From positions 1 to 56,617 of the forward strand of contig NZ_QGMZ01000030.1 of the NCBI RefSeq assembly GCF_003173335.1: DNA of 56,617 nt. Direction: 5' to 3'. The DNA is from Methanospirillum stamsii. GTDB lineage: Archaea > Halobacteriota > Methanomicrobia > Methanomicrobiales > Methanospirillaceae. Under the pieces are notes generated by a model. That model had not been told where the DNA came from. It saw only the letters and a list, made by a program, of their open reading frames with translations, and did no database searches. Positions within the stretch are counted from its first letter, which is position 1, and each line of letters begins with the position of its first letter. The position numbers and the translations under genes were made by a program. This document shows positions 1 to 56,617 of the stretch, piece after piece.

Positions 1-1
1 G

Positions 2-835
2 TGTTTGGATGCCAGATATAAGTATGCTGCTTTCGATAGCAAGTATGGCGGTATCGAACAAAAGTGGTTTTTATTCCATTCTGAAGAGAGACATAAGTCT
101 AGCATTAAACGTGATATTGAAAAACTTGAGGAGAAACTGGCAAAAAGTCAGACTGCCCTGAATAAATCATTGGTCAACGGGTTTGCTTGTGAAAATGATG
201 CACGTTTAGCTGTAGAAAGATGGATGTCAAAGCATAAGCGGTACATTCTTTCTGATATCGAAATAACAAGTGATAACAAAAAAGCGTCAGGAAAAGTAGG
301 AAGGCCGAAAAAAGGTGAGGTTCTTGAGAAGTGGTATTCTGTTTCCTGTAAATTATCTCTAAACAAGGAGGTTATCCAAAAAGAGCAAGCAGTGATGGGA
401 AGATTTGTTCTGGCTAGCAATGACACTACAATCGATCCAAACACCTGTCTTGAGTATTATAAGGAGCAAATCACCGTTGAAAGAGGATTCAGGTTCATAA
501 AAGGGAATTCATTTCACGCATCAGAGGTTTATCTGGAGAATTCAAATCGGATTGCAGCCTTATCCATGATAATGGTTCTATGTCTTCTCGTGTATTCGTT
601 CACAGAGTGGGTAATTCGTGAGACATTGAAGATTGAGAAGAAACAAATCCGGGATCAAAAAGGAAAACCAACTCATAAACCATCTGCAAAATGGTTATTC
701 TTCATGTTCAGAAGAGTGAGGCAGATTAAAGAAATTGATAATTCCAGAATACTTGTGCGAATTCTAAATTTCACTGATGAATTAAGAGATATTGTTCGAT
801 TGCTAGGGCCGCATGTGGAAAAATATTATGTGTAA
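2..835 (+). CDS. IS1634/IS4-like transposase, C-terminal part (5' end outside window)
   Basis: The frame is open from the first bases of the window, so the N-terminus is missing. About 277 residues remain. The C-terminal section has the typical DDE-transposase stretch with Glu-Arg-Gly-Phe-Arg near residue 160, followed by the hydrophobic segment and basic tail usual in IS1634-type transposases. The enzyme would cut and rejoin the element's ends. A KxGRPKKGE stretch near residue 97 is a common linker in these proteins. The visible part contains no stop or frameshift, so this copy may be intact, unlike its relative near 13.4 kb. The annotated TTG near base 5 is not a real start. Confidence 0.85.
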   Translation, partial: CLDARYKYAAFDSKYGGIEQKWFLFHSEERHKSSIKRDIEKLEEKLAKSQTALNKSLVNGFACENDARLAVERWMSKHKRYILSDIEITSDNKKASGKVGRPKKGEVLEKWYSVSCKLSLNKEVIQKEQAVMGRFVLASNDTTIDPNTCLEYYKEQITVERGFRFIKGNSFHASEVYLENSNRIAALSMIMVLCLLVYSFTEWVIRETLKIEKKQIRDQKGKPTHKPSAKWLFFMFRRVRQIKEIDNSRILVRILNFTDELRDIVRLLGPHVEKYYV

Positions 836-842
836 TTTTTTT

Positions 843-857
843 GGTGCCGAGTGTCGG
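843..857 (+). repeat. Terminal repeat of the left IS copy
   Basis: Fifteen bases identical, in inverted orientation, to 13325-13339. They mark the right end of the element that starts before the window. The GTG start of the next gene lies inside this repeat. Confidence 0.8.
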
Positions 858-1705
858 TTGTAAGAAAATTTCTTTTGATTATTGCTCTTCTCATTCTATT
901 ATCTCAATTGTGTGTACCCGTAGCATGTTCCTATACGTATTCAATTGTGCATATATCAGATCTTCAAAATCTGGCTTCACGTTATCCGGATACCTATGAG
1001 TATACTTTTTCATATCTTGACTCCATCCGGGATGAGTATAATATTAGTGCGATTATCTTCACCGGGGATCTTGTCAACAACTATAATGACAAGAAACAAT
1101 GGGATGTATATGCCCGGTCAATAGAAAAAACGGATATTCCGGTATATGTTATTGCAGGTAATCATGATACGAACTGGGGTACCAGTTATAGTAATTTCTT
1201 TCGATATACCGGAAATGATGATGATTTTTATGTAACTTCTATAAACGATTTTAATCTTATCGGTATCGATTATGCCGAAAAAACCCGTTCAGAGGATACT
1301 TTCAATAAAATCCGGGATGAAATTACAAAATCGTCATTAAAATTCAACATTATTGCAACTCATTATTACATGGAGTCTGATACTGACCGATCCAAACTGG
1401 GAGAAGATATTTTTGATAAATTAATCGATCGTCCGACGATTATTATGGCCGGCCATGTCCATTCCCAGATATTTAGAGTCATTGATAAAGATGGGAAATA
1501 TCCGGTGATTGAAGATATTGCGAATTATCAGGATGGTTATGATGATGATGATGATGATTCCGGCAGGAATGTATCTGCCGGTGTTCTCTATACCGTGACT
1601 ACGGATAATGGGATGGTTGATGAGATTGTGGCCCAGGAGATACGGATAATTCCGGCGCAGGAATTTGGTGAGATTCAAAGAATCTATAAAAACGAAACAG
1701 GATAA
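851..1705 (+). CDS. Secreted calcineurin-like metallophosphoesterase, start codon inside an IS end
   Basis: This 284-residue protein has a signal peptide (hydrophobic core at residues 7-26). Calcineurin-type metal-binding motifs follow in order: SDLQ (36-39), GDLVNN (about 73-78), GNHD (about 104-107), a TH motif near 170 and GHVH (about 201-204). The first motif is D-x-Q rather than the usual D-x-H. A run of six Asp lies near residue 231. The enzyme should hydrolyse a phosphoester outside the cell; its substrate is unknown. The GTG start lies in the terminal repeat of the upstream insertion sequence, so the first two codons are IS-derived and the native 5' end and promoter have probably been replaced. 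It ends 25 bp before the ABC transporter gene, but a role in the peptide cassette is only suggested by position. Confidence 0.8.
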   Translation: MSVVRKFLLIIALLILLSQLCVPVACSYTYSIVHISDLQNLASRYPDTYEYTFSYLDSIRDEYNISAIIFTGDLVNNYNDKKQWDVYARSIEKTDIPVYVIAGNHDTNWGTSYSNFFRYTGNDDDFYVTSINDFNLIGIDYAEKTRSEDTFNKIRDEITKSSLKFNIIATHYYMESDTDRSKLGEDIFDKLIDRPTIIMAGHVHSQIFRVIDKDGKYPVIEDIANYQDGYDDDDDDSGRNVSAGVLYTVTTDNGMVDEIVAQEIRIIPAQEFGEIQRIYKNETG

Positions 1706-1730
1706 AAAGTCATTCTTTTTAATTGTTTAA

Positions 1731-3593
1731 TTGAGTAATAGTAATATCAGGTTGAAAGTGGTTTCAATTCATCTGTCCGGTTTTATCAGAGATATTTTTG
1801 TTGAGCTGATTCAGGTTATTAAAAATCTCTCCAGAACACTCCGTCTTATCTGGAGCATTACCTCCCGGTTAACTTTGGTTAATCTGATATCATCTGTTAT
1901 TCTTGGAATTCTTCCTATCTGTAGTTTGTATCTGACAAAACTTATTGTTGATACTGCTACGACGGGCATTCTTGCACCGGATAAACATCAGGTTTTCTCT
2001 CTCATCATCCCACTAGTGATTATTGCAGCGATTATTGCAATATTTACTGCTTTTTTCAGGTCATTTAGTCATTATATTTCAATAGTACAATCTTCTGTTC
2101 TTACCGATGGGTTAAATAATATTATTCATGAAAAATCTGTACATCTTGAACTTGCATATTATGAAAATAAAGAATATCAGGATACTCTGCATCGGGCACA
2201 ATTTGAAAGTAATTTTAGGATAAACCGTGTTTTATTAAGTATAGTAAAAATCGGTCAAAGCCTTATATCAATTGGCAGTGTTCTTGTTATTCTCATTTCT
2301 TTCTCTCCGATTGCAGGGTTAATTATTTTTAGTTCTACAATACCGTTTTTTGTTATCAGGATACTGTCCTCGGCAAAGATCTATGCTCTTAAACAATTAC
2401 AGACCGAGAACGAAAGAAAGGGCAGGTATTTTCATTGGATCGTAACTAGCCAGATATTTGCAAAAGAAATCAGATTATTTGACCTTGGATCATTTTTTAT
2501 TCATAAATTTAATGATATTCAGGTTGATTTGAGACATGAACAATTGTCACTTCATAAGAAACAATTAATATGGGAATCTTTTTCGCAGATTTTTATGACG
2601 GCTGCGATTTTTGGATCATTCCTGTATATCGTTATTCAGACAGTTGAAGGGGGCATTACTCCGGGTGATATGGTAATGTATTTCATGGGCTTTCAGATGT
2701 TCATTGGATATATTCAGTCAATATTCGGAGGGATGAGTGATCTCTACCAGGATCAATTATTTCTTGATAATTTGTTTCAGTTTCTGGATCATGTTCCGGA
2801 GATTATTGTTCCTCCATCTCCAAAACCTGTTCCTCAAGAAGGATTTAATCAAATAGTATTTGACCGGGTTTCATTTAGTTATCCTGGAACAGATGAAAAT
2901 GTCTTGTCTGAAGTGTCTTTTCAAATACGAAAAGGGGAAATAATTGCTCTTGTAGGAGAAAATGGTGCCGGAAAGAGTTCTATCGTAAAATTACTTGCTC
3001 TTTTATATCATCCGGACAGGGGGAAAATACTAGTTGACGGGATAGATATCCGTTCGTTTGATCCAATTGGTTGGCGTAAACATATCGCAATTCTTTTCCA
3101 GGATTATTCAAGTTATCAACTTACTGTTGAAGAAAATATCCGGCTCGGTGATTTGAATCATCCGGGCAGGGTAGTGGAGACAGCTGCCAAGAAAGCTGAT
3201 GCGGACACTTTTATTAGCCAATTAACAAAGGGTTATCAATCAGTATTAGGGAATTTTTTTTCCGGTGGGCACGAATTGAGCACTGGGCAATGGCAACGAA
3301 TAGCTCTTGCAAGAACATTTTATCGTGATGCCGATTTGGTTATTTTAGATGAGCCATCAAGTTCTCTTGATGCCCTTGCAGAAATGAAAATTTTTGAGAT
3401 ATTTAAAGAACTGGTCATCGATAAATCTGCGATTATCATTAGCCACAGGTTTTCTACGATAATGATGGCTGACAAGATTTATGTTCTGGACAAAGGGAAG
3501 ATTGTTGAAGAAGGTAGTCACAGGGAATTGTATGAGAAAAATGGAAAATATACTGAAATGTTTCGGGCTCAGGCTGATAGTTATCAGGTCTGA
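1731..3593 (+). CDS. ABC transporter, fused membrane and ATPase domains, putative peptide exporter
   Basis: A 620-residue half transporter. Residues about 45-330 form a six-helix exporter domain. The nucleotide-binding domain follows at about 370-605, with Walker A (VGENGAGKSS, about 408-417), signature LSTGQ (about 516-520) and Walker B with D-loop (VILDEPSSSLDA). It would act as a homodimer in the membrane. It has no N-terminal C39 peptidase domain, so it cannot cleave a leader peptide itself; this matches the separate S26 peptidase domain encoded downstream. A TTG start is used here; a TTG at 1752 and a GTG at 1758 are alternatives. It lies directly ahead of the PqqD/radical SAM genes, which supports export of the modified peptide. 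The family also includes lipid and drug exporters. Confidence 0.85.
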   Translation: MSNSNIRLKVVSIHLSGFIRDIFVELIQVIKNLSRTLRLIWSITSRLTLVNLISSVILGILPICSLYLTKLIVDTATTGILAPDKHQVFSLIIPLVIIAAIIAIFTAFFRSFSHYISIVQSSVLTDGLNNIIHEKSVHLELAYYENKEYQDTLHRAQFESNFRINRVLLSIVKIGQSLISIGSVLVILISFSPIAGLIIFSSTIPFFVIRILSSAKIYALKQLQTENERKGRYFHWIVTSQIFAKEIRLFDLGSFFIHKFNDIQVDLRHEQLSLHKKQLIWESFSQIFMTAAIFGSFLYIVIQTVEGGITPGDMVMYFMGFQMFIGYIQSIFGGMSDLYQDQLFLDNLFQFLDHVPEIIVPPSPKPVPQEGFNQIVFDRVSFSYPGTDENVLSEVSFQIRKGEIIALVGENGAGKSSIVKLLALLYHPDRGKILVDGIDIRSFDPIGWRKHIAILFQDYSSYQLTVEENIRLGDLNHPGRVVETAAKKADADTFISQLTKGYQSVLGNFFSGGHELSTGQWQRIALARTFYRDADLVILDEPSSSLDALAEMKIFEIFKELVIDKSAIIISHRFSTIMMADKIYVLDKGKIVEEGSHRELYEKNGKYTEMFRAQADSYQV

Positions 3594-3648
3594 ATATTTT
3601 TTATGGTGAATACATTTATTTATTACCAAATTAGGCTAATTTATTAGT

Positions 3649-3963
3649 ATGGTAACTATTAATGAACTAACGTTATCATCCATTCCTACTAAAAATCCGT
3701 CTGTAGTCAGTCGAAAAGGTCTTGATGATCACTTAATAATTGTTAATTGCGATATCGGAAGTTCTATTGTCCTTAATAGTACAGGTGCATTTATCTGGGA
3801 AAAAATTGATGGGAAAAGGGATGTCGACCAGATTGTTATGGATGTAAAAAATTACTATGATGATGATTCAGATAGAATACGTGAAGATGTCATGAATGTT
3901 ATATCCAGTCTGAAAAAGGATGGATTTATCGGTTATGAAATTATATCCGGAATATCAGATTAA
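3649..3963 (+). CDS. PqqD-family peptide-binding protein (RiPP recognition element), first copy
   Basis: This 104-residue protein follows the classic PqqD layout: a Pro-containing N-terminal strand, an Arg before a beta hairpin, then Leu-Asn-x-Thr-Gly-Ala-x-Ile-Trp-Glu (about 44-53), a short Asp-Gly-Lys-Arg turn, an Ile-rich helix, and a C-terminal winged helix ending in a Leu-Lys-Lys-Asp-Gly-Phe-Ile motif. PqqD-like domains bind the leader of a precursor peptide and present it to the modifying enzyme. It sits 55 bp after the ABC transporter and 27 bp before a second, more divergent PqqD-like gene. This copy is the better match to the family and is the likelier leader binder. Confidence 0.82.
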   Translation: MVTINELTLSSIPTKNPSVVSRKGLDDHLIIVNCDIGSSIVLNSTGAFIWEKIDGKRDVDQIVMDVKNYYDDDSDRIREDVMNVISSLKKDGFIGYEIISGISD

Positions 3964-3990
3964 TCATTTTCTACATAAGCAGGATAAACA

Positions 3991-4329
3991 ATGAAAAAAT
4001 CAGAGATTAAAGAGAGCGTGAAACAAAAAGATAAAGTTTCCAATTCAACAGTTTATATGAATAATCCTGTTGTTAGTTGCCGAAAGGATAAATCAGATTT
4101 AGCTTTTTTATTTAATCCGGATATCGATAAGGAACTTCCCATTAATGGGACTGGAATATTGATATGGGATTTTCTCAATGAACCACACAACATAATTGAT
4201 ATTTCTCAGTACCTTCAGACAATATTTTCTGACTGCCCCTCAGATGATGCAATCTTATCTGATATTAATCAATTTATTTCTAACATATCTCATGACTTTC
4301 TTATCGAGGTAGATTGTGAAACAAACTGA
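3991..4329 (+). CDS. Divergent PqqD-like protein, second copy
   Basis: A 112-residue protein with a charged, Lys-rich N-terminal extension of about 20 residues and then a PqqD-like core. Pro-Val-Val-Ser-Cys-Arg-Lys corresponds to the first strand, and Ile-Asn-Gly-Thr-Gly-x-x-Ile-Trp-Asp to the family's Leu-Asn-x-Thr-Gly-x-x-Ile-Trp motif. The usual Asp-Gly turn is lost. Its end overlaps the radical SAM start by 14 bases, so translation is probably coupled and the two products may work as a pair. An AGGA sequence precedes the ATG. Two PqqD-like proteins beside radical SAM enzymes are known from the SynChlorMet cassette; the match here is recalled, not computed. Confidence 0.7.
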   Translation: MKKSEIKESVKQKDKVSNSTVYMNNPVVSCRKDKSDLAFLFNPDIDKELPINGTGILIWDFLNEPHNIIDISQYLQTIFSDCPSDDAILSDINQFISNISHDFLIEVDCETN

Positions 4330-5485
4330 ATTTTGTATTCCTGATATGACTATTCCTCCTGAAGGAATTCTACCTGCTCCACTTAAAGCAGATATAATTT
4401 TAACAGGTCATTGTAATCTCTCATGTCAATATTGTTATATTTCAGATGTAAATAAGAGAAAAGATCTGCCCACTGAACAATGGCTTGATTTTTTTGATGA
4501 ACTTGGAAGTCTGTGTGTGCAAAGAGTCACTCTTTCCGGTGGTGAAGTATTTCTGCGTTCTGATCTTTTTTTGCTTATTGATGGTATTATTAAAAATAAA
4601 ATGCGATATTCAATTTTATCTAATGGCACTCTAATTTCTGAAAAAATAATTCAGGAATTATCAAAGAATAAAAGAAAAATCAGACTTGATTCGATACAGA
4701 TTTCAATAGATGGGTCATGTGCTGATATTCATAACCGATCACGACCAGGCAGTTTTGATAAATCTATTGAGGGACTCATACGGCTAAAAGATGCAGGATT
4801 TCCTGTAAAAGTCAGGGTTACGGTTAATAGATATAATATTCATGATTTATCAAATGTTGCCCGTTTCCTTCTTGATGATATTGGCGTTAATTTTATCAGT
4901 ATAATGGAGACTGCAGTAATTGGTAGCGCCAGACGAAATGAACAGGATATTGCTTTATCATTTGATGAATTAGCAAATGTTATATTAATTGCAAGGGAGC
5001 TTGAAATTAAATACAAAGAAAGAATTAAATTTAATGGGAATATTAAAAAATTTTTACGTATTACAGATAATAGTAACGGAAAAGAATCAAAAGATAATAG
5101 TTCTAATTTTAAACCAGGATACCATAGTTGCTGTGGAGCTGGTTTTTCTCACCTCACTGTATTAAACGATGGAACAATGGTTCCTTGTGATCGTCTTTCA
5201 TACATGATAATTGGAGTAATCGGAAAACATCCAATTAAGGATATCTGGTTAAAATCTCCTTCATTAAATTCAATTAGGATACTTACATATTTTCCTTTAT
5301 CTTTACTACCCGACTGTGATGGATGTAAATATATGCAATATTGTGATGGTGGATGTCCGGGCATATTATCTGAAAATGAAGGCAGGATTTTTGGAGTTGA
5401 TTCATTCAGTTGTTTTAAAAATTTCAAGCAGATTGTAGATAATTCAAATCCTTTCAAAGATAATTATGGTAAAAACGTTCAATGA
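4316..5485 (+). CDS. Radical SAM/SPASM peptide-modifying enzyme
   Basis: A 389-residue enzyme. The radical SAM cluster motif CxxxCxxC is at Cys33, Cys37 and Cys40, and a Ser-Gly-Gly-Glu SAM-binding motif lies near residue 78. The C-terminal SPASM region begins with paired Cys near 272-273 and continues with a Val-Pro-Cys near 290. It then has a CDGCKYMQYCDGGC block near 334-347 and a last Cys near 363, enough ligands for one or two extra [4Fe-4S] clusters. SPASM enzymes modify ribosomal peptides, for example by making thioether or carbon crosslinks. GTG at 4316 is the start and overlaps the preceding PqqD-like gene. The cysteine-rich 62-residue peptide encoded 50 bp downstream is the likely substrate. 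The exact reaction cannot be read from sequence. Confidence 0.88.
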   Translation: MKQTEFCIPDMTIPPEGILPAPLKADIILTGHCNLSCQYCYISDVNKRKDLPTEQWLDFFDELGSLCVQRVTLSGGEVFLRSDLFLLIDGIIKNKMRYSILSNGTLISEKIIQELSKNKRKIRLDSIQISIDGSCADIHNRSRPGSFDKSIEGLIRLKDAGFPVKVRVTVNRYNIHDLSNVARFLLDDIGVNFISIMETAVIGSARRNEQDIALSFDELANVILIARELEIKYKERIKFNGNIKKFLRITDNSNGKESKDNSSNFKPGYHSCCGAGFSHLTVLNDGTMVPCDRLSYMIIGVIGKHPIKDIWLKSPSLNSIRILTYFPLSLLPDCDGCKYMQYCDGGCPGILSENEGRIFGVDSFSCFKNFKQIVDNSNPFKDNYGKNVQ

Positions 5486-5535
5486 AACGTAAGTAATTAA
5501 TATTAAAACATCAAATAAGAATTAGTGATTTCTAT

Positions 5536-5724
5536 ATGGATAACAAAAAGGGAACTAAACCAAAATATGTCCCACCTGAAATATGTAACATGGATATGAT
5601 CAATAAAGCAAGGGGGACAAATCAAGAATGTTTTGCTGGTAAGGCTGCGGAATGTGGTTCGTCTTACGATGATACTAACTGTCCTGGTTGTACTACTTGT
5701 CAACAATATGGCGTTTCAACATAA
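5536..5724 (+). CDS. Putative RiPP precursor peptide, 62 residues, six Cys, YxxPxI leader motif
   Basis: A short frame between the radical SAM gene and the kinase/peptidase gene. The N-terminus is Lys-rich and contains Tyr11-x-x-Pro14-x-Ile16, the spacing of the YxxPxL leader motif that PqqD-type proteins recognise in lasso-peptide precursors. Cys are at 17, 32, 40, 49, 52 and 55, the last three forming CPGCTTC. The C-terminal half is rich in Gly, Ser, Thr and Cys, as in RiPP cores. Size, position and motif make it the best candidate substrate of the cassette; there is no similar second peptide nearby. It has no clear ribosome binding site. A small metal-binding protein is the alternative. 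Leader and core borders are inferred; cleavage after about residue 26-28 would be plausible. Confidence 0.7.
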   Translation: MDNKKGTKPKYVPPEICNMDMINKARGTNQECFAGKAAECGSSYDDTNCPGCTTCQQYGVST

Positions 5725-5742
5725 TTAATTATTGCGCCATAT
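5706..5742 (+). promoter_or_regulatory. Inverted repeat spanning the stop codon of the precursor gene
   Basis: ATATGGCG at 5706-5713 pairs with CGCCATAT at 5735-5742, with a 21-base loop that includes the TAA stop. It could act as an RNA stabiliser or partial terminator and so raise the peptide level relative to the downstream enzyme gene. The function is inferred; the repeat is visible. Confidence 0.4.
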
Positions 5743-5787
5743 CTAATCACCTAGATATTTTTAATTCTAAACGCTCTTTTTAATTAG

Positions 5788-7347
5788 ATGGTAAAAATAG
5801 AAACATGTTTTTCTAATAATTATTCTATCCCTTTTCTATTTAACAATCAATTCATATTAATTCCTGCAGGTAAAGAGGAATCTGAATTATTAGAAATCCT
5901 TGCAGATATTATGTCACTACAGAAATCAAGTACTGGAAGAAAAATTATTTTTAGTATCCAGGAATCATACGGTTTTTTTCCTCTTATAAATTTCTCCGAA
6001 GATTCCCCTAAATTATTTGCAATATATCCTTTTGATGATATTGATAAAAAAATGAATAAAATTGCAAGTTGTGCATTTGGAATAGCTTCATACTTTATTC
6101 CATATGGGGGATTTTTAATTCATGGAGCTCTCATTGAAAAAAATGGATGTGGAATTGTTCTTTCCGGACCAAGCGGGATTGGAAAATCGACCGCAAGTAA
6201 AAGAATTCCTCCCCCATGGTGTTCTTTAAGTGACGATGCAACGCTTATATTGAAACACGATAATGGTTCATATCATGCCCATCCATGGCCAACGTGGAGT
6301 ACTTTTTTTAATAATGGAACTGGCGGAAAATGGGATACAAAAAAAAGTGTTCCTCTAAAGGGACTTTTTTTTCTTAAACAATCCGATATTGATTTAGTTG
6401 AAAAAATTCAATTACATAATAAATTTATTATGGTTTTTGAATGCATTCAGCATATGTTCAAAAGATGTGAACATAATTTTCGTGAACCCAATAACATTAG
6501 AGAAGTTTATAAAAAAGAAATAAAAAATGTTGGGGACTTTATTACATCAGTTCCGATATATCTTTTACAAAACACTCTTTCCGGAAAATTCTGGGAATCT
6601 ATCGAACTAATTATTACTGAATTAAAAAGTAATCAAGATGATATATATGAGGAGAACGCCTTTTTAAACCAGAATAAACCTTCAAAAGTGCCTGCAACAA
6701 GTTCAGAAATTTTTTCTGATGGGCATATTCCAATTCTTTTTTCAGGATATAGTATGTATCCCACTTTGCTTCCCTTGGATTTATTAGATGTTGTACCATA
6801 TAAGAATAGAAATCCATCAATTGGTGATATTATCTGTTTTAATCCACCTAATGGTGAAAAACAAGTTACTCATCGGATCATCGGTATTCGTTCTGATGGA
6901 TATTTGACCCAGGGAGATAATAACAAAGAACCTGATGATTATTTTTTGACTCGTGAATTGCTTACAGGATATGTGGTTGGTGTAATACGTAAAGATAAAT
7001 ACTATAAAATTTCTTTTGGAATAATTGGTATTTATACACGCTGGAAGGTTCTCATTCGAAAAAAAATAACTATTTTATTACAAAGAATAATTCAAAAAAG
7101 TAAAATTAATACCCGATATTTAGGTTTATATAATTTATTTTTACAAAAATTTATAAAATTAAGATATATTATGTATTTTACCCGAAATTTTATCGTAATT
7201 AGATTATTTATTGGTAAGTACGAAATCGGAGAATATAATACTGACAGGAAATTCTGGAGAATTAAATTTCCATTCAGTATATTTTTTCAAAAGAAAGATC
7301 TTCCCATTATTGAAACATCAACTTCTAATGGTATTGAATTAGAATGA
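5788..7347 (+). CDS. HPr-kinase-like P-loop protein fused to S26 (SipW/ER-type) signal peptidase
   Basis: A 519-residue fusion. The N-terminal half resembles HprK-related proteins of RiPP clusters (ScmC type): a His-Gly-Ala segment near residue 110, a P-loop GPSGIGKST at about 127-135, a Ser-Asp-Asp-Ala motif near 149, and a Tyr-His-Ala-His-Pro-Trp-Pro segment near 162. The second half has an S26 peptidase domain: Ser-Met-Tyr-Pro-Thr near 322 with the nucleophilic Ser, Thr-His-Arg near 361 (His in place of the bacterial Lys, as in archaeal and SipW-type enzymes), and Gly-Asp-Asn-Asn near 376. A basic, aromatic tail of about 120 residues follows. Related kinases phosphorylate lasso-peptide precursors. 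Here the peptidase half could remove the leader, which the ABC transporter cannot do. Both roles are inferred. An AT-rich terminator follows. Confidence 0.8.
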   Translation: MVKIETCFSNNYSIPFLFNNQFILIPAGKEESELLEILADIMSLQKSSTGRKIIFSIQESYGFFPLINFSEDSPKLFAIYPFDDIDKKMNKIASCAFGIASYFIPYGGFLIHGALIEKNGCGIVLSGPSGIGKSTASKRIPPPWCSLSDDATLILKHDNGSYHAHPWPTWSTFFNNGTGGKWDTKKSVPLKGLFFLKQSDIDLVEKIQLHNKFIMVFECIQHMFKRCEHNFREPNNIREVYKKEIKNVGDFITSVPIYLLQNTLSGKFWESIELIITELKSNQDDIYEENAFLNQNKPSKVPATSSEIFSDGHIPILFSGYSMYPTLLPLDLLDVVPYKNRNPSIGDIICFNPPNGEKQVTHRIIGIRSDGYLTQGDNNKEPDDYFLTRELLTGYVVGVIRKDKYYKISFGIIGIYTRWKVLIRKKITILLQRIIQKSKINTRYLGLYNLFLQKFIKLRYIMYFTRNFIVIRLFIGKYEIGEYNTDRKFWRIKFPFSIFFQKKDLPIIETSTSNGIELE

Positions 7348-7370
7348 ATCATGATGAGTATATTTCATGT

Positions 7371-7400
7371 TCAATAAAATCAAGAATTTTTTTTTATTGA
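7371..7400 (+). terminator. Hairpin and oligo-T terminator after the peptide cassette
   Basis: TCAATAAAA at 7371-7379 is perfectly complementary to TTTTATTGA at 7392-7400, and a run of nine T lies at 7387-7395. It comes 24 bases after the stop of the kinase/peptidase gene and probably ends the operon. Confidence 0.6.
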
Positions 7401-7754
7401 AATTTAAAAAATTAAGTATGGTTGATTCAATTACATTTTTTTTATCATAATTATATTTTTCAATACGGTTATCATGTGTGTGTATGCAGAAAACTTTACA
7501 GTAGATTGGGACTCATGTTAAAATTAAACCTGGGCCACTGTTTTGCACTGAAATAAAAATTTTAAGATTAATTATTCTGATTTTAATTTTTTAAATATTA
7601 TTTTCTTTTTTTATAATAATCGTATGATAAATTTATGGCCATATGGCATTTAGGCAATAGTAATATTCAAACTAATTATTTGCTAAATTTTTTACATTTA
7701 AGGCTCAAATCTATGATTTAAATAAGCAGTCCATAAAAATTATTCATTTCAAAG
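7401..7754. other. AT-rich non-coding gap
   Basis: A very AT-rich stretch with several poly-T tracts between the peptide cassette and the TPR/beta-helix unit. No coding frame, RNA gene or convincing repeat was seen. The promoter for the following genes is at its right edge. Confidence 0.6.
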
Positions 7755-7766
7755 TTTTTATATATG
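7755..7766 (+). promoter_or_regulatory. TATA-like box ahead of the small TPR gene
   Basis: TTTTTATATATG lies about 20 bases before the ATG at 7780, the position expected for an archaeal TATA box giving a transcript with almost no leader, or a leader to the second ATG at 7804. Confidence 0.4.
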
Positions 7767-7779
7767 AATAAAATAAACA

Positions 7780-8643
7780 ATGGAATGTTATCTTATTACT
7801 GATATGACTGAAATAATTAATACCTTTCAAATTCAGGATAAAAACATCTTAAAAACATCTGATAGTGGATGCCTTAATGGAAATTCTTTTTTTAATATCA
7901 TAAGAATAAAAGGGATTTTAATTCTTTTTTTAGCGCTTATTATACTAGTTTTCTGTGTTAATGCTGATTCCGGAATGGATTTATTGACAATTGGAGATTA
8001 TTCCGGGGCACTGGCAGCATTTACCCAAGAGGTTGATGATTATGAGGGATCAGACCAAGCACCAATTTTCAATAATATTGGTACTTGTTATGTTGCTTTG
8101 GGTGATTTGGAAAATGCATCAAAATATTATGAAAAAGCAGTAATTTCAAATCCTGAATATTTCCGGAGTTGGATTAATCTTGGGGCCGTCCAGGAAAAAC
8201 TTGGGAGAATTGATGATGCCCTTACCAGTTATGAAAAGGTAACAAGTAAAAACCGTGAATTTTTTGCTGATGCTTTAGTTAGAAAAGGGAATATTCTTTC
8301 TTCTCTTGGAAAACTAGATGAGGCGAGGACTACTTTTTTGGAAGGAGAAAACTATGCAACTGTTCAAACTGCTCCCGATGTCTATACAGGAATTGGAGCG
8401 GTGGCTTTTATGCAAAACGACACTATTGAAGCGGAAAATGCATTTTTAAAGGCAATTGAATTGGATACAGGTGGTGCTATTATGGCTTATACTAATTTAG
8501 GTGTCCTCTATGTTACTCAAGGTGAGTATGATAAAGCTAAAGCTGCTTTTCAAATGGCTGTCAGTCATGATCCCGATGGGATATCAAATGCACAGACATA
8601 TCTTAACAATCTCGAGAGAATGAGTGGAACAAATCAATCATAG
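7780..8643 (+). CDS. Membrane-anchored or secreted small TPR protein
   Basis: A 287-residue protein. An unusual N-terminal stretch of about 45 polar residues precedes a hydrophobic segment (about 46-63), after which tetratricopeptide repeats of about 34 residues fill the rest, with typical Asn-Ile-Gly-x-Cys-Tyr, Tyr-x-x-Ala and Asn-Leu-Gly positions. TPR arrays form protein-binding scaffolds, here probably outside the membrane. ATG at 7804 is an alternative start. The gene ends 11 bp before the giant beta-helix gene and is probably co-transcribed with it, so the two may interact at the surface. No enzyme motif is seen. Confidence 0.72.
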   Translation: MECYLITDMTEIINTFQIQDKNILKTSDSGCLNGNSFFNIIRIKGILILFLALIILVFCVNADSGMDLLTIGDYSGALAAFTQEVDDYEGSDQAPIFNNIGTCYVALGDLENASKYYEKAVISNPEYFRSWINLGAVQEKLGRIDDALTSYEKVTSKNREFFADALVRKGNILSSLGKLDEARTTFLEGENYATVQTAPDVYTGIGAVAFMQNDTIEAENAFLKAIELDTGGAIMAYTNLGVLYVTQGEYDKAKAAFQMAVSHDPDGISNAQTYLNNLERMSGTNQS

Positions 8644-8653
8644 TGGTGAAATC

Positions 8654-11600
8654 ATGAAATTATTCAAATCTTTGTTAATTATATTCCTGCTTCTTTTTAC
8701 AGTAGGAATTGTACTAGCATGTGAAACTACAGATCCAAATTCAGGGCACGGCGGCTGTTCAGGCGGTCATGATGGCGGTTGTACCAATCCGGATGGCTGT
8801 GGTGGTAGTTCACACGAAAGCCCATGTACTGGTGATTCTTGTCCTGCTGTCCCCAATGAGGAAATATTAGCACCTGAAGATGATGGTTCCAGTATAGACG
8901 AAAGCCCATGTACTGGTGATTCTTGTCCTGCTATCCCCAATGAGGAAATATTAGCACCTGAAGATGATGGTTCCAGTATAGATGAAAGCCCATGTACTGG
9001 TGATTCTTGTCCTGCTGTCCCTGATGAGGAAGCATTAGCACCTGAAGATGATGATTCCAGTATTGACGAATCCACATGCACTGGTGATTTGTGTCCTGCT
9101 GTCCCTGATGAGGAAGCATTAGCACCTGAAGATGATGATTCCAGTATTGACGAATCCACATGCACTGGTGATTTGTGTCCTGCTGTCCCTGATGAGGAAG
9201 CATTAGCACCTGAAGATGATGATTCCGGTATAGACGAAACTCCATGTATTGGTGATTCTTGTCCTGCTGTCCCTGATGAGGAAGATTTAGTTCCTGAAGA
9301 TGATGGATCTAATTTATCGGTTACTGACGGTTCTTGTACCGGTGATTCTTGTCCTGTTGTTCCTGATGAGGCAGCATTAGTTCCTGAAGACGATGGAGCC
9401 CATGAAGTTGTTAGTAACGATATATCAGGCTCTATTGAATTAGTAGTGGATACAGAAACTGAAGATTATACTTATACATTAGGTACCTGGACAATTACCG
9501 GAGCATATAAAGAATATTATATAAATCAGAATTATAACTCTGAAGATTATGAATCGGAAGAAGATTTTACTTTTAGTATTGTAATTTCAGCTTCAGGAGT
9601 TACGCTAGATGGAAATGGATTCTCGATCAGTGGTTCTGGAAATGGAATAGGCATTGATATCACGTCTTCAGCCAACGATGTCACAGTGGAGAATTTCGCG
9701 GGAATAAGCAATTATGATATTGGTGTAAGTACTTCGGGTTCTTCTTCTACAATAACTGATAATACAGTGAATGATAATTATTATGGAATAAAATCCACTG
9801 GATCAGCTGCTACGATAGATCATAATACAATATCAGATAATTATGGTGGAGTCTTATCTAAAGGCTCTTCTGCAACTATTACTGACAATCTGGTCCAGAA
9901 TAATAATGATGGTATCAGGTCTACTGGTTCTTCTGTACTTATTGATAGTAATACCGTCATTGACAATCAATATGGTGTCAGTTCAATTGGTGAAAGTGCA
10001 ACTATTAATGAAAACCTCGTGAAAAATAATGGTATTATTGGTGTAATTTCTAATGGTAATAATGCTACAATCAATGGAAATTATGTTATTACTAACTTTC
10101 AAATGGGTATTAAATCCTGCGGAATAAATGCATCAATCTCTCAAAACCTGGTATATGATAATGGCATTGGAATAAATTCCTTTGGTGATGATGTCACAAT
10201 TGATGAGAATTGTGTGATTAATAACACTGATATCGGTATCAGCTCATCAGCCATCAATGCTGATATCACTGAAAATTTCGTTAAGGGAAGTGTTATTGGA
10301 ATTGGTTCTTCTGGAACGAATGCTGAAATTACTAGTAATATTGTGAAAGAAAACATTCTTGGTATTGATTCTCTTGGCAAGGATGTTAATATTTCAAATA
10401 ACTATGTTAGTGATAATGAACAGCTTGGAATCCGTTCTCGTGGTTCATCAGCAACCATAAACCAGAACACTGTCCAAAATGGATATGCAGGAATCTATTC
10501 TTACGGCTCTTCTGCAACTATTACTGACAATCTGGTCCAGAATAATAATGATGGTATCAGGTCTACTAATTCTTCTGTAGTTATTGATAGTAATACCGTC
10601 AGTGAGAATCAGTATGGTATCAGTTCAATTGGTGAAAGTGCAACAATTAATGAAAATCTCATGAAAAATAATGGTATTATTGGTGTAATTTCTAATGGTA
10701 ATAATGCTACAATCAATGGAAATTATGTTTTTAATAACGTTGAAATGGGTATTAAATCCTGTGGAATAAATGCATCAATCTCTCAAAACCTGGTATTTGA
10801 TAATGGCATTGGAATAAATTCCTTTGGTGATGATGTCACAATTGATGAGAATTGTGTGATTAATAACACTGATATCGGTATCAGTTCATCAGCCATCAAT
10901 GCTGATATCACTGAAAATGTTGTTAAGGGAAATGTTATTGGAATTGGTTCTTCTGGAACGAATGCTGAAATTACTAATAATATTGTGAAAGAAAATATTC
11001 TTGGTATTGATTCTCTTGGCAAGGATGTTGAAATTTCGAATAACTATGTTAGTGATAATGAACAGCTTGGAATCCGTTCTCGTGGTTCATCAGCAACCAT
11101 AAACCAGAACACTGTCCAGAATGGATATGCAGGAATCTATTCTTATGGCTCTTCTGCAACTATTACTGACAATCTGGTCCAGAATAATAATGATGGTATC
11201 AGGTCTACCGGACCTTCTGTGGCCATTGCAAGTAATACCGTCATCAACAATAAGTATGGTATCAGTTCAATTGGTGAAAGTGCAACAATTAATGAAAACC
11301 TCGTGAAAAATAATGGTATTATTGGTGTAATTTCTAATGGTAATAATGCTACAATCAATGGAAATTATGTTCTAAATAACGTTGAAATGGGTATTAAATC
11401 CTGTGGAATAAATGCATCAATCTCTCAAAACCTGGTATATGATAATGGAATTGGAATAAATTCCTTTGGTGATGATGTCACAATTGATGAGAATTGTGTG
11501 ATTAATAACACTGATATCGGTATCAGTTCATCAGCCATCAATGCTGATATCATTGAAAATGTTGTAAAGGGAAATGTAATTGGAATTGGTTCTTCTGGAA

Positions 11601-13195
11601 CGAATGCTGAAATTAATAGTAATATTGTGAAAGAAAACATTCTTGGTATTGATTCTCTTGGCAAGGATGTTGAAATTTCGAATAACTATGTTAGTGATAA
11701 TGAACAGCTTGGAATCCGTTCTCGTGGTTCATCAGCAACCATAAACCAGAACACTGTCCAGAATGGATATGCAGGAATCTATTCTTATGGCTCTTCTGCA
11801 ACTATTACTGACAATCTGGTCCAGAATAATAATGATGGTATCAGGTCTACTGGTTCTTCTGTAGTTATTGATAGTAATACCGTCATCAACAATAAGTATG
11901 GTATCAGTTCAATTGGTGAAAGTGCAACAATTAATGAAAACCTCGTGAAAAATAATGGTAAGATTGGTATAATTTCTAATGGAAATAATGCTACAATCAA
12001 TGGAAATTATGTTATCAATAACTTTGAAATGGGCATTAAATCCTGTGGAATAAATGCATCAATCTCTCAAAACCTGGTATATGATAATGGGATTGGAATA
12101 AATTCCTTTGGTGATGATGTCACAATCGATGAAAACTGTGTGATTAATAACAAAGATATCGGAATCAGTTCGTCAGCTCGCAATGCTGAAATCACTGATA
12201 ATGTAGTAAAGGGAAGTGATGTTGGAATTGGTTCTTCGGGCATGTATGCTGATATAAGCGGTAATGTTGTAACACATAATAATCTTGGCATCGATTCCCT
12301 TGGTGAATATGCTGAAATCAGTAATAATTGCGTTGACAGTAATTCAGAGATCGGTATCAGGTCTGTTGGTTCTTCTGCTGATATTATTAAAAATAAGGTT
12401 TCCAAGAATTATGAGGGTATACAGTCAACCGGTTCATCTGCAATTATTACCGAAAACAATGTACATCATAACAAATATGGTATCAATTCAACCGGTTCAT
12501 CTGCAACAATAAATGAAAACCATGTATTCCATAATTCAAAAGTTGGAATTACATCAACCGGTAATGATGCTGATATCACAGAAAACTTAGTCTATCATAA
12601 TGATATTGGCATTAAATCATCTGGGTTAAATGCTTTACTTGACGATAATAAGGTATATCATAATGATATGGGTATTTTATCCTATGGTTCAGATGCCATT
12701 ATTACAAATAATGATGTTGTAGGAAATTACGAGGCAGGAATCATCTCTACTGGTGCATCATCATCTATAATAAATAATAATGTGAAAGATAGTCTGGTTG
12801 GTATTGATTCTTCAGGCAAAAATACTGAAATCAGTGGTAATACTGTTAATAACAATGGTGTCGGAATAATTTCCTCCGGTACTGGTTCACATATCAGTGA
12901 TAACGAGTTAAAATGTAATATTTTAGGTATTGTCAATACAGGGAAAAACGCTATTATTGATGAAAATTCGATTAAGAATGGACTTATTGGTATTTTTAAT
13001 TCCGGATGCTATGTTACCATAGATGATAACTCAATTAAAAATGCTGAAATTGGTATCGTAAATACGGGTTGTCGTGTAACTATTACTGATAATAACGTGA
13101 AAAATGGATTGATTGGAATTTTAAATACCGGTTCTAAAGTAACCGCTAAAAATAATGATTTAAAGGGTAATTTAATCAAGAAAATTGGAATTTGA
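8654..13195 (+). CDS. Giant secreted parallel beta-helix (NosD/PbH1-type) repeat protein
   Basis: A 1513-residue protein. ATG at 8654 is preferred over 8624 because a GGTG sequence lies just upstream and it gives a clean signal peptide (residues 2-19, ending in Leu-Ala-Cys). A His/Gly/Cys-rich stretch is followed by seven acidic repeats of about 28 residues, each with a CxGDxCP motif (about 55-250). A non-repetitive link (about 255-330) leads to about 50 rungs of 21-22 residues with Asn and Gly-Ile at fixed positions, the pattern of right-handed parallel beta helices of the NosD/PbH1 class. Ten rungs make a 214-residue unit present four times in tandem. A surface or sheath adhesin-like role is likely; no catalytic residues are recognisable. 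Confidence 0.85.
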   Translation: MKLFKSLLIIFLLLFTVGIVLACETTDPNSGHGGCSGGHDGGCTNPDGCGGSSHESPCTGDSCPAVPNEEILAPEDDGSSIDESPCTGDSCPAIPNEEILAPEDDGSSIDESPCTGDSCPAVPDEEALAPEDDDSSIDESTCTGDLCPAVPDEEALAPEDDDSSIDESTCTGDLCPAVPDEEALAPEDDDSGIDETPCIGDSCPAVPDEEDLVPEDDGSNLSVTDGSCTGDSCPVVPDEAALVPEDDGAHEVVSNDISGSIELVVDTETEDYTYTLGTWTITGAYKEYYINQNYNSEDYESEEDFTFSIVISASGVTLDGNGFSISGSGNGIGIDITSSANDVTVENFAGISNYDIGVSTSGSSSTITDNTVNDNYYGIKSTGSAATIDHNTISDNYGGVLSKGSSATITDNLVQNNNDGIRSTGSSVLIDSNTVIDNQYGVSSIGESATINENLVKNNGIIGVISNGNNATINGNYVITNFQMGIKSCGINASISQNLVYDNGIGINSFGDDVTIDENCVINNTDIGISSSAINADITENFVKGSVIGIGSSGTNAEITSNIVKENILGIDSLGKDVNISNNYVSDNEQLGIRSRGSSATINQNTVQNGYAGIYSYGSSATITDNLVQNNNDGIRSTNSSVVIDSNTVSENQYGISSIGESATINENLMKNNGIIGVISNGNNATINGNYVFNNVEMGIKSCGINASISQNLVFDNGIGINSFGDDVTIDENCVINNTDIGISSSAINADITENVVKGNVIGIGSSGTNAEITNNIVKENILGIDSLGKDVEISNNYVSDNEQLGIRSRGSSATINQNTVQNGYAGIYSYGSSATITDNLVQNNNDGIRSTGPSVAIASNTVINNKYGISSIGESATINENLVKNNGIIGVISNGNNATINGNYVLNNVEMGIKSCGINASISQNLVYDNGIGINSFGDDVTIDENCVINNTDIGISSSAINADIIENVVKGNVIGIGSSGTNAEINSNIVKENILGIDSLGKDVEISNNYVSDNEQLGIRSRGSSATINQNTVQNGYAGIYSYGSSATITDNLVQNNNDGIRSTGSSVVIDSNTVINNKYGISSIGESATINENLVKNNGKIGIISNGNNATINGNYVINNFEMGIKSCGINASISQNLVYDNGIGINSFGDDVTIDENCVINNKDIGISSSARNAEITDNVVKGSDVGIGSSGMYADISGNVVTHNNLGIDSLGEYAEISNNCVDSNSEIGIRSVGSSADIIKNKVSKNYEGIQSTGSSAIITENNVHHNKYGINSTGSSATINENHVFHNSKVGITSTGNDADITENLVYHNDIGIKSSGLNALLDDNKVYHNDMGILSYGSDAIITNNDVVGNYEAGIISTGASSSIINNNVKDSLVGIDSSGKNTEISGNTVNNNGVGIISSGTGSHISDNELKCNILGIVNTGKNAIIDENSIKNGLIGIFNSGCYVTIDDNSIKNAEIGIVNTGCRVTITDNNVKNGLIGILNTGSKVTAKNNDLKGNLIKKIGI
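8816..9409 (+). repeat. Seven tandem 84-bp acidic/cysteine repeats
   Basis: Copies start at 8816, 8900, 8984, 9068, 9152, 9236 (longer, 93 bp) and 9329. Each encodes about 28 residues with CxGDxCP, then Pro-x-Glu-x-x-Leu-x-Pro-Glu-Asp-Asp. Copies 4 and 5 are almost identical at DNA level, which shows recent duplication. Confidence 0.9.
9863..12430 (+). repeat. Four tandem 642-bp super-repeats inside the beta-helix gene
   Basis: The same GGC/GGT-TCTTCTGCAACT phase recurs at 9863, 10505, 11147 and 11789, and a diverged one at 12431, a spacing of exactly 642 bases (214 codons, ten rungs). Copies 1-3 are nearly identical; the second half of copy 4 has diverged. Confidence 0.92.
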
Positions 13196-13220
13196 TGAGG
13201 AGGATTATTTCTCATTTTTT
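13195..13220 (+). terminator. Weak hairpin and T-run after the beta-helix gene
   Basis: ATGAG at 13195-13199 pairs with CTCAT at 13211-13215, and is followed by a T run to 13220. It overlaps the stop codon of the beta-helix gene. The stem is short. Confidence 0.3.
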
Positions 13221-13324
13221 AAATAATTATATGAACTATGCTTAAACGATAGATTGTGCTCTGTTTGGATTTCATGTGATATCACTTGCACAGTCTCTCT
13301 CATATTCAATGAATTTTTATTCAT

Positions 13325-13339
13325 CCGACACTCGGCACC
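13325..13339 (-). repeat. Terminal repeat of the right, decayed IS copy
   Basis: Exact reverse complement of 843-857. Confidence 0.8.
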
Positions 13340-13590
13340 AAAAAAATTACGCATACTATTTTTCCACATGCGGCCCTCGTAATCGGAGAATATATCTTAA
13401 TTCATCCGTGAAATTCAAAACTCGAACAATAACCCGGAATTCACACTTTCCTTAATCTGCTTCACTCTTCTGAACATGAAGAACAACCATTTTTGCAGAT
13501 GGTCTCTGAGTTGGTTTTCTTTTTTGATCCCGGATTAGTTTCTTCTCAATCTTCAATCCCAAGTTTGCCACTTTGACTATAGATACTCAT
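13325..13590 (-). mobile_element. Decayed 3' remnant of an IS1634-like element
   Basis: Read on the minus strand this matches the last 230-250 bases of the element at the left window edge, including the 15-base terminal repeat (13325-13339), with many substitutions, a frameshift and an in-frame stop near the end. Only the C-terminal codons of the transposase survive. It points toward the left copy, so the two form inverted ends around 858-13324. Confidence 0.8.
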
Positions 13591-13714
13591 TAAGATCACG
13601 CACTATTGTGATCAAAATACTTGGTATTGACCCAAATTATAACTGAACATGGTGGTTTAAAAACTCCTCCCAATTCCATAAGTGATCAGTAATAATCTCC
13701 AGCATTGCCGGAGA

Positions 13715-14621
13715 CTAACGGTCAGTTTTGATTTCAATAAAGTTGTAGACGAATTGAAAAATGTTTAATGATGCTATATAATCATGGACGGTTTTCGAAA
13801 ATGAAACCGTTTTCCTTCCAAACCTACTCAAACGCTGACGAATTTTATTATTATAGCCCTCAACAACAGATGTTGAGATTGAAGGAAAATGAGGATTACC
13901 AAATATTTTCTCTCGAAAAACACAAACAAGCGTATTTTTTTTCTTGACTTTTACCCGCTGGCCATAATTCATACATGGTTCCCAATATAATTCTGGCAAA
14001 CAAATCGAGTATTGAATATTTCCATCAGTATATATCGAAATTTTCTCATCGGGTGTTGGGAGATTCATTCTCTCAAAAAAGAGATCCATCATATCTGCAC
14101 AGTTACTTCCAATCCTCTTTCATGAGTGAAATGCGATAAATAATCCAGATTCTCTTTTGAAACTTGTATCTGTCCAATAATCTCCATATTCTTCAGGTTC
14201 ATTATTTTGGAGATTTTTGTTTTTTTTGTATAAATTCCCTAATTTCATCCATTTCACAATCACCAGCAGGGACATCACAGATGTTGTGATCATTGAGGAT
14301 TTCTGCATGGTCTCCGATAAGGTGATAATACCTGGAAATCGTATCCCGGTGGTGATCAATAATTCTGGATACCCCACGAATTGATGTTTTTTCCACTGCA
14401 TGCTTTGCAATTAAAAGAACTTCAGAACGAGGTAAACGTGAATGATAAAGGGGAGTATTACGTGTTTCAATGAAATACTGACCACAATGATGGCAATGAT
14501 ATTGTTGATTTCCTGTTGTATTATGACCATTTTTTGTAATGTCCTTTCCCTCTTCTATTTGAAAGAATGAACAATCCGGGTTTTGACAGGTTATGTTTAT
14601 TGGACCGCGTTTTCCTACCAT
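13715..14621 (-). pseudogene. IS1-like transposase, broken
   Basis: Starts at 14621 with a zinc-finger N-terminus (CQNPDC and CHHC pairs) and a helix-turn-helix, as in IS1-type InsA regions. The frame shifts near 14200-14235, at an A-rich run on the minus strand, into a second frame. That frame carries the continuation but meets an in-frame TGA near 14120. It then resumes at about 14092 with the catalytic C-terminal part (YTDGNIQY, and Val-Glu-Gly-Tyr-Asn-Asn-Lys-Ile-Arg) to 13715. IS1 elements use a programmed frameshift at an A-run, so the shift may be natural, but the TGA is a true lesion. Confidence 0.72.
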
Positions 14622-14719
14622 TGTTAATATTCATCATCTAATTCATATAAAATTTTAATACATGGATATTGACACAATTTTGCCTATAAGTATTACCAGC
14701 TTTTTGTCAGGACATTACC

Positions 14720-16070
14720 CAAAATCGATAGCGCCGTTTGATGAATTTTGTTGACGTATGCTTCAGGTCCGGGATCTCAAATCGGATTAGTGAGACAAAT
14801 ATCTGTGCAATAAACCCAATGATTAATGCCCCGTAAATACTATTATTTGTTCATATACGTAATGGTTTGATTCGATCTCGTTCTTGAGAGAGTTGAATAT
14901 CTTTTCAATCAAGACATTCTTCTGATAGGTCAGAAGGGCTTCAGTAAGTGTCAAATTCTTACTTGATTTGGGCAGAAAACTTCCTCTCTCCCATTTATAA
15001 ACTTTATTTCAAGAAGCCATATAGCATCATCTTCGGAGAGTTCCATCAGCATTGTCTGGATGGAGTAGCCCACATCCACAAGAAGATTGTTAATCCTGAA
15101 TCGTTTTGGAAGAGCCTTATTCTTGTCAATGCTCTATTGAATGGCCTTTGCTTCTTTTATCTCACGAACGACTTTTCTGGCTCTGGATTCCAGCTGTTCT
15201 TTCTGCAGTTTTTTTGAGAAGTAGAGATAGTTAATAGTGTTTGGCTTCTTGATTTTAATTCCGCGAATCCCAGATTCCTCATCAATTACATGCGGATTAT
15301 AGGTTTCAAACTTAGCGATTATGTTGTCATCGCTCTTGTTGAGCTTTTTTCCGGTGATGAACTGAAGATTATCTGCCCGGATCAACTGGGTATTAGCGAC
15401 ACTATTCGCTCCTTTATCGAATATAACCAGAGATCCTTCTTTCAGCCGGTTGTTTGACTGTGATATGTCTTCTTGAAGTGGATATGATCATTGAGATTGC
15501 CAGGTTCGATTGTCATCCCATTTGGGATATTTATCGGGCCTTAAAGTTCTGTAACACCAACTGTGATCTGTTTTTTTCTGGGCGGTGGTCACAGATGAAT
15601 ACATATTTTCCAAGTCGGGCCTCATAGCCATGAAGGACCAGGCTGGTCCAGTCCATGTAGATGTTGGGATGCTCAAAATCGTATCGCGAAAAAAAGACAT
15701 CCTGGATGTCAGAGATGATTTCATCACGATTAGTATCAAGCATTTCAAGGACACGGTAAAGCGTTCTTTCACTGAAGTAAGGGAGAGGGGGAAAATTCGT
15801 CAAGTATTTCAGGCCGGTTGATCCAGTCTTCAGACCTTTTTATGTTGAAGTTATTCGTCAATTTGTAGCTAATGAGGGCTCGAAGTAGTTTGTTGATTTC
15901 GATACTCCTCGTCTCGTGCTTTCCGAAAATATCGCAAATTGCAGGATTTCATACAACTTATCAACGAGGAATATTGTCCCGATAGGAAAAGATATATTTT
16001 CATTCGGCGAAAGTTCATTGGTTCTTTTTTTTGTCTGCATTTTTAACGATTCAAACATCACTAAAAACAC
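14720..16070 (-). pseudogene. IS1634-type transposase, heavily decayed
   Basis: Fragments in several minus-strand frames line up in the order of one transposase. An N-terminal part (VDKLYEIL, 15858-16070) is followed by a Phe-Ser-Glu-Arg-Thr-Leu-Tyr-Arg-Val-Leu region with an Asp-Trp-Thr-Ser catalytic segment (15531-15803). Then come an Ile-Arg-Ala-Asp-Asn-Leu-Gln-Phe-Ile-Thr segment (15134-15385) and a C-terminal tail rich in Ile-Gly-Phe-Ile-Ala near 14800. At least three frameshifts and stops separate them. It is a different subgroup from the element at 1-857. Confidence 0.72.
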
Positions 16071-16175
16071 ACATATTATTTTCTAGTGGCAAAGTTGGGC
16101 TTTAAAATGGAGTCCGAAGTTAATGCTGGATAATCATTATCCATTTTTTAGGTAATTCTTCGAATCGGTCGTAAT

Positions 16176-17319
16176 CTAACATAGCTGCACAGTAGGAAAA
16201 CGAATCCACTCTTCGATAGTCCACACATGATCTGTTAAACCTGCTGCCATTGCAGGTGTTCTTTTCACTGATCGCTTCCCTTGTTTATCTTGTAGTTGAA
16301 GTGTCCCAACGGACCAACAAAAATTGTAACTATATAGAGAAAAGAACGTCATCAATTCGTGTTCTTCCAGTTCTTTAGAAAATGAAAGCGTTTTTCTAAG
16401 TTTTTGTGAATTCCGATTTCTGTCAGTACCATTCTGCCGTTCGATAAATGAAGTGTTAATATTATTGCTAACTTTTGAAGCTTTTAATGCGTTTTTCAGT
16501 CCTTCCTCTGTTCCAAAGATTAACTCAGTCTCAACCTTACATATTCTTCCTTTGGAAAGATGTTTTTTTACCATTGCATAAATCAATTCTGAAGGAACCT
16601 CCCAATATGGCTTTTTTGGGCGTCCTCGTTTGCCTGTTCTTTCAAGATTGACCAGTTTTCCATATCCGACAAGAATGGCATCTATGTATGGCAAATACTT
16701 GTCTGTGGTAATCAATCTCATTATTTTACCCCCGGTTCTTCTAATAAAGTCTTGTATGAGTTTGTGAGTGTTCTTTGCAGTTCGTTTTCCGGGAATGACA
16801 GAAAGAACTAATCGGTTTTCAGGACCATAAGCAATATGATCCCAATTATCTCCATAATTGTTATCTTTTGGGTCCTATGGATCACAATTCTTCTCTTTCT
16901 TACCAATGAAACTCCATTTTTCATCGAATTGAACTTCATTAGTCTGAGGGGGAAAAACCAACCAATTCATCATGGGCTACTTGAGCATGTTTTCCTGACT
17001 TTTTAGAGAGCCTAGCCACTGTCCCTAAACTCACTTCTGTTAATCTGCTGGTTTTTCGTATACCACATCCCTCGGAGAGATGTGCCATAACAGAAACGGC
17101 TTGATCGTGGTCTATTTTTGAGTTGAATAAAACAGTACCTCTGGTTTCAGAAAAGCGATAGCCACAAGACCTGCATCTCAACATACGGTTTCCTTGGCTC
17201 CCAGATGTTCCACTAACCGTAAGATTTCCTAGTCCACGTTTCCCATAATCGGAACAATCTGGATTTTGACAACAAAAAAGATGAGTATCATCTTTTTTGA
17301 GGGGGGATTTAGATCGCAT
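16176..17319 (-). pseudogene. Second IS1-like transposase, broken in the middle
   Basis: The N-terminal zinc-finger and helix-turn-helix part (CQNPDC and CRSC pairs; 16939-17319) and the catalytic part (Thr-Thr-Asp-Lys-Tyr-Leu-Pro-Tyr, then Ser-Phe-Ile-Glu-Arg-Gln-Asn-Gly-Thr; 16176-16721) are both clear. The 217 bases between them hold out-of-frame transposase sequence with stops near 16736 and 16870. No target duplication or clean ends were found. Confidence 0.75.
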
Positions 17320-17383
17320 TGGTTCATTAATAATTTATAGTTTGTTGCATTACTTTCTATACTTTTAAATTTAAACATAGTTT

Positions 17384-18393
17384 ATGATAAATGTCCAGCA
17401 AATATCAATTATTCCTCACATTACTCAAAGTGATTTGCTTAAAAAAATAAAAGATTATGAGCTCGAGGCCAAAATCCATAAGCGGTTAACCTTTATTAAC
17501 CTTCGGTATTCGAATATGTCCGTAAAGGAAGCGTGTAAATTAGTAGGTATTTCTCCGGGAACGGGTTACACGTGGCAGGACAGGTGGAATTCAGAAGGTT
17601 ATGCAGGTGGAAAGCCAGCAAAACTTTCAGATGTTGAAAAGGATCAATTATATGAGATTTTACACACTCACAATTTTTGGACAACCTCTGAAGTTCGAGA
17701 GTTAATTTTTTTAAAATTTTCCGTAAATTATAGTATGGACCAAATAAGGAGAATTTTAAAGAAATACAAAATGCTTTTTGGGAAATTATATCCGCAAGAT
17801 TATCGTCGGCCTGAAAACGCAGAGGAAATTTTAAAAAAAGACTCCTAAAAATGAGCAAAAATGTTGTAATCGGCTTTTTCGATGCTAGTTCCCCACAATC
17901 TACTGCTAACACTTAACGGGTTTGGTTTTTCACAAAAACCCGCATTATAAAAAATACCAGTAAGTTTAGAGCCAATACCTTTGGAATTTACTCTCCTAAT
18001 GGGAACTCCATTTTAACATTTCGTGATCACTCTTAAAAAGAGGACATATGTGAAGTCTTAAGTGAATTTAAAGTAGCAAATCCAGGAAAAAGAATTGTGA
18101 TAATTCTTGACAACTTCTCATCTCATCGATCACAAATGGTCCGTGATTTTTCTGCACAAAATGGTATTGAACTAATTATCCTTCCGCCGTATTCTCCAGA
18201 TTTAAATCCAATTGAGCAAATTTGGAGAGCTGTCCGGAGAGATCTTTCTACCCTTTTCATTAAGGATCATGATCACTTAAAAGCAGAAATTTGGGAAGAA
18301 TTTTTCTACAGAATTAACCAGATCACCTATTTCAAAGGATGGGCTGAAAAATTTTTGAGCGCAAAATATTATTTCAAAATATTATGCAACTAA
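17384..18393 (+). pseudogene. IS630-family transposase, broken
   Basis: The 5' part (17384-17848) encodes an N-terminal helix-turn-helix with Ser-Val-Lys-Glu-Ala-Cys-Lys and a second helical region. The 3' part (18097-18393) has the DDE signature segment ILDNFSSH and LPPYSPDLNPIEQIW. Between them the frame shifts once near 17845 and meets stops near 17915 and 18035; the first catalytic Asp is visible as Phe-Phe-Asp-Ala-Ser in the shifted frame. The element is dead unless frameshifted products are tolerated. Confidence 0.82.
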
Positions 18394-18559
18394 CTATAAT
18401 ATATTATTAAATTTATTATGATTTTCACATAATAAGATCACGACCTTCGAATCTAATCGGGATATTAATATCTGTTGATAATTGGGAAAAAACGCTACTA
18501 ACTCTATCTTTTTGAAAAGATGAATAAAAAATTATTATCAGAAAAATAGTTGTTCAGGG

Positions 18560-21127
18560 TTAAAAGAGATTTACTCGTAAATTATTCTGGTCTTCAATAG
18601 TTGCATTTGTAATGACTGATGGCGGAATTATAATACTTTTATTGTAATTTTTCGCCTGCCTGTACGCTTGTAATGATTCGTTATACATCATAAGTCCGGT
18701 AAGGGCCTCACCTTTATAGAGCCAGGCTGTGGCATTTTTCGGATGTAATTCTATTACTTTATCAAAAGCGAATATGGATTTGTTGAATTCCGAAAGTTTT
18801 TGATAAAGTTCTCCTAAAGTAAACCAGCTAGGACGGCTTTTTGGAGAGAGGATTGTATAGTTTTCATATGCGGCAATTGCTGGTTCAGTTTCTCCAATTT
18901 TGATATATGAATCACCCATATTTTTCCATACTGATGTTAAATTCGGGTTTAATTCTAATGCGGTTTCATATGATTCAGTCGCTTCTTTATAGTATTCAAG
19001 GCTTTTTTGAGAATCTCCTTTTCCTATCCATGCAGACGTAAGGGTATCATTAAGTCCGAGGGCATTATCATATGCTTCAATAGCTTCTTCATATCTCTTG
19101 AGATTCTTCAATGTATTTCCCTGGTTAATCCATGTTCCTGGATTATCCTGGTTAATTTCAAGGATACTTTCATATGTACTATACACTTCTTCATGAATCT
19201 CATCAGTAAGAGATTTTTTCATATTCCTGAGTGCAGTAGCTTTTCCATTCAGGGCTGAAACAAGAGTAGGGTCTATCTCCAGCACTTTTTCAAAAGCTAT
19301 AAGGGCACTTGAATATTGTTTAAGACCATTTAGGGCATTTCCTTTTCCTATCCATGCATTAGGATCATTTTCGTCAAGGTAAAGTATACGGTTATATGCA
19401 TCGATGGCTTCGTTATATTTTTTCATCGACTGAAGGGTGGAACCTTTCCCCTTCAGAGCGGATATCGAATTTTTGTCCAGTTCATATGCCCGGTTAAAAG
19501 AGTCCAGTGCGGCTTCATAATTTTTATCAGACTTGTATGTATTACCAAGACTAATCCATAATGAGGCATCTTCCGGATTTATCGTCAAAGCCTGGTTAAA
19601 AATTTCTGCCGCTTCTTCGTAACGGTTTTCTGATAAATAAGCATTGGCTTTTCTTTTAATAGACGAAGTAGATTCAGGATCCAGTGCTATTGCTTTATCA
19701 AAAGCTAATATGGCTTCATCAAAATTTCCCTTTTTTATTAGAAAATTACCTTTCTGGATGTATCCAGTAACATCATCCGGATTTTCTGCAATAATTGAGT
19801 TGTATATTTCAAGAGATTCTTCAGTTTTATTTAATGATGTGAGGACTTCTCCTTTTTTAATCAAAGCCGTTGTAAGGTTCGGGTTGATTTCACACACTCT
19901 GTCATATACTTCTATTGCTTCTTCGTTCCTACCTAACTTACTTAACGAATCTCCTTTATTTATAAGCGCTGATGTTAAACCCGGGTTTAATGAATATGCA
20001 GTATCAAAAGCTTTTATTGCATTTTCATATTCTTCTAGTTTAGTATAAACTGATCCTACACTATTCCATACAGATGCAAGACCAGGATCGATTTCTAGTG
20101 CCAATTTATATGCTGTAATTGATTTGTTATAATCCTGTAAATCTGAAAAAATTGCTCCTTTACTTAAAAAGGGAGAAGTAAGGTTAGGATCGATATCAAT
20201 AGCTTTGTCATATGTGGTTATCGCTTCATCATATTTTTGCATTTTTCTAAAAGAATCGCCTTTTTTCAATAATGCCGAGGTGTATTCCGGATCTAATTCA
20301 AATGCTTTGTTAAAAGCAGGTATCGCCTCTTGGTATTGGCTGAGTGTATAATATGCATCTCCAATATTATACCATCCCGATTTCTGGTCTGGATTGATTT
20401 CCAGAGATTTTTTAAAAGATTCAATTGCTTCTTCATATTTCTTTTGTTTATTATAAGTAACTCCTTTGCTATTCCAAGGTGCGGTCAGGTTAGGATCAAG
20501 ATCAATCACTTTGTCATATGTTGATATTGCTTCTTCATATTGCTGTAAATTTCTTAGTGAATCACCTTTTTTCAATAATGCCGAGGTGTATTCCGGATCT
20601 AATTCAAAGGCTTTGTCAAAAGCAGGCATTGCCTCTTCATATCGTTTGAGTGAATAATATGTATTTCCAATATTATACCATACAGATTTCAGATTCGGGT
20701 CAATCTCCAGTGCTTTATTGAAAGAATATATCGCTTCTTCATATTTTTTTAAATTATAAAGTGCTTGACCTTTTTTATTACAAATATCTGCATTCGTTGT
20801 ATCCAGAATTAGAATTTTGTCATATTCTGTAATTGCGTCTTCAAATTTCTTCAATTTTACCAGTGTATTAGCCTTTCCTGTTAAAGCACGAATGTCAGAT
20901 GCATTTTGAATCAATAATTGGTCAAAGGATTGTAATGCTTCATCATATTTTCCTTCTTTGTAAAGATCATATGCAGTAGGAGATGAATCATCAATCAAAT
21001 CATCAGAACCAAGACAAGGATTGCAGGTCACCAGAAAAGATAGAATCATTAGAGAGAAAATTGAAAAAAATTTTTTGATGTTTAAATGCCTAAAATCTAA
21101 TAAATAATTCGATAAATTATTTAGCAT
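18560..21127 (-). CDS. Exported giant TPR protein, about 23 repeats
   Basis: An 855-residue protein with a signal peptide or N-terminal anchor (hydrophobic residues about 20-36), followed by nearly uninterrupted tetratricopeptide repeats of 34 residues to about residue 830. Each has the Ala-Tyr/Trp-x-x-Lys-Gly, Tyr-x-x-Ala-Ile and Pro positions of the family. The repeats are also visible as a 102-bp DNA periodicity. It should form a long right-handed superhelical scaffold outside the membrane. It is divergent from the DUF1616 gene and lies beside the MoxR/DUF58 operon, which suggests an envelope role. No catalytic domain is seen. An internal start near residue 15 would still leave the signal segment. 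Confidence 0.85.
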   Translation of the reverse strand: MLNNLSNYLLDFRHLNIKKFFSIFSLMILSFLVTCNPCLGSDDLIDDSSPTAYDLYKEGKYDEALQSFDQLLIQNASDIRALTGKANTLVKLKKFEDAITEYDKILILDTTNADICNKKGQALYNLKKYEEAIYSFNKALEIDPNLKSVWYNIGNTYYSLKRYEEAMPAFDKAFELDPEYTSALLKKGDSLRNLQQYEEAISTYDKVIDLDPNLTAPWNSKGVTYNKQKKYEEAIESFKKSLEINPDQKSGWYNIGDAYYTLSQYQEAIPAFNKAFELDPEYTSALLKKGDSFRKMQKYDEAITTYDKAIDIDPNLTSPFLSKGAIFSDLQDYNKSITAYKLALEIDPGLASVWNSVGSVYTKLEEYENAIKAFDTAYSLNPGLTSALINKGDSLSKLGRNEEAIEVYDRVCEINPNLTTALIKKGEVLTSLNKTEESLEIYNSIIAENPDDVTGYIQKGNFLIKKGNFDEAILAFDKAIALDPESTSSIKRKANAYLSENRYEEAAEIFNQALTINPEDASLWISLGNTYKSDKNYEAALDSFNRAYELDKNSISALKGKGSTLQSMKKYNEAIDAYNRILYLDENDPNAWIGKGNALNGLKQYSSALIAFEKVLEIDPTLVSALNGKATALRNMKKSLTDEIHEEVYSTYESILEINQDNPGTWINQGNTLKNLKRYEEAIEAYDNALGLNDTLTSAWIGKGDSQKSLEYYKEATESYETALELNPNLTSVWKNMGDSYIKIGETEPAIAAYENYTILSPKSRPSWFTLGELYQKLSEFNKSIFAFDKVIELHPKNATAWLYKGEALTGLMMYNESLQAYRQAKNYNKSIIIPPSVITNATIEDQNNLRVNLF

Positions 21128-21286
21128 AAATATTACTTATTTTTAATAATAAATTAATCCTTCATTTTGATATTCATAGAATTGATGTAACGATATCGAT
21201 ATTTTTTTCAGATGATATATCTAAAAATCTGAAGGATTTATTCATATACTCAAAGCCTTAATTTAAAGAGAGATCAAATTATTTAT

Positions 21287-22288
21287 GTGAATTCATCTCC
21301 TGATCCAGAAAAAATATGGGGTACTATAAATAAAGCCTTTTTTGAAGTCAGGATTTTTCCGGATTTAAAGGTTATTTTCTTGTGGCTCTTTATATCTTTA
21401 TGTGCAATTTATGTTCCATTTCTGAATACCAGTCCTATCCGGACACTTTTTGCTCTCCCTGTAATATTATTTATTCCGGGATATTCTCTTATTGCAGCGT
21501 TTTTTCCTCAAAAATCAGATTTGGATCTTATAGAACGTATTGCACTCTCATTTGGGATGTCCATTGCAGTAGTTCCTCTAATCGGTCTTGCATTAAATTA
21601 TACGCCGTGGGGCATACGTCTTGATCCAATTGTCATATCATTATCTGCATTCGTCTTAGCAATGATCCTTATTGGACAGTATCGGAGAGGAATACTACCT
21701 GATGAAGAGAGATATGAATTTCCATTCTCTCAGATAATTGAATCAGTAAGGGATGATTTTTTTTCAGATGGTCAGACCCGTTTTGACCGCATTCTTTCAA
21801 TAATTCTGTTAATTTCAATTATTACTGCAATTAGTGTTACAATTTTTGTTATTGCTGTTCCTAAAGAAGGAGAAAAATTTACAGAATTTTTCATTCTTGG
21901 TGAGAATCAAATGGCTGCTGATTATCCTTCAAAAGTATTTGTCGGAGTACAATATCCTTTATTTATCGGTGTTGGAAATCATGAGTATCGCAATATCACG
22001 TATACGATTGAGACACATGTGATGAATATGACGTTTAATCCGGAAGATAATACATCAACCATAATGGCGATGGATTTAATTGACAAAGATACCCTTACTA
22101 TTCCTCATAATGAAACAATTACACGTCCGTATACCTTCATTCCACCAGGTACTGGATATAATAGGATAGAATTTTTACTGTTTAATGAATCAGTTCCTAA
22201 TGAAACGATAAAAAATATGGACAGGATAAATGCAAGTTATCGCGATCTTCATCTCTGGACTCAGATCTATCCGGCAGAAAAGAGGTAA
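21287..22288 (+). CDS. DUF1616 membrane protein
   Basis: A 333-residue protein with a GTG start. Residues about 27-130 hold four hydrophobic helices with the DUF1616 pattern (PGYSLIAAFFP, then Glu-Arg-Ile-Ala-Leu-Ser-Phe-Gly). A further helix lies at about 168-188, and the C-terminal 140 residues look like an extracytoplasmic beta-rich domain with many Asn-x-Thr/Ser sites. DUF1616 proteins are common in methanogens and often sit near glycan or envelope genes; their function is unknown. It ends 5 bp before the convergent end of the minus-strand operon. Confidence 0.8.
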   Translation: MNSSPDPEKIWGTINKAFFEVRIFPDLKVIFLWLFISLCAIYVPFLNTSPIRTLFALPVILFIPGYSLIAAFFPQKSDLDLIERIALSFGMSIAVVPLIGLALNYTPWGIRLDPIVISLSAFVLAMILIGQYRRGILPDEERYEFPFSQIIESVRDDFFSDGQTRFDRILSIILLISIITAISVTIFVIAVPKEGEKFTEFFILGENQMAADYPSKVFVGVQYPLFIGVGNHEYRNITYTIETHVMNMTFNPEDNTSTIMAMDLIDKDTLTIPHNETITRPYTFIPPGTGYNRIEFLLFNESVPNETIKNMDRINASYRDLHLWTQIYPAEKR

Positions 22289-22293
22289 ATTTT

Positions 22294-23073
22294 TTAATCT
22301 ATTTTAACTGGAGAATATACTAACTCTACAGAGTTGTTCTTTTTCTTCGGAGAACATCGCTCCAGGGTAAAAGGCTGGTTTTTTCCTTCTGCAAGGATCA
22401 TTCCAATAAGGCTGCTTATTGGACATGGATTGATAAGGCAACATGCTGGTGATTCTTCATGGATTGCAAAACATCCGTTTATCATCTGAAAGCCCTGTAA
22501 TGAGATGATAAAACTCTCTCCTGTTTTTTGAACTAGGGTTTTCTCTGTTAATTCCAGAGTTTCTTCTATTATCTCACGAATCAATGAGAATATTTCATCA
22601 TCATTATCAGGAATATGAAGTTTCAATTTTTTATCAAGGTACTCTTTTAATGGTTTTCCAGAAGGATCAATTAGAAGTCCGGTTCCCCCGGTTCCTGTGA
22701 CAAAAGAATCTCCAGTGAGTTCTCCTTTTTTATATGTCGACACCGGAATAAATTGAAAAATAATTTTTGTTTTTTCTTCTGTTTCCGGAATGAATATTGC
22801 ATGCCCCATTATTCCAAGGTCAGAAGTTATTCGTGAAAGATTAATCGTTTCCTGAACATGAAATAATGATGCCCATTCTCCCTCAACAAGAGAATTTTTT
22901 TGAAAGGTAAAGATGATGAGTCCGGTCAGGAATAAAATCAATGCTGATATGATAACGGTTGCATTTGTCAGATCATTCCTGCCAGAAATCCAGGTAATAA
23001 TGAATAATAGCCCTGCAGATAGAATGAGAACCAGTGAGGCGGTAATATTTCGGTCTTTATTTTTAACATTCAT
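22294..23073 (-). CDS. Membrane protein of unknown function, last gene of the MoxR operon
   Basis: A 259-residue protein. The ATG at 23073 is chosen because it overlaps the upstream stop as ATGA; a longer frame to 23304 reads through the neighbour and is not credible. Two hydrophobic helices (about 12-30 and 37-55) are followed by a soluble domain with a Gly-rich stretch (Thr-Gly-Thr-Gly-Gly-Thr-Gly, about 131-137) and a C-terminal cluster of five Cys (about 205-245). The family was not recognised. Translational coupling places it with DUF58/MoxR. Confidence 0.68.
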   Translation of the reverse strand: MNVKNKDRNITASLVLILSAGLLFIITWISGRNDLTNATVIISALILFLTGLIIFTFQKNSLVEGEWASLFHVQETINLSRITSDLGIMGHAIFIPETEEKTKIIFQFIPVSTYKKGELTGDSFVTGTGGTGLLIDPSGKPLKEYLDKKLKLHIPDNDDEIFSLIREIIEETLELTEKTLVQKTGESFIISLQGFQMINGCFAIHEESPACCLINPCPISSLIGMILAEGKNQPFTLERCSPKKKNNSVELVYSPVKID

Positions 23074-23540
23074 GAATATTCTCCGGAATATCTTTTTTGA
23101 ATTCGATAATGGAAAATAATGGAAAGAAAAATAATACCCGCTGATAAACCAAGGACGAAGAGGGATGGATAGAGAATCCGGTTGGTATGCATAATTATTA
23201 TGCCGGTTAATGCAATCATTCCCAAAAGGATTACAATTATCCGGATATCCATTTTTGTTACAATAAGGTTTTCCTGGATAGCAAATAACATGACTCCGGA
23301 CCAAATAATCAGGATTGAAAGGAATGGTGAAGAATAATATGATACATAGGAATCAAAAATAATGAATAAAAATAAGATAGTACGATAGTGAGGCGCATTC
23401 CTGCTGATATTCCAGATAAACAATGAAAATATTATCAACAACGGATAGATAAACCAGATGTTTCTTGAAAGTATCATTGAGCCAGTCAAGGATAGGACAG
23501 TCAGAGCAATAAGAGAAATTTCTTTAAATAAAAGATTCAT
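23070..23540 (-). CDS. Small multi-spanning membrane protein in the MoxR operon
   Basis: This 156-residue protein is almost entirely hydrophobic, with about five predicted membrane helices and few charged residues. It overlaps both neighbours by four bases (ATGA), so it is translated as part of the operon. It is not recognised beyond that. In MoxR/DUF58 loci such small membrane proteins usually accompany the DUF58 protein. Confidence 0.68.
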   Translation of the reverse strand: MNLLFKEISLIALTVLSLTGSMILSRNIWFIYPLLIIFSLFIWNISRNAPHYRTILFLFIIFDSYVSYYSSPFLSILIIWSGVMLFAIQENLIVTKMDIRIIVILLGMIALTGIIIMHTNRILYPSLFVLGLSAGIIFLSIIFHYRIQKRYSGEYS

Positions 23541-24853
23541 TGTATCATCTCGATCTTTTCACCTTTCAAATATATTCCTGCTTTTTTCATAAATTCAGGA
23601 TAATTTTTTGATGGAATTTTCAGGGTAAATCTGATATTTCTATAATGACTTTGCTTGAGAATCTCCTGGATATGGCTTACATCACCTTCGCATAAGGAGT
23701 AGAAGACAATTTCTTCAGGATTATGCATGGTGAGTATTTTTGATATCTGGTTAGAAAAATGTGTATTCTCTTTTTCCATGAGTACTTTTAAATAAATAGT
23801 GGATTTTCTTTCAAAGAAATTGTTATCATTTATTGAAAAGTTTTCTTTTTTCTGGTCTCTAATTTGCTTTAGTTCTTCCCGTATATCAGATCGTTTTTTT
23901 ACCCGGTATAAATGATGATTCCGAATTTGAGGATGTAAATATCTGGTCACCAGTTCCATACATTTAGCGTGATCATATTCATCCAACACCATGCTAATGA
24001 TATTTGGACCCGAAATGACCAGAATTGAAAGATTTTCTTTCAGATAGTTTTTATTTTCAATAATACCAGTTATGGCACGAATAATAGATTGCAATCCTTC
24101 CGGTTTATATGATGTCCCCTGTTCAGGGAGGTCTGCGATGATCAGTGGAGGCTTGTTCTGCATTCCGGAATACTCTCTGACATACAGGTTGTCATATTTT
24201 GCAGTGAGTTTCCAGTCAATTTTCCTGATATCATCTCCTGGTATATATTCCCGGTATGAGCGGATACTAAATCCCTGTAAAATATTGGCCTTTTCGTTTT
24301 CTTTATCTCCGCGAGTACTTAAAATTGTTTCCTTCTCGAAAAATGGAACCGGAACGATTCTTATTTCAGGATTTGTATAATTATTTTTGGATAGATGTAG
24401 GGTACTTGAGAAAAAGAGATCAGAGAATAATAATTCTCCATATGCAAAACGAATGTTACCATGAATTATCGGAATAATCCAATAAATAAGATTACAGGTC
24501 TGGATTGCATTTTCTGAAATATTTTTGGATATTTCACCATGATTAAATATAATGCCCGCTACAGGATTCTCGGAATATTGAATATTTATCCCGGTTTCTG
24601 AAGTTATTGAAATTTCTGTATTTACTTTTAATAGATTCCCCTGTCTGAATACTTTTTTTTCAAGTTTCCGATTGATAGTACACGAATCTGCAATTTTTTT
24701 TATCCTGAATAAAAAAATCCAGTATCTGGATGTAATAAAAAGACCCAGTGAACTTGAAATGAAAAGAAGGCCTGGTTCATCAAAATACGCTGCGGTAAAT
24801 AAGAGGATAATGAAAATTACGATAAATCCCTCAGTGCAGCGATGTAATTTCAA
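23537..24853 (-). CDS. DUF58 domain protein
   Basis: A 438-residue protein with two N-terminal membrane helices (about 9-45), a beta-rich region, and then the DUF58 signature: Arg-x-Tyr-x-x-Gly-Asp-Asp-x-Arg-x-Ile-Asp-Trp (about 196-212) followed by Ala-Lys-x-x-x-Leu-Tyr-Val-Arg-Glu-Tyr. The C-terminal part has a weak von Willebrand-A-like layout. DUF58 proteins work with MoxR AAA ATPases encoded next to them, here 2 bp upstream, in envelope maturation or complex assembly. Its stop overlaps the next gene's start by four bases. Confidence 0.85.
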   Translation of the reverse strand: MKLHRCTEGFIVIFIILLFTAAYFDEPGLLFISSSLGLFITSRYWIFLFRIKKIADSCTINRKLEKKVFRQGNLLKVNTEISITSETGINIQYSENPVAGIIFNHGEISKNISENAIQTCNLIYWIIPIIHGNIRFAYGELLFSDLFFSSTLHLSKNNYTNPEIRIVPVPFFEKETILSTRGDKENEKANILQGFSIRSYREYIPGDDIRKIDWKLTAKYDNLYVREYSGMQNKPPLIIADLPEQGTSYKPEGLQSIIRAITGIIENKNYLKENLSILVISGPNIISMVLDEYDHAKCMELVTRYLHPQIRNHHLYRVKKRSDIREELKQIRDQKKENFSINDNNFFERKSTIYLKVLMEKENTHFSNQISKILTMHNPEEIVFYSLCEGDVSHIQEILKQSHYRNIRFTLKIPSKNYPEFMKKAGIYLKGEKIEMIQ

Positions 24854-24855
24854 GT

Positions 24856-25824
24856 TTATGGCACCTCGATGGTCTCAAGTATTTCCTGTATAATATCTAT
24901 TACTTTTACACCGTCCATTTCTGCATTTCGCGTCAGATAAATACGATGTAGGAGAACAAATGGTGTTAGCCATTTAATGTCATCCGGAATTACAAAATCA
25001 CGTCCATGTAATGCAGCAAGACATTTTGCCCCATTTACCATCGCAATGGATCCACGAGAAGAAGCACCAAGTGAGATATCCTGGTGATGACGAGTTGCCA
25101 TAATGATATCACGGATATATCGGTGTACCGGATCCTGTATCGTAATTTTTTTAATACTCTGGATTAATGAGAGGAGTGTTTCATGTTCAATTATTGGCCT
25201 GATATTCTGAATATAATTGTCCCATTCCAGAATTCCTGTAGATGCTCTTCTGATAATTTCCAGTTCATCTTCATGGCCAAGGAAAGTGGTTGTTGTACTG
25301 AATGAAAAACGATCCCGTTGTACTTCAATAAGAGGGAATGTGCCTTCCAGCTCATAGGGATTTTGAGTAGCGATTACAATAAAAGGAGAAGGAAGAGGAT
25401 AGACAGCCCCATCTACTGTAGCCTGTCTTTCACTGAGAGCTTCGATAAATGCACTCTGTGATTTTGGATTAATCCGGTTTAATTCATCGGTTAGCAATAT
25501 ATTGGTAAATATGGGTCCTTTTCGGAATACAAAATCATGAGTAGAAGAATCATAGATGTTTACACCAATCATATCCATCGGTTGAAGATCTATTGCTCCC
25601 TGGATTCTTTTAAAATCACAGCCGGTAATGAGTGAAATAATTTTTGATATACTGGTTTTGGCTGTTCCTGGTGCTCCTTCAATCAGGATATGTCCCTCTG
25701 TCAATAATCCGATTAAAATTAAATCAATCAGGTTTTTATTGCCTACAATAAATTCTCCAACTTTTTCATGTACTTCCCGGTGAATATCAACAATTTTTTG
25801 AATACTATCATTCTGGTCACTCAT
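24856..25824 (-). CDS. MoxR-family AAA ATPase
   Basis: A 322-residue protein with Walker A GAPGTAKTS (about 55-63), Walker B Leu-Leu-Thr-Asp-Glu-Leu-Asn-Arg (about 110-117), the MoxR-typical ATQNPYELEGTFPLIEVQRDRF-type sensor/pore region (about 152-173) and a C-terminal lid. MoxR ATPases act as chaperones that activate a partner complex, commonly with DUF58 and von Willebrand-A proteins. It is placed between the DUF4350 protein (94 bp upstream) and DUF58 (2 bp downstream). Confidence 0.92.
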   Translation of the reverse strand: MSDQNDSIQKIVDIHREVHEKVGEFIVGNKNLIDLILIGLLTEGHILIEGAPGTAKTSISKIISLITGCDFKRIQGAIDLQPMDMIGVNIYDSSTHDFVFRKGPIFTNILLTDELNRINPKSQSAFIEALSERQATVDGAVYPLPSPFIVIATQNPYELEGTFPLIEVQRDRFSFSTTTTFLGHEDELEIIRRASTGILEWDNYIQNIRPIIEHETLLSLIQSIKKITIQDPVHRYIRDIIMATRHHQDISLGASSRGSIAMVNGAKCLAALHGRDFVIPDDIKWLTPFVLLHRIYLTRNAEMDGVKVIDIIQEILETIEVP

Positions 25825-25918
25825 TTATTTTAGCTCCGGATTTTTAGTGAAAATATAATTAAATGTTTTTTCTGCATATCTCCCAGACCTCCAATAGCGG
25901 AATTAGAAAATTTCAACA

Positions 25919-26797
25919 TCATTCTGGTTTTTTCCTCATAAAAAATAATCCAATAAGAACAAGCATTAACCCGATTATCATAATTTTAAAAATTTTCTGG
26001 CTTTTTATGAATTCTATAACCTGGTTGGTGCTCTGGGCATTACTGGTTCGTGAATTTACCTGATCGATATAGAGCAGAGGATGTAATTGAATAATATTTT
26101 TTATGAATATTGGATTGCTGTATTTATTCTCAAGATTCCTCATGGAATTGATGAAAATACTGGGATCAGAAAGGACGATTATTTCTCCGTTTCCAATTTT
26201 TTCTCCTGACATTACAGTATATTTCCCAAGAAGTTCCTTTTTAGTAATTTCTTTATCTTCATCCCGGTCAACCCAGCTAAAAAGACTTGAGGTTATGAGC
26301 GGTTCTCCCCCTAATAGTGTTGAACTTCTCTCTAATACTAATGAATCAACTCCTGAAAGAAGGGGATGCTCAGATGCCGGGTAGGTCACAACGGTATATC
26401 CATCATTATAAGCCCGGTCTACGCTGGTTAAAATCCCCCGAAGAAGTGATATATGAGATCCAATGCCTTTAAGCAGAGAATTCCCTGTTCCAAAGTCATC
26501 TGCCAGTATTATTGTATTTCCTCGTAATAAGAAATCCCGGTATAAAACGGTCTGGTTAGGAAAAAATTCGTTATCCGGGGCGATGATTAGAAGGGTTACA
26601 TTTTCCGCGTTTGTTAGTTGAGAGAGATTGTATATTTCAACGGTTGTATGCCGGTCAGTATCAGAGAAGAATTGTGATGTTCCATTCCATCCGGGATTTG
26701 ATTTACTAAATTCAAGATTGTTTGTTGAGAATAATATCAGACAGGAAATGCTGGCAATAAAGAAAATTATGAATAATAAAAATTCTTTGCTGTTCAT
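25919..26797 (-). CDS. DUF4350-like membrane-anchored protein
   Basis: A 292-residue protein with an N-terminal helix (about 5-24), an extracytoplasmic domain and a C-terminal helix (about 268-287) followed by Lys-Lys. The motifs Tyr-Asn-Leu-Ser-x-Leu, then Leu-Leu-Ile-Ile-Ala-Pro, then Gly-Asn-Thr-Ile-Ile-Leu-Ala-Asp-Asp-Phe-Gly-Thr-Gly-Asn fit DUF4350, a glutamine-amidotransferase-like fold that accompanies MoxR/DUF58 operons. Its start overlaps the upstream gene's stop by four bases. Confidence 0.78.
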   Translation of the reverse strand: MNSKEFLLFIIFFIASISCLILFSTNNLEFSKSNPGWNGTSQFFSDTDRHTTVEIYNLSQLTNAENVTLLIIAPDNEFFPNQTVLYRDFLLRGNTIILADDFGTGNSLLKGIGSHISLLRGILTSVDRAYNDGYTVVTYPASEHPLLSGVDSLVLERSSTLLGGEPLITSSLFSWVDRDEDKEITKKELLGKYTVMSGEKIGNGEIIVLSDPSIFINSMRNLENKYSNPIFIKNIIQLHPLLYIDQVNSRTSNAQSTNQVIEFIKSQKIFKIMIIGLMLVLIGLFFMRKKPE

Positions 26798-28554
26798 TCT
26801 TCCTTCCTTACAGCTTGATCCAGTTCTTCAAATTGTGTTTCAAAGTTTTCTTTATCGTCCACTTTTTCTGATCCACCATACCTGATTTTTTCATATATTC
26901 GGGTGAATGCAGAAAAAATATTACTGTATGGTTTAGACGAGAGAATTTCAGAAATTTCCCTGATAGTATGTGCATTCACTTCTTTCCGGGGGATGGTGAA
27001 GGTGATGTTTGTAAGAATTATCTGATAAACCTCTCTTGCCGCTTCCGATAATCCCTTTTTTTGTAAAACGATAAGGTAATGATCGGAAAGTGCCCTTTCG
27101 GTATAAGCTAACAGTTCTTCATCTATAGTTTCGATAAATTGGTAATCGTTTGATCCGGTCTTTGGTTCAGAAGATTGGAATGTCAATTTTTTTACATATT
27201 TTCTAAAAATAATTATTATTATTCCTGTCAGTCCAACTACTCCTCCGGTTACAATGATAAATATAATCAGAGGATCAATTTCCCCGAGCAATCGAATTGA
27301 GAGAATACTGGTACCAGAAGAGACTACTTCATAAACCTGACTTTGGTTGGGATGGATAGGATATGAATTATCATTAAATGCTGTATAGATTTGATAGGTT
27401 CCCTGTGGGAGAGTGAGATTTGTGAAATAATTTCCATATTGGTTTGTCAGAGTTGTATTCCATGAAGCATTATTTACTATTGAATGAACAGTTGCATTGT
27501 TAACCTGCACATGGGTTAGAAGATTTCCTGTTAAATTAACTACCGGTTGGTTTTCCACCGCCTGAATGTAAAGATCAATGGTTGAATTTACCGGAGTGAC
27601 AAATAGTGGTTGTTGTTCAGATTTTAGAGATTGATAAACTGAGGTGAAATTATGAGGTCCTGTGGAGATTTGTTCGATATAAATATAGGATGAGTAATGC
27701 CCAATATCATTTGTCAAGAGATCTGTATAATAGGTATTGTCAACATTGAGAGTAATGTTTTTATTGGAGATGTCTGTTCCGGATAGATATCCGGAGTAAT
27801 GAATAACATCCCAGTATTTTCCTGACTCCGGAGTAACCAGTAAGGTTAATTTTTTTTCCGGGATTTCTTGATTTGTAATTGGAATCTCTTTTTTCCTCAC
27901 TTCCTGTTCTTCAGTAATCTCGTCGACAAAACGATTAATATCCATTCTTGCCTGCTCGACTTTTGAAGTATTGAGCTCAAATTTCATGCCCTGGTTTACA
28001 ATTTCTTCATTTACCAGATTGTATTTCTCCCGAATCTTATGGATTTTCTTTTTTAGTGCTTCACCCTGGAATGCAACGGTTTTCAGAGAGGTAATATCAT
28101 TCTGGTCACGGTATCGGAATTCTAATCTTTTAAGTGTGTCCAGATCATCTGAAGCCATCAATAATTCTCTGAAAAGTTCTTCTTGTAACTTGGTATTATC
28201 CTGGAATTCTTCTATTTCACTCTCACTCATATCCAGGTTGATTACCAACCGGTCAAGGTTTCGGTATTTGTTATAATATTGCTGAAGATCGCCAATCGCG
28301 GCATCCATATCTTCCATTCTGATATTGAGTGCAATAGGTCCTGAGTAGTCCAGGATGTCCTGCATTATTGGTGTCATATCCTGGGAACTGTTAAGAAAAA
28401 TTCGTTCCTCAGCATTAATGTCACTATGAAACTCTGTTGTAGGTTTTTCAAGTTCCAGGGAATATAATATCGGATTACTTCCGAGAGAAAGAAGATACAA
28501 GGCAGTAATGGTGAGCGAAAAAAAAGTAATGAGTGAGATGTGAGATATTTTCAT
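26794..28554 (-). CDS. Large membrane protein with coiled coil, Ig-like region and DUF4129-like tail
   Basis: A 586-residue protein. An N-terminal helix (about 7-25) is followed by a charged, helical coiled-coil region (about 85-225). Two beta-rich domains like carboxypeptidase-regulatory or Ig folds come next (about 235-405), then a membrane helix (about 430-452). A cytoplasmic C-terminus of about 120 residues resembles the DUF4129 domain of MoxR loci (Ala-Leu-Ser-Asp-His-Tyr-Leu, then Ala-Ala-Arg-Glu-Val-Tyr-x-Ile). It overlaps both neighbours by four bases. It could sense or bind an envelope ligand and signal to the MoxR/DUF58 pair. Confidence 0.72.
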   Translation of the reverse strand: MKISHISLITFFSLTITALYLLSLGSNPILYSLELEKPTTEFHSDINAEERIFLNSSQDMTPIMQDILDYSGPIALNIRMEDMDAAIGDLQQYYNKYRNLDRLVINLDMSESEIEEFQDNTKLQEELFRELLMASDDLDTLKRLEFRYRDQNDITSLKTVAFQGEALKKKIHKIREKYNLVNEEIVNQGMKFELNTSKVEQARMDINRFVDEITEEQEVRKKEIPITNQEIPEKKLTLLVTPESGKYWDVIHYSGYLSGTDISNKNITLNVDNTYYTDLLTNDIGHYSSYIYIEQISTGPHNFTSVYQSLKSEQQPLFVTPVNSTIDLYIQAVENQPVVNLTGNLLTHVQVNNATVHSIVNNASWNTTLTNQYGNYFTNLTLPQGTYQIYTAFNDNSYPIHPNQSQVYEVVSSGTSILSIRLLGEIDPLIIFIIVTGGVVGLTGIIIIIFRKYVKKLTFQSSEPKTGSNDYQFIETIDEELLAYTERALSDHYLIVLQKKGLSEAAREVYQIILTNITFTIPRKEVNAHTIREISEILSSKPYSNIFSAFTRIYEKIRYGGSEKVDDKENFETQFEELDQAVRKEE

Positions 28555-28811
28555 GAATTTATAATCACCATTACCTTTTCTAAAACAATGAATGCAAAGA
28601 TGGCAACTCCTATCGCGATTACATATTTAATTTTCACCAGATATTTTGTTTGAATATTGTGAGTGCTTATGAGTTCAGTAATAATAAGGAGTCCGATTAG
28701 CCAGAGAACAAAAAAAATTTCCAGATCCAGGTATTGACCCATGAGCATAAAAGTGAGGATGATCAAAACCCATATTACAAGGAATAAGGTTGCCAGATCT
28801 TTTTTCTTCAT
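28551..28811 (-). CDS. Small membrane protein, first gene of the MoxR operon
   Basis: An 86-residue protein with Lys-Lys-Lys at the N-terminus and three hydrophobic helices (about 8-25, 29-46, 60-80). Its stop overlaps the next start (ATGA). No recognised family. The 204 bp upstream contains no gene and should hold the operon promoter, although no clear TATA box stands out. Confidence 0.65.
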   Translation of the reverse strand: MKKKDLATLFLVIWVLIILTFMLMGQYLDLEIFFVLWLIGLLIITELISTHNIQTKYLVKIKYVIAIGVAIFAFIVLEKVMVIINS

Positions 28812-29015
28812 GGTAATGAACTATTATTGTAATTTTTTCCGGGAATTATTACTGTACATTCTAAAAGAGCAATTTTCGTGATATTGATGATTAATCATCC
28901 TAATATTAAGTAATTGATATTGTTTTGGTAAATAACTTTTTTATTTGTATTGAATAATATATCAATAAAAAAATATATGTACCTCTAATATTTTTGAAAA
29001 AAAAGAGGATAAAGA

Positions 29016-29654
29016 TCAGGGAGTTACTGAAATAGTTTCTGTTTTCTGAAGTTCACCATCAATGTAAACAGATACATCCATCTTTCCCTCAAAGAATCCA
29101 CTTGGGGTAAAGGAACTTTCTGCAGTTGTTGCTTCTTCTGTACTATTATCCTCACGTGTTGTTGAGCCGAATTCTATAAGGGCTCTCATGTGGTCCTCTG
29201 CCGGAATTCCGGTAAAAGTGACATTGTATACCGCACGGTTCAGTTCGTGGATAATTGATGCGTTAAAGATACCAGTTTCATTGACTTCTCCGGTGTAGGA
29301 AGCTTCAGTTCCATCTTCCCGGATCACACTGGTGGTGGCTTCTGTTCCGGGAATGAGATCCATCATATGCGTTTCATAAACTGCCGCCGGATCATAATAT
29401 GGGAACAGGAAATTGGTCATCAGGAAGGTACTTTCTTCTCCCTTGACTGCAGATACTTCACCTTCAATAGTCATGTTAATAATAGAATTCTGTGGGATGT
29501 CTTCTAAAACAACCTTTACAGTCTCATTAGTTTCAACTGTTGATGGTGAAATATCAATGCTATACGTTTCTTCTGACAATACCGGGTAAAATGAGAAAAC
29601 AGAACAGAATATTAGAACTAGAGTTAAGTTCCTAAAGAAGTGGGATAATGACAT
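29016..29654 (-). CDS. Secreted protein of unknown function
   Basis: A 212-residue protein with a signal peptide (about 1-27) and a mature part rich in Thr, Glu and Asn-x-Thr/Ser sites, with beta-strand periodicity as in S-layer-associated or Ig-like proteins. It has no membrane helix after the signal peptide, no Cys in the mature part, and no enzyme motif. A TATATAAA-like sequence lies only about 10 bp upstream of the ATG, closer than usual. No family was recognised. Confidence 0.65.
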   Translation of the reverse strand: MSLSHFFRNLTLVLIFCSVFSFYPVLSEETYSIDISPSTVETNETVKVVLEDIPQNSIINMTIEGEVSAVKGEESTFLMTNFLFPYYDPAAVYETHMMDLIPGTEATTSVIREDGTEASYTGEVNETGIFNASIIHELNRAVYNVTFTGIPAEDHMRALIEFGSTTREDNSTEEATTAESSFTPSGFFEGKMDVSVYIDGELQKTETISVTP

Positions 29655-29802
29655 AGTTTTATATAATATTTTATGGGGTAATAAAGATATCCAATTGAAT
29701 ATAGATCAAAAATATCTGATGTCTTTCGTAGATTTTTAATAATTAAAGAAGCATTTGGATATTTATTCTCATAATTGAATTGAAAAGAGGTTCCGGAAAT
29801 TA

Positions 29803-31029
29803 TTAAAAATATTTTATAAAACTTATCCATCTTCTAATGTATGCACAAGGGATATCCAAAATACTATCTGATTTACGATATTTATATAAAAGTCCCTTTG
29901 GCGGAAAAATATAATAATATATGTGTGATATTTTATCGTTTCTATTTTTTAAGGCATGGATAATATGGATAAAAGACATGAGATATATACTATGATTTTT
30001 CGCAAATGTCATTATTTTTTGTTCTTTTTGGGAGGGAACCGGCCAATTTGAGAAGTTATTATAATTTTCTGGTAGTGAAACACCTGACCAAAGACTGGCT
30101 ATTATCAATGCCAGTTCTAAGGAAATTCGAACATTATCCATTGCTGATTTTTTTGTGATAATTTTCCAATCTTCTATAGTCAATTTGGGAAAAAGATATG
30201 CAATATCCATGATCCAATCAAAGGTCATGCTATCGTGCTGGAAAATATGGTGAAAAGCAAGATATTCAAGATGATTAATTGGATTAAATGTAAAAAAATT
30301 AAAATTATTATATTGAATTAATTGTTTGGATATGAAGGCTTTGTCTAACCAATCCTGATCAAATAATGAAAAATTTCTATCAATTGACCAGTGAATATCA
30401 ATATTGGCCATGTTTTTTGGAGTGAAAAAAACCTCTTCTTGGAAAATATCTGGTGAAATATCGAAGGTATGTTCAGGACATCTATATCCAAGATTCTCGA
30501 GAATATTCTCTAAATTTTTTATATTTTCTGGTTGAACAAAAAGATCAATATCACAAGAAATTCGTGTTGCAGTATCAGGATAAATTGATCTTGCAAGAGC
30601 CACTCCTTTTACTATAATTACTTCAATTTTTTCTTTCTCAAAGATTGAAGATAGGTTTAGTAATTGGTGGTCAATTAAAACTGATTTTATTGCAGCCTGA
30701 TGGAATTCCTTAATCAATCGTGAATATATGAAATCCGGAGGTCTGAATTTTTCCTCCCATGTAGATATATGCAAGGCAAGGAGTGATAGTATCCGGTGTG
30801 GAATTAGTGTGGCTAACCATTCTTTCCATTCATCCTCCGACCAGTTTTCCGGAATTTGAGGAGTATTTCTGATGGCTGCGATAAGATATTGTAATTGTTT
30901 ATCCTTAAGAGCTAAGAGTTCGTTTGTTTTTTTCCCTGTTAATGGAACTTTCGTATGTACTTTTTTTATTGAATCAATGAGTTCGTCTGGATCATTGATT
31001 GAAATTCCGGAGTACGATGAGGAGATCAC
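29803..31029 (-). CDS. PF14907-type nucleotidyltransferase-like protein
   Basis: A 408-residue protein. The central region (about 125-300) has the pattern of the uncharacterised nucleotidyltransferase family NTP_transf_5: Val-Lys-Gly-Val-Ala-Leu, then Arg-Ile-Ser-Cys-Asp-Ile-Asp-Leu-Phe-Val with the Asp-x-Asp metal site, then a Val/Ile-Asp-x-His-Trp motif near residue 225. This family is common in lasso-peptide and glycan clusters, where its substrate is often unknown. It stands alone, divergent from the glycan locus on its right, and could serve that locus or the peptide cassette; neither is shown. Confidence 0.75.
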   Translation of the reverse strand: MISSSYSGISINDPDELIDSIKKVHTKVPLTGKKTNELLALKDKQLQYLIAAIRNTPQIPENWSEDEWKEWLATLIPHRILSLLALHISTWEEKFRPPDFIYSRLIKEFHQAAIKSVLIDHQLLNLSSIFEKEKIEVIIVKGVALARSIYPDTATRISCDIDLFVQPENIKNLENILENLGYRCPEHTFDISPDIFQEEVFFTPKNMANIDIHWSIDRNFSLFDQDWLDKAFISKQLIQYNNFNFFTFNPINHLEYLAFHHIFQHDSMTFDWIMDIAYLFPKLTIEDWKIITKKSAMDNVRISLELALIIASLWSGVSLPENYNNFSNWPVPSQKEQKIMTFAKNHSIYLMSFIHIIHALKNRNDKISHIYYYIFPPKGLLYKYRKSDSILDIPCAYIRRWISFIKYF

Positions 31030-31251
31030 GTATAAGATAAGTAGCGATGAAAGTTGAAATAATTCTCTTTGGTTTGTTTATACCTATGGTAAAAAAGAAT
31101 TATTATGGTAATTTTTTATTATTTCCATGGGTAAAAATTTTTTAAGGATTATCCATAGATTTTTTTATCAAATAGAAGGATAAAAATCCTATTTAAAAAT
31201 GTGCGAATAATTATTGTTCTGATTTTAGTTGAAACATCTTCCATTATTACC

Positions 31252-31274
31252 ACTTAAATATTTGCCTTGCAAAT
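31252..31274 (+). promoter_or_regulatory. TATA-like box with adjacent palindrome, start of the glycan locus
   Basis: ACTTAAATATTT at 31252-31263 is TATA-like, and ATTTGC-CTT-GCAAAT at 31260-31274 is a perfect six-base inverted repeat overlapping its right edge. This is a good place for a repressor. The first gene's TTG is at 31281. Confidence 0.38.
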
Positions 31275-31280
31275 CTTTAA

Positions 31281-32540
31281 TTGGGCATACACGTAACATA
31301 CCAACATACTGTGTCAGCAAGTTCATCCCAACCCCGGAAGAATATTTTATCTGTTAATGGTCAGGATTTTTTTTCTGATTTCAATTCACTGAATGATCCT
31401 GCGAATAACCTTAGAAAAGGGGAAGATTTTTTTCCAGAAGAATCTGATGTTCACATTTCATATGAGAATATCGATCAGATGAAAAATATTTCGGAAAAAA
31501 CTCAATCTTTCAAACAATCACCAATCTATCCATTAAAAACTGAAGATTCTCATTCAGTTCCTGATGTAACCCGTGTATTTGATTGCATTAATCGGGTATT
31601 ACATCTGACACGGTATTTTCCTCCTAATCTAGCCTTTGAAAATCCATTTACTGAAAAAGATATTATTGCTGTCATTCCAGCCTTTAATGAAGAATTAACC
31701 ATCGGTATGGTGGTGATGCTGAGCCTGAAGCATGTAGGGAAAGTAGTTGTTGTTGATGATGGTTCAAGTGACAGGACATCAGAGATTGCATGGTTATCCG
31801 GGGCAGATATCGTTAAACTTGAGAAAAATCAGGGAAAGGCAAATGCAGTTCGTGCAGGAATTGCTCGGGTAAAAGAAATTGGTTGTTCTACAGTTGTTAT
31901 GCTTGATGCTGACGGTCAGCACAATCCAAATGAGATACCCATATTAATTGCGCCAATTATTTCCAAAAAAGCAGATATGGTAATTGGTTCCCGGCAGCTG
32001 AGTGAAGAATGCAATGATATTCCTGCATACCGGAGACTTGGGCAGGTCACTCTTGATATGGCAACCAATATGGGGAGTTCTTTTAAGTGTACAGATTCTC
32101 AATCCGGATACCGGGCATTTAGTAAAAAAGCATTAGATAATTTTGATTTTCCTTCCGAAGGTTACAACATTGAATCAGATATGATTGAACATTTTTCCCG
32201 TCTTGGACTTGCGATAGCAGAAGTCCCGATTACGGTCAGGTATGAGGTTCCGTTCAAACATAAAAAGAATCCCTTGAGTCATGGAATGGATGTTCTTACA
32301 CATATTATCGGGATTATCGGATACCGGAGACCATTGCTGACATTTGGCTTAGGAGGGACTGTTTTTTCAATGGTTGGAATTGTTTTTGGTCTTTTTGCCT
32401 TTAATCAGTATTATTCATCCGGTAAGTTTGTATTCTTCCCTACGATGTGCAGCGGTGTTTTGTTAGTTCTGGGTATGCTTCTTATTACTTCAGGTCTGAT
32501 TTTGAATACGCTTGTGAAGATTGTGAGGATTGATCGGTAA
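31281..32540 (+). CDS. GT2 glycosyltransferase with long N-terminal extension and two membrane helices
   Basis: A 419-residue protein. About 125 polar residues without a recognised domain precede the GT2 domain (about 128-340): Ala-Val-Ile-Pro-Ala-Phe-Asn-Glu, Val-Val-Asp-Asp-Gly-Ser-Ser-Asp and the metal-binding DADGQHN. Two C-terminal helices (about 350-375 and 385-410) anchor it, as in dolichol-phosphate hexose synthases. The likely reaction is transfer of a sugar from UDP or GDP onto a polyprenyl phosphate. The TTG at 31281 is the longest start; GTG at 31311 is an alternative, and a start after the extension is not obvious. It opens the plus-strand glycan operon. Confidence 0.83.
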   Translation: MGIHVTYQHTVSASSSQPRKNILSVNGQDFFSDFNSLNDPANNLRKGEDFFPEESDVHISYENIDQMKNISEKTQSFKQSPIYPLKTEDSHSVPDVTRVFDCINRVLHLTRYFPPNLAFENPFTEKDIIAVIPAFNEELTIGMVVMLSLKHVGKVVVVDDGSSDRTSEIAWLSGADIVKLEKNQGKANAVRAGIARVKEIGCSTVVMLDADGQHNPNEIPILIAPIISKKADMVIGSRQLSEECNDIPAYRRLGQVTLDMATNMGSSFKCTDSQSGYRAFSKKALDNFDFPSEGYNIESDMIEHFSRLGLAIAEVPITVRYEVPFKHKKNPLSHGMDVLTHIIGIIGYRRPLLTFGLGGTVFSMVGIVFGLFAFNQYYSSGKFVFFPTMCSGVLLVLGMLLITSGLILNTLVKIVRIDR

Positions 32541-32607
32541 CTTTGGTTTTCCATTTAAATTCACGTTATGATTGGAAAATGTTGATTGATTTAGGTAATT
32601 ATCTGAT

Positions 32608-33681
32608 ATGATTTCAATTGTTTTAGGGACTAGGCCGGAGATAATTAAGATGGCCCCGGTAATCCGGGCATGTCAGAAAAAAGGAATAGATTTTTCAGTT
32701 CTTCATACCGGACAACACTATTCGTACGAGATGGATAAAATCTTTTTTGAAGAGTTATCTCTCCCGGTTCCTTATTGTAATCTTGATGTTGGTTCCGGTA
32801 CGCATGCAGAACAGACTGGGGCAATTATGTGTGGGATTGAGAAAATGTATCTTGAAAACCGACCTGATATTATTCTTGTCCAAGGTGATACTAATACCGC
32901 TCTTGCCGGAGGTCTTGTCGGAGCAAAGATGCATATTCCGATTGGTCATGTGGAGGCAGGGCTCCGGAGCAATGATCGGAGTATGCCGGAAGAAATCAAT
33001 CGGGTTGTCGTGGATCATATCTCTGAGTACTTGTTTGCTCCGACAGATGATTCCTGTAATAATCTGGTTCGTGAAGGGATTGATGTCACAAAAATATATA
33101 ATACCGGGAATACCGTAGTAGATTCACTCATTCAGCACCGAGAGATTGCCAGGACGAAATCCGGTGTGCTGAAACGGTTTGGGGTTACGCCAAACCAGTA
33201 CCTGTTAGTAACCGCCCATCGGGCAGAAAATGTGGATGATAAATCAAGAATTAAGGGAATCATTTCAGGAATCCAGAAAGTCGGGCAGCAGTATGGAATG
33301 CCCATTATTTTTCCGATGCATCCCCGGACTCAAAAGATGATCCAGGAGTTTGGTATCAATTCCGAAGGGATTACAATCATTTCTCCGGTAGGGTACCTTG
33401 ATTTCCTGGAACTTGAGGCTCATGCACGGTTAATTCTTACTGATTCCGGAGGAGTTCAGGAAGAAGCATGTATTCTTCGGGTTCCGTGTGTTACCTTACG
33501 AGAGAACACAGAACGACCTGAGACGGTTGAGGTGGGGGGAAATATCCTGGCAGGTTCTGATCCGGAGAGTATTGTATCCTCTAGTGAAAGGATTATGTCA
33601 TCATCTCGAATGTGGGCTAATCCCTATGGAGATGGTTCTGCTGGAGAGCAGATTGTAGAAATTATCAAATCGGCAGATTAA
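32608..33681 (+). CDS. wecB: UDP-N-acetylglucosamine 2-epimerase (non-hydrolysing)
   Basis: At 357 residues this is a normal length for WecB. Features are the N-terminal Gly-Thr-Arg-Pro-Glu-Ile-Ile-Lys, the HTGQHYS motif near 34, Gln-Gly-Asp-Thr near 92, His-Val-Glu-Ala-Gly-Leu-Arg near 114, His-Arg-Ala-Glu-Asn near 197 and Ser-Gly-Gly-x-Gln-Glu-Glu near 272. It interconverts UDP-GlcNAc and UDP-ManNAc in the cytoplasm, supplying the glycan locus. The product may be oxidised by the nucleotide-sugar dehydrogenase at 53083-54339, although that enzyme could also use another sugar. Confidence 0.93.
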   Translation: MISIVLGTRPEIIKMAPVIRACQKKGIDFSVLHTGQHYSYEMDKIFFEELSLPVPYCNLDVGSGTHAEQTGAIMCGIEKMYLENRPDIILVQGDTNTALAGGLVGAKMHIPIGHVEAGLRSNDRSMPEEINRVVVDHISEYLFAPTDDSCNNLVREGIDVTKIYNTGNTVVDSLIQHREIARTKSGVLKRFGVTPNQYLLVTAHRAENVDDKSRIKGIISGIQKVGQQYGMPIIFPMHPRTQKMIQEFGINSEGITIISPVGYLDFLELEAHARLILTDSGGVQEEACILRVPCVTLRENTERPETVEVGGNILAGSDPESIVSSSERIMSSSRMWANPYGDGSAGEQIVEIIKSAD

Positions 33682-33731
33682 AATTTTCTAAAAAATAATG
33701 AACAATTTCTGATACAATATTGAATGATAAC

Positions 33732-34667
33732 ATGAGCACAAAAAAAATACTGGTTACAGGTGGATCCGGATTTATTGGGACAAATTTGGTTAATGAGCTG
33801 ACTTCACGGGGACATGAAGTAATTGCTGCAGATATTCTAAATAATGATCGTGATAATTATGTTCGTGCTGATGTGAAAAATTATAGACAAATTGAACGCG
33901 TTTTTGAAAAAGAAAAATTCGATTATGTGTACCATCTTGCAGCGGAATATGGTAGGTGGAATGGAGAGGACTATTATGAGAACCTCTGGCAGACCAACGT
34001 CGTCGGTACAAAACATATGCTCCGACTTCAGGAAAAATTAAAATTCAGGATGATATTCTATTCTAGTGCTGAAGTCTACGGGGACTATGCTGGCGTTATG
34101 ACCGAAGATGTCATGGAGAAAAATCCAATCAAAGATACCTATCAGATGAATGATTATGCTATAACAAAATGGGCTGGAGAACTCATGTGCATGAATTCCG
34201 CGACCATGTTTGGCACTGAAACCGTCAGAGTCAGACCTGTCAACTGTTATGGACCCCTGGAACATTATAATCCCTATCGTGGTTTCATTCCGAAATTTAT
34301 CTATCAGGCACTGCATAATCAACCATATACCGTTTTCAAGGGCCATAAGAGAATTATCGATTTTGTCGAGGATTCATGCAGGACCTGGGCAAATATTGTT
34401 GACAATTTCATCCCAGGTGAAGTGTACAATGTTGCCGGAAGACTGGAATGGGAACGGGACATCAAGCAGTACTCAGATCTCATTCTGGATGCGGTTGGAA
34501 AAGATGATTCACTAGTTACTTATCATGAAGCAGAGCCTTTTACTACCATGATTAAAACCATCGATTGTTCTAAGGCAATTAAGGATTTGAATCATAATCC
34601 ACGGGTAACACCAGAAGAAGGAGTAAAACGAACCGTTGAATGGATGAAATGGTATTATCGTTTGTAG
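33732..34667 (+). CDS. NAD-dependent nucleotide-sugar epimerase/dehydratase
   Basis: About 311 residues from the ATG at 33732; a TTG at 33720 would add four residues. The N-terminal Rossmann motif is GGSGFIG (about 10-16), the catalytic Tyr-Ala-Ile-Thr-Lys lies near 143, and an Arg-Pro-Val-Asn-Cys-Tyr-Gly-Pro segment follows. It belongs to the extended short-chain dehydrogenases acting on UDP- or GDP-sugars. The exact substrate cannot be read. A related enzyme is encoded immediately after it with no gap, suggesting successive steps in one sugar pathway. Confidence 0.85.
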   Translation: MSTKKILVTGGSGFIGTNLVNELTSRGHEVIAADILNNDRDNYVRADVKNYRQIERVFEKEKFDYVYHLAAEYGRWNGEDYYENLWQTNVVGTKHMLRLQEKLKFRMIFYSSAEVYGDYAGVMTEDVMEKNPIKDTYQMNDYAITKWAGELMCMNSATMFGTETVRVRPVNCYGPLEHYNPYRGFIPKFIYQALHNQPYTVFKGHKRIIDFVEDSCRTWANIVDNFIPGEVYNVAGRLEWERDIKQYSDLILDAVGKDDSLVTYHEAEPFTTMIKTIDCSKAIKDLNHNPRVTPEEGVKRTVEWMKWYYRL

Positions 34668-35678
34668 GTGTTTATAGTGAATTTCGATACAACAAAATTT
34701 ACAGGAAAAACAATTCTCATTACCGGAGGAGCAGGCGCTGTAGGTGGAAATCTGGTCCGTGCATTGGATGCTCTCGACACGAAAAAGATCATTATTCTTG
34801 ACAATCTCTCCTCCTCATATAACTGGAATATTCCAAAAAGTCCAAAAATCCAATTCATTCATGGTGATATTCTGAATGATGAAAACCTGAAATGGGCTTT
34901 CCGGGACAAACCACAGATTATCTATCATCTGGCTGCACATTTTGCAAACCAGAACTCAGTCGATAGTCCGGAGAAAGACCTCCTGGTTAATGGTCTTGGT
35001 ATTCTGAAAGTTCTTCAATATGCTCAACTAGTTAATGCAGAACGGTTTGTATATTCTTCATCCGGATGTGGAGTATACGGTTTGGATTCCAAAATGCCGT
35101 TTGAAGAGCATGATATTTCCATCCACCTTCATACTCCCTACCAGGTAACAAAACTCCTGGGTGAGCTGTATACGAATTATTTCCACAATATGTATGACCT
35201 TCCTGTTGTGAATGCACGGTTCTTTAATTCATTTGGACCGGGGGAAGTTCCCGGAAAGTACCGGAATGTTATTCCGAACTTTTTTTACTGGGCAATGAAA
35301 GGTTTACCTCTTCCGATTACCGGTGATGGTACAGAAACCAGGGACTGGACATATGTCGGAGATATTGTCAATGGTCTTCTTGCTATGGGCGTTAAGGATG
35401 AAGCAATCGGAGAAGCATTCAACCTTGGTGCTGGAAAAGAGCAACGGGTTATTGATATGGCGAATGCGGTGAACCGGCTGACTGGAAATGAAGCTGGCAT
35501 TCACTTTACTCAGCGTCGTGACTGGGATGTAAAAACACGGTTGTTATCATGTATTGATAAATCCCGGAAAAATCTTGAATATGCACCTGCCATGGAATTT
35601 TCGAACGGTCTTGAAAAAACTCATGAGTGGTTTGTCAGGAATTGGGATAACATACAGAACAGTGCTGAGTTTTCATAA
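34668..35678 (+). CDS. Second NAD-dependent nucleotide-sugar epimerase/dehydratase
   Basis: A 336-residue protein. GTG at 34668 follows the preceding stop directly; GTG at 34677 is an alternative. The Rossmann motif GGAGAVGG is near 19-26, and Tyr-Gln-Val-Thr-Lys carries the catalytic pair near 161. An Asn-Ser-Phe-Gly-Pro-Gly-Glu-x-Pro-Gly-Lys-Tyr-Arg segment and Gly-Asp-Gly-Thr-Glu-Thr-Arg-Asp-Trp-Thr-Tyr follow, as in UDP-glucose 4-epimerase relatives. Val replaces the more usual Phe-Ile in the nucleotide motif. It belongs to the sugar-nucleotide branch of the locus. Confidence 0.86.
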   Translation: MFIVNFDTTKFTGKTILITGGAGAVGGNLVRALDALDTKKIIILDNLSSSYNWNIPKSPKIQFIHGDILNDENLKWAFRDKPQIIYHLAAHFANQNSVDSPEKDLLVNGLGILKVLQYAQLVNAERFVYSSSGCGVYGLDSKMPFEEHDISIHLHTPYQVTKLLGELYTNYFHNMYDLPVVNARFFNSFGPGEVPGKYRNVIPNFFYWAMKGLPLPITGDGTETRDWTYVGDIVNGLLAMGVKDEAIGEAFNLGAGKEQRVIDMANAVNRLTGNEAGIHFTQRRDWDVKTRLLSCIDKSRKNLEYAPAMEFSNGLEKTHEWFVRNWDNIQNSAEFS

Positions 35679-35686
35679 TTATTGCT

Positions 35687-36883
35687 ATGAATATTCTCAT
35701 CGTTCAGGAATCAAACTGGATTACTCGAAATCCTCATCAGCAGCATCATCTGATGGAACGTTTAGCACAACGCGGACATTCCATTCGTGTTATTGATTAT
35801 GATATTGATTGGAAAAAGAACAATGAAACGGGATTGACAAAACCACGGGAGGTTCATTCAGATGTACAAAAAATCATACCCGGTGTTTCGGTTCAGGTCA
35901 TTCGTCCCCGTTCCATCAGGATTTCTGTCCTTGAATATCCCGCTCTCATGATTGCTCACCGGATAGAAATTTCCCGTCAGATTGCAGAGTTTAAACTCGA
36001 TATTATCGTCGGATTCGGAATCCTGAATGCCTGGCTGGGAGCCCGGCTTGCTCAGCGCCATGGTATCCCCTTTGTTTATTATTGGATAGATGCATTGGAT
36101 ACCCTGATCCCGGAGAAGTTTTTTCAGATGCTGGGGAGGTTCCTTGAAAAGCAGACTCTTCATAATTCCACGAGGGTTATTGCCATCAATGAAAAACTAC
36201 AAGACTACGCAATTACCCTGGGATCTAATCCTGAACACACTTCTTTAATCGGTGCCGGTATAGATTTAGAACGGTTTAATCCCGGGATTGATGGGAATAT
36301 AATCCGGGAACAATTTGATATTAGACCAGATGAGACAGTCCTTTTTTTCATGGGCTGGTTGTATCATTTCTCAGGATTGAAAGAAATTTGTTTAGAATTA
36401 GCCCGCTGCAAAGAAAAATATCGAAACCTCAAAATCCTCATTGTCGGAGATGGTGATGCCTATGAAGATTTGCAGAAGATCCGGGAAGAGAATAACCTCA
36501 TGGAAAATTTAATTCTTACTGGCAAACAACCGTATGAAAAAATTCCCGAGTTTATTGCAGCAAGTGATATCTGTATGTTACCTGCAGATCCCAAGGAGAA
36601 AATCATGCAGGATATTGTCCCGATAAAAATGTATGAATATATGGCGATGGGAAAACCGGTCATTACAACAAAATTACCTGGTCTCATAAAGGAGTTTGGG
36701 GATAATAATGGCGTTTTGTATGCTGATTCATCAGAAAAGGTATTAGATATGGCAAATTCGATTGTAGCCCAGGGAGCGATTGATAATTATGGCATTTCTG
36801 CAAGGTCATTTGTCCAGGGCCTTAACTGGGGTGCGATTACTGATTTATTTGAAAATCTCCTCATAGGAGCGATACATGACTGA
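35687..36883 (+). CDS. GT4-family glycosyltransferase
   Basis: A 398-residue protein with the GT-B layout: an N-terminal Rossmann-like domain, a Gly-Ala-Gly-Ile-Asp-Leu-Glu-Arg-Phe-Asn linker near 191, Gly-Trp-Leu-Tyr near 222, and a C-terminal Pro-Ile-Lys-Met-Tyr-Glu-Tyr-Met-Ala-Met-Gly-Lys-Pro-Val segment near 310, which replaces the usual E-x7-E. It transfers a sugar from a nucleotide donor to a lipid-linked acceptor on the cytoplasmic face. It starts 8 bp after the epimerase and overlaps the DUF362 gene by 8 bases. Confidence 0.87.
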   Translation: MNILIVQESNWITRNPHQQHHLMERLAQRGHSIRVIDYDIDWKKNNETGLTKPREVHSDVQKIIPGVSVQVIRPRSIRISVLEYPALMIAHRIEISRQIAEFKLDIIVGFGILNAWLGARLAQRHGIPFVYYWIDALDTLIPEKFFQMLGRFLEKQTLHNSTRVIAINEKLQDYAITLGSNPEHTSLIGAGIDLERFNPGIDGNIIREQFDIRPDETVLFFMGWLYHFSGLKEICLELARCKEKYRNLKILIVGDGDAYEDLQKIREENNLMENLILTGKQPYEKIPEFIAASDICMLPADPKEKIMQDIVPIKMYEYMAMGKPVITTKLPGLIKEFGDNNGVLYADSSEKVLDMANSIVAQGAIDNYGISARSFVQGLNWGAITDLFENLLIGAIHD

Positions 36884-37868
36884 TTATCGGGCATATATCA
36901 CAAAGATATCAAATATTCAGAGTGATATTACACAAAGTCTTGATTTCATTAACTGGAAGGATTCTGTTCAATCAGACTCCACGGTATTCATTAAACCCAA
37001 TTTTACCTATCCATTCTACAAAGAAGGGATTACCACAACACCCCTGGTATTGAAAGAAATTCTTGGAGTTCTTAAAGATCGGGCTGATCGGGTAATCGTT
37101 GGGGAATCGAATGGAGGAAATCATTCATTCACTGCAGATGCAGCATTCAAAGGTCATGGCATGCCTGATATCTGCAGGGATACCGGAGCTGAACTTGTCA
37201 ACCTGTCAACAATCCCCTCACAGTATGTAGAGGAGATCATTGTTGGAAAGCGAGTCAAAGTCCAGGTGCCGAATCTGTTGATCGATGATGTGGATTGCTT
37301 CATTTCGGTCCCTGTCCTGAAAGTTCATGCGATGACCACCACAACCCTGAGCATGAAAAACTTATGGGGTTGCTATCCAGACACAATGCGATGTCTCCAC
37401 CATAAATATTTGAGCAGAAAACTTACTCTTCTTACGAAAATAATCAATCCAAAACTAGCGATTATTGATGGTACCTATGCACTCAATGGTCATGGTCCAA
37501 TGTACGGTGAAGCAGTCAAATCAGACCTCCTTTTAGCATCTAATAATCCGGTGGTTGCAGATACACTTGGTACCCGAATAATGGGAATACCAATCTCACA
37601 TGTTGAACACATCATGTTTGCAGAGAAAGAAGGTCTTGGAACGACTAAACTGGATAATGTTCAGTTTAATGATGGCTGGAAACAATACCAGATGCAGTTT
37701 AAGGTGAAGAAAACCGTTCTGGACCAGTTTTCAAGGATTCTTTTTAATAGTGAATGTATGGCCAAACTGGTTATGGACTCTCCATTTAAACCGATTATTT
37801 ATGGGATCGGGACAAAATTGAGAAATAAAGAAGAAGAAAATGTATCTAGTCAAATTTCACAACAATAA
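36876..37868 (+). CDS. DUF362 domain protein
   Basis: A 330-residue protein. The DUF362 core spans about 35-240: Ile-Lys-Pro-Asn-Phe-Thr-Tyr-Pro, Thr-Thr-Pro, Val-Gly-Glu-Ser-Asn-Gly-Gly, a Val-Pro-Val-Leu-Lys-Val-His segment and Ser-Met-Lys-Asn-Leu-Trp-Gly. No ferredoxin-like Cys cluster is attached, unlike many DUF362 proteins. The biochemical role is unknown. The overlap of its start with the GT4 gene shows it is translated with the glycan operon, where DUF362 genes do occur in archaea. Confidence 0.8.
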   Translation: MTDYRAYITKISNIQSDITQSLDFINWKDSVQSDSTVFIKPNFTYPFYKEGITTTPLVLKEILGVLKDRADRVIVGESNGGNHSFTADAAFKGHGMPDICRDTGAELVNLSTIPSQYVEEIIVGKRVKVQVPNLLIDDVDCFISVPVLKVHAMTTTTLSMKNLWGCYPDTMRCLHHKYLSRKLTLLTKIINPKLAIIDGTYALNGHGPMYGEAVKSDLLLASNNPVVADTLGTRIMGIPISHVEHIMFAEKEGLGTTKLDNVQFNDGWKQYQMQFKVKKTVLDQFSRILFNSECMAKLVMDSPFKPIIYGIGTKLRNKEEENVSSQISQQ

Positions 37869-37896
37869 TAATTAGAGGGTTTAATCAGGGGAACTT

Positions 37897-38856
37897 ATGC
37901 AACACCAAACGAAAGAAATGAATGATACTGGAAAAAAGAACCAAAATGATAATTATATTATTATTAATCCATCAATGGAAGAATTCGATGGGAATAATAT
38001 CGATTTGAAAAATTTACCTTTGGTTTCTTTTTGCATCCCTACCAAAAATAATGAAGATACGATAGAAGCCTGCCTTGAAAGTATCAAAGCTCAGAATTAC
38101 CCAAATACAGAAATAATCATTATTGATGGTAATTCGACTGATAAAACGATATCCATCGCTCAAAAATATTCTGATAAGATTGTTTATGATGCTGGAACGT
38201 ATGGGAGTGCTTGTCAAACTGGTCTTGAATCTTCTTCTGGAGAGATAATTGCCTCGTTGGATTCTGATATTATTATTCCTCATTCAAATTGGTTGATACA
38301 TGCAGTACCGTACTTCAATTATTGCAATAGAGTAAGTTCGGTCTGGCCTCTATATGTCGCTCCACCAAATGCAACTGGATTTGCACGTTTATATCAAACA
38401 CATCTCTATATGATATTCATGAATAACAGAATTTCGAAGAACATAGGTTATTTTGGAGGAGGGAATACTTTATTTTTAAGGAAATCATTAGAAGATATTG
38501 GAGGGATAAATCGGGATATTCATTGGGGGGCGGATTTTGAATGGGCTAAACGATTGAAAGATTTAGGATATAAAGTAGTTTTTATTTCAGATCCTCTGTA
38601 TCATGATACCATGAGGACTTTTTATCAGTTTTTTAAGAAACAATTTGTAGGAGCGAATACTTTTGTAGATTCTCGATTTGGATTAATGGGACTCTCAACA
38701 TATGAGATATTGTATGAACATCTCATTTTGGGAACAAAAGGGATGATAAAAGGATTATTAATTGATAGAGATTATTGCTGGTTATATTATCCTTTTCTTG
38801 TTGCTAGTAGGTTTTTCGCGTATGGATATATTTATCTTAAAAAATTGAGACTGTGA
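37897..38856 (+). CDS. GT2-family glycosyltransferase
   Basis: A 319-residue protein. After a polar N-terminus of about 40 residues the GT2 fold begins: Ser-Phe-Cys-Ile-Pro-Thr-Lys-Asn-Asn-Glu, Ile-Ile-Asp-Gly-Asn-Ser-Thr-Asp, Ser-Leu-Asp-Ser-Asp-Ile (metal site near 126). A Gly-Gly-Gly-Asn-Thr and Gly-Ala-Asp-x-Glu-Trp acceptor region lies near 187-213. The C-terminal hydrophobic stretch is probably membrane-associated. From here to about 52.8 kb the DNA is distinctly more AT-rich than the preceding genes, which suggests a separately acquired block. Confidence 0.85.
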   Translation: MQHQTKEMNDTGKKNQNDNYIIINPSMEEFDGNNIDLKNLPLVSFCIPTKNNEDTIEACLESIKAQNYPNTEIIIIDGNSTDKTISIAQKYSDKIVYDAGTYGSACQTGLESSSGEIIASLDSDIIIPHSNWLIHAVPYFNYCNRVSSVWPLYVAPPNATGFARLYQTHLYMIFMNNRISKNIGYFGGGNTLFLRKSLEDIGGINRDIHWGADFEWAKRLKDLGYKVVFISDPLYHDTMRTFYQFFKKQFVGANTFVDSRFGLMGLSTYEILYEHLILGTKGMIKGLLIDRDYCWLYYPFLVASRFFAYGYIYLKKLRL

Positions 38857-39192
38857 ATGAAAATTATGACCTACAACAAAGTAAATTATGAAGCAATCAC
38901 TCATGAGTATAGGAATAATGATAGTTATCCTAAAAAAATTCAACTGGTTAATCAATATATAGAACCTGGTGATTCTTTAATTCGAATTAGAACCGGAGAT
39001 CTCTTGACCTAAAAAAATTAACGCTAGATACTTTGATTCAGATATGACAAATGATCAAATTAGTTGGATTTTAAGTAATTAGTGATATAGCGGTGGAATT
39101 TTCTTTCGTATATTAAAATTTTTTGACGATGTTTTAACCAGTTCGAAATTATTTTCCTATACTCGTAAAAAAATGGACATTAAAATCATATG
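38857..39192 (+). pseudogene. Methyltransferase remnant
   Basis: The first 51 codons encode a Tyr-x-x-Ile-x-x-Glu-Tyr-Arg-Asn start and Tyr-Ile-Glu-Pro-Gly-Asp-Ser-Leu-Ile-Arg-Ile, which resembles the beginning of a class I SAM-dependent methyltransferase, although the Gly-x-Gly loop is damaged and a stop follows at about 39010. After several more stops a frame of about 33 codons (Gly-Gly-Ile-Phe-Phe-Arg to the TGA at 39191) looks like the end of the same kind of protein. Its TGA overlaps the next gene's ATG, the relic of a coupled gene pair. Confidence 0.45.
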
Positions 39193-40395
39193 AAAATTCT
39201 ACAAGTGATATCCAGTTTTCCTCCTGCTTATTCATATGGAGGTGCTCCAAAAGTTGCTTTTGATATGTCAAAAGAACTCGTTAAGAATGGTCATGAGGTT
39301 ACTGTATTTACTACTGATGCGTATAATTCAAGTTCACGTCTCGAGATTACAACTAATCCGGAAATCATGGATGGGATTAATGTTTTCCGTTTCCGAAATA
39401 TCAGTAATACCTTCACTAGGAAAAATTTTTCCTGTGCTCCTTTAATGTTTTTATCACTAAAAAAAGTTATTCAAGATTTCGATATCATTCATTTACACGA
39501 ATATCGTTCCTTTCAGGCATTATTTGTTCATTACTATGCCATGAAATATCAGATTCCATACATCATTCAAGCCCATGGTTCAGTATTACCAATTTTTGAA
39601 AAACTATGGATGAAGAAAATATTTGATCTTTTTTGGGGAAACCGTATTCTGCAAGACGCTTCAAAACTGATCGCGGTATCAAAAACGGAAAAAAATCAAT
39701 ATTTGAAGATGGGTATTCCCGAAGATAAAATTGTGATTATTCCAAATGGGATTAATTTATCTGAATATGAGAAACTCCCAGAATATGGGAAATTTCGAAA
39801 AAAATATAAAATTAATTCAGATCAGAAAATAATTCTTTATTTGGGAAGAATTCACAAGAGCAAAGGAATAGATGTACTAATTAATAGTTATTCTAAATTG
39901 TTGGACCAAACTAAATATGTCAAACTAATTATTGTTGGACCAGATGATGGATATCTAACCTCAATTAAAGAACTAATTGAAAAATTACATATTCAGGATA
40001 ATGTTATAATAACAGGTCCTCTTTATAACGAAGAAAAAATAGAAGCCTTTGTTGATGCAGATGTACTTGTATATCCAGGAATATTGGAGATATTTGGGCT
40101 GGTTCCTTTTGAATCCATTATGTGCGGGACACCTGTTATCGTGACGGATGATTGTGGATGTGGGGAATTAATTAATGAGGTCAGATGTGGACATTTGGTA
40201 AATTATGGGGATACTCAAATACTTGCGGATACTATTCGATTCTCCCTTAATCACGAAACAGATTGTCAGAATAATGTGGAAATCGGGAAAAAATTTATAT
40301 CAACTTATTTAACTTGGAAAAAAATAGGAAAAAACGTAGAATCTCTCTATTTTAATACTATCTTCAATAATAAAGCAAAAATCCAAGGTTATTAA
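39190..40395 (+). CDS. GT4-family glycosyltransferase
   Basis: A 401-residue GT-B enzyme. The N-terminus has Tyr-Gly-Gly-Ala-Pro-Lys-Val-Ala, followed by Asn-Gly-His-Glu-Val-Thr-Val-Phe and His-Leu-His-Glu-Tyr. The C-terminal domain has Tyr-Leu-Gly-Arg-Ile-His-Lys-Ser-Lys-Gly near 218 and the E-x7-E motif EIFGLVPFE near 300-308. It transfers a sugar to a growing surface glycan at the cytoplasmic membrane face. Its stop is directly followed by the ATG of the next glycosyltransferase. Confidence 0.9.
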   Translation: MKILQVISSFPPAYSYGGAPKVAFDMSKELVKNGHEVTVFTTDAYNSSSRLEITTNPEIMDGINVFRFRNISNTFTRKNFSCAPLMFLSLKKVIQDFDIIHLHEYRSFQALFVHYYAMKYQIPYIIQAHGSVLPIFEKLWMKKIFDLFWGNRILQDASKLIAVSKTEKNQYLKMGIPEDKIVIIPNGINLSEYEKLPEYGKFRKKYKINSDQKIILYLGRIHKSKGIDVLINSYSKLLDQTKYVKLIIVGPDDGYLTSIKELIEKLHIQDNVIITGPLYNEEKIEAFVDADVLVYPGILEIFGLVPFESIMCGTPVIVTDDCGCGELINEVRCGHLVNYGDTQILADTIRFSLNHETDCQNNVEIGKKFISTYLTWKKIGKNVESLYFNTIFNNKAKIQGY

Positions 40396-41529
40396 ATGAG
40401 TAGAAGAAAACCTAATAGAAAACACCGTGTTGGAGTTTTTACCACCCCAATTGGTAAACCGAGTCTCATTCCTGTGTCAAATTTGATGTGTATACTTACA
40501 TCAATTACAGATGATATTTCAATAATTTCCGCAAATGAAATTTTATCTTTAATAAAAAAATCCAATATTAGTCACTATTCCGTTCTTTCCCATACAACTG
40601 GTAATTCTCCATTTTTTCGTATCTTGAATTTTTTATTTCTGCAAATAAAAATCTCATACTTTTTTTTAAAATATAATAAGTACGTCGACTATTGGTTTTT
40701 TTTCCTAGGCGGAGAGGTATATGTCATACCAATAATTCTTTCACGATTACTACATAAGCCAATAATTTGCATATTAGCATCATCGGTTTCGCAATTTTAC
40801 TTATTTGATAGGTATCAATTTGTGCTAAAAAGTTTTTCTACAATTGGTTACTTTTTCGCTGATAAAATAATTCTTTACAGTTCAAAATTAATTCCTGAAT
40901 GGAAGCTGGGAAAATACAGTGAAAAAATTATCATTGCCCAACGACACTTCCTAGACTTTACTACATTCACTATCACCACCCCTTACAAAGATCGTTACCC
41001 CCTTATTGGCTACATCGGTCGCTTAAGTGGCGAGAAAGGCGTTCTGCATTTTACAGAGGCCCTTCCTGCAATCCTCAACCGACATAAGGATCTCCGCTGC
41101 CTTATAGGTGGTGATGGTCAGCTGAAAGATTCCATTGAATCTTCCCTCCATGATAATGATATCAGCATCAGGGTCGACCTCCCAGGTTGGATCTCCCACG
41201 ATGAATTACCCCACTATCTGAATCAGCTTCGCCTACTCATCATTCCCTCTTATACCGAGGGCCTCCCAAATATCATGCTCGAGGCCATGGCATGTGGGAC
41301 ACCAGTCCTCGCAACTCCAGTCGGAGCGATACCTGATGTATTAATAGATGGAGATACAGGATTTATTATGGAGAATAACTCCCCCGAGTGCATTACGAAG
41401 AATGTTATCCGGGCACTAAATTCCCCAGATCTATTTGTCATCGCTGAAAAAGGAAGACGATATGTTGAAAAGAATTTTTCGTTTGAAAATGCTCTTGTTA
41501 TATGGAAGAATGTTTTAGAAAAGATATGA
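40396..41529 (+). CDS. GT4-family glycosyltransferase, mosaic base composition
   Basis: A 377-residue GT-B enzyme. The C-terminal domain is clear: Ile-Gly-Arg-Leu-Ser-Gly-Glu-Lys-Gly near 210, Gly-Gly-Asp-Gly near 236, and E-x7-E as EGLPNIMLE near 287-295. The N-terminal domain is poorly conserved and very rich in Phe, Ile, Lys and AT. Base composition changes sharply near 40940: the following 400 bases are much richer in C and G, with C-ending codons, until about 41340. This suggests the sugar-donor domain was replaced by recombination. The frame is intact across the change. Confidence 0.85.
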   Translation: MSRRKPNRKHRVGVFTTPIGKPSLIPVSNLMCILTSITDDISIISANEILSLIKKSNISHYSVLSHTTGNSPFFRILNFLFLQIKISYFFLKYNKYVDYWFFFLGGEVYVIPIILSRLLHKPIICILASSVSQFYLFDRYQFVLKSFSTIGYFFADKIILYSSKLIPEWKLGKYSEKIIIAQRHFLDFTTFTITTPYKDRYPLIGYIGRLSGEKGVLHFTEALPAILNRHKDLRCLIGGDGQLKDSIESSLHDNDISIRVDLPGWISHDELPHYLNQLRLLIIPSYTEGLPNIMLEAMACGTPVLATPVGAIPDVLIDGDTGFIMENNSPECITKNVIRALNSPDLFVIAEKGRRYVEKNFSFENALVIWKNVLEKI

Positions 41530-41641
41530 ACAAAAATTTTACTTTCGTTTTTCTGAAAGATTTGGATAACCAATGTGCGATTATCGGATATGGCGAAAGA
41601 CAAAATAATTAAGAATTTTAGGTAATTTTGACAGGTTTTTT

Positions 41642-41713
41642 ATGAGAGATTTAAGAATTGCCAAACGAAAATCTAATAACAAAAAACATATCCCAATTAG
41701 AGTAATAAGATGA
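41642..41713 (+). CDS. Possible 23-residue basic leader peptide
   Basis: A short frame rich in Lys and Arg whose TGA overlaps the next gene's ATG (ATGA). It could couple translation of the membrane protein or be a chance frame in a 180-bp gap. No homology is recognised. Confidence 0.2.
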   Translation: MRDLRIAKRKSNNKKHIPIRVIR

Positions 41714-43599
41714 AGAAAACCAATACAGAATTATTCCTTTTTCGAATGTTTCATGAAAAATTAGTTCAAATTAAAAAGATTTTTTCTAATATAATCATTT
41801 ATCCAGAAAATATTCTCCCATTTATCATTGTATTTACTCTTTTATTATCAGTCATCATAATTGCTTTAACTCCGTCATCATCGGGATATGAACTTTCAAT
41901 TTATGGAGTCTATTCAATTTACCTCTGGATAATTATCTCAATAAACATTTTTTTCAGTACATACTCGATAATTCGTTCTTGTGACAATCAATCAATTAAT
42001 TACTATTATAGTTACTTTTCAATAATTACAATAGGAATACTTGTACTATTTCTACCAATAATCAGGGGATATTATTCGATAAGCCGTGGAGGAGGAGATT
42101 TATACCATCATATTTTTGTATCTAGTCAAATTATAAATTCTGGACATTTCCTTCAAAGTAATATTTATCCAGGGATACATATTTTAACCTCATGTATAAA
42201 TTTTTTTTTGACTGATTTAATTATTGTCACTTTATTAATCTCTGCTATCTTTATGGTTTTAATAATGTTGTACTTATATATTTTAGGGAATACTATTGTT
42301 GGAAGAAAAAATGGCGGTTTATTAATATCTATTTTAAGTATCCCATTAATTTTTTCCTATGTTTATTATGGTTTTTATCCATTTTTTTTTGCAATAGTTA
42401 CAATATTATTAATATTATTTTTATATCAAAAAACCCAATTATTTCCAAAAAATGAAAATGCATTCTATATTTGTGTACTTTTTCTTTCTATGTTTATAGT
42501 TTTTTGCCATCCATTGGTTGCAATCTTTCTTATAATTACTTTTTTATTAGTTATATTTTATAATTTATTTAAACGATTTGTAATAAAACTTCAGCCCTCG
42601 AAAAATTTTGATCTCAACATTTTCACTGTAATAGCGATTTCATTTATTTTTTGGTTTGCACTGGTTAGGCTATATATTCATACATTAACTGACATGATTC
42701 TAACGAATCTTGGAGGAGTCGATGAGAGGACGATAATTAATGATCAAATTGATTTAGTTTCTTCCACACACCCAGCCTCAATCTGGCTATATATTGAAGG
42801 TTTTATAAAGATATATGGACCAATTTCTATTTATCTTCTGCTTTCGATTGGATTTATTGTATATATACTTACACAGTATTACAATAAAAAAACAATTTTT
42901 GAAACAGACCTCTTTTATTCACTTCTCTTTTGTTTAGCTCTTTCATTAGGAATTTCTTTATTTATTGGACATAGTATATATTTTGAACCAGTTAGAGTAT
43001 TAATGTATTCCTTAATATTCTCAATGATATTATCAGGATTATTTCTATATCGAATTTGGCTCTCAATAAATGAAACACAACATAAAAAAATTTTTTCTAT
43101 TATTGTTACTTTAATCACTACAATACTATACATGTTATGTTTTTTTAATCTTTATCAAAGTCCTTGGACAAATATGCCCAACACTGCATTTACTTATGAG
43201 GATAAATACGGTAACGATTGGATTTTGGAATATTCGAATCGCGAATTGCCAATCATCAAAGACGATTCTACTATTAGTAAATATTCAAGTTACTATTTCG
43301 AATCGCAGAATTCAAGAAATAGCGAAAAAATGAATGAATATTTAATGATCATACCTTCAAATTTTGGATACAACCAGTATAGAAATTTAGGGGATGCCTT
43401 TGCTACCTTACCTGAAGATAAATTTTATATGTCCACGACTGAAATGATGAAAATTGCTCCTTATGCTGCACGTGAAGAACGACGAGGATGGTTAGATTGG
43501 TTTACAGATACTGATTTTATTCGTTTATTGAATGATCCAACAGTGAATTCAATATATTCGAATGATGAATATAGTCTCTTTATGGTATATCGAGGATGA
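41710..43599 (+). CDS. Multi-spanning membrane protein, possible GT-C-type glycosyltransferase or glycan polymerase
   Basis: A 629-residue protein with about 11 to 12 hydrophobic helices between residues 25 and 480 and a soluble C-terminus of about 150 residues. The first large loop (about 128-160) has Arg-Gly-Gly-Gly-Asp-Leu-Tyr-His-His, then His-Phe-Leu-Gln, then Tyr-Pro-Gly-Ile-His-Ile, acidic and His positions like those of GT-C enzymes. Such proteins use lipid-linked sugars on the outer face. The alternative is an O-antigen-polymerase-like role. Its place among glycosyltransferases supports either. Confidence 0.6.
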   Translation: MKKTNTELFLFRMFHEKLVQIKKIFSNIIIYPENILPFIIVFTLLLSVIIIALTPSSSGYELSIYGVYSIYLWIIISINIFFSTYSIIRSCDNQSINYYYSYFSIITIGILVLFLPIIRGYYSISRGGGDLYHHIFVSSQIINSGHFLQSNIYPGIHILTSCINFFLTDLIIVTLLISAIFMVLIMLYLYILGNTIVGRKNGGLLISILSIPLIFSYVYYGFYPFFFAIVTILLILFLYQKTQLFPKNENAFYICVLFLSMFIVFCHPLVAIFLIITFLLVIFYNLFKRFVIKLQPSKNFDLNIFTVIAISFIFWFALVRLYIHTLTDMILTNLGGVDERTIINDQIDLVSSTHPASIWLYIEGFIKIYGPISIYLLLSIGFIVYILTQYYNKKTIFETDLFYSLLFCLALSLGISLFIGHSIYFEPVRVLMYSLIFSMILSGLFLYRIWLSINETQHKKIFSIIVTLITTILYMLCFFNLYQSPWTNMPNTAFTYEDKYGNDWILEYSNRELPIIKDDSTISKYSSYYFESQNSRNSEKMNEYLMIIPSNFGYNQYRNLGDAFATLPEDKFYMSTTEMMKIAPYAAREERRGWLDWFTDTDFIRLLNDPTVNSIYSNDEYSLFMVYRG

Positions 43600-43693
43600 C
43601 AAATCTATGTTTGAAAAAAATCAATTGTTCAGTATTTTGAAGAAGTAAAAAAAAAATAAGACCTTTTTCGACCACCACGGTCGTATGAATATT

Positions 43694-44800
43694 TTAAGTA
43701 TCAGAATTTTGGGTGATATCCAAAAAGATATTTTCAAACCTTAAAGCTATTTTTTCCCATCCATACACCTTTACATGAGTCTTATTATTTTGTGATATCT
43801 CTTGCCTTAAATCATCGTGTTGTAAAAGATCCAAAATTTTTTTTGCAATATCATCCGGGTTTTTTGGTTCCACAAGATATCCATTAACACCATTTTGCAT
43901 AATATCGGGGATTCCGCCAACCCTTGATGCAACAATAGGTATCCCACAAGCCATAGCTTCTAAAATTACTGTAGGAAACCCCTCAGATAAACTTGAAAGT
44001 GTAAAAATATCCGCTCGATTCAAAATATCAGGAATTCTATTATTTGGGATACTTCCAAAAAAGATCACACAATCCTCAATTCCAAGTCTTTCGACCAAAT
44101 CTTCTAGAGATTTTCGTTGTTCACCCTCGCCGATCAAGACTAATCTCACTTGGGGGATTTTCTCATGGACTTGTTTAATTGCTTTAATTAGATATTGAAT
44201 CCCTTTAACTGGATGAAGACGCCCAATAAATATGATGTTAATTTTGTCCTTTTCAAGCATTGAATATGGGCTTATCGCATGAAATGAATTTAAATCAATT
44301 CCATTCGGAATAATATATATCTCTCTATCTAATATTTCATTCATTTTCTGACGCATATTATCAGTTAACGCAACGATGGCATCTGCATTCTGAAGGATCA
44401 TCTTGGAAATAATTTTGGTATAGATATTTGGAAGGTATACATCAGACCCTCTACCACATACGATATAAGGAATTTTCAGAAGTTTTTTTAATATTAAAGG
44501 AGAAATAAAACCTACACCAATACCTTGCACTTGAATAATACTTGGTTTAATTTTGTTGATTGTTTGAAAAATTGCAAGACAAAATGAGAGTGTACCAACA
44601 ATTTTAAATTTTGAATAGGGAATTCTATGAACATAAATCCCTTCCATCATATGGAAATATGGTAATCCAGGATCATGAGTGGTAATAATATGTACATCGT
44701 GCCCTAATCTTGTCAAGTGTTTTGCCAAATTATATGATGCCAATTCTGCTCCAGCCAGTCTTTGAGGAAGAAAATAAGTGACAATTATTACGATTTTCAT
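43694..44800 (-). CDS. GT4-family glycosyltransferase
   Basis: A 368-residue GT-B enzyme. The N-terminus has Pro-Gln-Arg-Leu-Ala-Gly-Ala-Glu, then Gly-His-Asp-Val-His-Ile-Ile-Thr-Thr. The C-terminal domain has Gly-Arg-Leu-His-Pro-Val-Lys-Gly near 192 and E-x7-E as EGFPTVILE near 272-280, followed by Ala-Met-Ala-Cys-Gly-Ile-Pro. It is on the opposite strand from the glycosyltransferases to its left, starting a minus-strand group that continues beyond the ISL3 element. A TATA-like box lies about 35 bp upstream. Confidence 0.9.
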   Translation of the reverse strand: MKIVIIVTYFLPQRLAGAELASYNLAKHLTRLGHDVHIITTHDPGLPYFHMMEGIYVHRIPYSKFKIVGTLSFCLAIFQTINKIKPSIIQVQGIGVGFISPLILKKLLKIPYIVCGRGSDVYLPNIYTKIISKMILQNADAIVALTDNMRQKMNEILDREIYIIPNGIDLNSFHAISPYSMLEKDKINIIFIGRLHPVKGIQYLIKAIKQVHEKIPQVRLVLIGEGEQRKSLEDLVERLGIEDCVIFFGSIPNNRIPDILNRADIFTLSSLSEGFPTVILEAMACGIPIVASRVGGIPDIMQNGVNGYLVEPKNPDDIAKKILDLLQHDDLRQEISQNNKTHVKVYGWEKIALRFENIFLDITQNSDT

Positions 44801-44832
44801 AAATTCTTACCCGATTTTATCTCTAAAAACTA

Positions 44833-44842
44833 GTTTATATTA
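44833..44842 (-). promoter_or_regulatory. TATA-like box for the minus-strand glycosyltransferase
   Basis: On the minus strand TAATATAAAC lies about 33-43 bases upstream of the ATG at 44800, which would give a leader of about 13 bases that includes a GGGTAAG ribosome-binding sequence. Confidence 0.42.
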
Positions 44843-45218
44843 GGCATAATGTAAGTTATGTTTTTAGTTCTATAAAATTCTATGATACATTAATATTATT
44901 TATTTTATTATTTATCGCTGAAGTTAAATAAATAAGTAATTAATTAAGTATACTTATATATATTAATATGAAGGAGGGGAAAAATCCACGAAGTATTCTC
45001 CCTTAATATTAAACTCATTAGGAATTAAATTAAAATCTGAACCCCATATAAGAGATTCAAACAGTTTTGATGAAATCACTTAAGTAATCCTTCTATATTC
45101 ATGATCTCAATGACCTCCAAACTTTTTATGATTTATCATACAAATAAATTCGATAATTATCAGTACAAGTTTAACTTAACATCACATATTTAATTGCTTT
45201 TCTACTTATACCTTAGGA
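44843..45218. other. AT-rich non-coding gap left of the ISL3 element
   Basis: No credible gene. It contains a perfect 12-base palindrome TAAGTATACTTA at 44945-44956 and a 12-codon frame at 44968 that looks accidental. Confidence 0.55.
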
Positions 45219-45226
45219 TATTTGAT
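45219..45226. repeat. Target-site duplication, left copy
   Basis: TATTTGAT, identical to 46630-46637 on the other side of the ISL3 element; eight bases is the usual length for ISL3. Confidence 0.82.
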
Positions 45227-45240
45227 GGCTCTTCCGCATT

Positions 45241-46452
45241 TCATGTGGGTAGGTTTAAAGACAACTTGCCACATCGCAGAAATATCATAGTTATAAAGTT
45301 ATTTGGATTACGATATCCTCGAGCACCTCTTTTCAGCATCTGAATCTTTCCATTAATCGCTTCAACAATACCATTACTGATCCCGTTTAGCACATTGTTG
45401 AGAATTCCAGTTTTATGTTTTTTGAGTGATCTCGCTAATTTTATAAAGGGTTCAAGACGGCTGTGAGTTGCCCAGAAATACCAATCATTGAATAGAATAT
45501 TTGCCGTTTCAATATCCGGACAACCCCAAACTTTTTTTAAAGCTTCTTTCATTCGATATGCTCTTGCCGTTTTAAGATTCATTTCAGAAAGTGGAGCAAA
45601 TCTGGTTTCTTCATTTAGCGATAAATTAACCCTATTTTTCAACCATAAGATTCTAGAATTTCGCAAAATTGGTTGTGTTTTTTGTTCAGAACGCCTAACT
45701 TGATCTAAAGCTTCTCCTACGAGTTTCATGACATGAAATCGATCATAGCTATGAATTGCATTTGGAAAATTCTCTTGAATACCTTTTATAAAAGCCTTTG
45801 ATAGATCTGAGCAAATATCAGTAATTATATGAGGATCTCCATTATGCTCTGTGAGATCTGCAGAGAATCTTTCTAAAGTTGTGTGGTCCTTGCCCTCAGT
45901 TGCAAATATTACTTTTGATGACTCTAAATCAACAACGACAGTAACATAATTATGCCCTTTACGTGAAGATGTTTCATCTACTCCAATTATCTTCACATTA
46001 GAGTAATCTTCCTCTTTTCGGGCATTATTTACGTAATGTTCAACAACCCTCCAAATCTTCCCATCATCTTCACTAATAAGTTCTGCAATTTTTGAAATCG
46101 GCATATCGAAACTCATTATTACGATTAGAGATTCCATCAGAAGCGAAAAACCACTTCGTTGCCTTGCCCAAGGGACATTGACTAGTACAACCCCACAATT
46201 TGGACAGGATATTCGTGGTGTTCGGCAATGTAAATCGCATCTATATTGAAAAAAGTTAAGATGACGCCAAATTTTCTCCTCAGTGTCATATCCTTTGCAT
46301 CCACTCGAGGTGCATTTGGGGCAGTCAAAAGTTGATCCTGGATGAAAATCTATCCAAATGTCTAATTGACGAATCTCCTTACTGAAAGTGATTTTGGTAA
46401 TGTGCCATGGGGATTGAACGTTTAGAGCAGCTTCAAAGAGTTCTGTGTCCAT
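45241..46452 (-). CDS. ISL3-family transposase, intact
   Basis: A 403-residue protein. Two zinc-binding Cys pairs (CPKC near 40, CPNC near 83) form the N-terminal finger, followed by Arg-x-Gly-Phe-Ser and a helix-turn-helix. The DDE domain begins with Ile-Gly-Val-Asp-Glu-Thr-Ser near 152, has Ile-Thr-Asp-Ile-Cys-Ser-Asp-Leu-Ser near 208, and ends with Ser-Asn-Gly-Ile-Val-Glu-Ala-Ile-Asn-Gly-Lys-Ile near 358. It catalyses transposition of its own element. The stop codon lies only 14 bp from the left end. About 175 bp upstream hold two strong hairpins. Confidence 0.93.
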   Translation of the reverse strand: MDTELFEAALNVQSPWHITKITFSKEIRQLDIWIDFHPGSTFDCPKCTSSGCKGYDTEEKIWRHLNFFQYRCDLHCRTPRISCPNCGVVLVNVPWARQRSGFSLLMESLIVIMSFDMPISKIAELISEDDGKIWRVVEHYVNNARKEEDYSNVKIIGVDETSSRKGHNYVTVVVDLESSKVIFATEGKDHTTLERFSADLTEHNGDPHIITDICSDLSKAFIKGIQENFPNAIHSYDRFHVMKLVGEALDQVRRSEQKTQPILRNSRILWLKNRVNLSLNEETRFAPLSEMNLKTARAYRMKEALKKVWGCPDIETANILFNDWYFWATHSRLEPFIKLARSLKKHKTGILNNVLNGISNGIVEAINGKIQMLKRGARGYRNPNNFITMIFLRCGKLSLNLPT

Positions 46453-46491
46453 AATGTCGAATAATTTGGACGATATTATATAAAATCAGGA

Positions 46492-46565
46492 GGGGGACTC
46501 CGTCCCCCATCCCGAACCTTCCCCCTTGTCATGATGAGCTCGTGGGGATGGACAAGCATCCCCAC
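46492..46565 (-). other. Two GC-rich hairpins in the upstream part of the ISL3 element
   Basis: GGGGGAC-TCC-GTCCCCC (46492-46508) and GTGGGGATG-GACAAG-CATCCCCAC (46542-46565) are perfect stems of 7 and 9 bp. They lie between the transposase start and the element's end and may shield it from outside transcription or control expression. Confidence 0.6.
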
Positions 46566-46629
46566 TTCGCGGAGAGTCGGTTGAAGGGATCCTTTACTTC
46601 TGGTTACCCATTCAAAATACCGAAGAGGC

Positions 46630-46637
46630 TATTTGAT
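46630..46637. repeat. Target-site duplication, right copy
   Basis: TATTTGAT, identical to 45219-45226. Confidence 0.82.
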
Positions 46638-46738
46638 TACCTTTCAGTTCTTTATATGTGATTAATCACTCTTCCAAATAGCTTATTCGCAGCATGTTGT
46701 CAACTCTCAATAATATTAACCTGAAAATTATGAGACAA

Positions 46739-47488
46739 TTAGTTTTTAATAAACCGGTTATACATTATACCCAATTTTTTGGCAATAGAATATAGTTTGG
46801 AATAATCTTTATCATAATTATAGAGTGTTGTCAATTCACCACCAAATGACTTTTTAAAAAAATTAATATTTTCTTTTTCATTATCTTGTTTTTCTCCAAC
46901 ATAATACCCCCCCAAATCAAAATTATCTATACCCCTTTCTTTAGCATAATTAATTGCCTCCCAAATCATCAATCGGTTTGCATTACCAACTAATGTTCTT
47001 ATTTGACCCGTTTCCTCTAGTCTTCTAGATGCACCCAACATCCATCGAATATTTTTTCCATTACATAAGTAAAATTGACCTCCGATGATTTTTTCATTAA
47101 ATGTAGACAAAAATAAAACCCCATATTTTTTCATAAAGTCAGAACTTATCGCATAATTTGGAAGACCTTTTAATTCTCTAAATTCGGAGTTTATACTGCA
47201 AAAGGAATCATACTCCTGATTTAGTATAATATTTACTCCATCTTTTTTTGCTTTATTAATTGAATATCTACAAGAAGATTTATCCATTTTTTTCCATATT
47301 GTCTCAAGATCTTGCGTTAGATCAATTATTTGAGTTGTAAACGATTTTTTAAAAAAACCCTTCAAATCAACATTCATTTTACATGCATTAAATGATACTT
47401 GATCAAATCCCTCTATGTCAAATGGGACTTCACTAAACCATATTGTCTTAGTTTTAAAAATAAATCTTGAATTTTCAATTTCTATCAT
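46739..47488 (-). CDS. FemAB/GNAT-type acyl or aminoacyl transferase
   Basis: A 249-residue protein. The ATG at 47488 is chosen because GGAGG stands 8 bases upstream; a longer frame starts at 47512. The pattern fits the FemAB-like GNAT fold: Met-Asp-Lys-Ser-Ser-Cys-Arg-Tyr-Ser-Ile-Asn-Lys-Ala (about 77-90), Gly-Gly-Gln-Phe-Tyr-Leu (about 145), Trp-Glu-Ala-Ile-Asn-Tyr-Ala-Lys-Glu-Arg-Gly and Asp-Leu-Gly-Gly-Tyr (about 200-207). Bacterial FemAB enzymes add amino acids to peptidoglycan. Archaea of this kind lack peptidoglycan, so the substrate here is probably a sugar amine of the surface glycan. Confidence 0.75.
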   Translation of the reverse strand: MIEIENSRFIFKTKTIWFSEVPFDIEGFDQVSFNACKMNVDLKGFFKKSFTTQIIDLTQDLETIWKKMDKSSCRYSINKAKKDGVNIILNQEYDSFCSINSEFRELKGLPNYAISSDFMKKYGVLFLSTFNEKIIGGQFYLCNGKNIRWMLGASRRLEETGQIRTLVGNANRLMIWEAINYAKERGIDNFDLGGYYVGEKQDNEKENINFFKKSFGGELTTLYNYDKDYSKLYSIAKKLGIMYNRFIKN

Positions 47489-47501
47489 AGTAAAAATCCT
47501 C

Positions 47502-48815
47502 CTATTGATCAATAAAATGAATAAATTTTTTACATTTAAACAACATTATGCCAATCGAAAATAAATATGAAATGATTGTCGCGATAACGGCCCCAATGAT
47601 ACCAATTCCTGGAATTAATAGAAAACAAAGACTTATGTTTACTATTGCCATGACAACAGCAGCATAAGAAGTCAATTTTGCTCCATTTACTCCAGTAGAA
47701 CACAATAATTGCCCATATAACTGATCAACCGATATACATATGCCCGCTATGGAAAAGAAAATCATGAGGGGTAAATCAAATGGATAGTCAGGACCGTACA
47801 TCATTAATATTATGTACCCTGAAATCCATGTAAGCGGAAGACCAAATACAATTAATAATAGTATAATTTTATTGATACGATTGAATAACATACCTTTATT
47901 GTTACACATAGAAGCTACAGGGAAAAAAACCGTAGTAAAGATCATAGTAATTAGAAATATAAATGCTGTAAATGCATAATTAAATGCATAATATATTCCT
48001 ACTTGTGATACAGGTAGAAACATATTTATTACAATTTTTCCGATATTTAAATAAAATATTGAAGATATCCCTCCCATGAGGGAATATATACTGAATCGGT
48101 ATAGTTTTTTAGCCATTGGCATACTAAATTCTATTTTAATATATTTTCTTAAATATACCAGGAGAATTCCTCCCGTTATTACATATGTAATTATCATCGA
48201 AAAAAGAGGAGATTTAAAGGAGAGATCGTTAATCGCATATATAAAAACCGATAATAATATTAATTGTAATGCGGGAAAAATTGAATTTGTCAATGAGTAC
48301 TCCCTAAATTTATGGAGACTTCTAACACTACTCGTCATAAGTGTATAAAAGACATATGATATTGAAAAGATGACTGCAAAAACGAATATTTCATAAGTTA
48401 TTGAGAAAATTGCAATAATATATTTTGAAAAAACTGCATATAGAAACAGTGTGATTACAGTAAACAGAATTATTAAGGCATACGTTGTCGAGAGGATACA
48501 CCTCTGCCTGATAAAATCAATTTTTTCTGAATTATATTTTACCATTGCTGAAGAAAAACCCAGCAACATTGGAATGTAAAGAAACATTGCCACTGATTGT
48601 ATCAAGGTAAAAGTCCCATATTCCGAAGGACCTAACAAACGCCCTGCAAGAATATTATAAGTAACTGAAAATATTGTTCCTATGATTGTACCCAAGCCCA
48701 CAAATGAAAGGTTTTTTATGAAATTTTCCACATCTAGGTTCGCTTTCCTAAGGAAAACTTTCTCATAAAAAAAACAAATCAAAGATATAATTTTTGAAGC
48801 GAGGATATGTATCAT
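47502..48815 (-). CDS. Polysaccharide flippase (Wzx/MATE-like)
   Basis: A 437-residue protein with about 12 to 14 hydrophobic helices. The N-terminal part has Ala-Gly-Arg-Leu-Leu-Gly-Pro-Ser-Glu-Tyr-Gly-Thr-Phe near 59-71, typical of the polysaccharide-biosynthesis MATE-like superfamily. It moves a lipid-linked glycan unit across the membrane. Its start overlaps the end of the deacetylase-like gene by four bases (ATGA), and the FemAB-like gene follows, so the three form an operon. Confidence 0.9.
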   Translation of the reverse strand: MIHILASKIISLICFFYEKVFLRKANLDVENFIKNLSFVGLGTIIGTIFSVTYNILAGRLLGPSEYGTFTLIQSVAMFLYIPMLLGFSSAMVKYNSEKIDFIRQRCILSTTYALIILFTVITLFLYAVFSKYIIAIFSITYEIFVFAVIFSISYVFYTLMTSSVRSLHKFREYSLTNSIFPALQLILLSVFIYAINDLSFKSPLFSMIITYVITGGILLVYLRKYIKIEFSMPMAKKLYRFSIYSLMGGISSIFYLNIGKIVINMFLPVSQVGIYYAFNYAFTAFIFLITMIFTTVFFPVASMCNNKGMLFNRINKIILLLIVFGLPLTWISGYIILMMYGPDYPFDLPLMIFFSIAGICISVDQLYGQLLCSTGVNGAKLTSYAAVVMAIVNISLCFLLIPGIGIIGAVIATIISYLFSIGIMLFKCKKFIHFIDQ

Positions 48816-49768
48816 AATAACTTTTTCTGAAATTTTAATTTTATCGATTCGAAGGTATTTTTAAGTATTTTTTTATTTAATCCTAATATATATGGACTAA
48901 TCATAGTTGAGGGGGCAACATAAGGATATTCATAAACTTCTCGTGAGTAAACATAATTGATATTAGAATACTTTGAAATATATTTTAAAAATTCATCCAT
49001 TACTGTTAGGAAATAAGGATCTGTCATGCTGGGAGAATGTAAACAAATCTGGAATAGGGGCATACTTTGCATATAATATTCATAAAAACATGCTTTCAAC
49101 CAAGAGAGACCAACTTTAGGAGCAACTTCAGGATTTACATTCCCTGCAAAAAGCATCTGTGAGATGGGCACAATAAGAAGGGGAAGATCTCCATTAATTT
49201 GATAATCATTTTCGGAGGGGTGATAGGGCATACAAATTCTTGGGAGCTTAGACCAGTCGTGATGACATGGAGGTGAATGTGCAGGTGCTGAACAGTCTCT
49301 TTCCATCCTTGAATTAACTAAAGCCCGAATCGTCCTATTATCTATTGCCCAGCGACCTGCGACAAAGGTTGTTGGTTTTTCACCAAATGAATCCTCAAGA
49401 TATTCAGATCCAACTTGTATCATCTCAAGTTGTTCATGATAAGGATACTCTCTCAAGAGTGTGGAAGTTAAGGATTGATCACAATGTTCACGAAGATATC
49501 GATCTCCCACGTGATAAGTTAGATTGTTCCGTCTAGATTCTTCCCATCCAGCATGAATATGTAAACCGATTTCATGCTCAATATCTCTCGGGAAACTCTT
49601 TACAACCTCTGGCATAACTGCAAAGGTAATCTTGGCCCCATATTTATCTGCCAATTTTATAAGGTTAAATACACCTTTATTCACCCCATTTGTTGCGTTT
49701 TTATCATATACAACCTCATAGTTGTGTATATACCCAAATTCTGTATGAACAACAATTATTACATCCAT
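48812..49768 (-). CDS. Polysaccharide-deacetylase-like protein
   Basis: About 318 residues from the ATG at 49768 (a second ATG lies at 49777). The N-terminal Asp-Val-Ile-Ile-Val-Val-His-Thr-Glu, then Ile-Thr-Phe-Ala-Val-Met-Pro-Glu, His-Glu-Ile-Gly-Leu-His-Ile-His and Gly-Arg-Trp-Ala-Ile-Asp fit a NodB-like TIM-barrel fold with His ligands. The first motif has His-Thr-Glu where deacetylases usually have Thr-Asp-Asp, so activity is uncertain. The likely role is removal of an acetyl group from a glycan amine, which could supply the FemAB-like transferase encoded two genes on. Confidence 0.72.
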   Translation of the reverse strand: MDVIIVVHTEFGYIHNYEVVYDKNATNGVNKGVFNLIKLADKYGAKITFAVMPEVVKSFPRDIEHEIGLHIHAGWEESRRNNLTYHVGDRYLREHCDQSLTSTLLREYPYHEQLEMIQVGSEYLEDSFGEKPTTFVAGRWAIDNRTIRALVNSRMERDCSAPAHSPPCHHDWSKLPRICMPYHPSENDYQINGDLPLLIVPISQMLFAGNVNPEVAPKVGLSWLKACFYEYYMQSMPLFQICLHSPSMTDPYFLTVMDEFLKYISKYSNINYVYSREVYEYPYVAPSTMISPYILGLNKKILKNTFESIKLKFQKKLL

Positions 49769-49955
49769 TTCCAACAACCTATGAAAATTACACTATTCCT
49801 TCACTACCGCATTTTTATTGATGAAATTGGCCTTTACCTCAATCCGGATCGGATTGCGATTCATAATATTCATTACTTTTCGGTTGCTTTCAGGAGAAAT
49901 GGAGATTCATAGCGAAGACAAATAATAAATTCTGAAGTATGCTAACCCCCCATGC

Positions 49956-51302
49956 TTATCTCGTGATCAAAGATTTAGTATATCTGTACTTACCACTTTG
50001 TGTTTTTGGGATGGTTTTTACGATCTCCCATGTGATAATAGAATTTGAGCCCATTACCAATTTTATTTTTTCTTCAATGTCTGCTTGATCTATTAGGTTA
50101 ATTTTATCCTTAATTACAATTTTTATCCTAATTAATGAATAATCTTCTTGAATAACTTGAAATGATTTTACCCAATCTTTTAAATAAAATAAGTGCGAAA
50201 AATACTCCCCATGAATTATTGCTCCATTCTCTAAAGTGAAATGATCTGTAATTCTCCCAGTTACTTTTTTTAGAGTGGGCAAAACACTTCCACATGAGCA
50301 TGTTTCCGGCCCAAGAATTGCCATATCTCCGATTTCAAATCGTATCAAAGGCATTGAGTAGTTAAAAAGATTTGTAACAATTATTTTACCTTCTTCTCCT
50401 TCCTTGACCTTTTGATTATAGTTATCTAGCACTTCAATATAGTTCCAGAATTGAAATGAGTGCAGTAGACCTTTTTCACATTCGCCAGATAAATTACTTA
50501 CTTCTCTTGAACCATAAAAGTTGAAAACTTTGGTACCAAAGTTTGACTCAATAGTTGCTCTCATTCTATCGGATAGGTTTTCTGCTGCACTGACGATTAT
50601 TTTTGGAGAATATAATGAGATTTTTTTCTGTTCTGCATAATTACACAACTCAAAAAGAGAACCGGCATATCCTCGTAATATTTCAGGCTTAAATGAATTA
50701 ATTTTTTGAATATTTTTGCTAATGTCCTCTTCTGTCATCTTAAAACTGTTTAAAAAAACAGAATTGGTAAGTTTGTTCTGGAGCCTTGTTTTGAAGTCAA
50801 TCCCGCCTTTAAAAAGATCTCTTTCAGATCCCCAAAGTATTACTTTCTTTACCATTGGCTCGTCGACATTCAGGATATTTTGATAGTAAAAATTATTAGT
50901 CGCATTCCTCCATTTTAAATAATAATCGTCCTGAATCAATCTGATTGGTTCACCTGTTGAACCACCTGATGAGTTGTAAAAAAATTTTCGTTTATGGGAG
51001 TCATCTGAAATTAGATTTTGATTATTATTTCGAATAATATCTTTGGTTAAAATGGGTATTTCTGGAATTTTTTCATGATCTACTTTTCCGTTTTTGATTA
51101 AACCGATTTTTTGGAAAACTTGATTATAATAACGTGTGTGATAATAAGCATGCAAATAAAGTTCATCTCTTTTTTGCATAATAAAACTACTAAGCAAATC
51201 TGGGTTCGATAATCCCAAAATTTCTAAATATTCTCTGCTGTTTCTAATTTTTATTCGATTTAATAAAATTTTTCTAAATTGATCTTCAATATTTCCTATC
51301 AA
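49956..51302 (-). CDS. PaaK/CapK-like adenylate-forming enzyme
   Basis: A 448-residue protein. The AMP-binding signature is SSGGSTGEP at residues 111-119, followed by Tyr-Gly-Ser-Arg-Glu near 270, Thr-Asn-Leu-Phe-Asn-Tyr-Ser-Met-Pro-Leu-Ile-Arg-Phe-Glu-x-Gly-Asp (about 315-332), and a C-terminal lid with Gly-Arg-Ile-x-Asp. The family includes phenylacetate-CoA ligase and the CapK proteins of capsule loci. It would activate a carboxylic acid, perhaps for attachment to the glycan. It lies about 180 bp upstream of the deacetylase-like gene, on the same strand. Confidence 0.85.
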   Translation of the reverse strand: MIGNIEDQFRKILLNRIKIRNSREYLEILGLSNPDLLSSFIMQKRDELYLHAYYHTRYYNQVFQKIGLIKNGKVDHEKIPEIPILTKDIIRNNNQNLISDDSHKRKFFYNSSGGSTGEPIRLIQDDYYLKWRNATNNFYYQNILNVDEPMVKKVILWGSERDLFKGGIDFKTRLQNKLTNSVFLNSFKMTEEDISKNIQKINSFKPEILRGYAGSLFELCNYAEQKKISLYSPKIIVSAAENLSDRMRATIESNFGTKVFNFYGSREVSNLSGECEKGLLHSFQFWNYIEVLDNYNQKVKEGEEGKIIVTNLFNYSMPLIRFEIGDMAILGPETCSCGSVLPTLKKVTGRITDHFTLENGAIIHGEYFSHLFYLKDWVKSFQVIQEDYSLIRIKIVIKDKINLIDQADIEEKIKLVMGSNSIITWEIVKTIPKTQSGKYRYTKSLITR

Positions 51303-51399
51303 ATTTTGCCTCTTACAAATAAAATATGCAGCAATATTTTCTTTTAAGATAGTTGAATAAATCGGTATATATTTTTATGATTTGATTCACTAAATTTCT

Positions 51400-51755
51400 A
51401 TGCCATATTAGTAATTAATTGATTATATTGTGCTTCAGGGCCGATATCCATATGAACCTCTCCTAGCAGAAGGTGCATACCAGTTGTAAATGGTATATTG
51501 GATGAAAACTGCACTGCTTGATAATAATTAATCAATCATAATAACTTCATGATTTCTGACTAGAAGACATCTTAATTATGTTATTATTGATGAATTTAAC
51601 ACCCCATCTCTCATATGTTTTATGTTAACTACTTTCTGAATAAAGGTTAGACTCATTTCTATAATTACATTATGTTTTCTATAATTTATGAGATATAAGA
51701 ATATGCCATGCAATAGTCAAAAGAAGGTTGAGAAATTAAAATTTTTAATGGTGAT
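51400..51755 (-). pseudogene. Decayed fragments: epimerase 5' end with its upstream flank, joined to an unknown coding piece
   Basis: On the minus strand a segment near 51546-51570 encodes Asn-His-Glu-Val-Ile-Met-Ile-Asp, as in the N-terminus of the intact epimerase at 54321-55235, and the flank with TGCCATGCAATAG (51704-51716) lies at almost the same distance upstream as in the intact copy. Downstream, 51400-51530 keeps an open frame of about 40 codons (Asn-Ile-Pro-Phe-Thr-Thr-Gly-Met-His) ending in TAG, of unrecognised origin. Confidence 0.5.
51704..51716. repeat. 13-base repeat shared with the flank of the intact epimerase
   Basis: TGCCATGCAATAG here is identical to 55317-55329; further partial matches extend for about 35 bases to the right, including TTAATGG. 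Confidence 0.6.
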
Positions 51756-51937
51756 TTTACGTTAAGATGATAAATAATTTGGAGAAAATTTATCTCGAGA
51801 AGGTATCATATCCTGCCGATCCACAAATTAGACCGTTTTTATTTTCTTTCATATATTTACTGATATGATTGAATTCAAAATCATTATTTACGGTTATGGG
51901 TGAAGCGGATATCCTCGAAAATCTATGAGAATCTAAT

Positions 51938-51979
51938 GTAGAATAAAATGAGAAGGGTGACCCTCTTTTGTTATTCTAC
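51938..51979. other. Long imperfect hairpin in a 0.4-kb non-coding stretch
   Basis: GTAGAATAA (51938-51946) pairs with TTATTCTAC (51971-51979), and an inner AGGG/CCCT stem continues it with a small bulge. The rest of 51756-52163 shows no gene. A terminator, a small RNA or a mobile-repeat relic are all possible. Confidence 0.45.
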
Positions 51980-52163
51980 TATAGCCAAGTACCAAATATA
52001 AAAAAAATACAATTTAAGAATGATTCAAACTTGCCCTTATGTGAAATGAGGGCAATATCTTTTCCGTCGAATATTCAAATGTGGGTGTTAATCATATTCT
52101 GATTAAGAGAAATTTAATATGAAAGTGAGTTGAATTTATTAAAGTTTCAGTAATAGTATTATT

Positions 52164-52835
52164 ATGAAAATTTTTTTAAAAGTATCTGAATTATATTCCG
52201 AAAATTCACTTCCGACCCAAATTGCATCAAAAAGTGATCTACATTTTTTTCTTGAGTGTGATAGATTATCCTTGGGATATAATCGAAAAAAACCTAAAAT
52301 TGTTGGGGATGAAACCTGGCAATTTCAAAGACTATTAAGAAAAGTTGAATTTTATAAAAATTGTAGAAATTCCTTTCTCTGGAAACCATTATTTTTTTAC
52401 CACCTGTTACATTTTCATCGAATGTCAGTTCGATTAGGCTTTACAATCCCTCCCAATTGTTTTGGCCCTGGTCTTGCAATTGTTCATAGAGGCACAATTG
52501 TAATAAGTAATTTTGTAAAAATTGGATCTAATTGTAGAATTCATGTTGATGTAAATATTGGAGCAACATCAAAACAAAATAGAGCTCCGCAGATTGGAAA
52601 TGATACATACATAGCACCCGGTGTGAAAATATTTGGAGATATTACTATCGCCGATGGTGTTGCCATTGGCGCTGGAGCAATAGTGAATAAATCAATTCTT
52701 GAAAAAAATATTACGGTTGCAGGTAATCCAGCAAAAAAAATTAGTGATAATAATTCTGGAAAACATATCAATAAGGGAACCGAAATTTTTTTCAAAACCA
52801 ATTCAAGAGGCAGTTGCATAACTCAAAACCAATGA
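52164..52835 (+). CDS. Serine-acetyltransferase-like left-handed beta-helix acetyltransferase
   Basis: A 223-residue protein. An N-terminal helical part (about 1-90) is followed by hexapeptide repeats (about 95-190): His-Arg-Gly-Thr-Ile-Val, Ile-Gly-Ser-Asn-Cys-Arg-Ile, Ile-Gly-Asn-Asp-Thr-Tyr-Ile and Ala-Ile-Gly-Ala-Gly-Ala-Ile-Val-Asn-Lys, ending in Val-Ala-Gly-Asn-Pro-Ala-Lys. This is the CysE-type coil, but in glycan loci such enzymes acetylate sugars. It is on the plus strand between minus-strand genes. Acetylation of a surface sugar is more likely here than cysteine synthesis. Confidence 0.85.
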   Translation: MKIFLKVSELYSENSLPTQIASKSDLHFFLECDRLSLGYNRKKPKIVGDETWQFQRLLRKVEFYKNCRNSFLWKPLFFYHLLHFHRMSVRLGFTIPPNCFGPGLAIVHRGTIVISNFVKIGSNCRIHVDVNIGATSKQNRAPQIGNDTYIAPGVKIFGDITIADGVAIGAGAIVNKSILEKNITVAGNPAKKISDNNSGKHINKGTEIFFKTNSRGSCITQNQ

Positions 52836-53047
52836 TACGAAGAGACTAATTTTAAAAGATTATCCTTAGAATTAAATCCTATTGGACGGTAATTATGCTC
52901 TGGTGGAACCCATATTTTTGTTATGCTGCATCCTCTAAACAGAAAAATAAATTTGAGTCTGATAATCAACTTATTAAGGGAAAAAATATCCACATTATCC
53001 AGATCTAATTTAGCATTGTAGTGATAGGTCGGCAACAGACTTACCAT
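52823..53047 (-). CDS. Doubtful short frame or remnant, 74 residues
   Basis: A minus-strand frame with a plausible mix of residues, ending in a Gly-Cys-Ser-Ile-Thr-Lys-Ile-Trp-Val-Pro-Pro stretch, in the 247-bp gap before the dehydrogenase gene. No ribosome binding site, family or partner is seen, and it slightly overlaps the acetyltransferase end. It may be a relic or chance. Confidence 0.18.
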   Translation of the reverse strand: MVSLLPTYHYNAKLDLDNVDIFSLNKLIIRLKFIFLFRGCSITKIWVPPEHNYRPIGFNSKDNLLKLVSSYHWF

Positions 53048-53082
53048 ATTGATCGCAATTTAAAACTCTGAAATTAACCCCA

Positions 53083-54339
53083 TCATAGCGTCCGATAGTA
53101 ACACCCTTCCCGCACATCTCCACAATCACGGAACATTCCCGCAACATCAACAAGAACAGGCTTGCCATTACATAATGACAGGATATCCTTTATTGCTAAT
53201 TTTTTAAACACATTATGTGGGGCATTAACTACTATCGCATCCATCTTAAAATCAGTACCATCAAGTCGCTCGATAGCTTTGGCTCCAAACCGATTAATGG
53301 CTTCATGATTCAACAACGGATCATATCCATATACATCAATATGAAACTCATTAAGTTCCTTAACCATCTCTTCGACTGGTGACTCCCTGGTGTCTGGCAC
53401 ATTTTCTTTGTATGTTACTCCCATAATGAGCACTTTGGATCCCTTGATCACTTTCCCCGCTTCATTCAGCCCCTTGATTGCTAGCTCTGCTACATGTTTC
53501 GGCATCGAGTCATTAATCGCCCGACCAGCAAGAATCACCTGCGGATGATATCCGATCTCTTCGGCTTTGTATACCAGATAATAGGGATCAACAGGAATGC
53601 AGTGACCACCGACAAGACCTGGGCGGTAATGATGAAAATTCCATTTTGTACCTGCTGCATCGAGAACATCTTTGGTGTTTATTCCAAGACGGGAGAAGAT
53701 AATCGAGAGCTCATTCATCAGGGCAATATTGAGATCCCGCTGAATATTTTCAATAACTTTTGCAGCCTCAGCCGTTTTGATATTCGGTGCCCGATACACG
53801 GTTGTAACCAGACTATAAAGTTCGCAGAGCGTATCTGTCGTCCGGGTATCCATCCCGGAGACGATCTTCGTAATCTTATCTATGGTATGTTCATCATCAT
53901 TTGGATTAATCCGCTCCGGTGAATACCCGACGAAAAACTCTTTTCCACATTGCATCCCGGATTCCTGCTCCAGGACTGGTACCATAATTTCTTCAGTCAC
54001 ACCGGGATACACGGTGGATTCCAGGACAACAATTGCACCTGGTTTCAGATTTTGTCCGATAACCGTTGCAGCTGAAACAACTGGTTTGAGATCCGGGTCT
54101 TTCGCTTTTGTTACCGGGGTTGGCACACAGATCAGCACTACATCGGCATTTTTTATCTGCTGTGGATCTGAAGTGGCAGTAATCTTTGATCCTGAATTTT
54201 TCAGGTTCTCAATTTTTCTCTGGTCGATGTCAAATCCAATTGTGTGTATGTGCTCTGCAAAAGCCTCTGCAAGTGGCAGACCTACATATCCAAGCCCGAC
54301 CACACATACAACCTTGCCATTTACTGATTCTGATACCAT
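53083..54339 (-). CDS. UDP-N-acetylhexosamine 6-dehydrogenase
   Basis: A 418-residue protein with the three-domain layout of UDP-sugar dehydrogenases: Rossmann motif GLGYVGLP (about 15-22), Glu-Ser-Thr-Val-Tyr-Pro-Gly-Thr-like segment near 106, catalytic Cys in GGHCIPVDPYY near 243-253, and Gly-Arg-x-Ile-Asn-Asp-x-Met near 276. The spacing after the Cys resembles enzymes acting on UDP-GlcNAc, UDP-GalNAc or UDP-ManNAc (WecC/TviB/WbpO types). It oxidises C6 to a uronic acid using NAD. The gene overlaps the upstream epimerase by 19 bases. With wecB in the same locus the product could be UDP-ManNAcA; with the adjacent epimerase, UDP-GalNAcA. Confidence 0.9.
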   Translation of the reverse strand: MVSESVNGKVVCVVGLGYVGLPLAEAFAEHIHTIGFDIDQRKIENLKNSGSKITATSDPQQIKNADVVLICVPTPVTKAKDPDLKPVVSAATVIGQNLKPGAIVVLESTVYPGVTEEIMVPVLEQESGMQCGKEFFVGYSPERINPNDDEHTIDKITKIVSGMDTRTTDTLCELYSLVTTVYRAPNIKTAEAAKVIENIQRDLNIALMNELSIIFSRLGINTKDVLDAAGTKWNFHHYRPGLVGGHCIPVDPYYLVYKAEEIGYHPQVILAGRAINDSMPKHVAELAIKGLNEAGKVIKGSKVLIMGVTYKENVPDTRESPVEEMVKELNEFHIDVYGYDPLLNHEAINRFGAKAIERLDGTDFKMDAIVVNAPHNVFKKLAIKDILSLCNGKPVLVDVAGMFRDCGDVREGCYYRTL

Positions 54340-55235
54340 GTTATCGTCTCTTCAAGTCCTGTTTTTACGGTGTAACCGGGTTTATATTTGAGTTCATTCT
54401 GTATTCGTCCAATATCCGCGAGTGAATCCCGAATATCTCCCGGACGGGGTGGATCATACAAAACCGGGACTGTATTCCCGGTAATTTCCATTATGAATGA
54501 AGCGAGTGAGTTGAGAGTGATTCGCTGACAGTAGGCTACATTAAAAATTCCCTGTACATCGCTCTCCATGGCCCGGATATTCGCCTGGACCACATCTTTC
54601 ACATAGGTAAAATCCCGGGTCTGCTCCCCGTCACCATAAATTGTCGGAGATTCATGTTTTAGGATCCTGGTAATAAACTTTGGAATTACCGCCGAATATT
54701 CTGATTTTGGGTCCTGGCGAGGACCAAACACATTGAAATACCGGAGAGCTACCGTTTTCAGTCCGTAGAGTTCAGAAAAAACCCTGCAATACTGCTCCCC
54801 GGTTAATTTAGAAATCCCATAGGGTGAAAGGGGGTTTGGAGTCATACTTTCGGTTTTTGGAAGAACCGGAGTATCACCATATACCGATGATGAGGACGCA
54901 AAAACCACTTTTCGAACATTCATCTCTTTTGCAGCAACTAACACATTGAGTGTTCCGGTGATATTTGCCTCATTGGTAGGAAGAGGATCCTTTACAGAAC
55001 GGGGAACTGATGTGATAGCAGCTTGGTGGAATACTCCGTCTGCACCCTCAAAAATCCGTTTCAAAAAAGCAAGGTCTGTTATTGATCTGTTTTCAAAAAT
55101 GATAGGAAGATTATTAATATTTTCTATCTTCCCACTAAAGAGGTTATCAATCACGACAACTTCATGATTTGATGCCAGAGACTCTGCGATGTGAGATCCG
55201 ATAAATCCGGCACCCCCTGTAATAATATACTTCAT
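54321..55235 (-). CDS. UDP-N-acetylglucosamine/glucose 4-epimerase (WbpP/GalE-like)
   Basis: About 304 residues from the ATG at 55235 (another lies at 55241). Features are GGAGFIGSH (about 7-15), Ser-Ser-Ser-Ser-Val-Tyr-Gly-Asp near 115, Tyr-Gly-Ile-Ser-Lys (catalytic) near 139, and Arg-Tyr-Phe-Asn-Val-Phe-Gly-Pro-Arg-Gln-Asp-Pro near 165, the last as in WbpP/TviC-type epimerases. It uses bound NAD to invert C4 of a UDP-hexose or UDP-HexNAc. The overlap with the following dehydrogenase gene indicates a shared operon and consecutive reactions. The DNA here is richer in G and C than the middle of the locus. Confidence 0.9.
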   Translation of the reverse strand: MKYIITGGAGFIGSHIAESLASNHEVVVIDNLFSGKIENINNLPIIFENRSITDLAFLKRIFEGADGVFHQAAITSVPRSVKDPLPTNEANITGTLNVLVAAKEMNVRKVVFASSSSVYGDTPVLPKTESMTPNPLSPYGISKLTGEQYCRVFSELYGLKTVALRYFNVFGPRQDPKSEYSAVIPKFITRILKHESPTIYGDGEQTRDFTYVKDVVQANIRAMESDVQGIFNVAYCQRITLNSLASFIMEITGNTVPVLYDPPRPGDIRDSLADIGRIQNELKYKPGYTVKTGLEETITWYQNQ

Positions 55236-55241
55236 AATCAA

Positions 55242-55910
55242 TGTTTTTCAAGGAAGAGAATGGTATTCTATTTGTAGTTTCAGGATGTACATTACTTATT
55301 AAGCTAGATAAAAATTTGCCATGCAATAGAAAAAATGGTATTCCAGAAACTGAATTGAGAGTTTTAAAAGATTCTTAATGGGAATTCAGTTCTACTATTT
55401 ATTAACTGGAGAATAATATATGCTCCCTCCTTTTCCATCAAAAAAAATCAGCCTTATTATTGAATTTAACGCTCATATTTACCATATTGTATATCACATG
55501 ATTTCAAGATCCTAAACCTCATTAATTTACCTTTTAAATCCGATTTCCGCTGAAAAATCTGGATTTATATCCGGATGCTATTAAAGAACAAATCTATCCT
55601 ATGGAATCCTTGAATGATGGATTATCATAGGATAATGACCTTTTATGTGGGTCCATATCTGGCCACGGATATTCATAATAAAAATCATGATTTTAGATCA
55701 TTTTTTAATTATGTGGGGGATACCGCTCCCCAATGTTAAGATAATGGACTTTCAGGAGCAAGGTTAAACTAACAAAAAACATTTCCTTGAAAATGTTCTA
55801 GGTTAATAATTATAAAGCGAATTTCAATTCTAAATTTGATATAACGATAATTGTTTTCTTTTCAGATCCGGAAATCCTGAATTTAAAATCCATCAATCCC
55901 CACAATACAA
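55242..55910. other. Non-coding gap at the end of the glycan locus
   Basis: No credible gene in 0.67 kb. It holds the repeat TGCCATGCAATAG at 55317-55329 (see 51704), a perfect 14-base palindrome AAAATCATGATTTT at 55681-55694 and a weak GGGGA/TCCCC hairpin near 55715-55735. The promoter of the minus-strand epimerase gene is presumably at its left edge. Confidence 0.5.
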
Positions 55911-55918
55911 TAAATATA
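55911..55918 (+). promoter_or_regulatory. TATA box of the ATPase gene
   Basis: TAAATATA lies about 29 bases before the ATG at 55943, the distance expected for a leaderless archaeal transcript. No ribosome binding site is visible, which agrees. Confidence 0.5.
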
Positions 55919-55942
55919 CTCTGAAGTAGACTACTTTGAAGT

Positions 55943-56617
55943 ATGTTTATAGATAGAAAAACAGAGTTATCAGCACTCAATCGAAGATTTCATAGTAATA
56001 AGCCTGAACTCCTGATATTATATGGCCGGAGGAGAGTTGGAAAAAGTAAACTTATTGACCAGTTTATTAGTCAGGTTGGGGGAATACGACTCTTGGCAAG
56101 AGAAGAATCAAGACACTTGCAATTAAAACGAATTTCATCTGAATTAGCCGTATTTTTTAAGGACGATTATCTGCTTCATGCTCCATTTCCGGACTGGGAT
56201 GCATTTTTTGTATATCTTATGCAACATGGAGATATACGAACAGTTATCGCAATTGATGAATTTCCATATCTAGTCCAGGAAGAGCCATCACTTCCTTCTC
56301 TCCTTCAATATTACTGGGATACCGGTCTTTCCAAAAAAAACCTCTATCTCATTCTCTCTGGATCGAGCATAGGATTAGTGGAATCACAACTTATGCAGTA
56401 TAAAAATCCGTTATATGGTCGGAGGACAGGTCAGATCTTACTCAGACCCTTCCGGTTTATTGATTACTATTCTTATGTAAATAATCTTCACAAGGCAATT
56501 GTCTTGTATGGTATTTTTGGAGGAACTCCGCCCTACTGTCTTATCGAGGAACCGTTTATTGATCTTGAAGAAATAGTATGCCAGAAACTCCTTATGGAGG
56601 ATGCTTTTCTTTTTCGT
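55943..56617 (+). CDS. Archaeal ATPase (PF01637-type), 3' end outside window
   Basis: The first 225 residues run off the window end. The N-terminus is Met-Phe-Ile-Asp-Arg-Lys-Thr-Glu-Leu, followed by the P-loop GRRRVGKSKL (about 27-36), Walker B Val-Ile-Ala-Ile-Asp-Glu-Phe-Pro (about 101-108), a sensor Ser-Gly-Ser-Ser-Ile near 136, and Tyr-Gly-Arg-Arg-Thr near 153. This is the archaeal STAND-like ATPase family, usually followed by a DUF234 nuclease-like C-terminus that is not visible here. Its cellular role is unknown. It is unlinked to the glycan locus by strand and by a 0.7-kb gap. Confidence 0.85.
   Translation, partial: MFIDRKTELSALNRRFHSNKPELLILYGRRRVGKSKLIDQFISQVGGIRLLAREESRHLQLKRISSELAVFFKDDYLLHAPFPDWDAFFVYLMQHGDIRTVIAIDEFPYLVQEEPSLPSLLQYYWDTGLSKKNLYLILSGSSIGLVESQLMQYKNPLYGRRTGQILLRPFRFIDYYSYVNNLHKAIVLYGIFGGTPPYCLIEEPFIDLEEIVCQKLLMEDAFLFR

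Follow-up and report, generated by a model that had tools for sequence, protein, structure and literature searches.

A stretch of 56,617 nucleotides from Methanospirillum stamsii (hereafter the window; contig NZ_QGMZ01000030.1) raises the question of what kind of peptide a methane-producing archaeon might make with a gene cassette that resembles SynChlorMet (SCM) and holds a single radical SAM gene. A preliminary description of this DNA had proposed six genes, and these are borne out, all on the plus strand, by the gene coordinates and by profile searches. The cassette spans positions 1731-7347; the first two gaps between its genes measure 55 and 27 bases, the third and fourth genes overlap by 14 bases, and the last two gaps measure 50 and 63 bases. 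Family matches were obtained for all parts of the cassette except the peptide. The features considered here, including one gene outside the cassette, are the following.

1731-3593, plus strand: MsbA-like ABC exporter (PF00005, E 3.1e-31; PF00664, 28 bits)
3649-3963, plus strand: PqqD-like leader-binding protein 1 (PqqD1, an RRE; PF05402, E 6.8e-16; TIGR04248, 57 bits)
3991-4329, plus strand: PqqD-like protein 2 (PqqD2, second RRE; TIGR04248, E 3.3e-9; PF05402, marginally below cut-off)
4316-5485, plus strand: radical SAM/SPASM peptide maturase of the ScmE type (PF04055, E 4.5e-26; PF13186, E 7.6e-9; TIGR04250, 279 bits)
5536-5724, plus strand: candidate precursor peptide, 62 residues with six Cys (profile match; no family)
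5788-7347, plus strand: fusion of ScmC kinase and S26 signal-peptidase-like protein (TIGR04249, 154 bits; TIGR02228, 49.6 bits)
29803-31029, minus strand: PF14907 nucleotidyltransferase (N gene; E 2e-38), 22 kb from the cassette

Comparison with the NCBIfam models for SynChlorMet (TIGR04248-TIGR04252, covering ScmA, C, D, E and F) supports assignment of the cassette to an SCM-like RiPP type with a single radical SAM gene, and so upholds the likeness suggested earlier. The kinase exceeds the ScmC cut-off of 125 bits, ScmE and ScmD are the best models for the radical SAM and PqqD-like proteins, and the exporter, S26 peptidase and leader plan of the precursor are shared. The window differs from SynChlorMet in lacking ScmF and any match to the ScmA model, in the scores of its ScmE and ScmD proteins, which stay below cut-off, and in having two PqqD genes, a ScmC-S26 fusion and a detached N gene. 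The ScmE model is by far the best for the radical SAM protein, which is also its best match in the genome, although the score falls short of the cut-off of 400; the ScmE proteins of the closest two-enzyme relatives also fall short (358-379 bits). Both PqqD proteins (57 and 37 bits) miss the ScmD cut-off of 100, as does one two-enzyme locus that reaches just 71 bits. The ScmA precursor model (TIGR04252) is narrow, since its cut-off is passed by none of 232 genomes, full two-enzyme loci included, and it was discarded as a precursor finder at class level.

The candidate precursor was instead evaluated by its relatives. In archaea and in several bacterial phyla, the precursors encoded at SCM loci have a YxxP leader motif and CxxG repeats every 9-11 residues; G stands at +3 for 77% of core Cys, and Cys spacing is mostly 9-11. 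Peptides that combine YxxP with two or more CxxG motifs occur in 27 of 33 SCM loci and in 2 of 63 radical SAM loci used as controls, a comparison that was not blind because the pattern was fixed after the SCM loci had been inspected. Matching peptides are found in most related loci with the same gene set, and homologues thus do sit beside PqqD and radical SAM genes, which favours the RiPP reading. A precursor profile from which the window peptide was withheld places it at the top of 1575 frames, with a modest E-value of 0.015. Its leader carries YVPPEI, an instance of YxxP, and the distance from the motif Tyr to the first core Cys is 21 residues, within the usual range of 17-22. The six Cys noted earlier are present, but only five belong to the likely core, the first lying in the leader. 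The core mostly lacks the CxxG repeat: it contains CFAGKAAEC and then continues irregularly (Cys spacing 8, 9, 3, 3). Codon usage is uninformative, since 52 of 194 frames of similar size score at least as high. A search of the whole genome with the precursor alignment gave no match and missed the window peptide itself, so that its silence on further precursors means nothing.

The PqqD-like proteins, judged by homology and by the leader motif, would bind the YxxP leader and hand the Cys-rich core to the radical SAM enzyme. PqqD1 matches the lasso RRE TbiB1 (5v1u; phmmer E 0.0065), and a profile of the RRE family finds as its nearest PDB entries TbiB1 (E 3e-11) and 9x8z (E 2.5e-10). The PqqD duplication is common to loci L044, L045, L046, L047 and L183. 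The exporter, which would carry the product out, has membrane and ATPase domains with the Walker A motif GENGAGKS; a peptidase domain was looked for in this protein and not found. Its orthologues in SCM loci of the fused clade are 44-50% identical.

In the fusion protein, residues ~1-286 form the ScmC part, a kinase of the HprK/PEPCK fold with motif residues H112, G127, G130, G132, K133, S134, D149 and D150, which agree with the motif that BsfK, a lasso precursor kinase, is reported to have (PMC10368454). Foldseek and VIA-align match the first half of the fusion to the PEPCK/HprK fold, and residues 1-282 of the fold model match 1xkv (Z 13.7); model confidence is low in the S26 half. The latter has S322, H362 and D383/384 and scores just under the TIGR02228 cut-off of 51.85. 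By lasso and LPP precedent (see below), the ScmC half may be a peptide kinase that phosphorylates Ser or Thr in the core, and the S26 domain a Ser-His-Asp protease of the signal peptidase kind that removes the leader, probably ~16-17 residues past the motif Tyr, near ...KARG/TNQEC.

A similar set of tailoring proteins is found in the linear polyphosphorylated peptide (LPP) clusters LppA/K/B/S/D/N, described from Bacillota in 2026 (PMC13381572), which comprise an RRE, an HprK-like kinase, an SpI leader peptidase whose cleavage requires Ser, His and Asp, an NTP-transferase and an MsbA-like pump. The cassette has the RRE, the HprK-like kinase, an archaeal-type signal-peptidase-like leader peptidase, the MsbA-like pump and a YxxP leader. 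A possible counterpart of the NTP-transferase lies in the window, 22 kb off the cassette, and this N gene adjoins a polysaccharide locus, as is frequent for LPP clusters. In contrast to the window, the LPP systems were described from Bacillota, in a paper without mention of a radical enzyme; the window precursor is Cys-rich, and of the LPP leader motif YxxPxVLxHQxIxFETxxS it shares YxxP only, Ile replacing Val. Phosphorylated lasso peptides (paeninodin, Bsf, pseudomycoidin; PMC10368454, PMC9266682) likewise have a PqqD-like B1, a kinase with the H-G-G-G-K-S-D-D motif, a nucleotidyltransferase N, an ABC pump D and a YxxPxL leader. They differ from the cassette, whose proteins gave no match to the macrolactam synthetase (C) or B2 protease families and which has predicted radical SAM chemistry in place of macrolactam cyclization. 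As read from its genes, the window joins the LPP gene set to predicted radical SAM chemistry.

The nucleotidyltransferase is probably a detached part of the cassette system, because it is the only other gene that recurs in SCM loci and it co-occurs with ScmC (p 1e-8, 108 genomes). It has the residues K141 G142, D160 and D162 and, following the lasso and LPP precedents, may decorate the phosphate added by ScmC. The cassette had been described as a self-contained operon, a view that gives way given this likely partner at 29803-31029.

The radical SAM enzyme has the motif C33xxxC37xxC40 and SPASM Cys at 273, 291, 334, 337, 343, 347 and 366, and its best PDB match is SkfB (6efn, E 9.9e-30). Its fold and Cys motifs are compatible with a thioether enzyme of the sactipeptide/ranthipeptide type, and it would install carbon-based cross-links, most likely thioethers at the core Cys. 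The maturases SkfB, CteB and thuricin CD TrnC/TrnD share the radical SAM/SPASM fold and Cys-containing precursors; unlike those systems, the window encodes its RREs as proteins of their own, together with a kinase and an S26 peptidase. TrnC/TrnD provide a precedent for the cooperation of two enzymes (PMC12093266). TvgB (PMC9062424), a radical SAM enzyme that modifies repeats, was considered as a parallel and rejected as a different system.

That the cassette is of the SCM-like type with one radical SAM gene, not two, is supported by the profiles and by the related loci. ScmF (TIGR04251) is absent from the whole genome, where the best score is 110 bits, for two further radical SAM genes that form a pair on contig C56; ScmF proteins of relatives score 333-566 bits, and fragments 212-271. 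ScmF is present in 18 of 19 class genomes that carry ScmE. The lone ScmE differs at 10 of 71 near-invariant positions (the next worst at 3), lies on a long branch (1.15) and shares 46-47% identity with relatives whose identity to one another is 77-88%, the excess for the exporter being much smaller. Relatives were recovered from the genome contigs by an alignment-based search, a search with the single ScmE protein having given none. It would appear that ScmF was lost and that the remaining ScmE and its peptide diverged jointly from a two-enzyme ancestor.

Alternatively, the cassette could be decaying, with no finished product after the loss of ScmF and with ScmE and the peptide drifting under relaxed constraint. 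The missing ScmF, the altered columns, branch length and low identity of ScmE, and the near loss of the CxxG repeat would all suit decay, as would the transposase genes near the cassette. Every reading frame is intact, however, all iron-sulfur Cys, the kinase motif and the protease triad are retained, and the order and spacing of the operon are preserved. Genuine decay looks otherwise, as in relative G203, which has stop codons in both ScmE and ScmF, and we regard this explanation as unlikely. Markedly less probable is that ScmF is hidden in an assembly gap of an ordinary two-enzyme system. The genome is an 89-contig draft and the cassette begins 1.7 kb from a contig end, but the genome is rated 99.89% complete, two-enzyme loci keep ScmF beside or near ScmE, the complete downstream sequence here is without ScmF, and the unusual divergence of ScmE suits a real change.

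Joint divergence of ScmE and its peptide after ScmF loss is preferred, within a scheme of RRE-guided cross-linking by ScmE, phosphorylation, leader cleavage and export that we consider probable as a whole. The data establish the gene content, the motifs, the lack of ScmF and the divergence of ScmE, while every catalytic step is predicted. The peptide is probably made, cross-linked, phosphorylated, trimmed and exported by this compact gene set. ScmE might act on another substrate, such as a small redox-cofactor precursor, with the 62-residue frame not its target; ScmE shares its superfamily with PqqE and MoaA-like enzymes, but most SCM loci have peptides with the same leader, and a kinase, leader peptidase and exporter suit an exported peptide, so this seems at least as improbable as a hidden ScmF. 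A lanthipeptide-like route, with kinase-driven dehydration of Ser/Thr, Cys addition and some other task for the radical enzyme, would fit the kinase and the Ser-, Thr- and Cys-rich cores of relatives, but is very improbable given a cassette without lyase or cyclase domain and, in lasso and LPP systems, HprK-like kinases that leave the phosphate on (PMC10368454, PMC13381572).

According to a 2025 study, only two archaeal RiPPs had been validated earlier, both haloarchaeal lanthipeptides (PMC12144867). The literature searched yielded no product for any SCM cassette and no mention of SynChlorMet, and ScmC/E/F appeared in it solely as unrelated abbreviations; SCM is not described as a RiPP class in the literature found. 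We tentatively suggest that SCM could be a cross-domain RiPP class in which one leader-binding module recruits radical SAM cross-linking and phospho-decoration by kinase and nucleotidyltransferase to a single repetitive, Cys-rich peptide. On this view the window would be a single-enzyme version in which ScmE and substrate co-evolved after ScmF loss, and relative G129, which has ScmF without ScmE, may be its ScmF-only mirror image. Such single-enzyme cassettes are natural knock-outs and could reveal the role of each radical SAM enzyme. The genome-wide absence of ScmF, the extent to which ScmE has diverged, the nucleotidyltransferase set apart from the cassette and the match to LPP and lasso tailoring sets go beyond the preliminary description. 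With the precursor family and the LPP/lasso link, what was an orphan NCBI annotation becomes a pathway that can be tested: it has a substrate and a leader motif, and its steps are predicted.

At the borders of the cassette, a metallophosphoesterase gene (851-1705), 25 bases upstream of the exporter, was rejected as a member since it has no homologue in the 42 stretches compared. An Rfam search of window positions 1-9000 gave no match. The hairpin terminator previously proposed to close the cassette folds no better than shuffled sequence (-6.2 kcal/mol, z -0.89; 40 of 200 shuffles equally good). Runs of T are present at this site.

The six genes placed at 1731-7347 by the preliminary description are borne out, all on the + strand and tightly packed, with a 14-base overlap between the genes for the second PqqD-like protein and the radical SAM enzyme. 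Their assignments, together with that of a nucleotidyltransferase gene that is probably a detached partner, are as follows.

Cassette genes (1731-7347) and probable detached partner gene, with strand and basis of assignment
Cassette, +, MsbA-like ABC exporter (Pfam/NCBIfam)
Cassette, +, two PqqD-like proteins (Pfam/NCBIfam)
Cassette, +, radical SAM/SPASM enzyme (top model ScmE, 279 bits, cut-off 400)
Cassette, +, ScmC half of the fusion protein (154 bits, cut-off 125)
Cassette, +, signal-peptidase domain joined to ScmC (49.6 bits, cut-off 51.85)
29803-31029, -, PF14907 nucleotidyltransferase (family match)

The 62-residue peptide has no family match in Pfam or NCBIfam. The hairpin 3' of the last gene, previously read as a terminator, has a stability inside the range of shuffled sequences. 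A metallophosphoesterase gene with a signal-like start (851-1705) stops 25 bases before the exporter gene; it was considered as a cassette member and rejected as it is not conserved in other SynChlorMet (SCM) loci. Just downstream of the cassette (8624-13195) lies a gene for a NosD/beta-helix repeat protein of 1523 residues; its start is signal-like, and its N-terminal part contains repeated ESPCTGDSCPAVPNEE units with paired Cys. Transposase genes or remnants occur both close to the cassette and in other parts of the contig (5-835, 13715-17912 and 45241-46452), and include DDE_Tnp_1, weak IS1-like, weak TnsD-like and ISL3 types.

By strict NCBIfam criteria the window holds no full SCM cassette: it lacks the radical SAM enzyme ScmF, and the scores for ScmE, ScmD and ScmA stay under their cut-offs. 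The predicted workings of the window cassette are SCM-like, and it shares common descent with the SCM stock; its chemistry, step order and product are ones that we infer. Linear polyphosphorylated peptides (LPPs), a RiPP family described in 2026 from Bacillota, are encoded with a leader-binding PqqD-like protein (RRE), an HprK-like kinase, an archaeal-type signal-peptidase-like leader peptidase, an NTP-transferase and an MsbA-like pump; their leaders carry a YxxP motif with Tyr at position -16, and leader cleavage requires the RRE and the peptidase Ser, His and Asp (PMC13381572). The SCM cassette shares this gene set and is therefore the LPP set with radical SAM enzymes added; the word 'radical' is absent from the main text of the LPP paper (PMC13381572). 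By profile, the PqqD proteins of the window cassette match TbiB1, a lasso RRE (5v1u, E 3e-11), as well as 9x8z, a chain of the PqqD family (E 2.5e-10). By the definitions of each, the window cassette lies outside both the LPPs and the lasso peptides.

Residues 1 to ~286 of the fusion protein adopt a PEPCK/HPr kinase fold in the predicted model (Z 13.7 to 1xkv over 248 residues). H112, G127, G130, G132, K133, S134, D149 and D150 are the counterparts of the H148-G163-G166-G168-K169-S170-D186-D187 motif of BsfK; this kinase of a lasso precursor has been shown to act on Ser3, assisted by its PqqD-like partner (PMC10368454). The S26 half retains the Ser, His and Asp expected for archaeal/ER-type signal peptidases (S322, H362 and, as the putative Asp, either D383 or D384). 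Most unfused loci have separate ScmC and S26 genes near each other.

Short frames in relatives' loci share a leader that fits [Y/W]xxPx(I/L/V/A), in many cases with DL next, and a Gly/Cys-rich core in which Gly occupies +3 of 77% of Cys and the step from Cys to Cys is usually 9-11 residues. YxxP together with two or more CxxG is present in 27 of 33 SCM loci versus 2 of 63 radical SAM loci taken as controls, a descriptive count and not a blind test since the pattern was fixed after the SCM loci had been inspected. With a profile built from 23 relatives' precursors, the window peptide left out, that peptide ranks first of 1575 contig frames (E 0.015; runner-up 0.57). Its distance from Tyr to the first core Cys is 21, discounting a leader Cys, within the usual range of 17-22. 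The core is atypical in having five Cys spaced 8, 9, 3 and 3 with a single canonical CxxG unit (CFAG), and the coding signal is weak. A search of the window genome with the precursor alignment lacked the sensitivity to recover even the window peptide. At Tyr+14 to +16, a small-x-small step is found in many SCM precursors, frequently as GxG. The window peptide has A-R-G there which, given the LPP Tyr at -16, suggests leader cleavage at KARG/TNQEC. Good expression targets are the long precursors of three fetched loci (L074, 7324-7704; L180, 5934-6233; L044, 6574-6930, - strand), in which similar Cys-Gly units recur many times.

Of 232 genomes of the class, 25 contain ScmC-like matches. The window is a single contig of a draft genome of 3.74 Mb, the completeness of which is rated at 99.89%. 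Among the class genomes, which include drafts that may hide genes, ScmE and ScmF occur together in 18, ScmE without ScmF in the window genome only, and ScmF without ScmE in G129 and G102. The ScmF gene of G102 is incomplete, perhaps an artefact, and G129 is 96% complete with an otherwise intact ScmF cassette. The top ScmF score in the window genome is 110 bits, at another radical SAM gene pair on contig C56, compared with 333-566 bits for genuine non-fragment ScmF elsewhere. Several comparisons rest on small alignments and self-chosen thresholds. The window ScmE clusters with those of five genomes (G001, G179, G181, G200 and G206) on the longest branch (1.15). Of 71 near-invariant columns it is altered at 10, among them residues 196-197 (TN to IM) and 241-244 (AGPL to GNIK), versus three at most in every other sequence. 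Its identity to three relatives is 46-47%, compared with 77-88% among those relatives; the corresponding exporter values are 44-50% and 51-78%. Every Fe-S Cys is retained. This pattern fits specialization in which, once ScmF had been lost, ScmE and its peptide changed together. The main rival is decay of the window cassette. How real decay appears can be judged from L163 (G203:C120), an SCM locus in decay whose ScmE and ScmF contain stop codons and which is useful as a control. In thuricin CD, two radical SAM enzymes form a complex and neither alone modifies the precursors effectively (PMC12093266), which makes a natural single-enzyme version informative.

PF14907 genes are the sole extra genes recurring next to SCM cassettes (20 of 42 fetched stretches, two of which, L047 and L165, are one place). 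The window PF14907 gene best matches those of L058 (315 bits), L047 (263) and L046 (226). PF14907 and ScmC occur together in 12 of 108 family genomes, ScmC alone in 6 and PF14907 alone in 4 (p 1e-8, only a guide because the genomes are kin), and at genus level PF14907 is present in exactly the three ScmC-bearing genomes. In pseudomycoidin, a lasso peptide, phosphorylation is carried out by PsmK, and PsmN is required for a hexose to be added to the phosphorylated Ser (PMC9266682). Beside the window PF14907 gene is an apparent polysaccharide/glycan biosynthesis locus (31281-55241), judged from translations; in Bacilli, LPP clusters are likewise often located within capsule loci (PMC13381572).

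Named bacterial loci with the cassette belong to Chloroflexi (three, two of them Anaerolineae/Anaerolineales), Nitrospirae, Lentisphaeria, Chlorobiaceae and Deltaproteobacteria, and PqqD, ScmE and ScmF are also seen on a short contig from Acidobacteria. G208 (L164, 13993-17830; G208:C1, ~798-802 kb; also L049) has three units upstream of a fourth PqqD gene with complete ScmE-ScmF-ScmC. Each unit combines a 10-Cys precursor (seen in all three) with a PqqD gene and a 5' ScmE stub of ~36 residues. The partly identical stub sequences suggest that this array arose by unequal duplication, multiplying precursor variants. A similar, less complete array occurs in G201 (L048). A second, distant cassette type in L055, L056, L057 and L058 (G220, G129, G127 and G109) has PqqD, S26 and two or three radical SAM genes, sometimes with an ABC pump and PF14907. 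Its peptides have the form W..P.L.IL.R...C, and in L056-L058 one radical SAM gene is fused to a weak ScmC-like kinase match.
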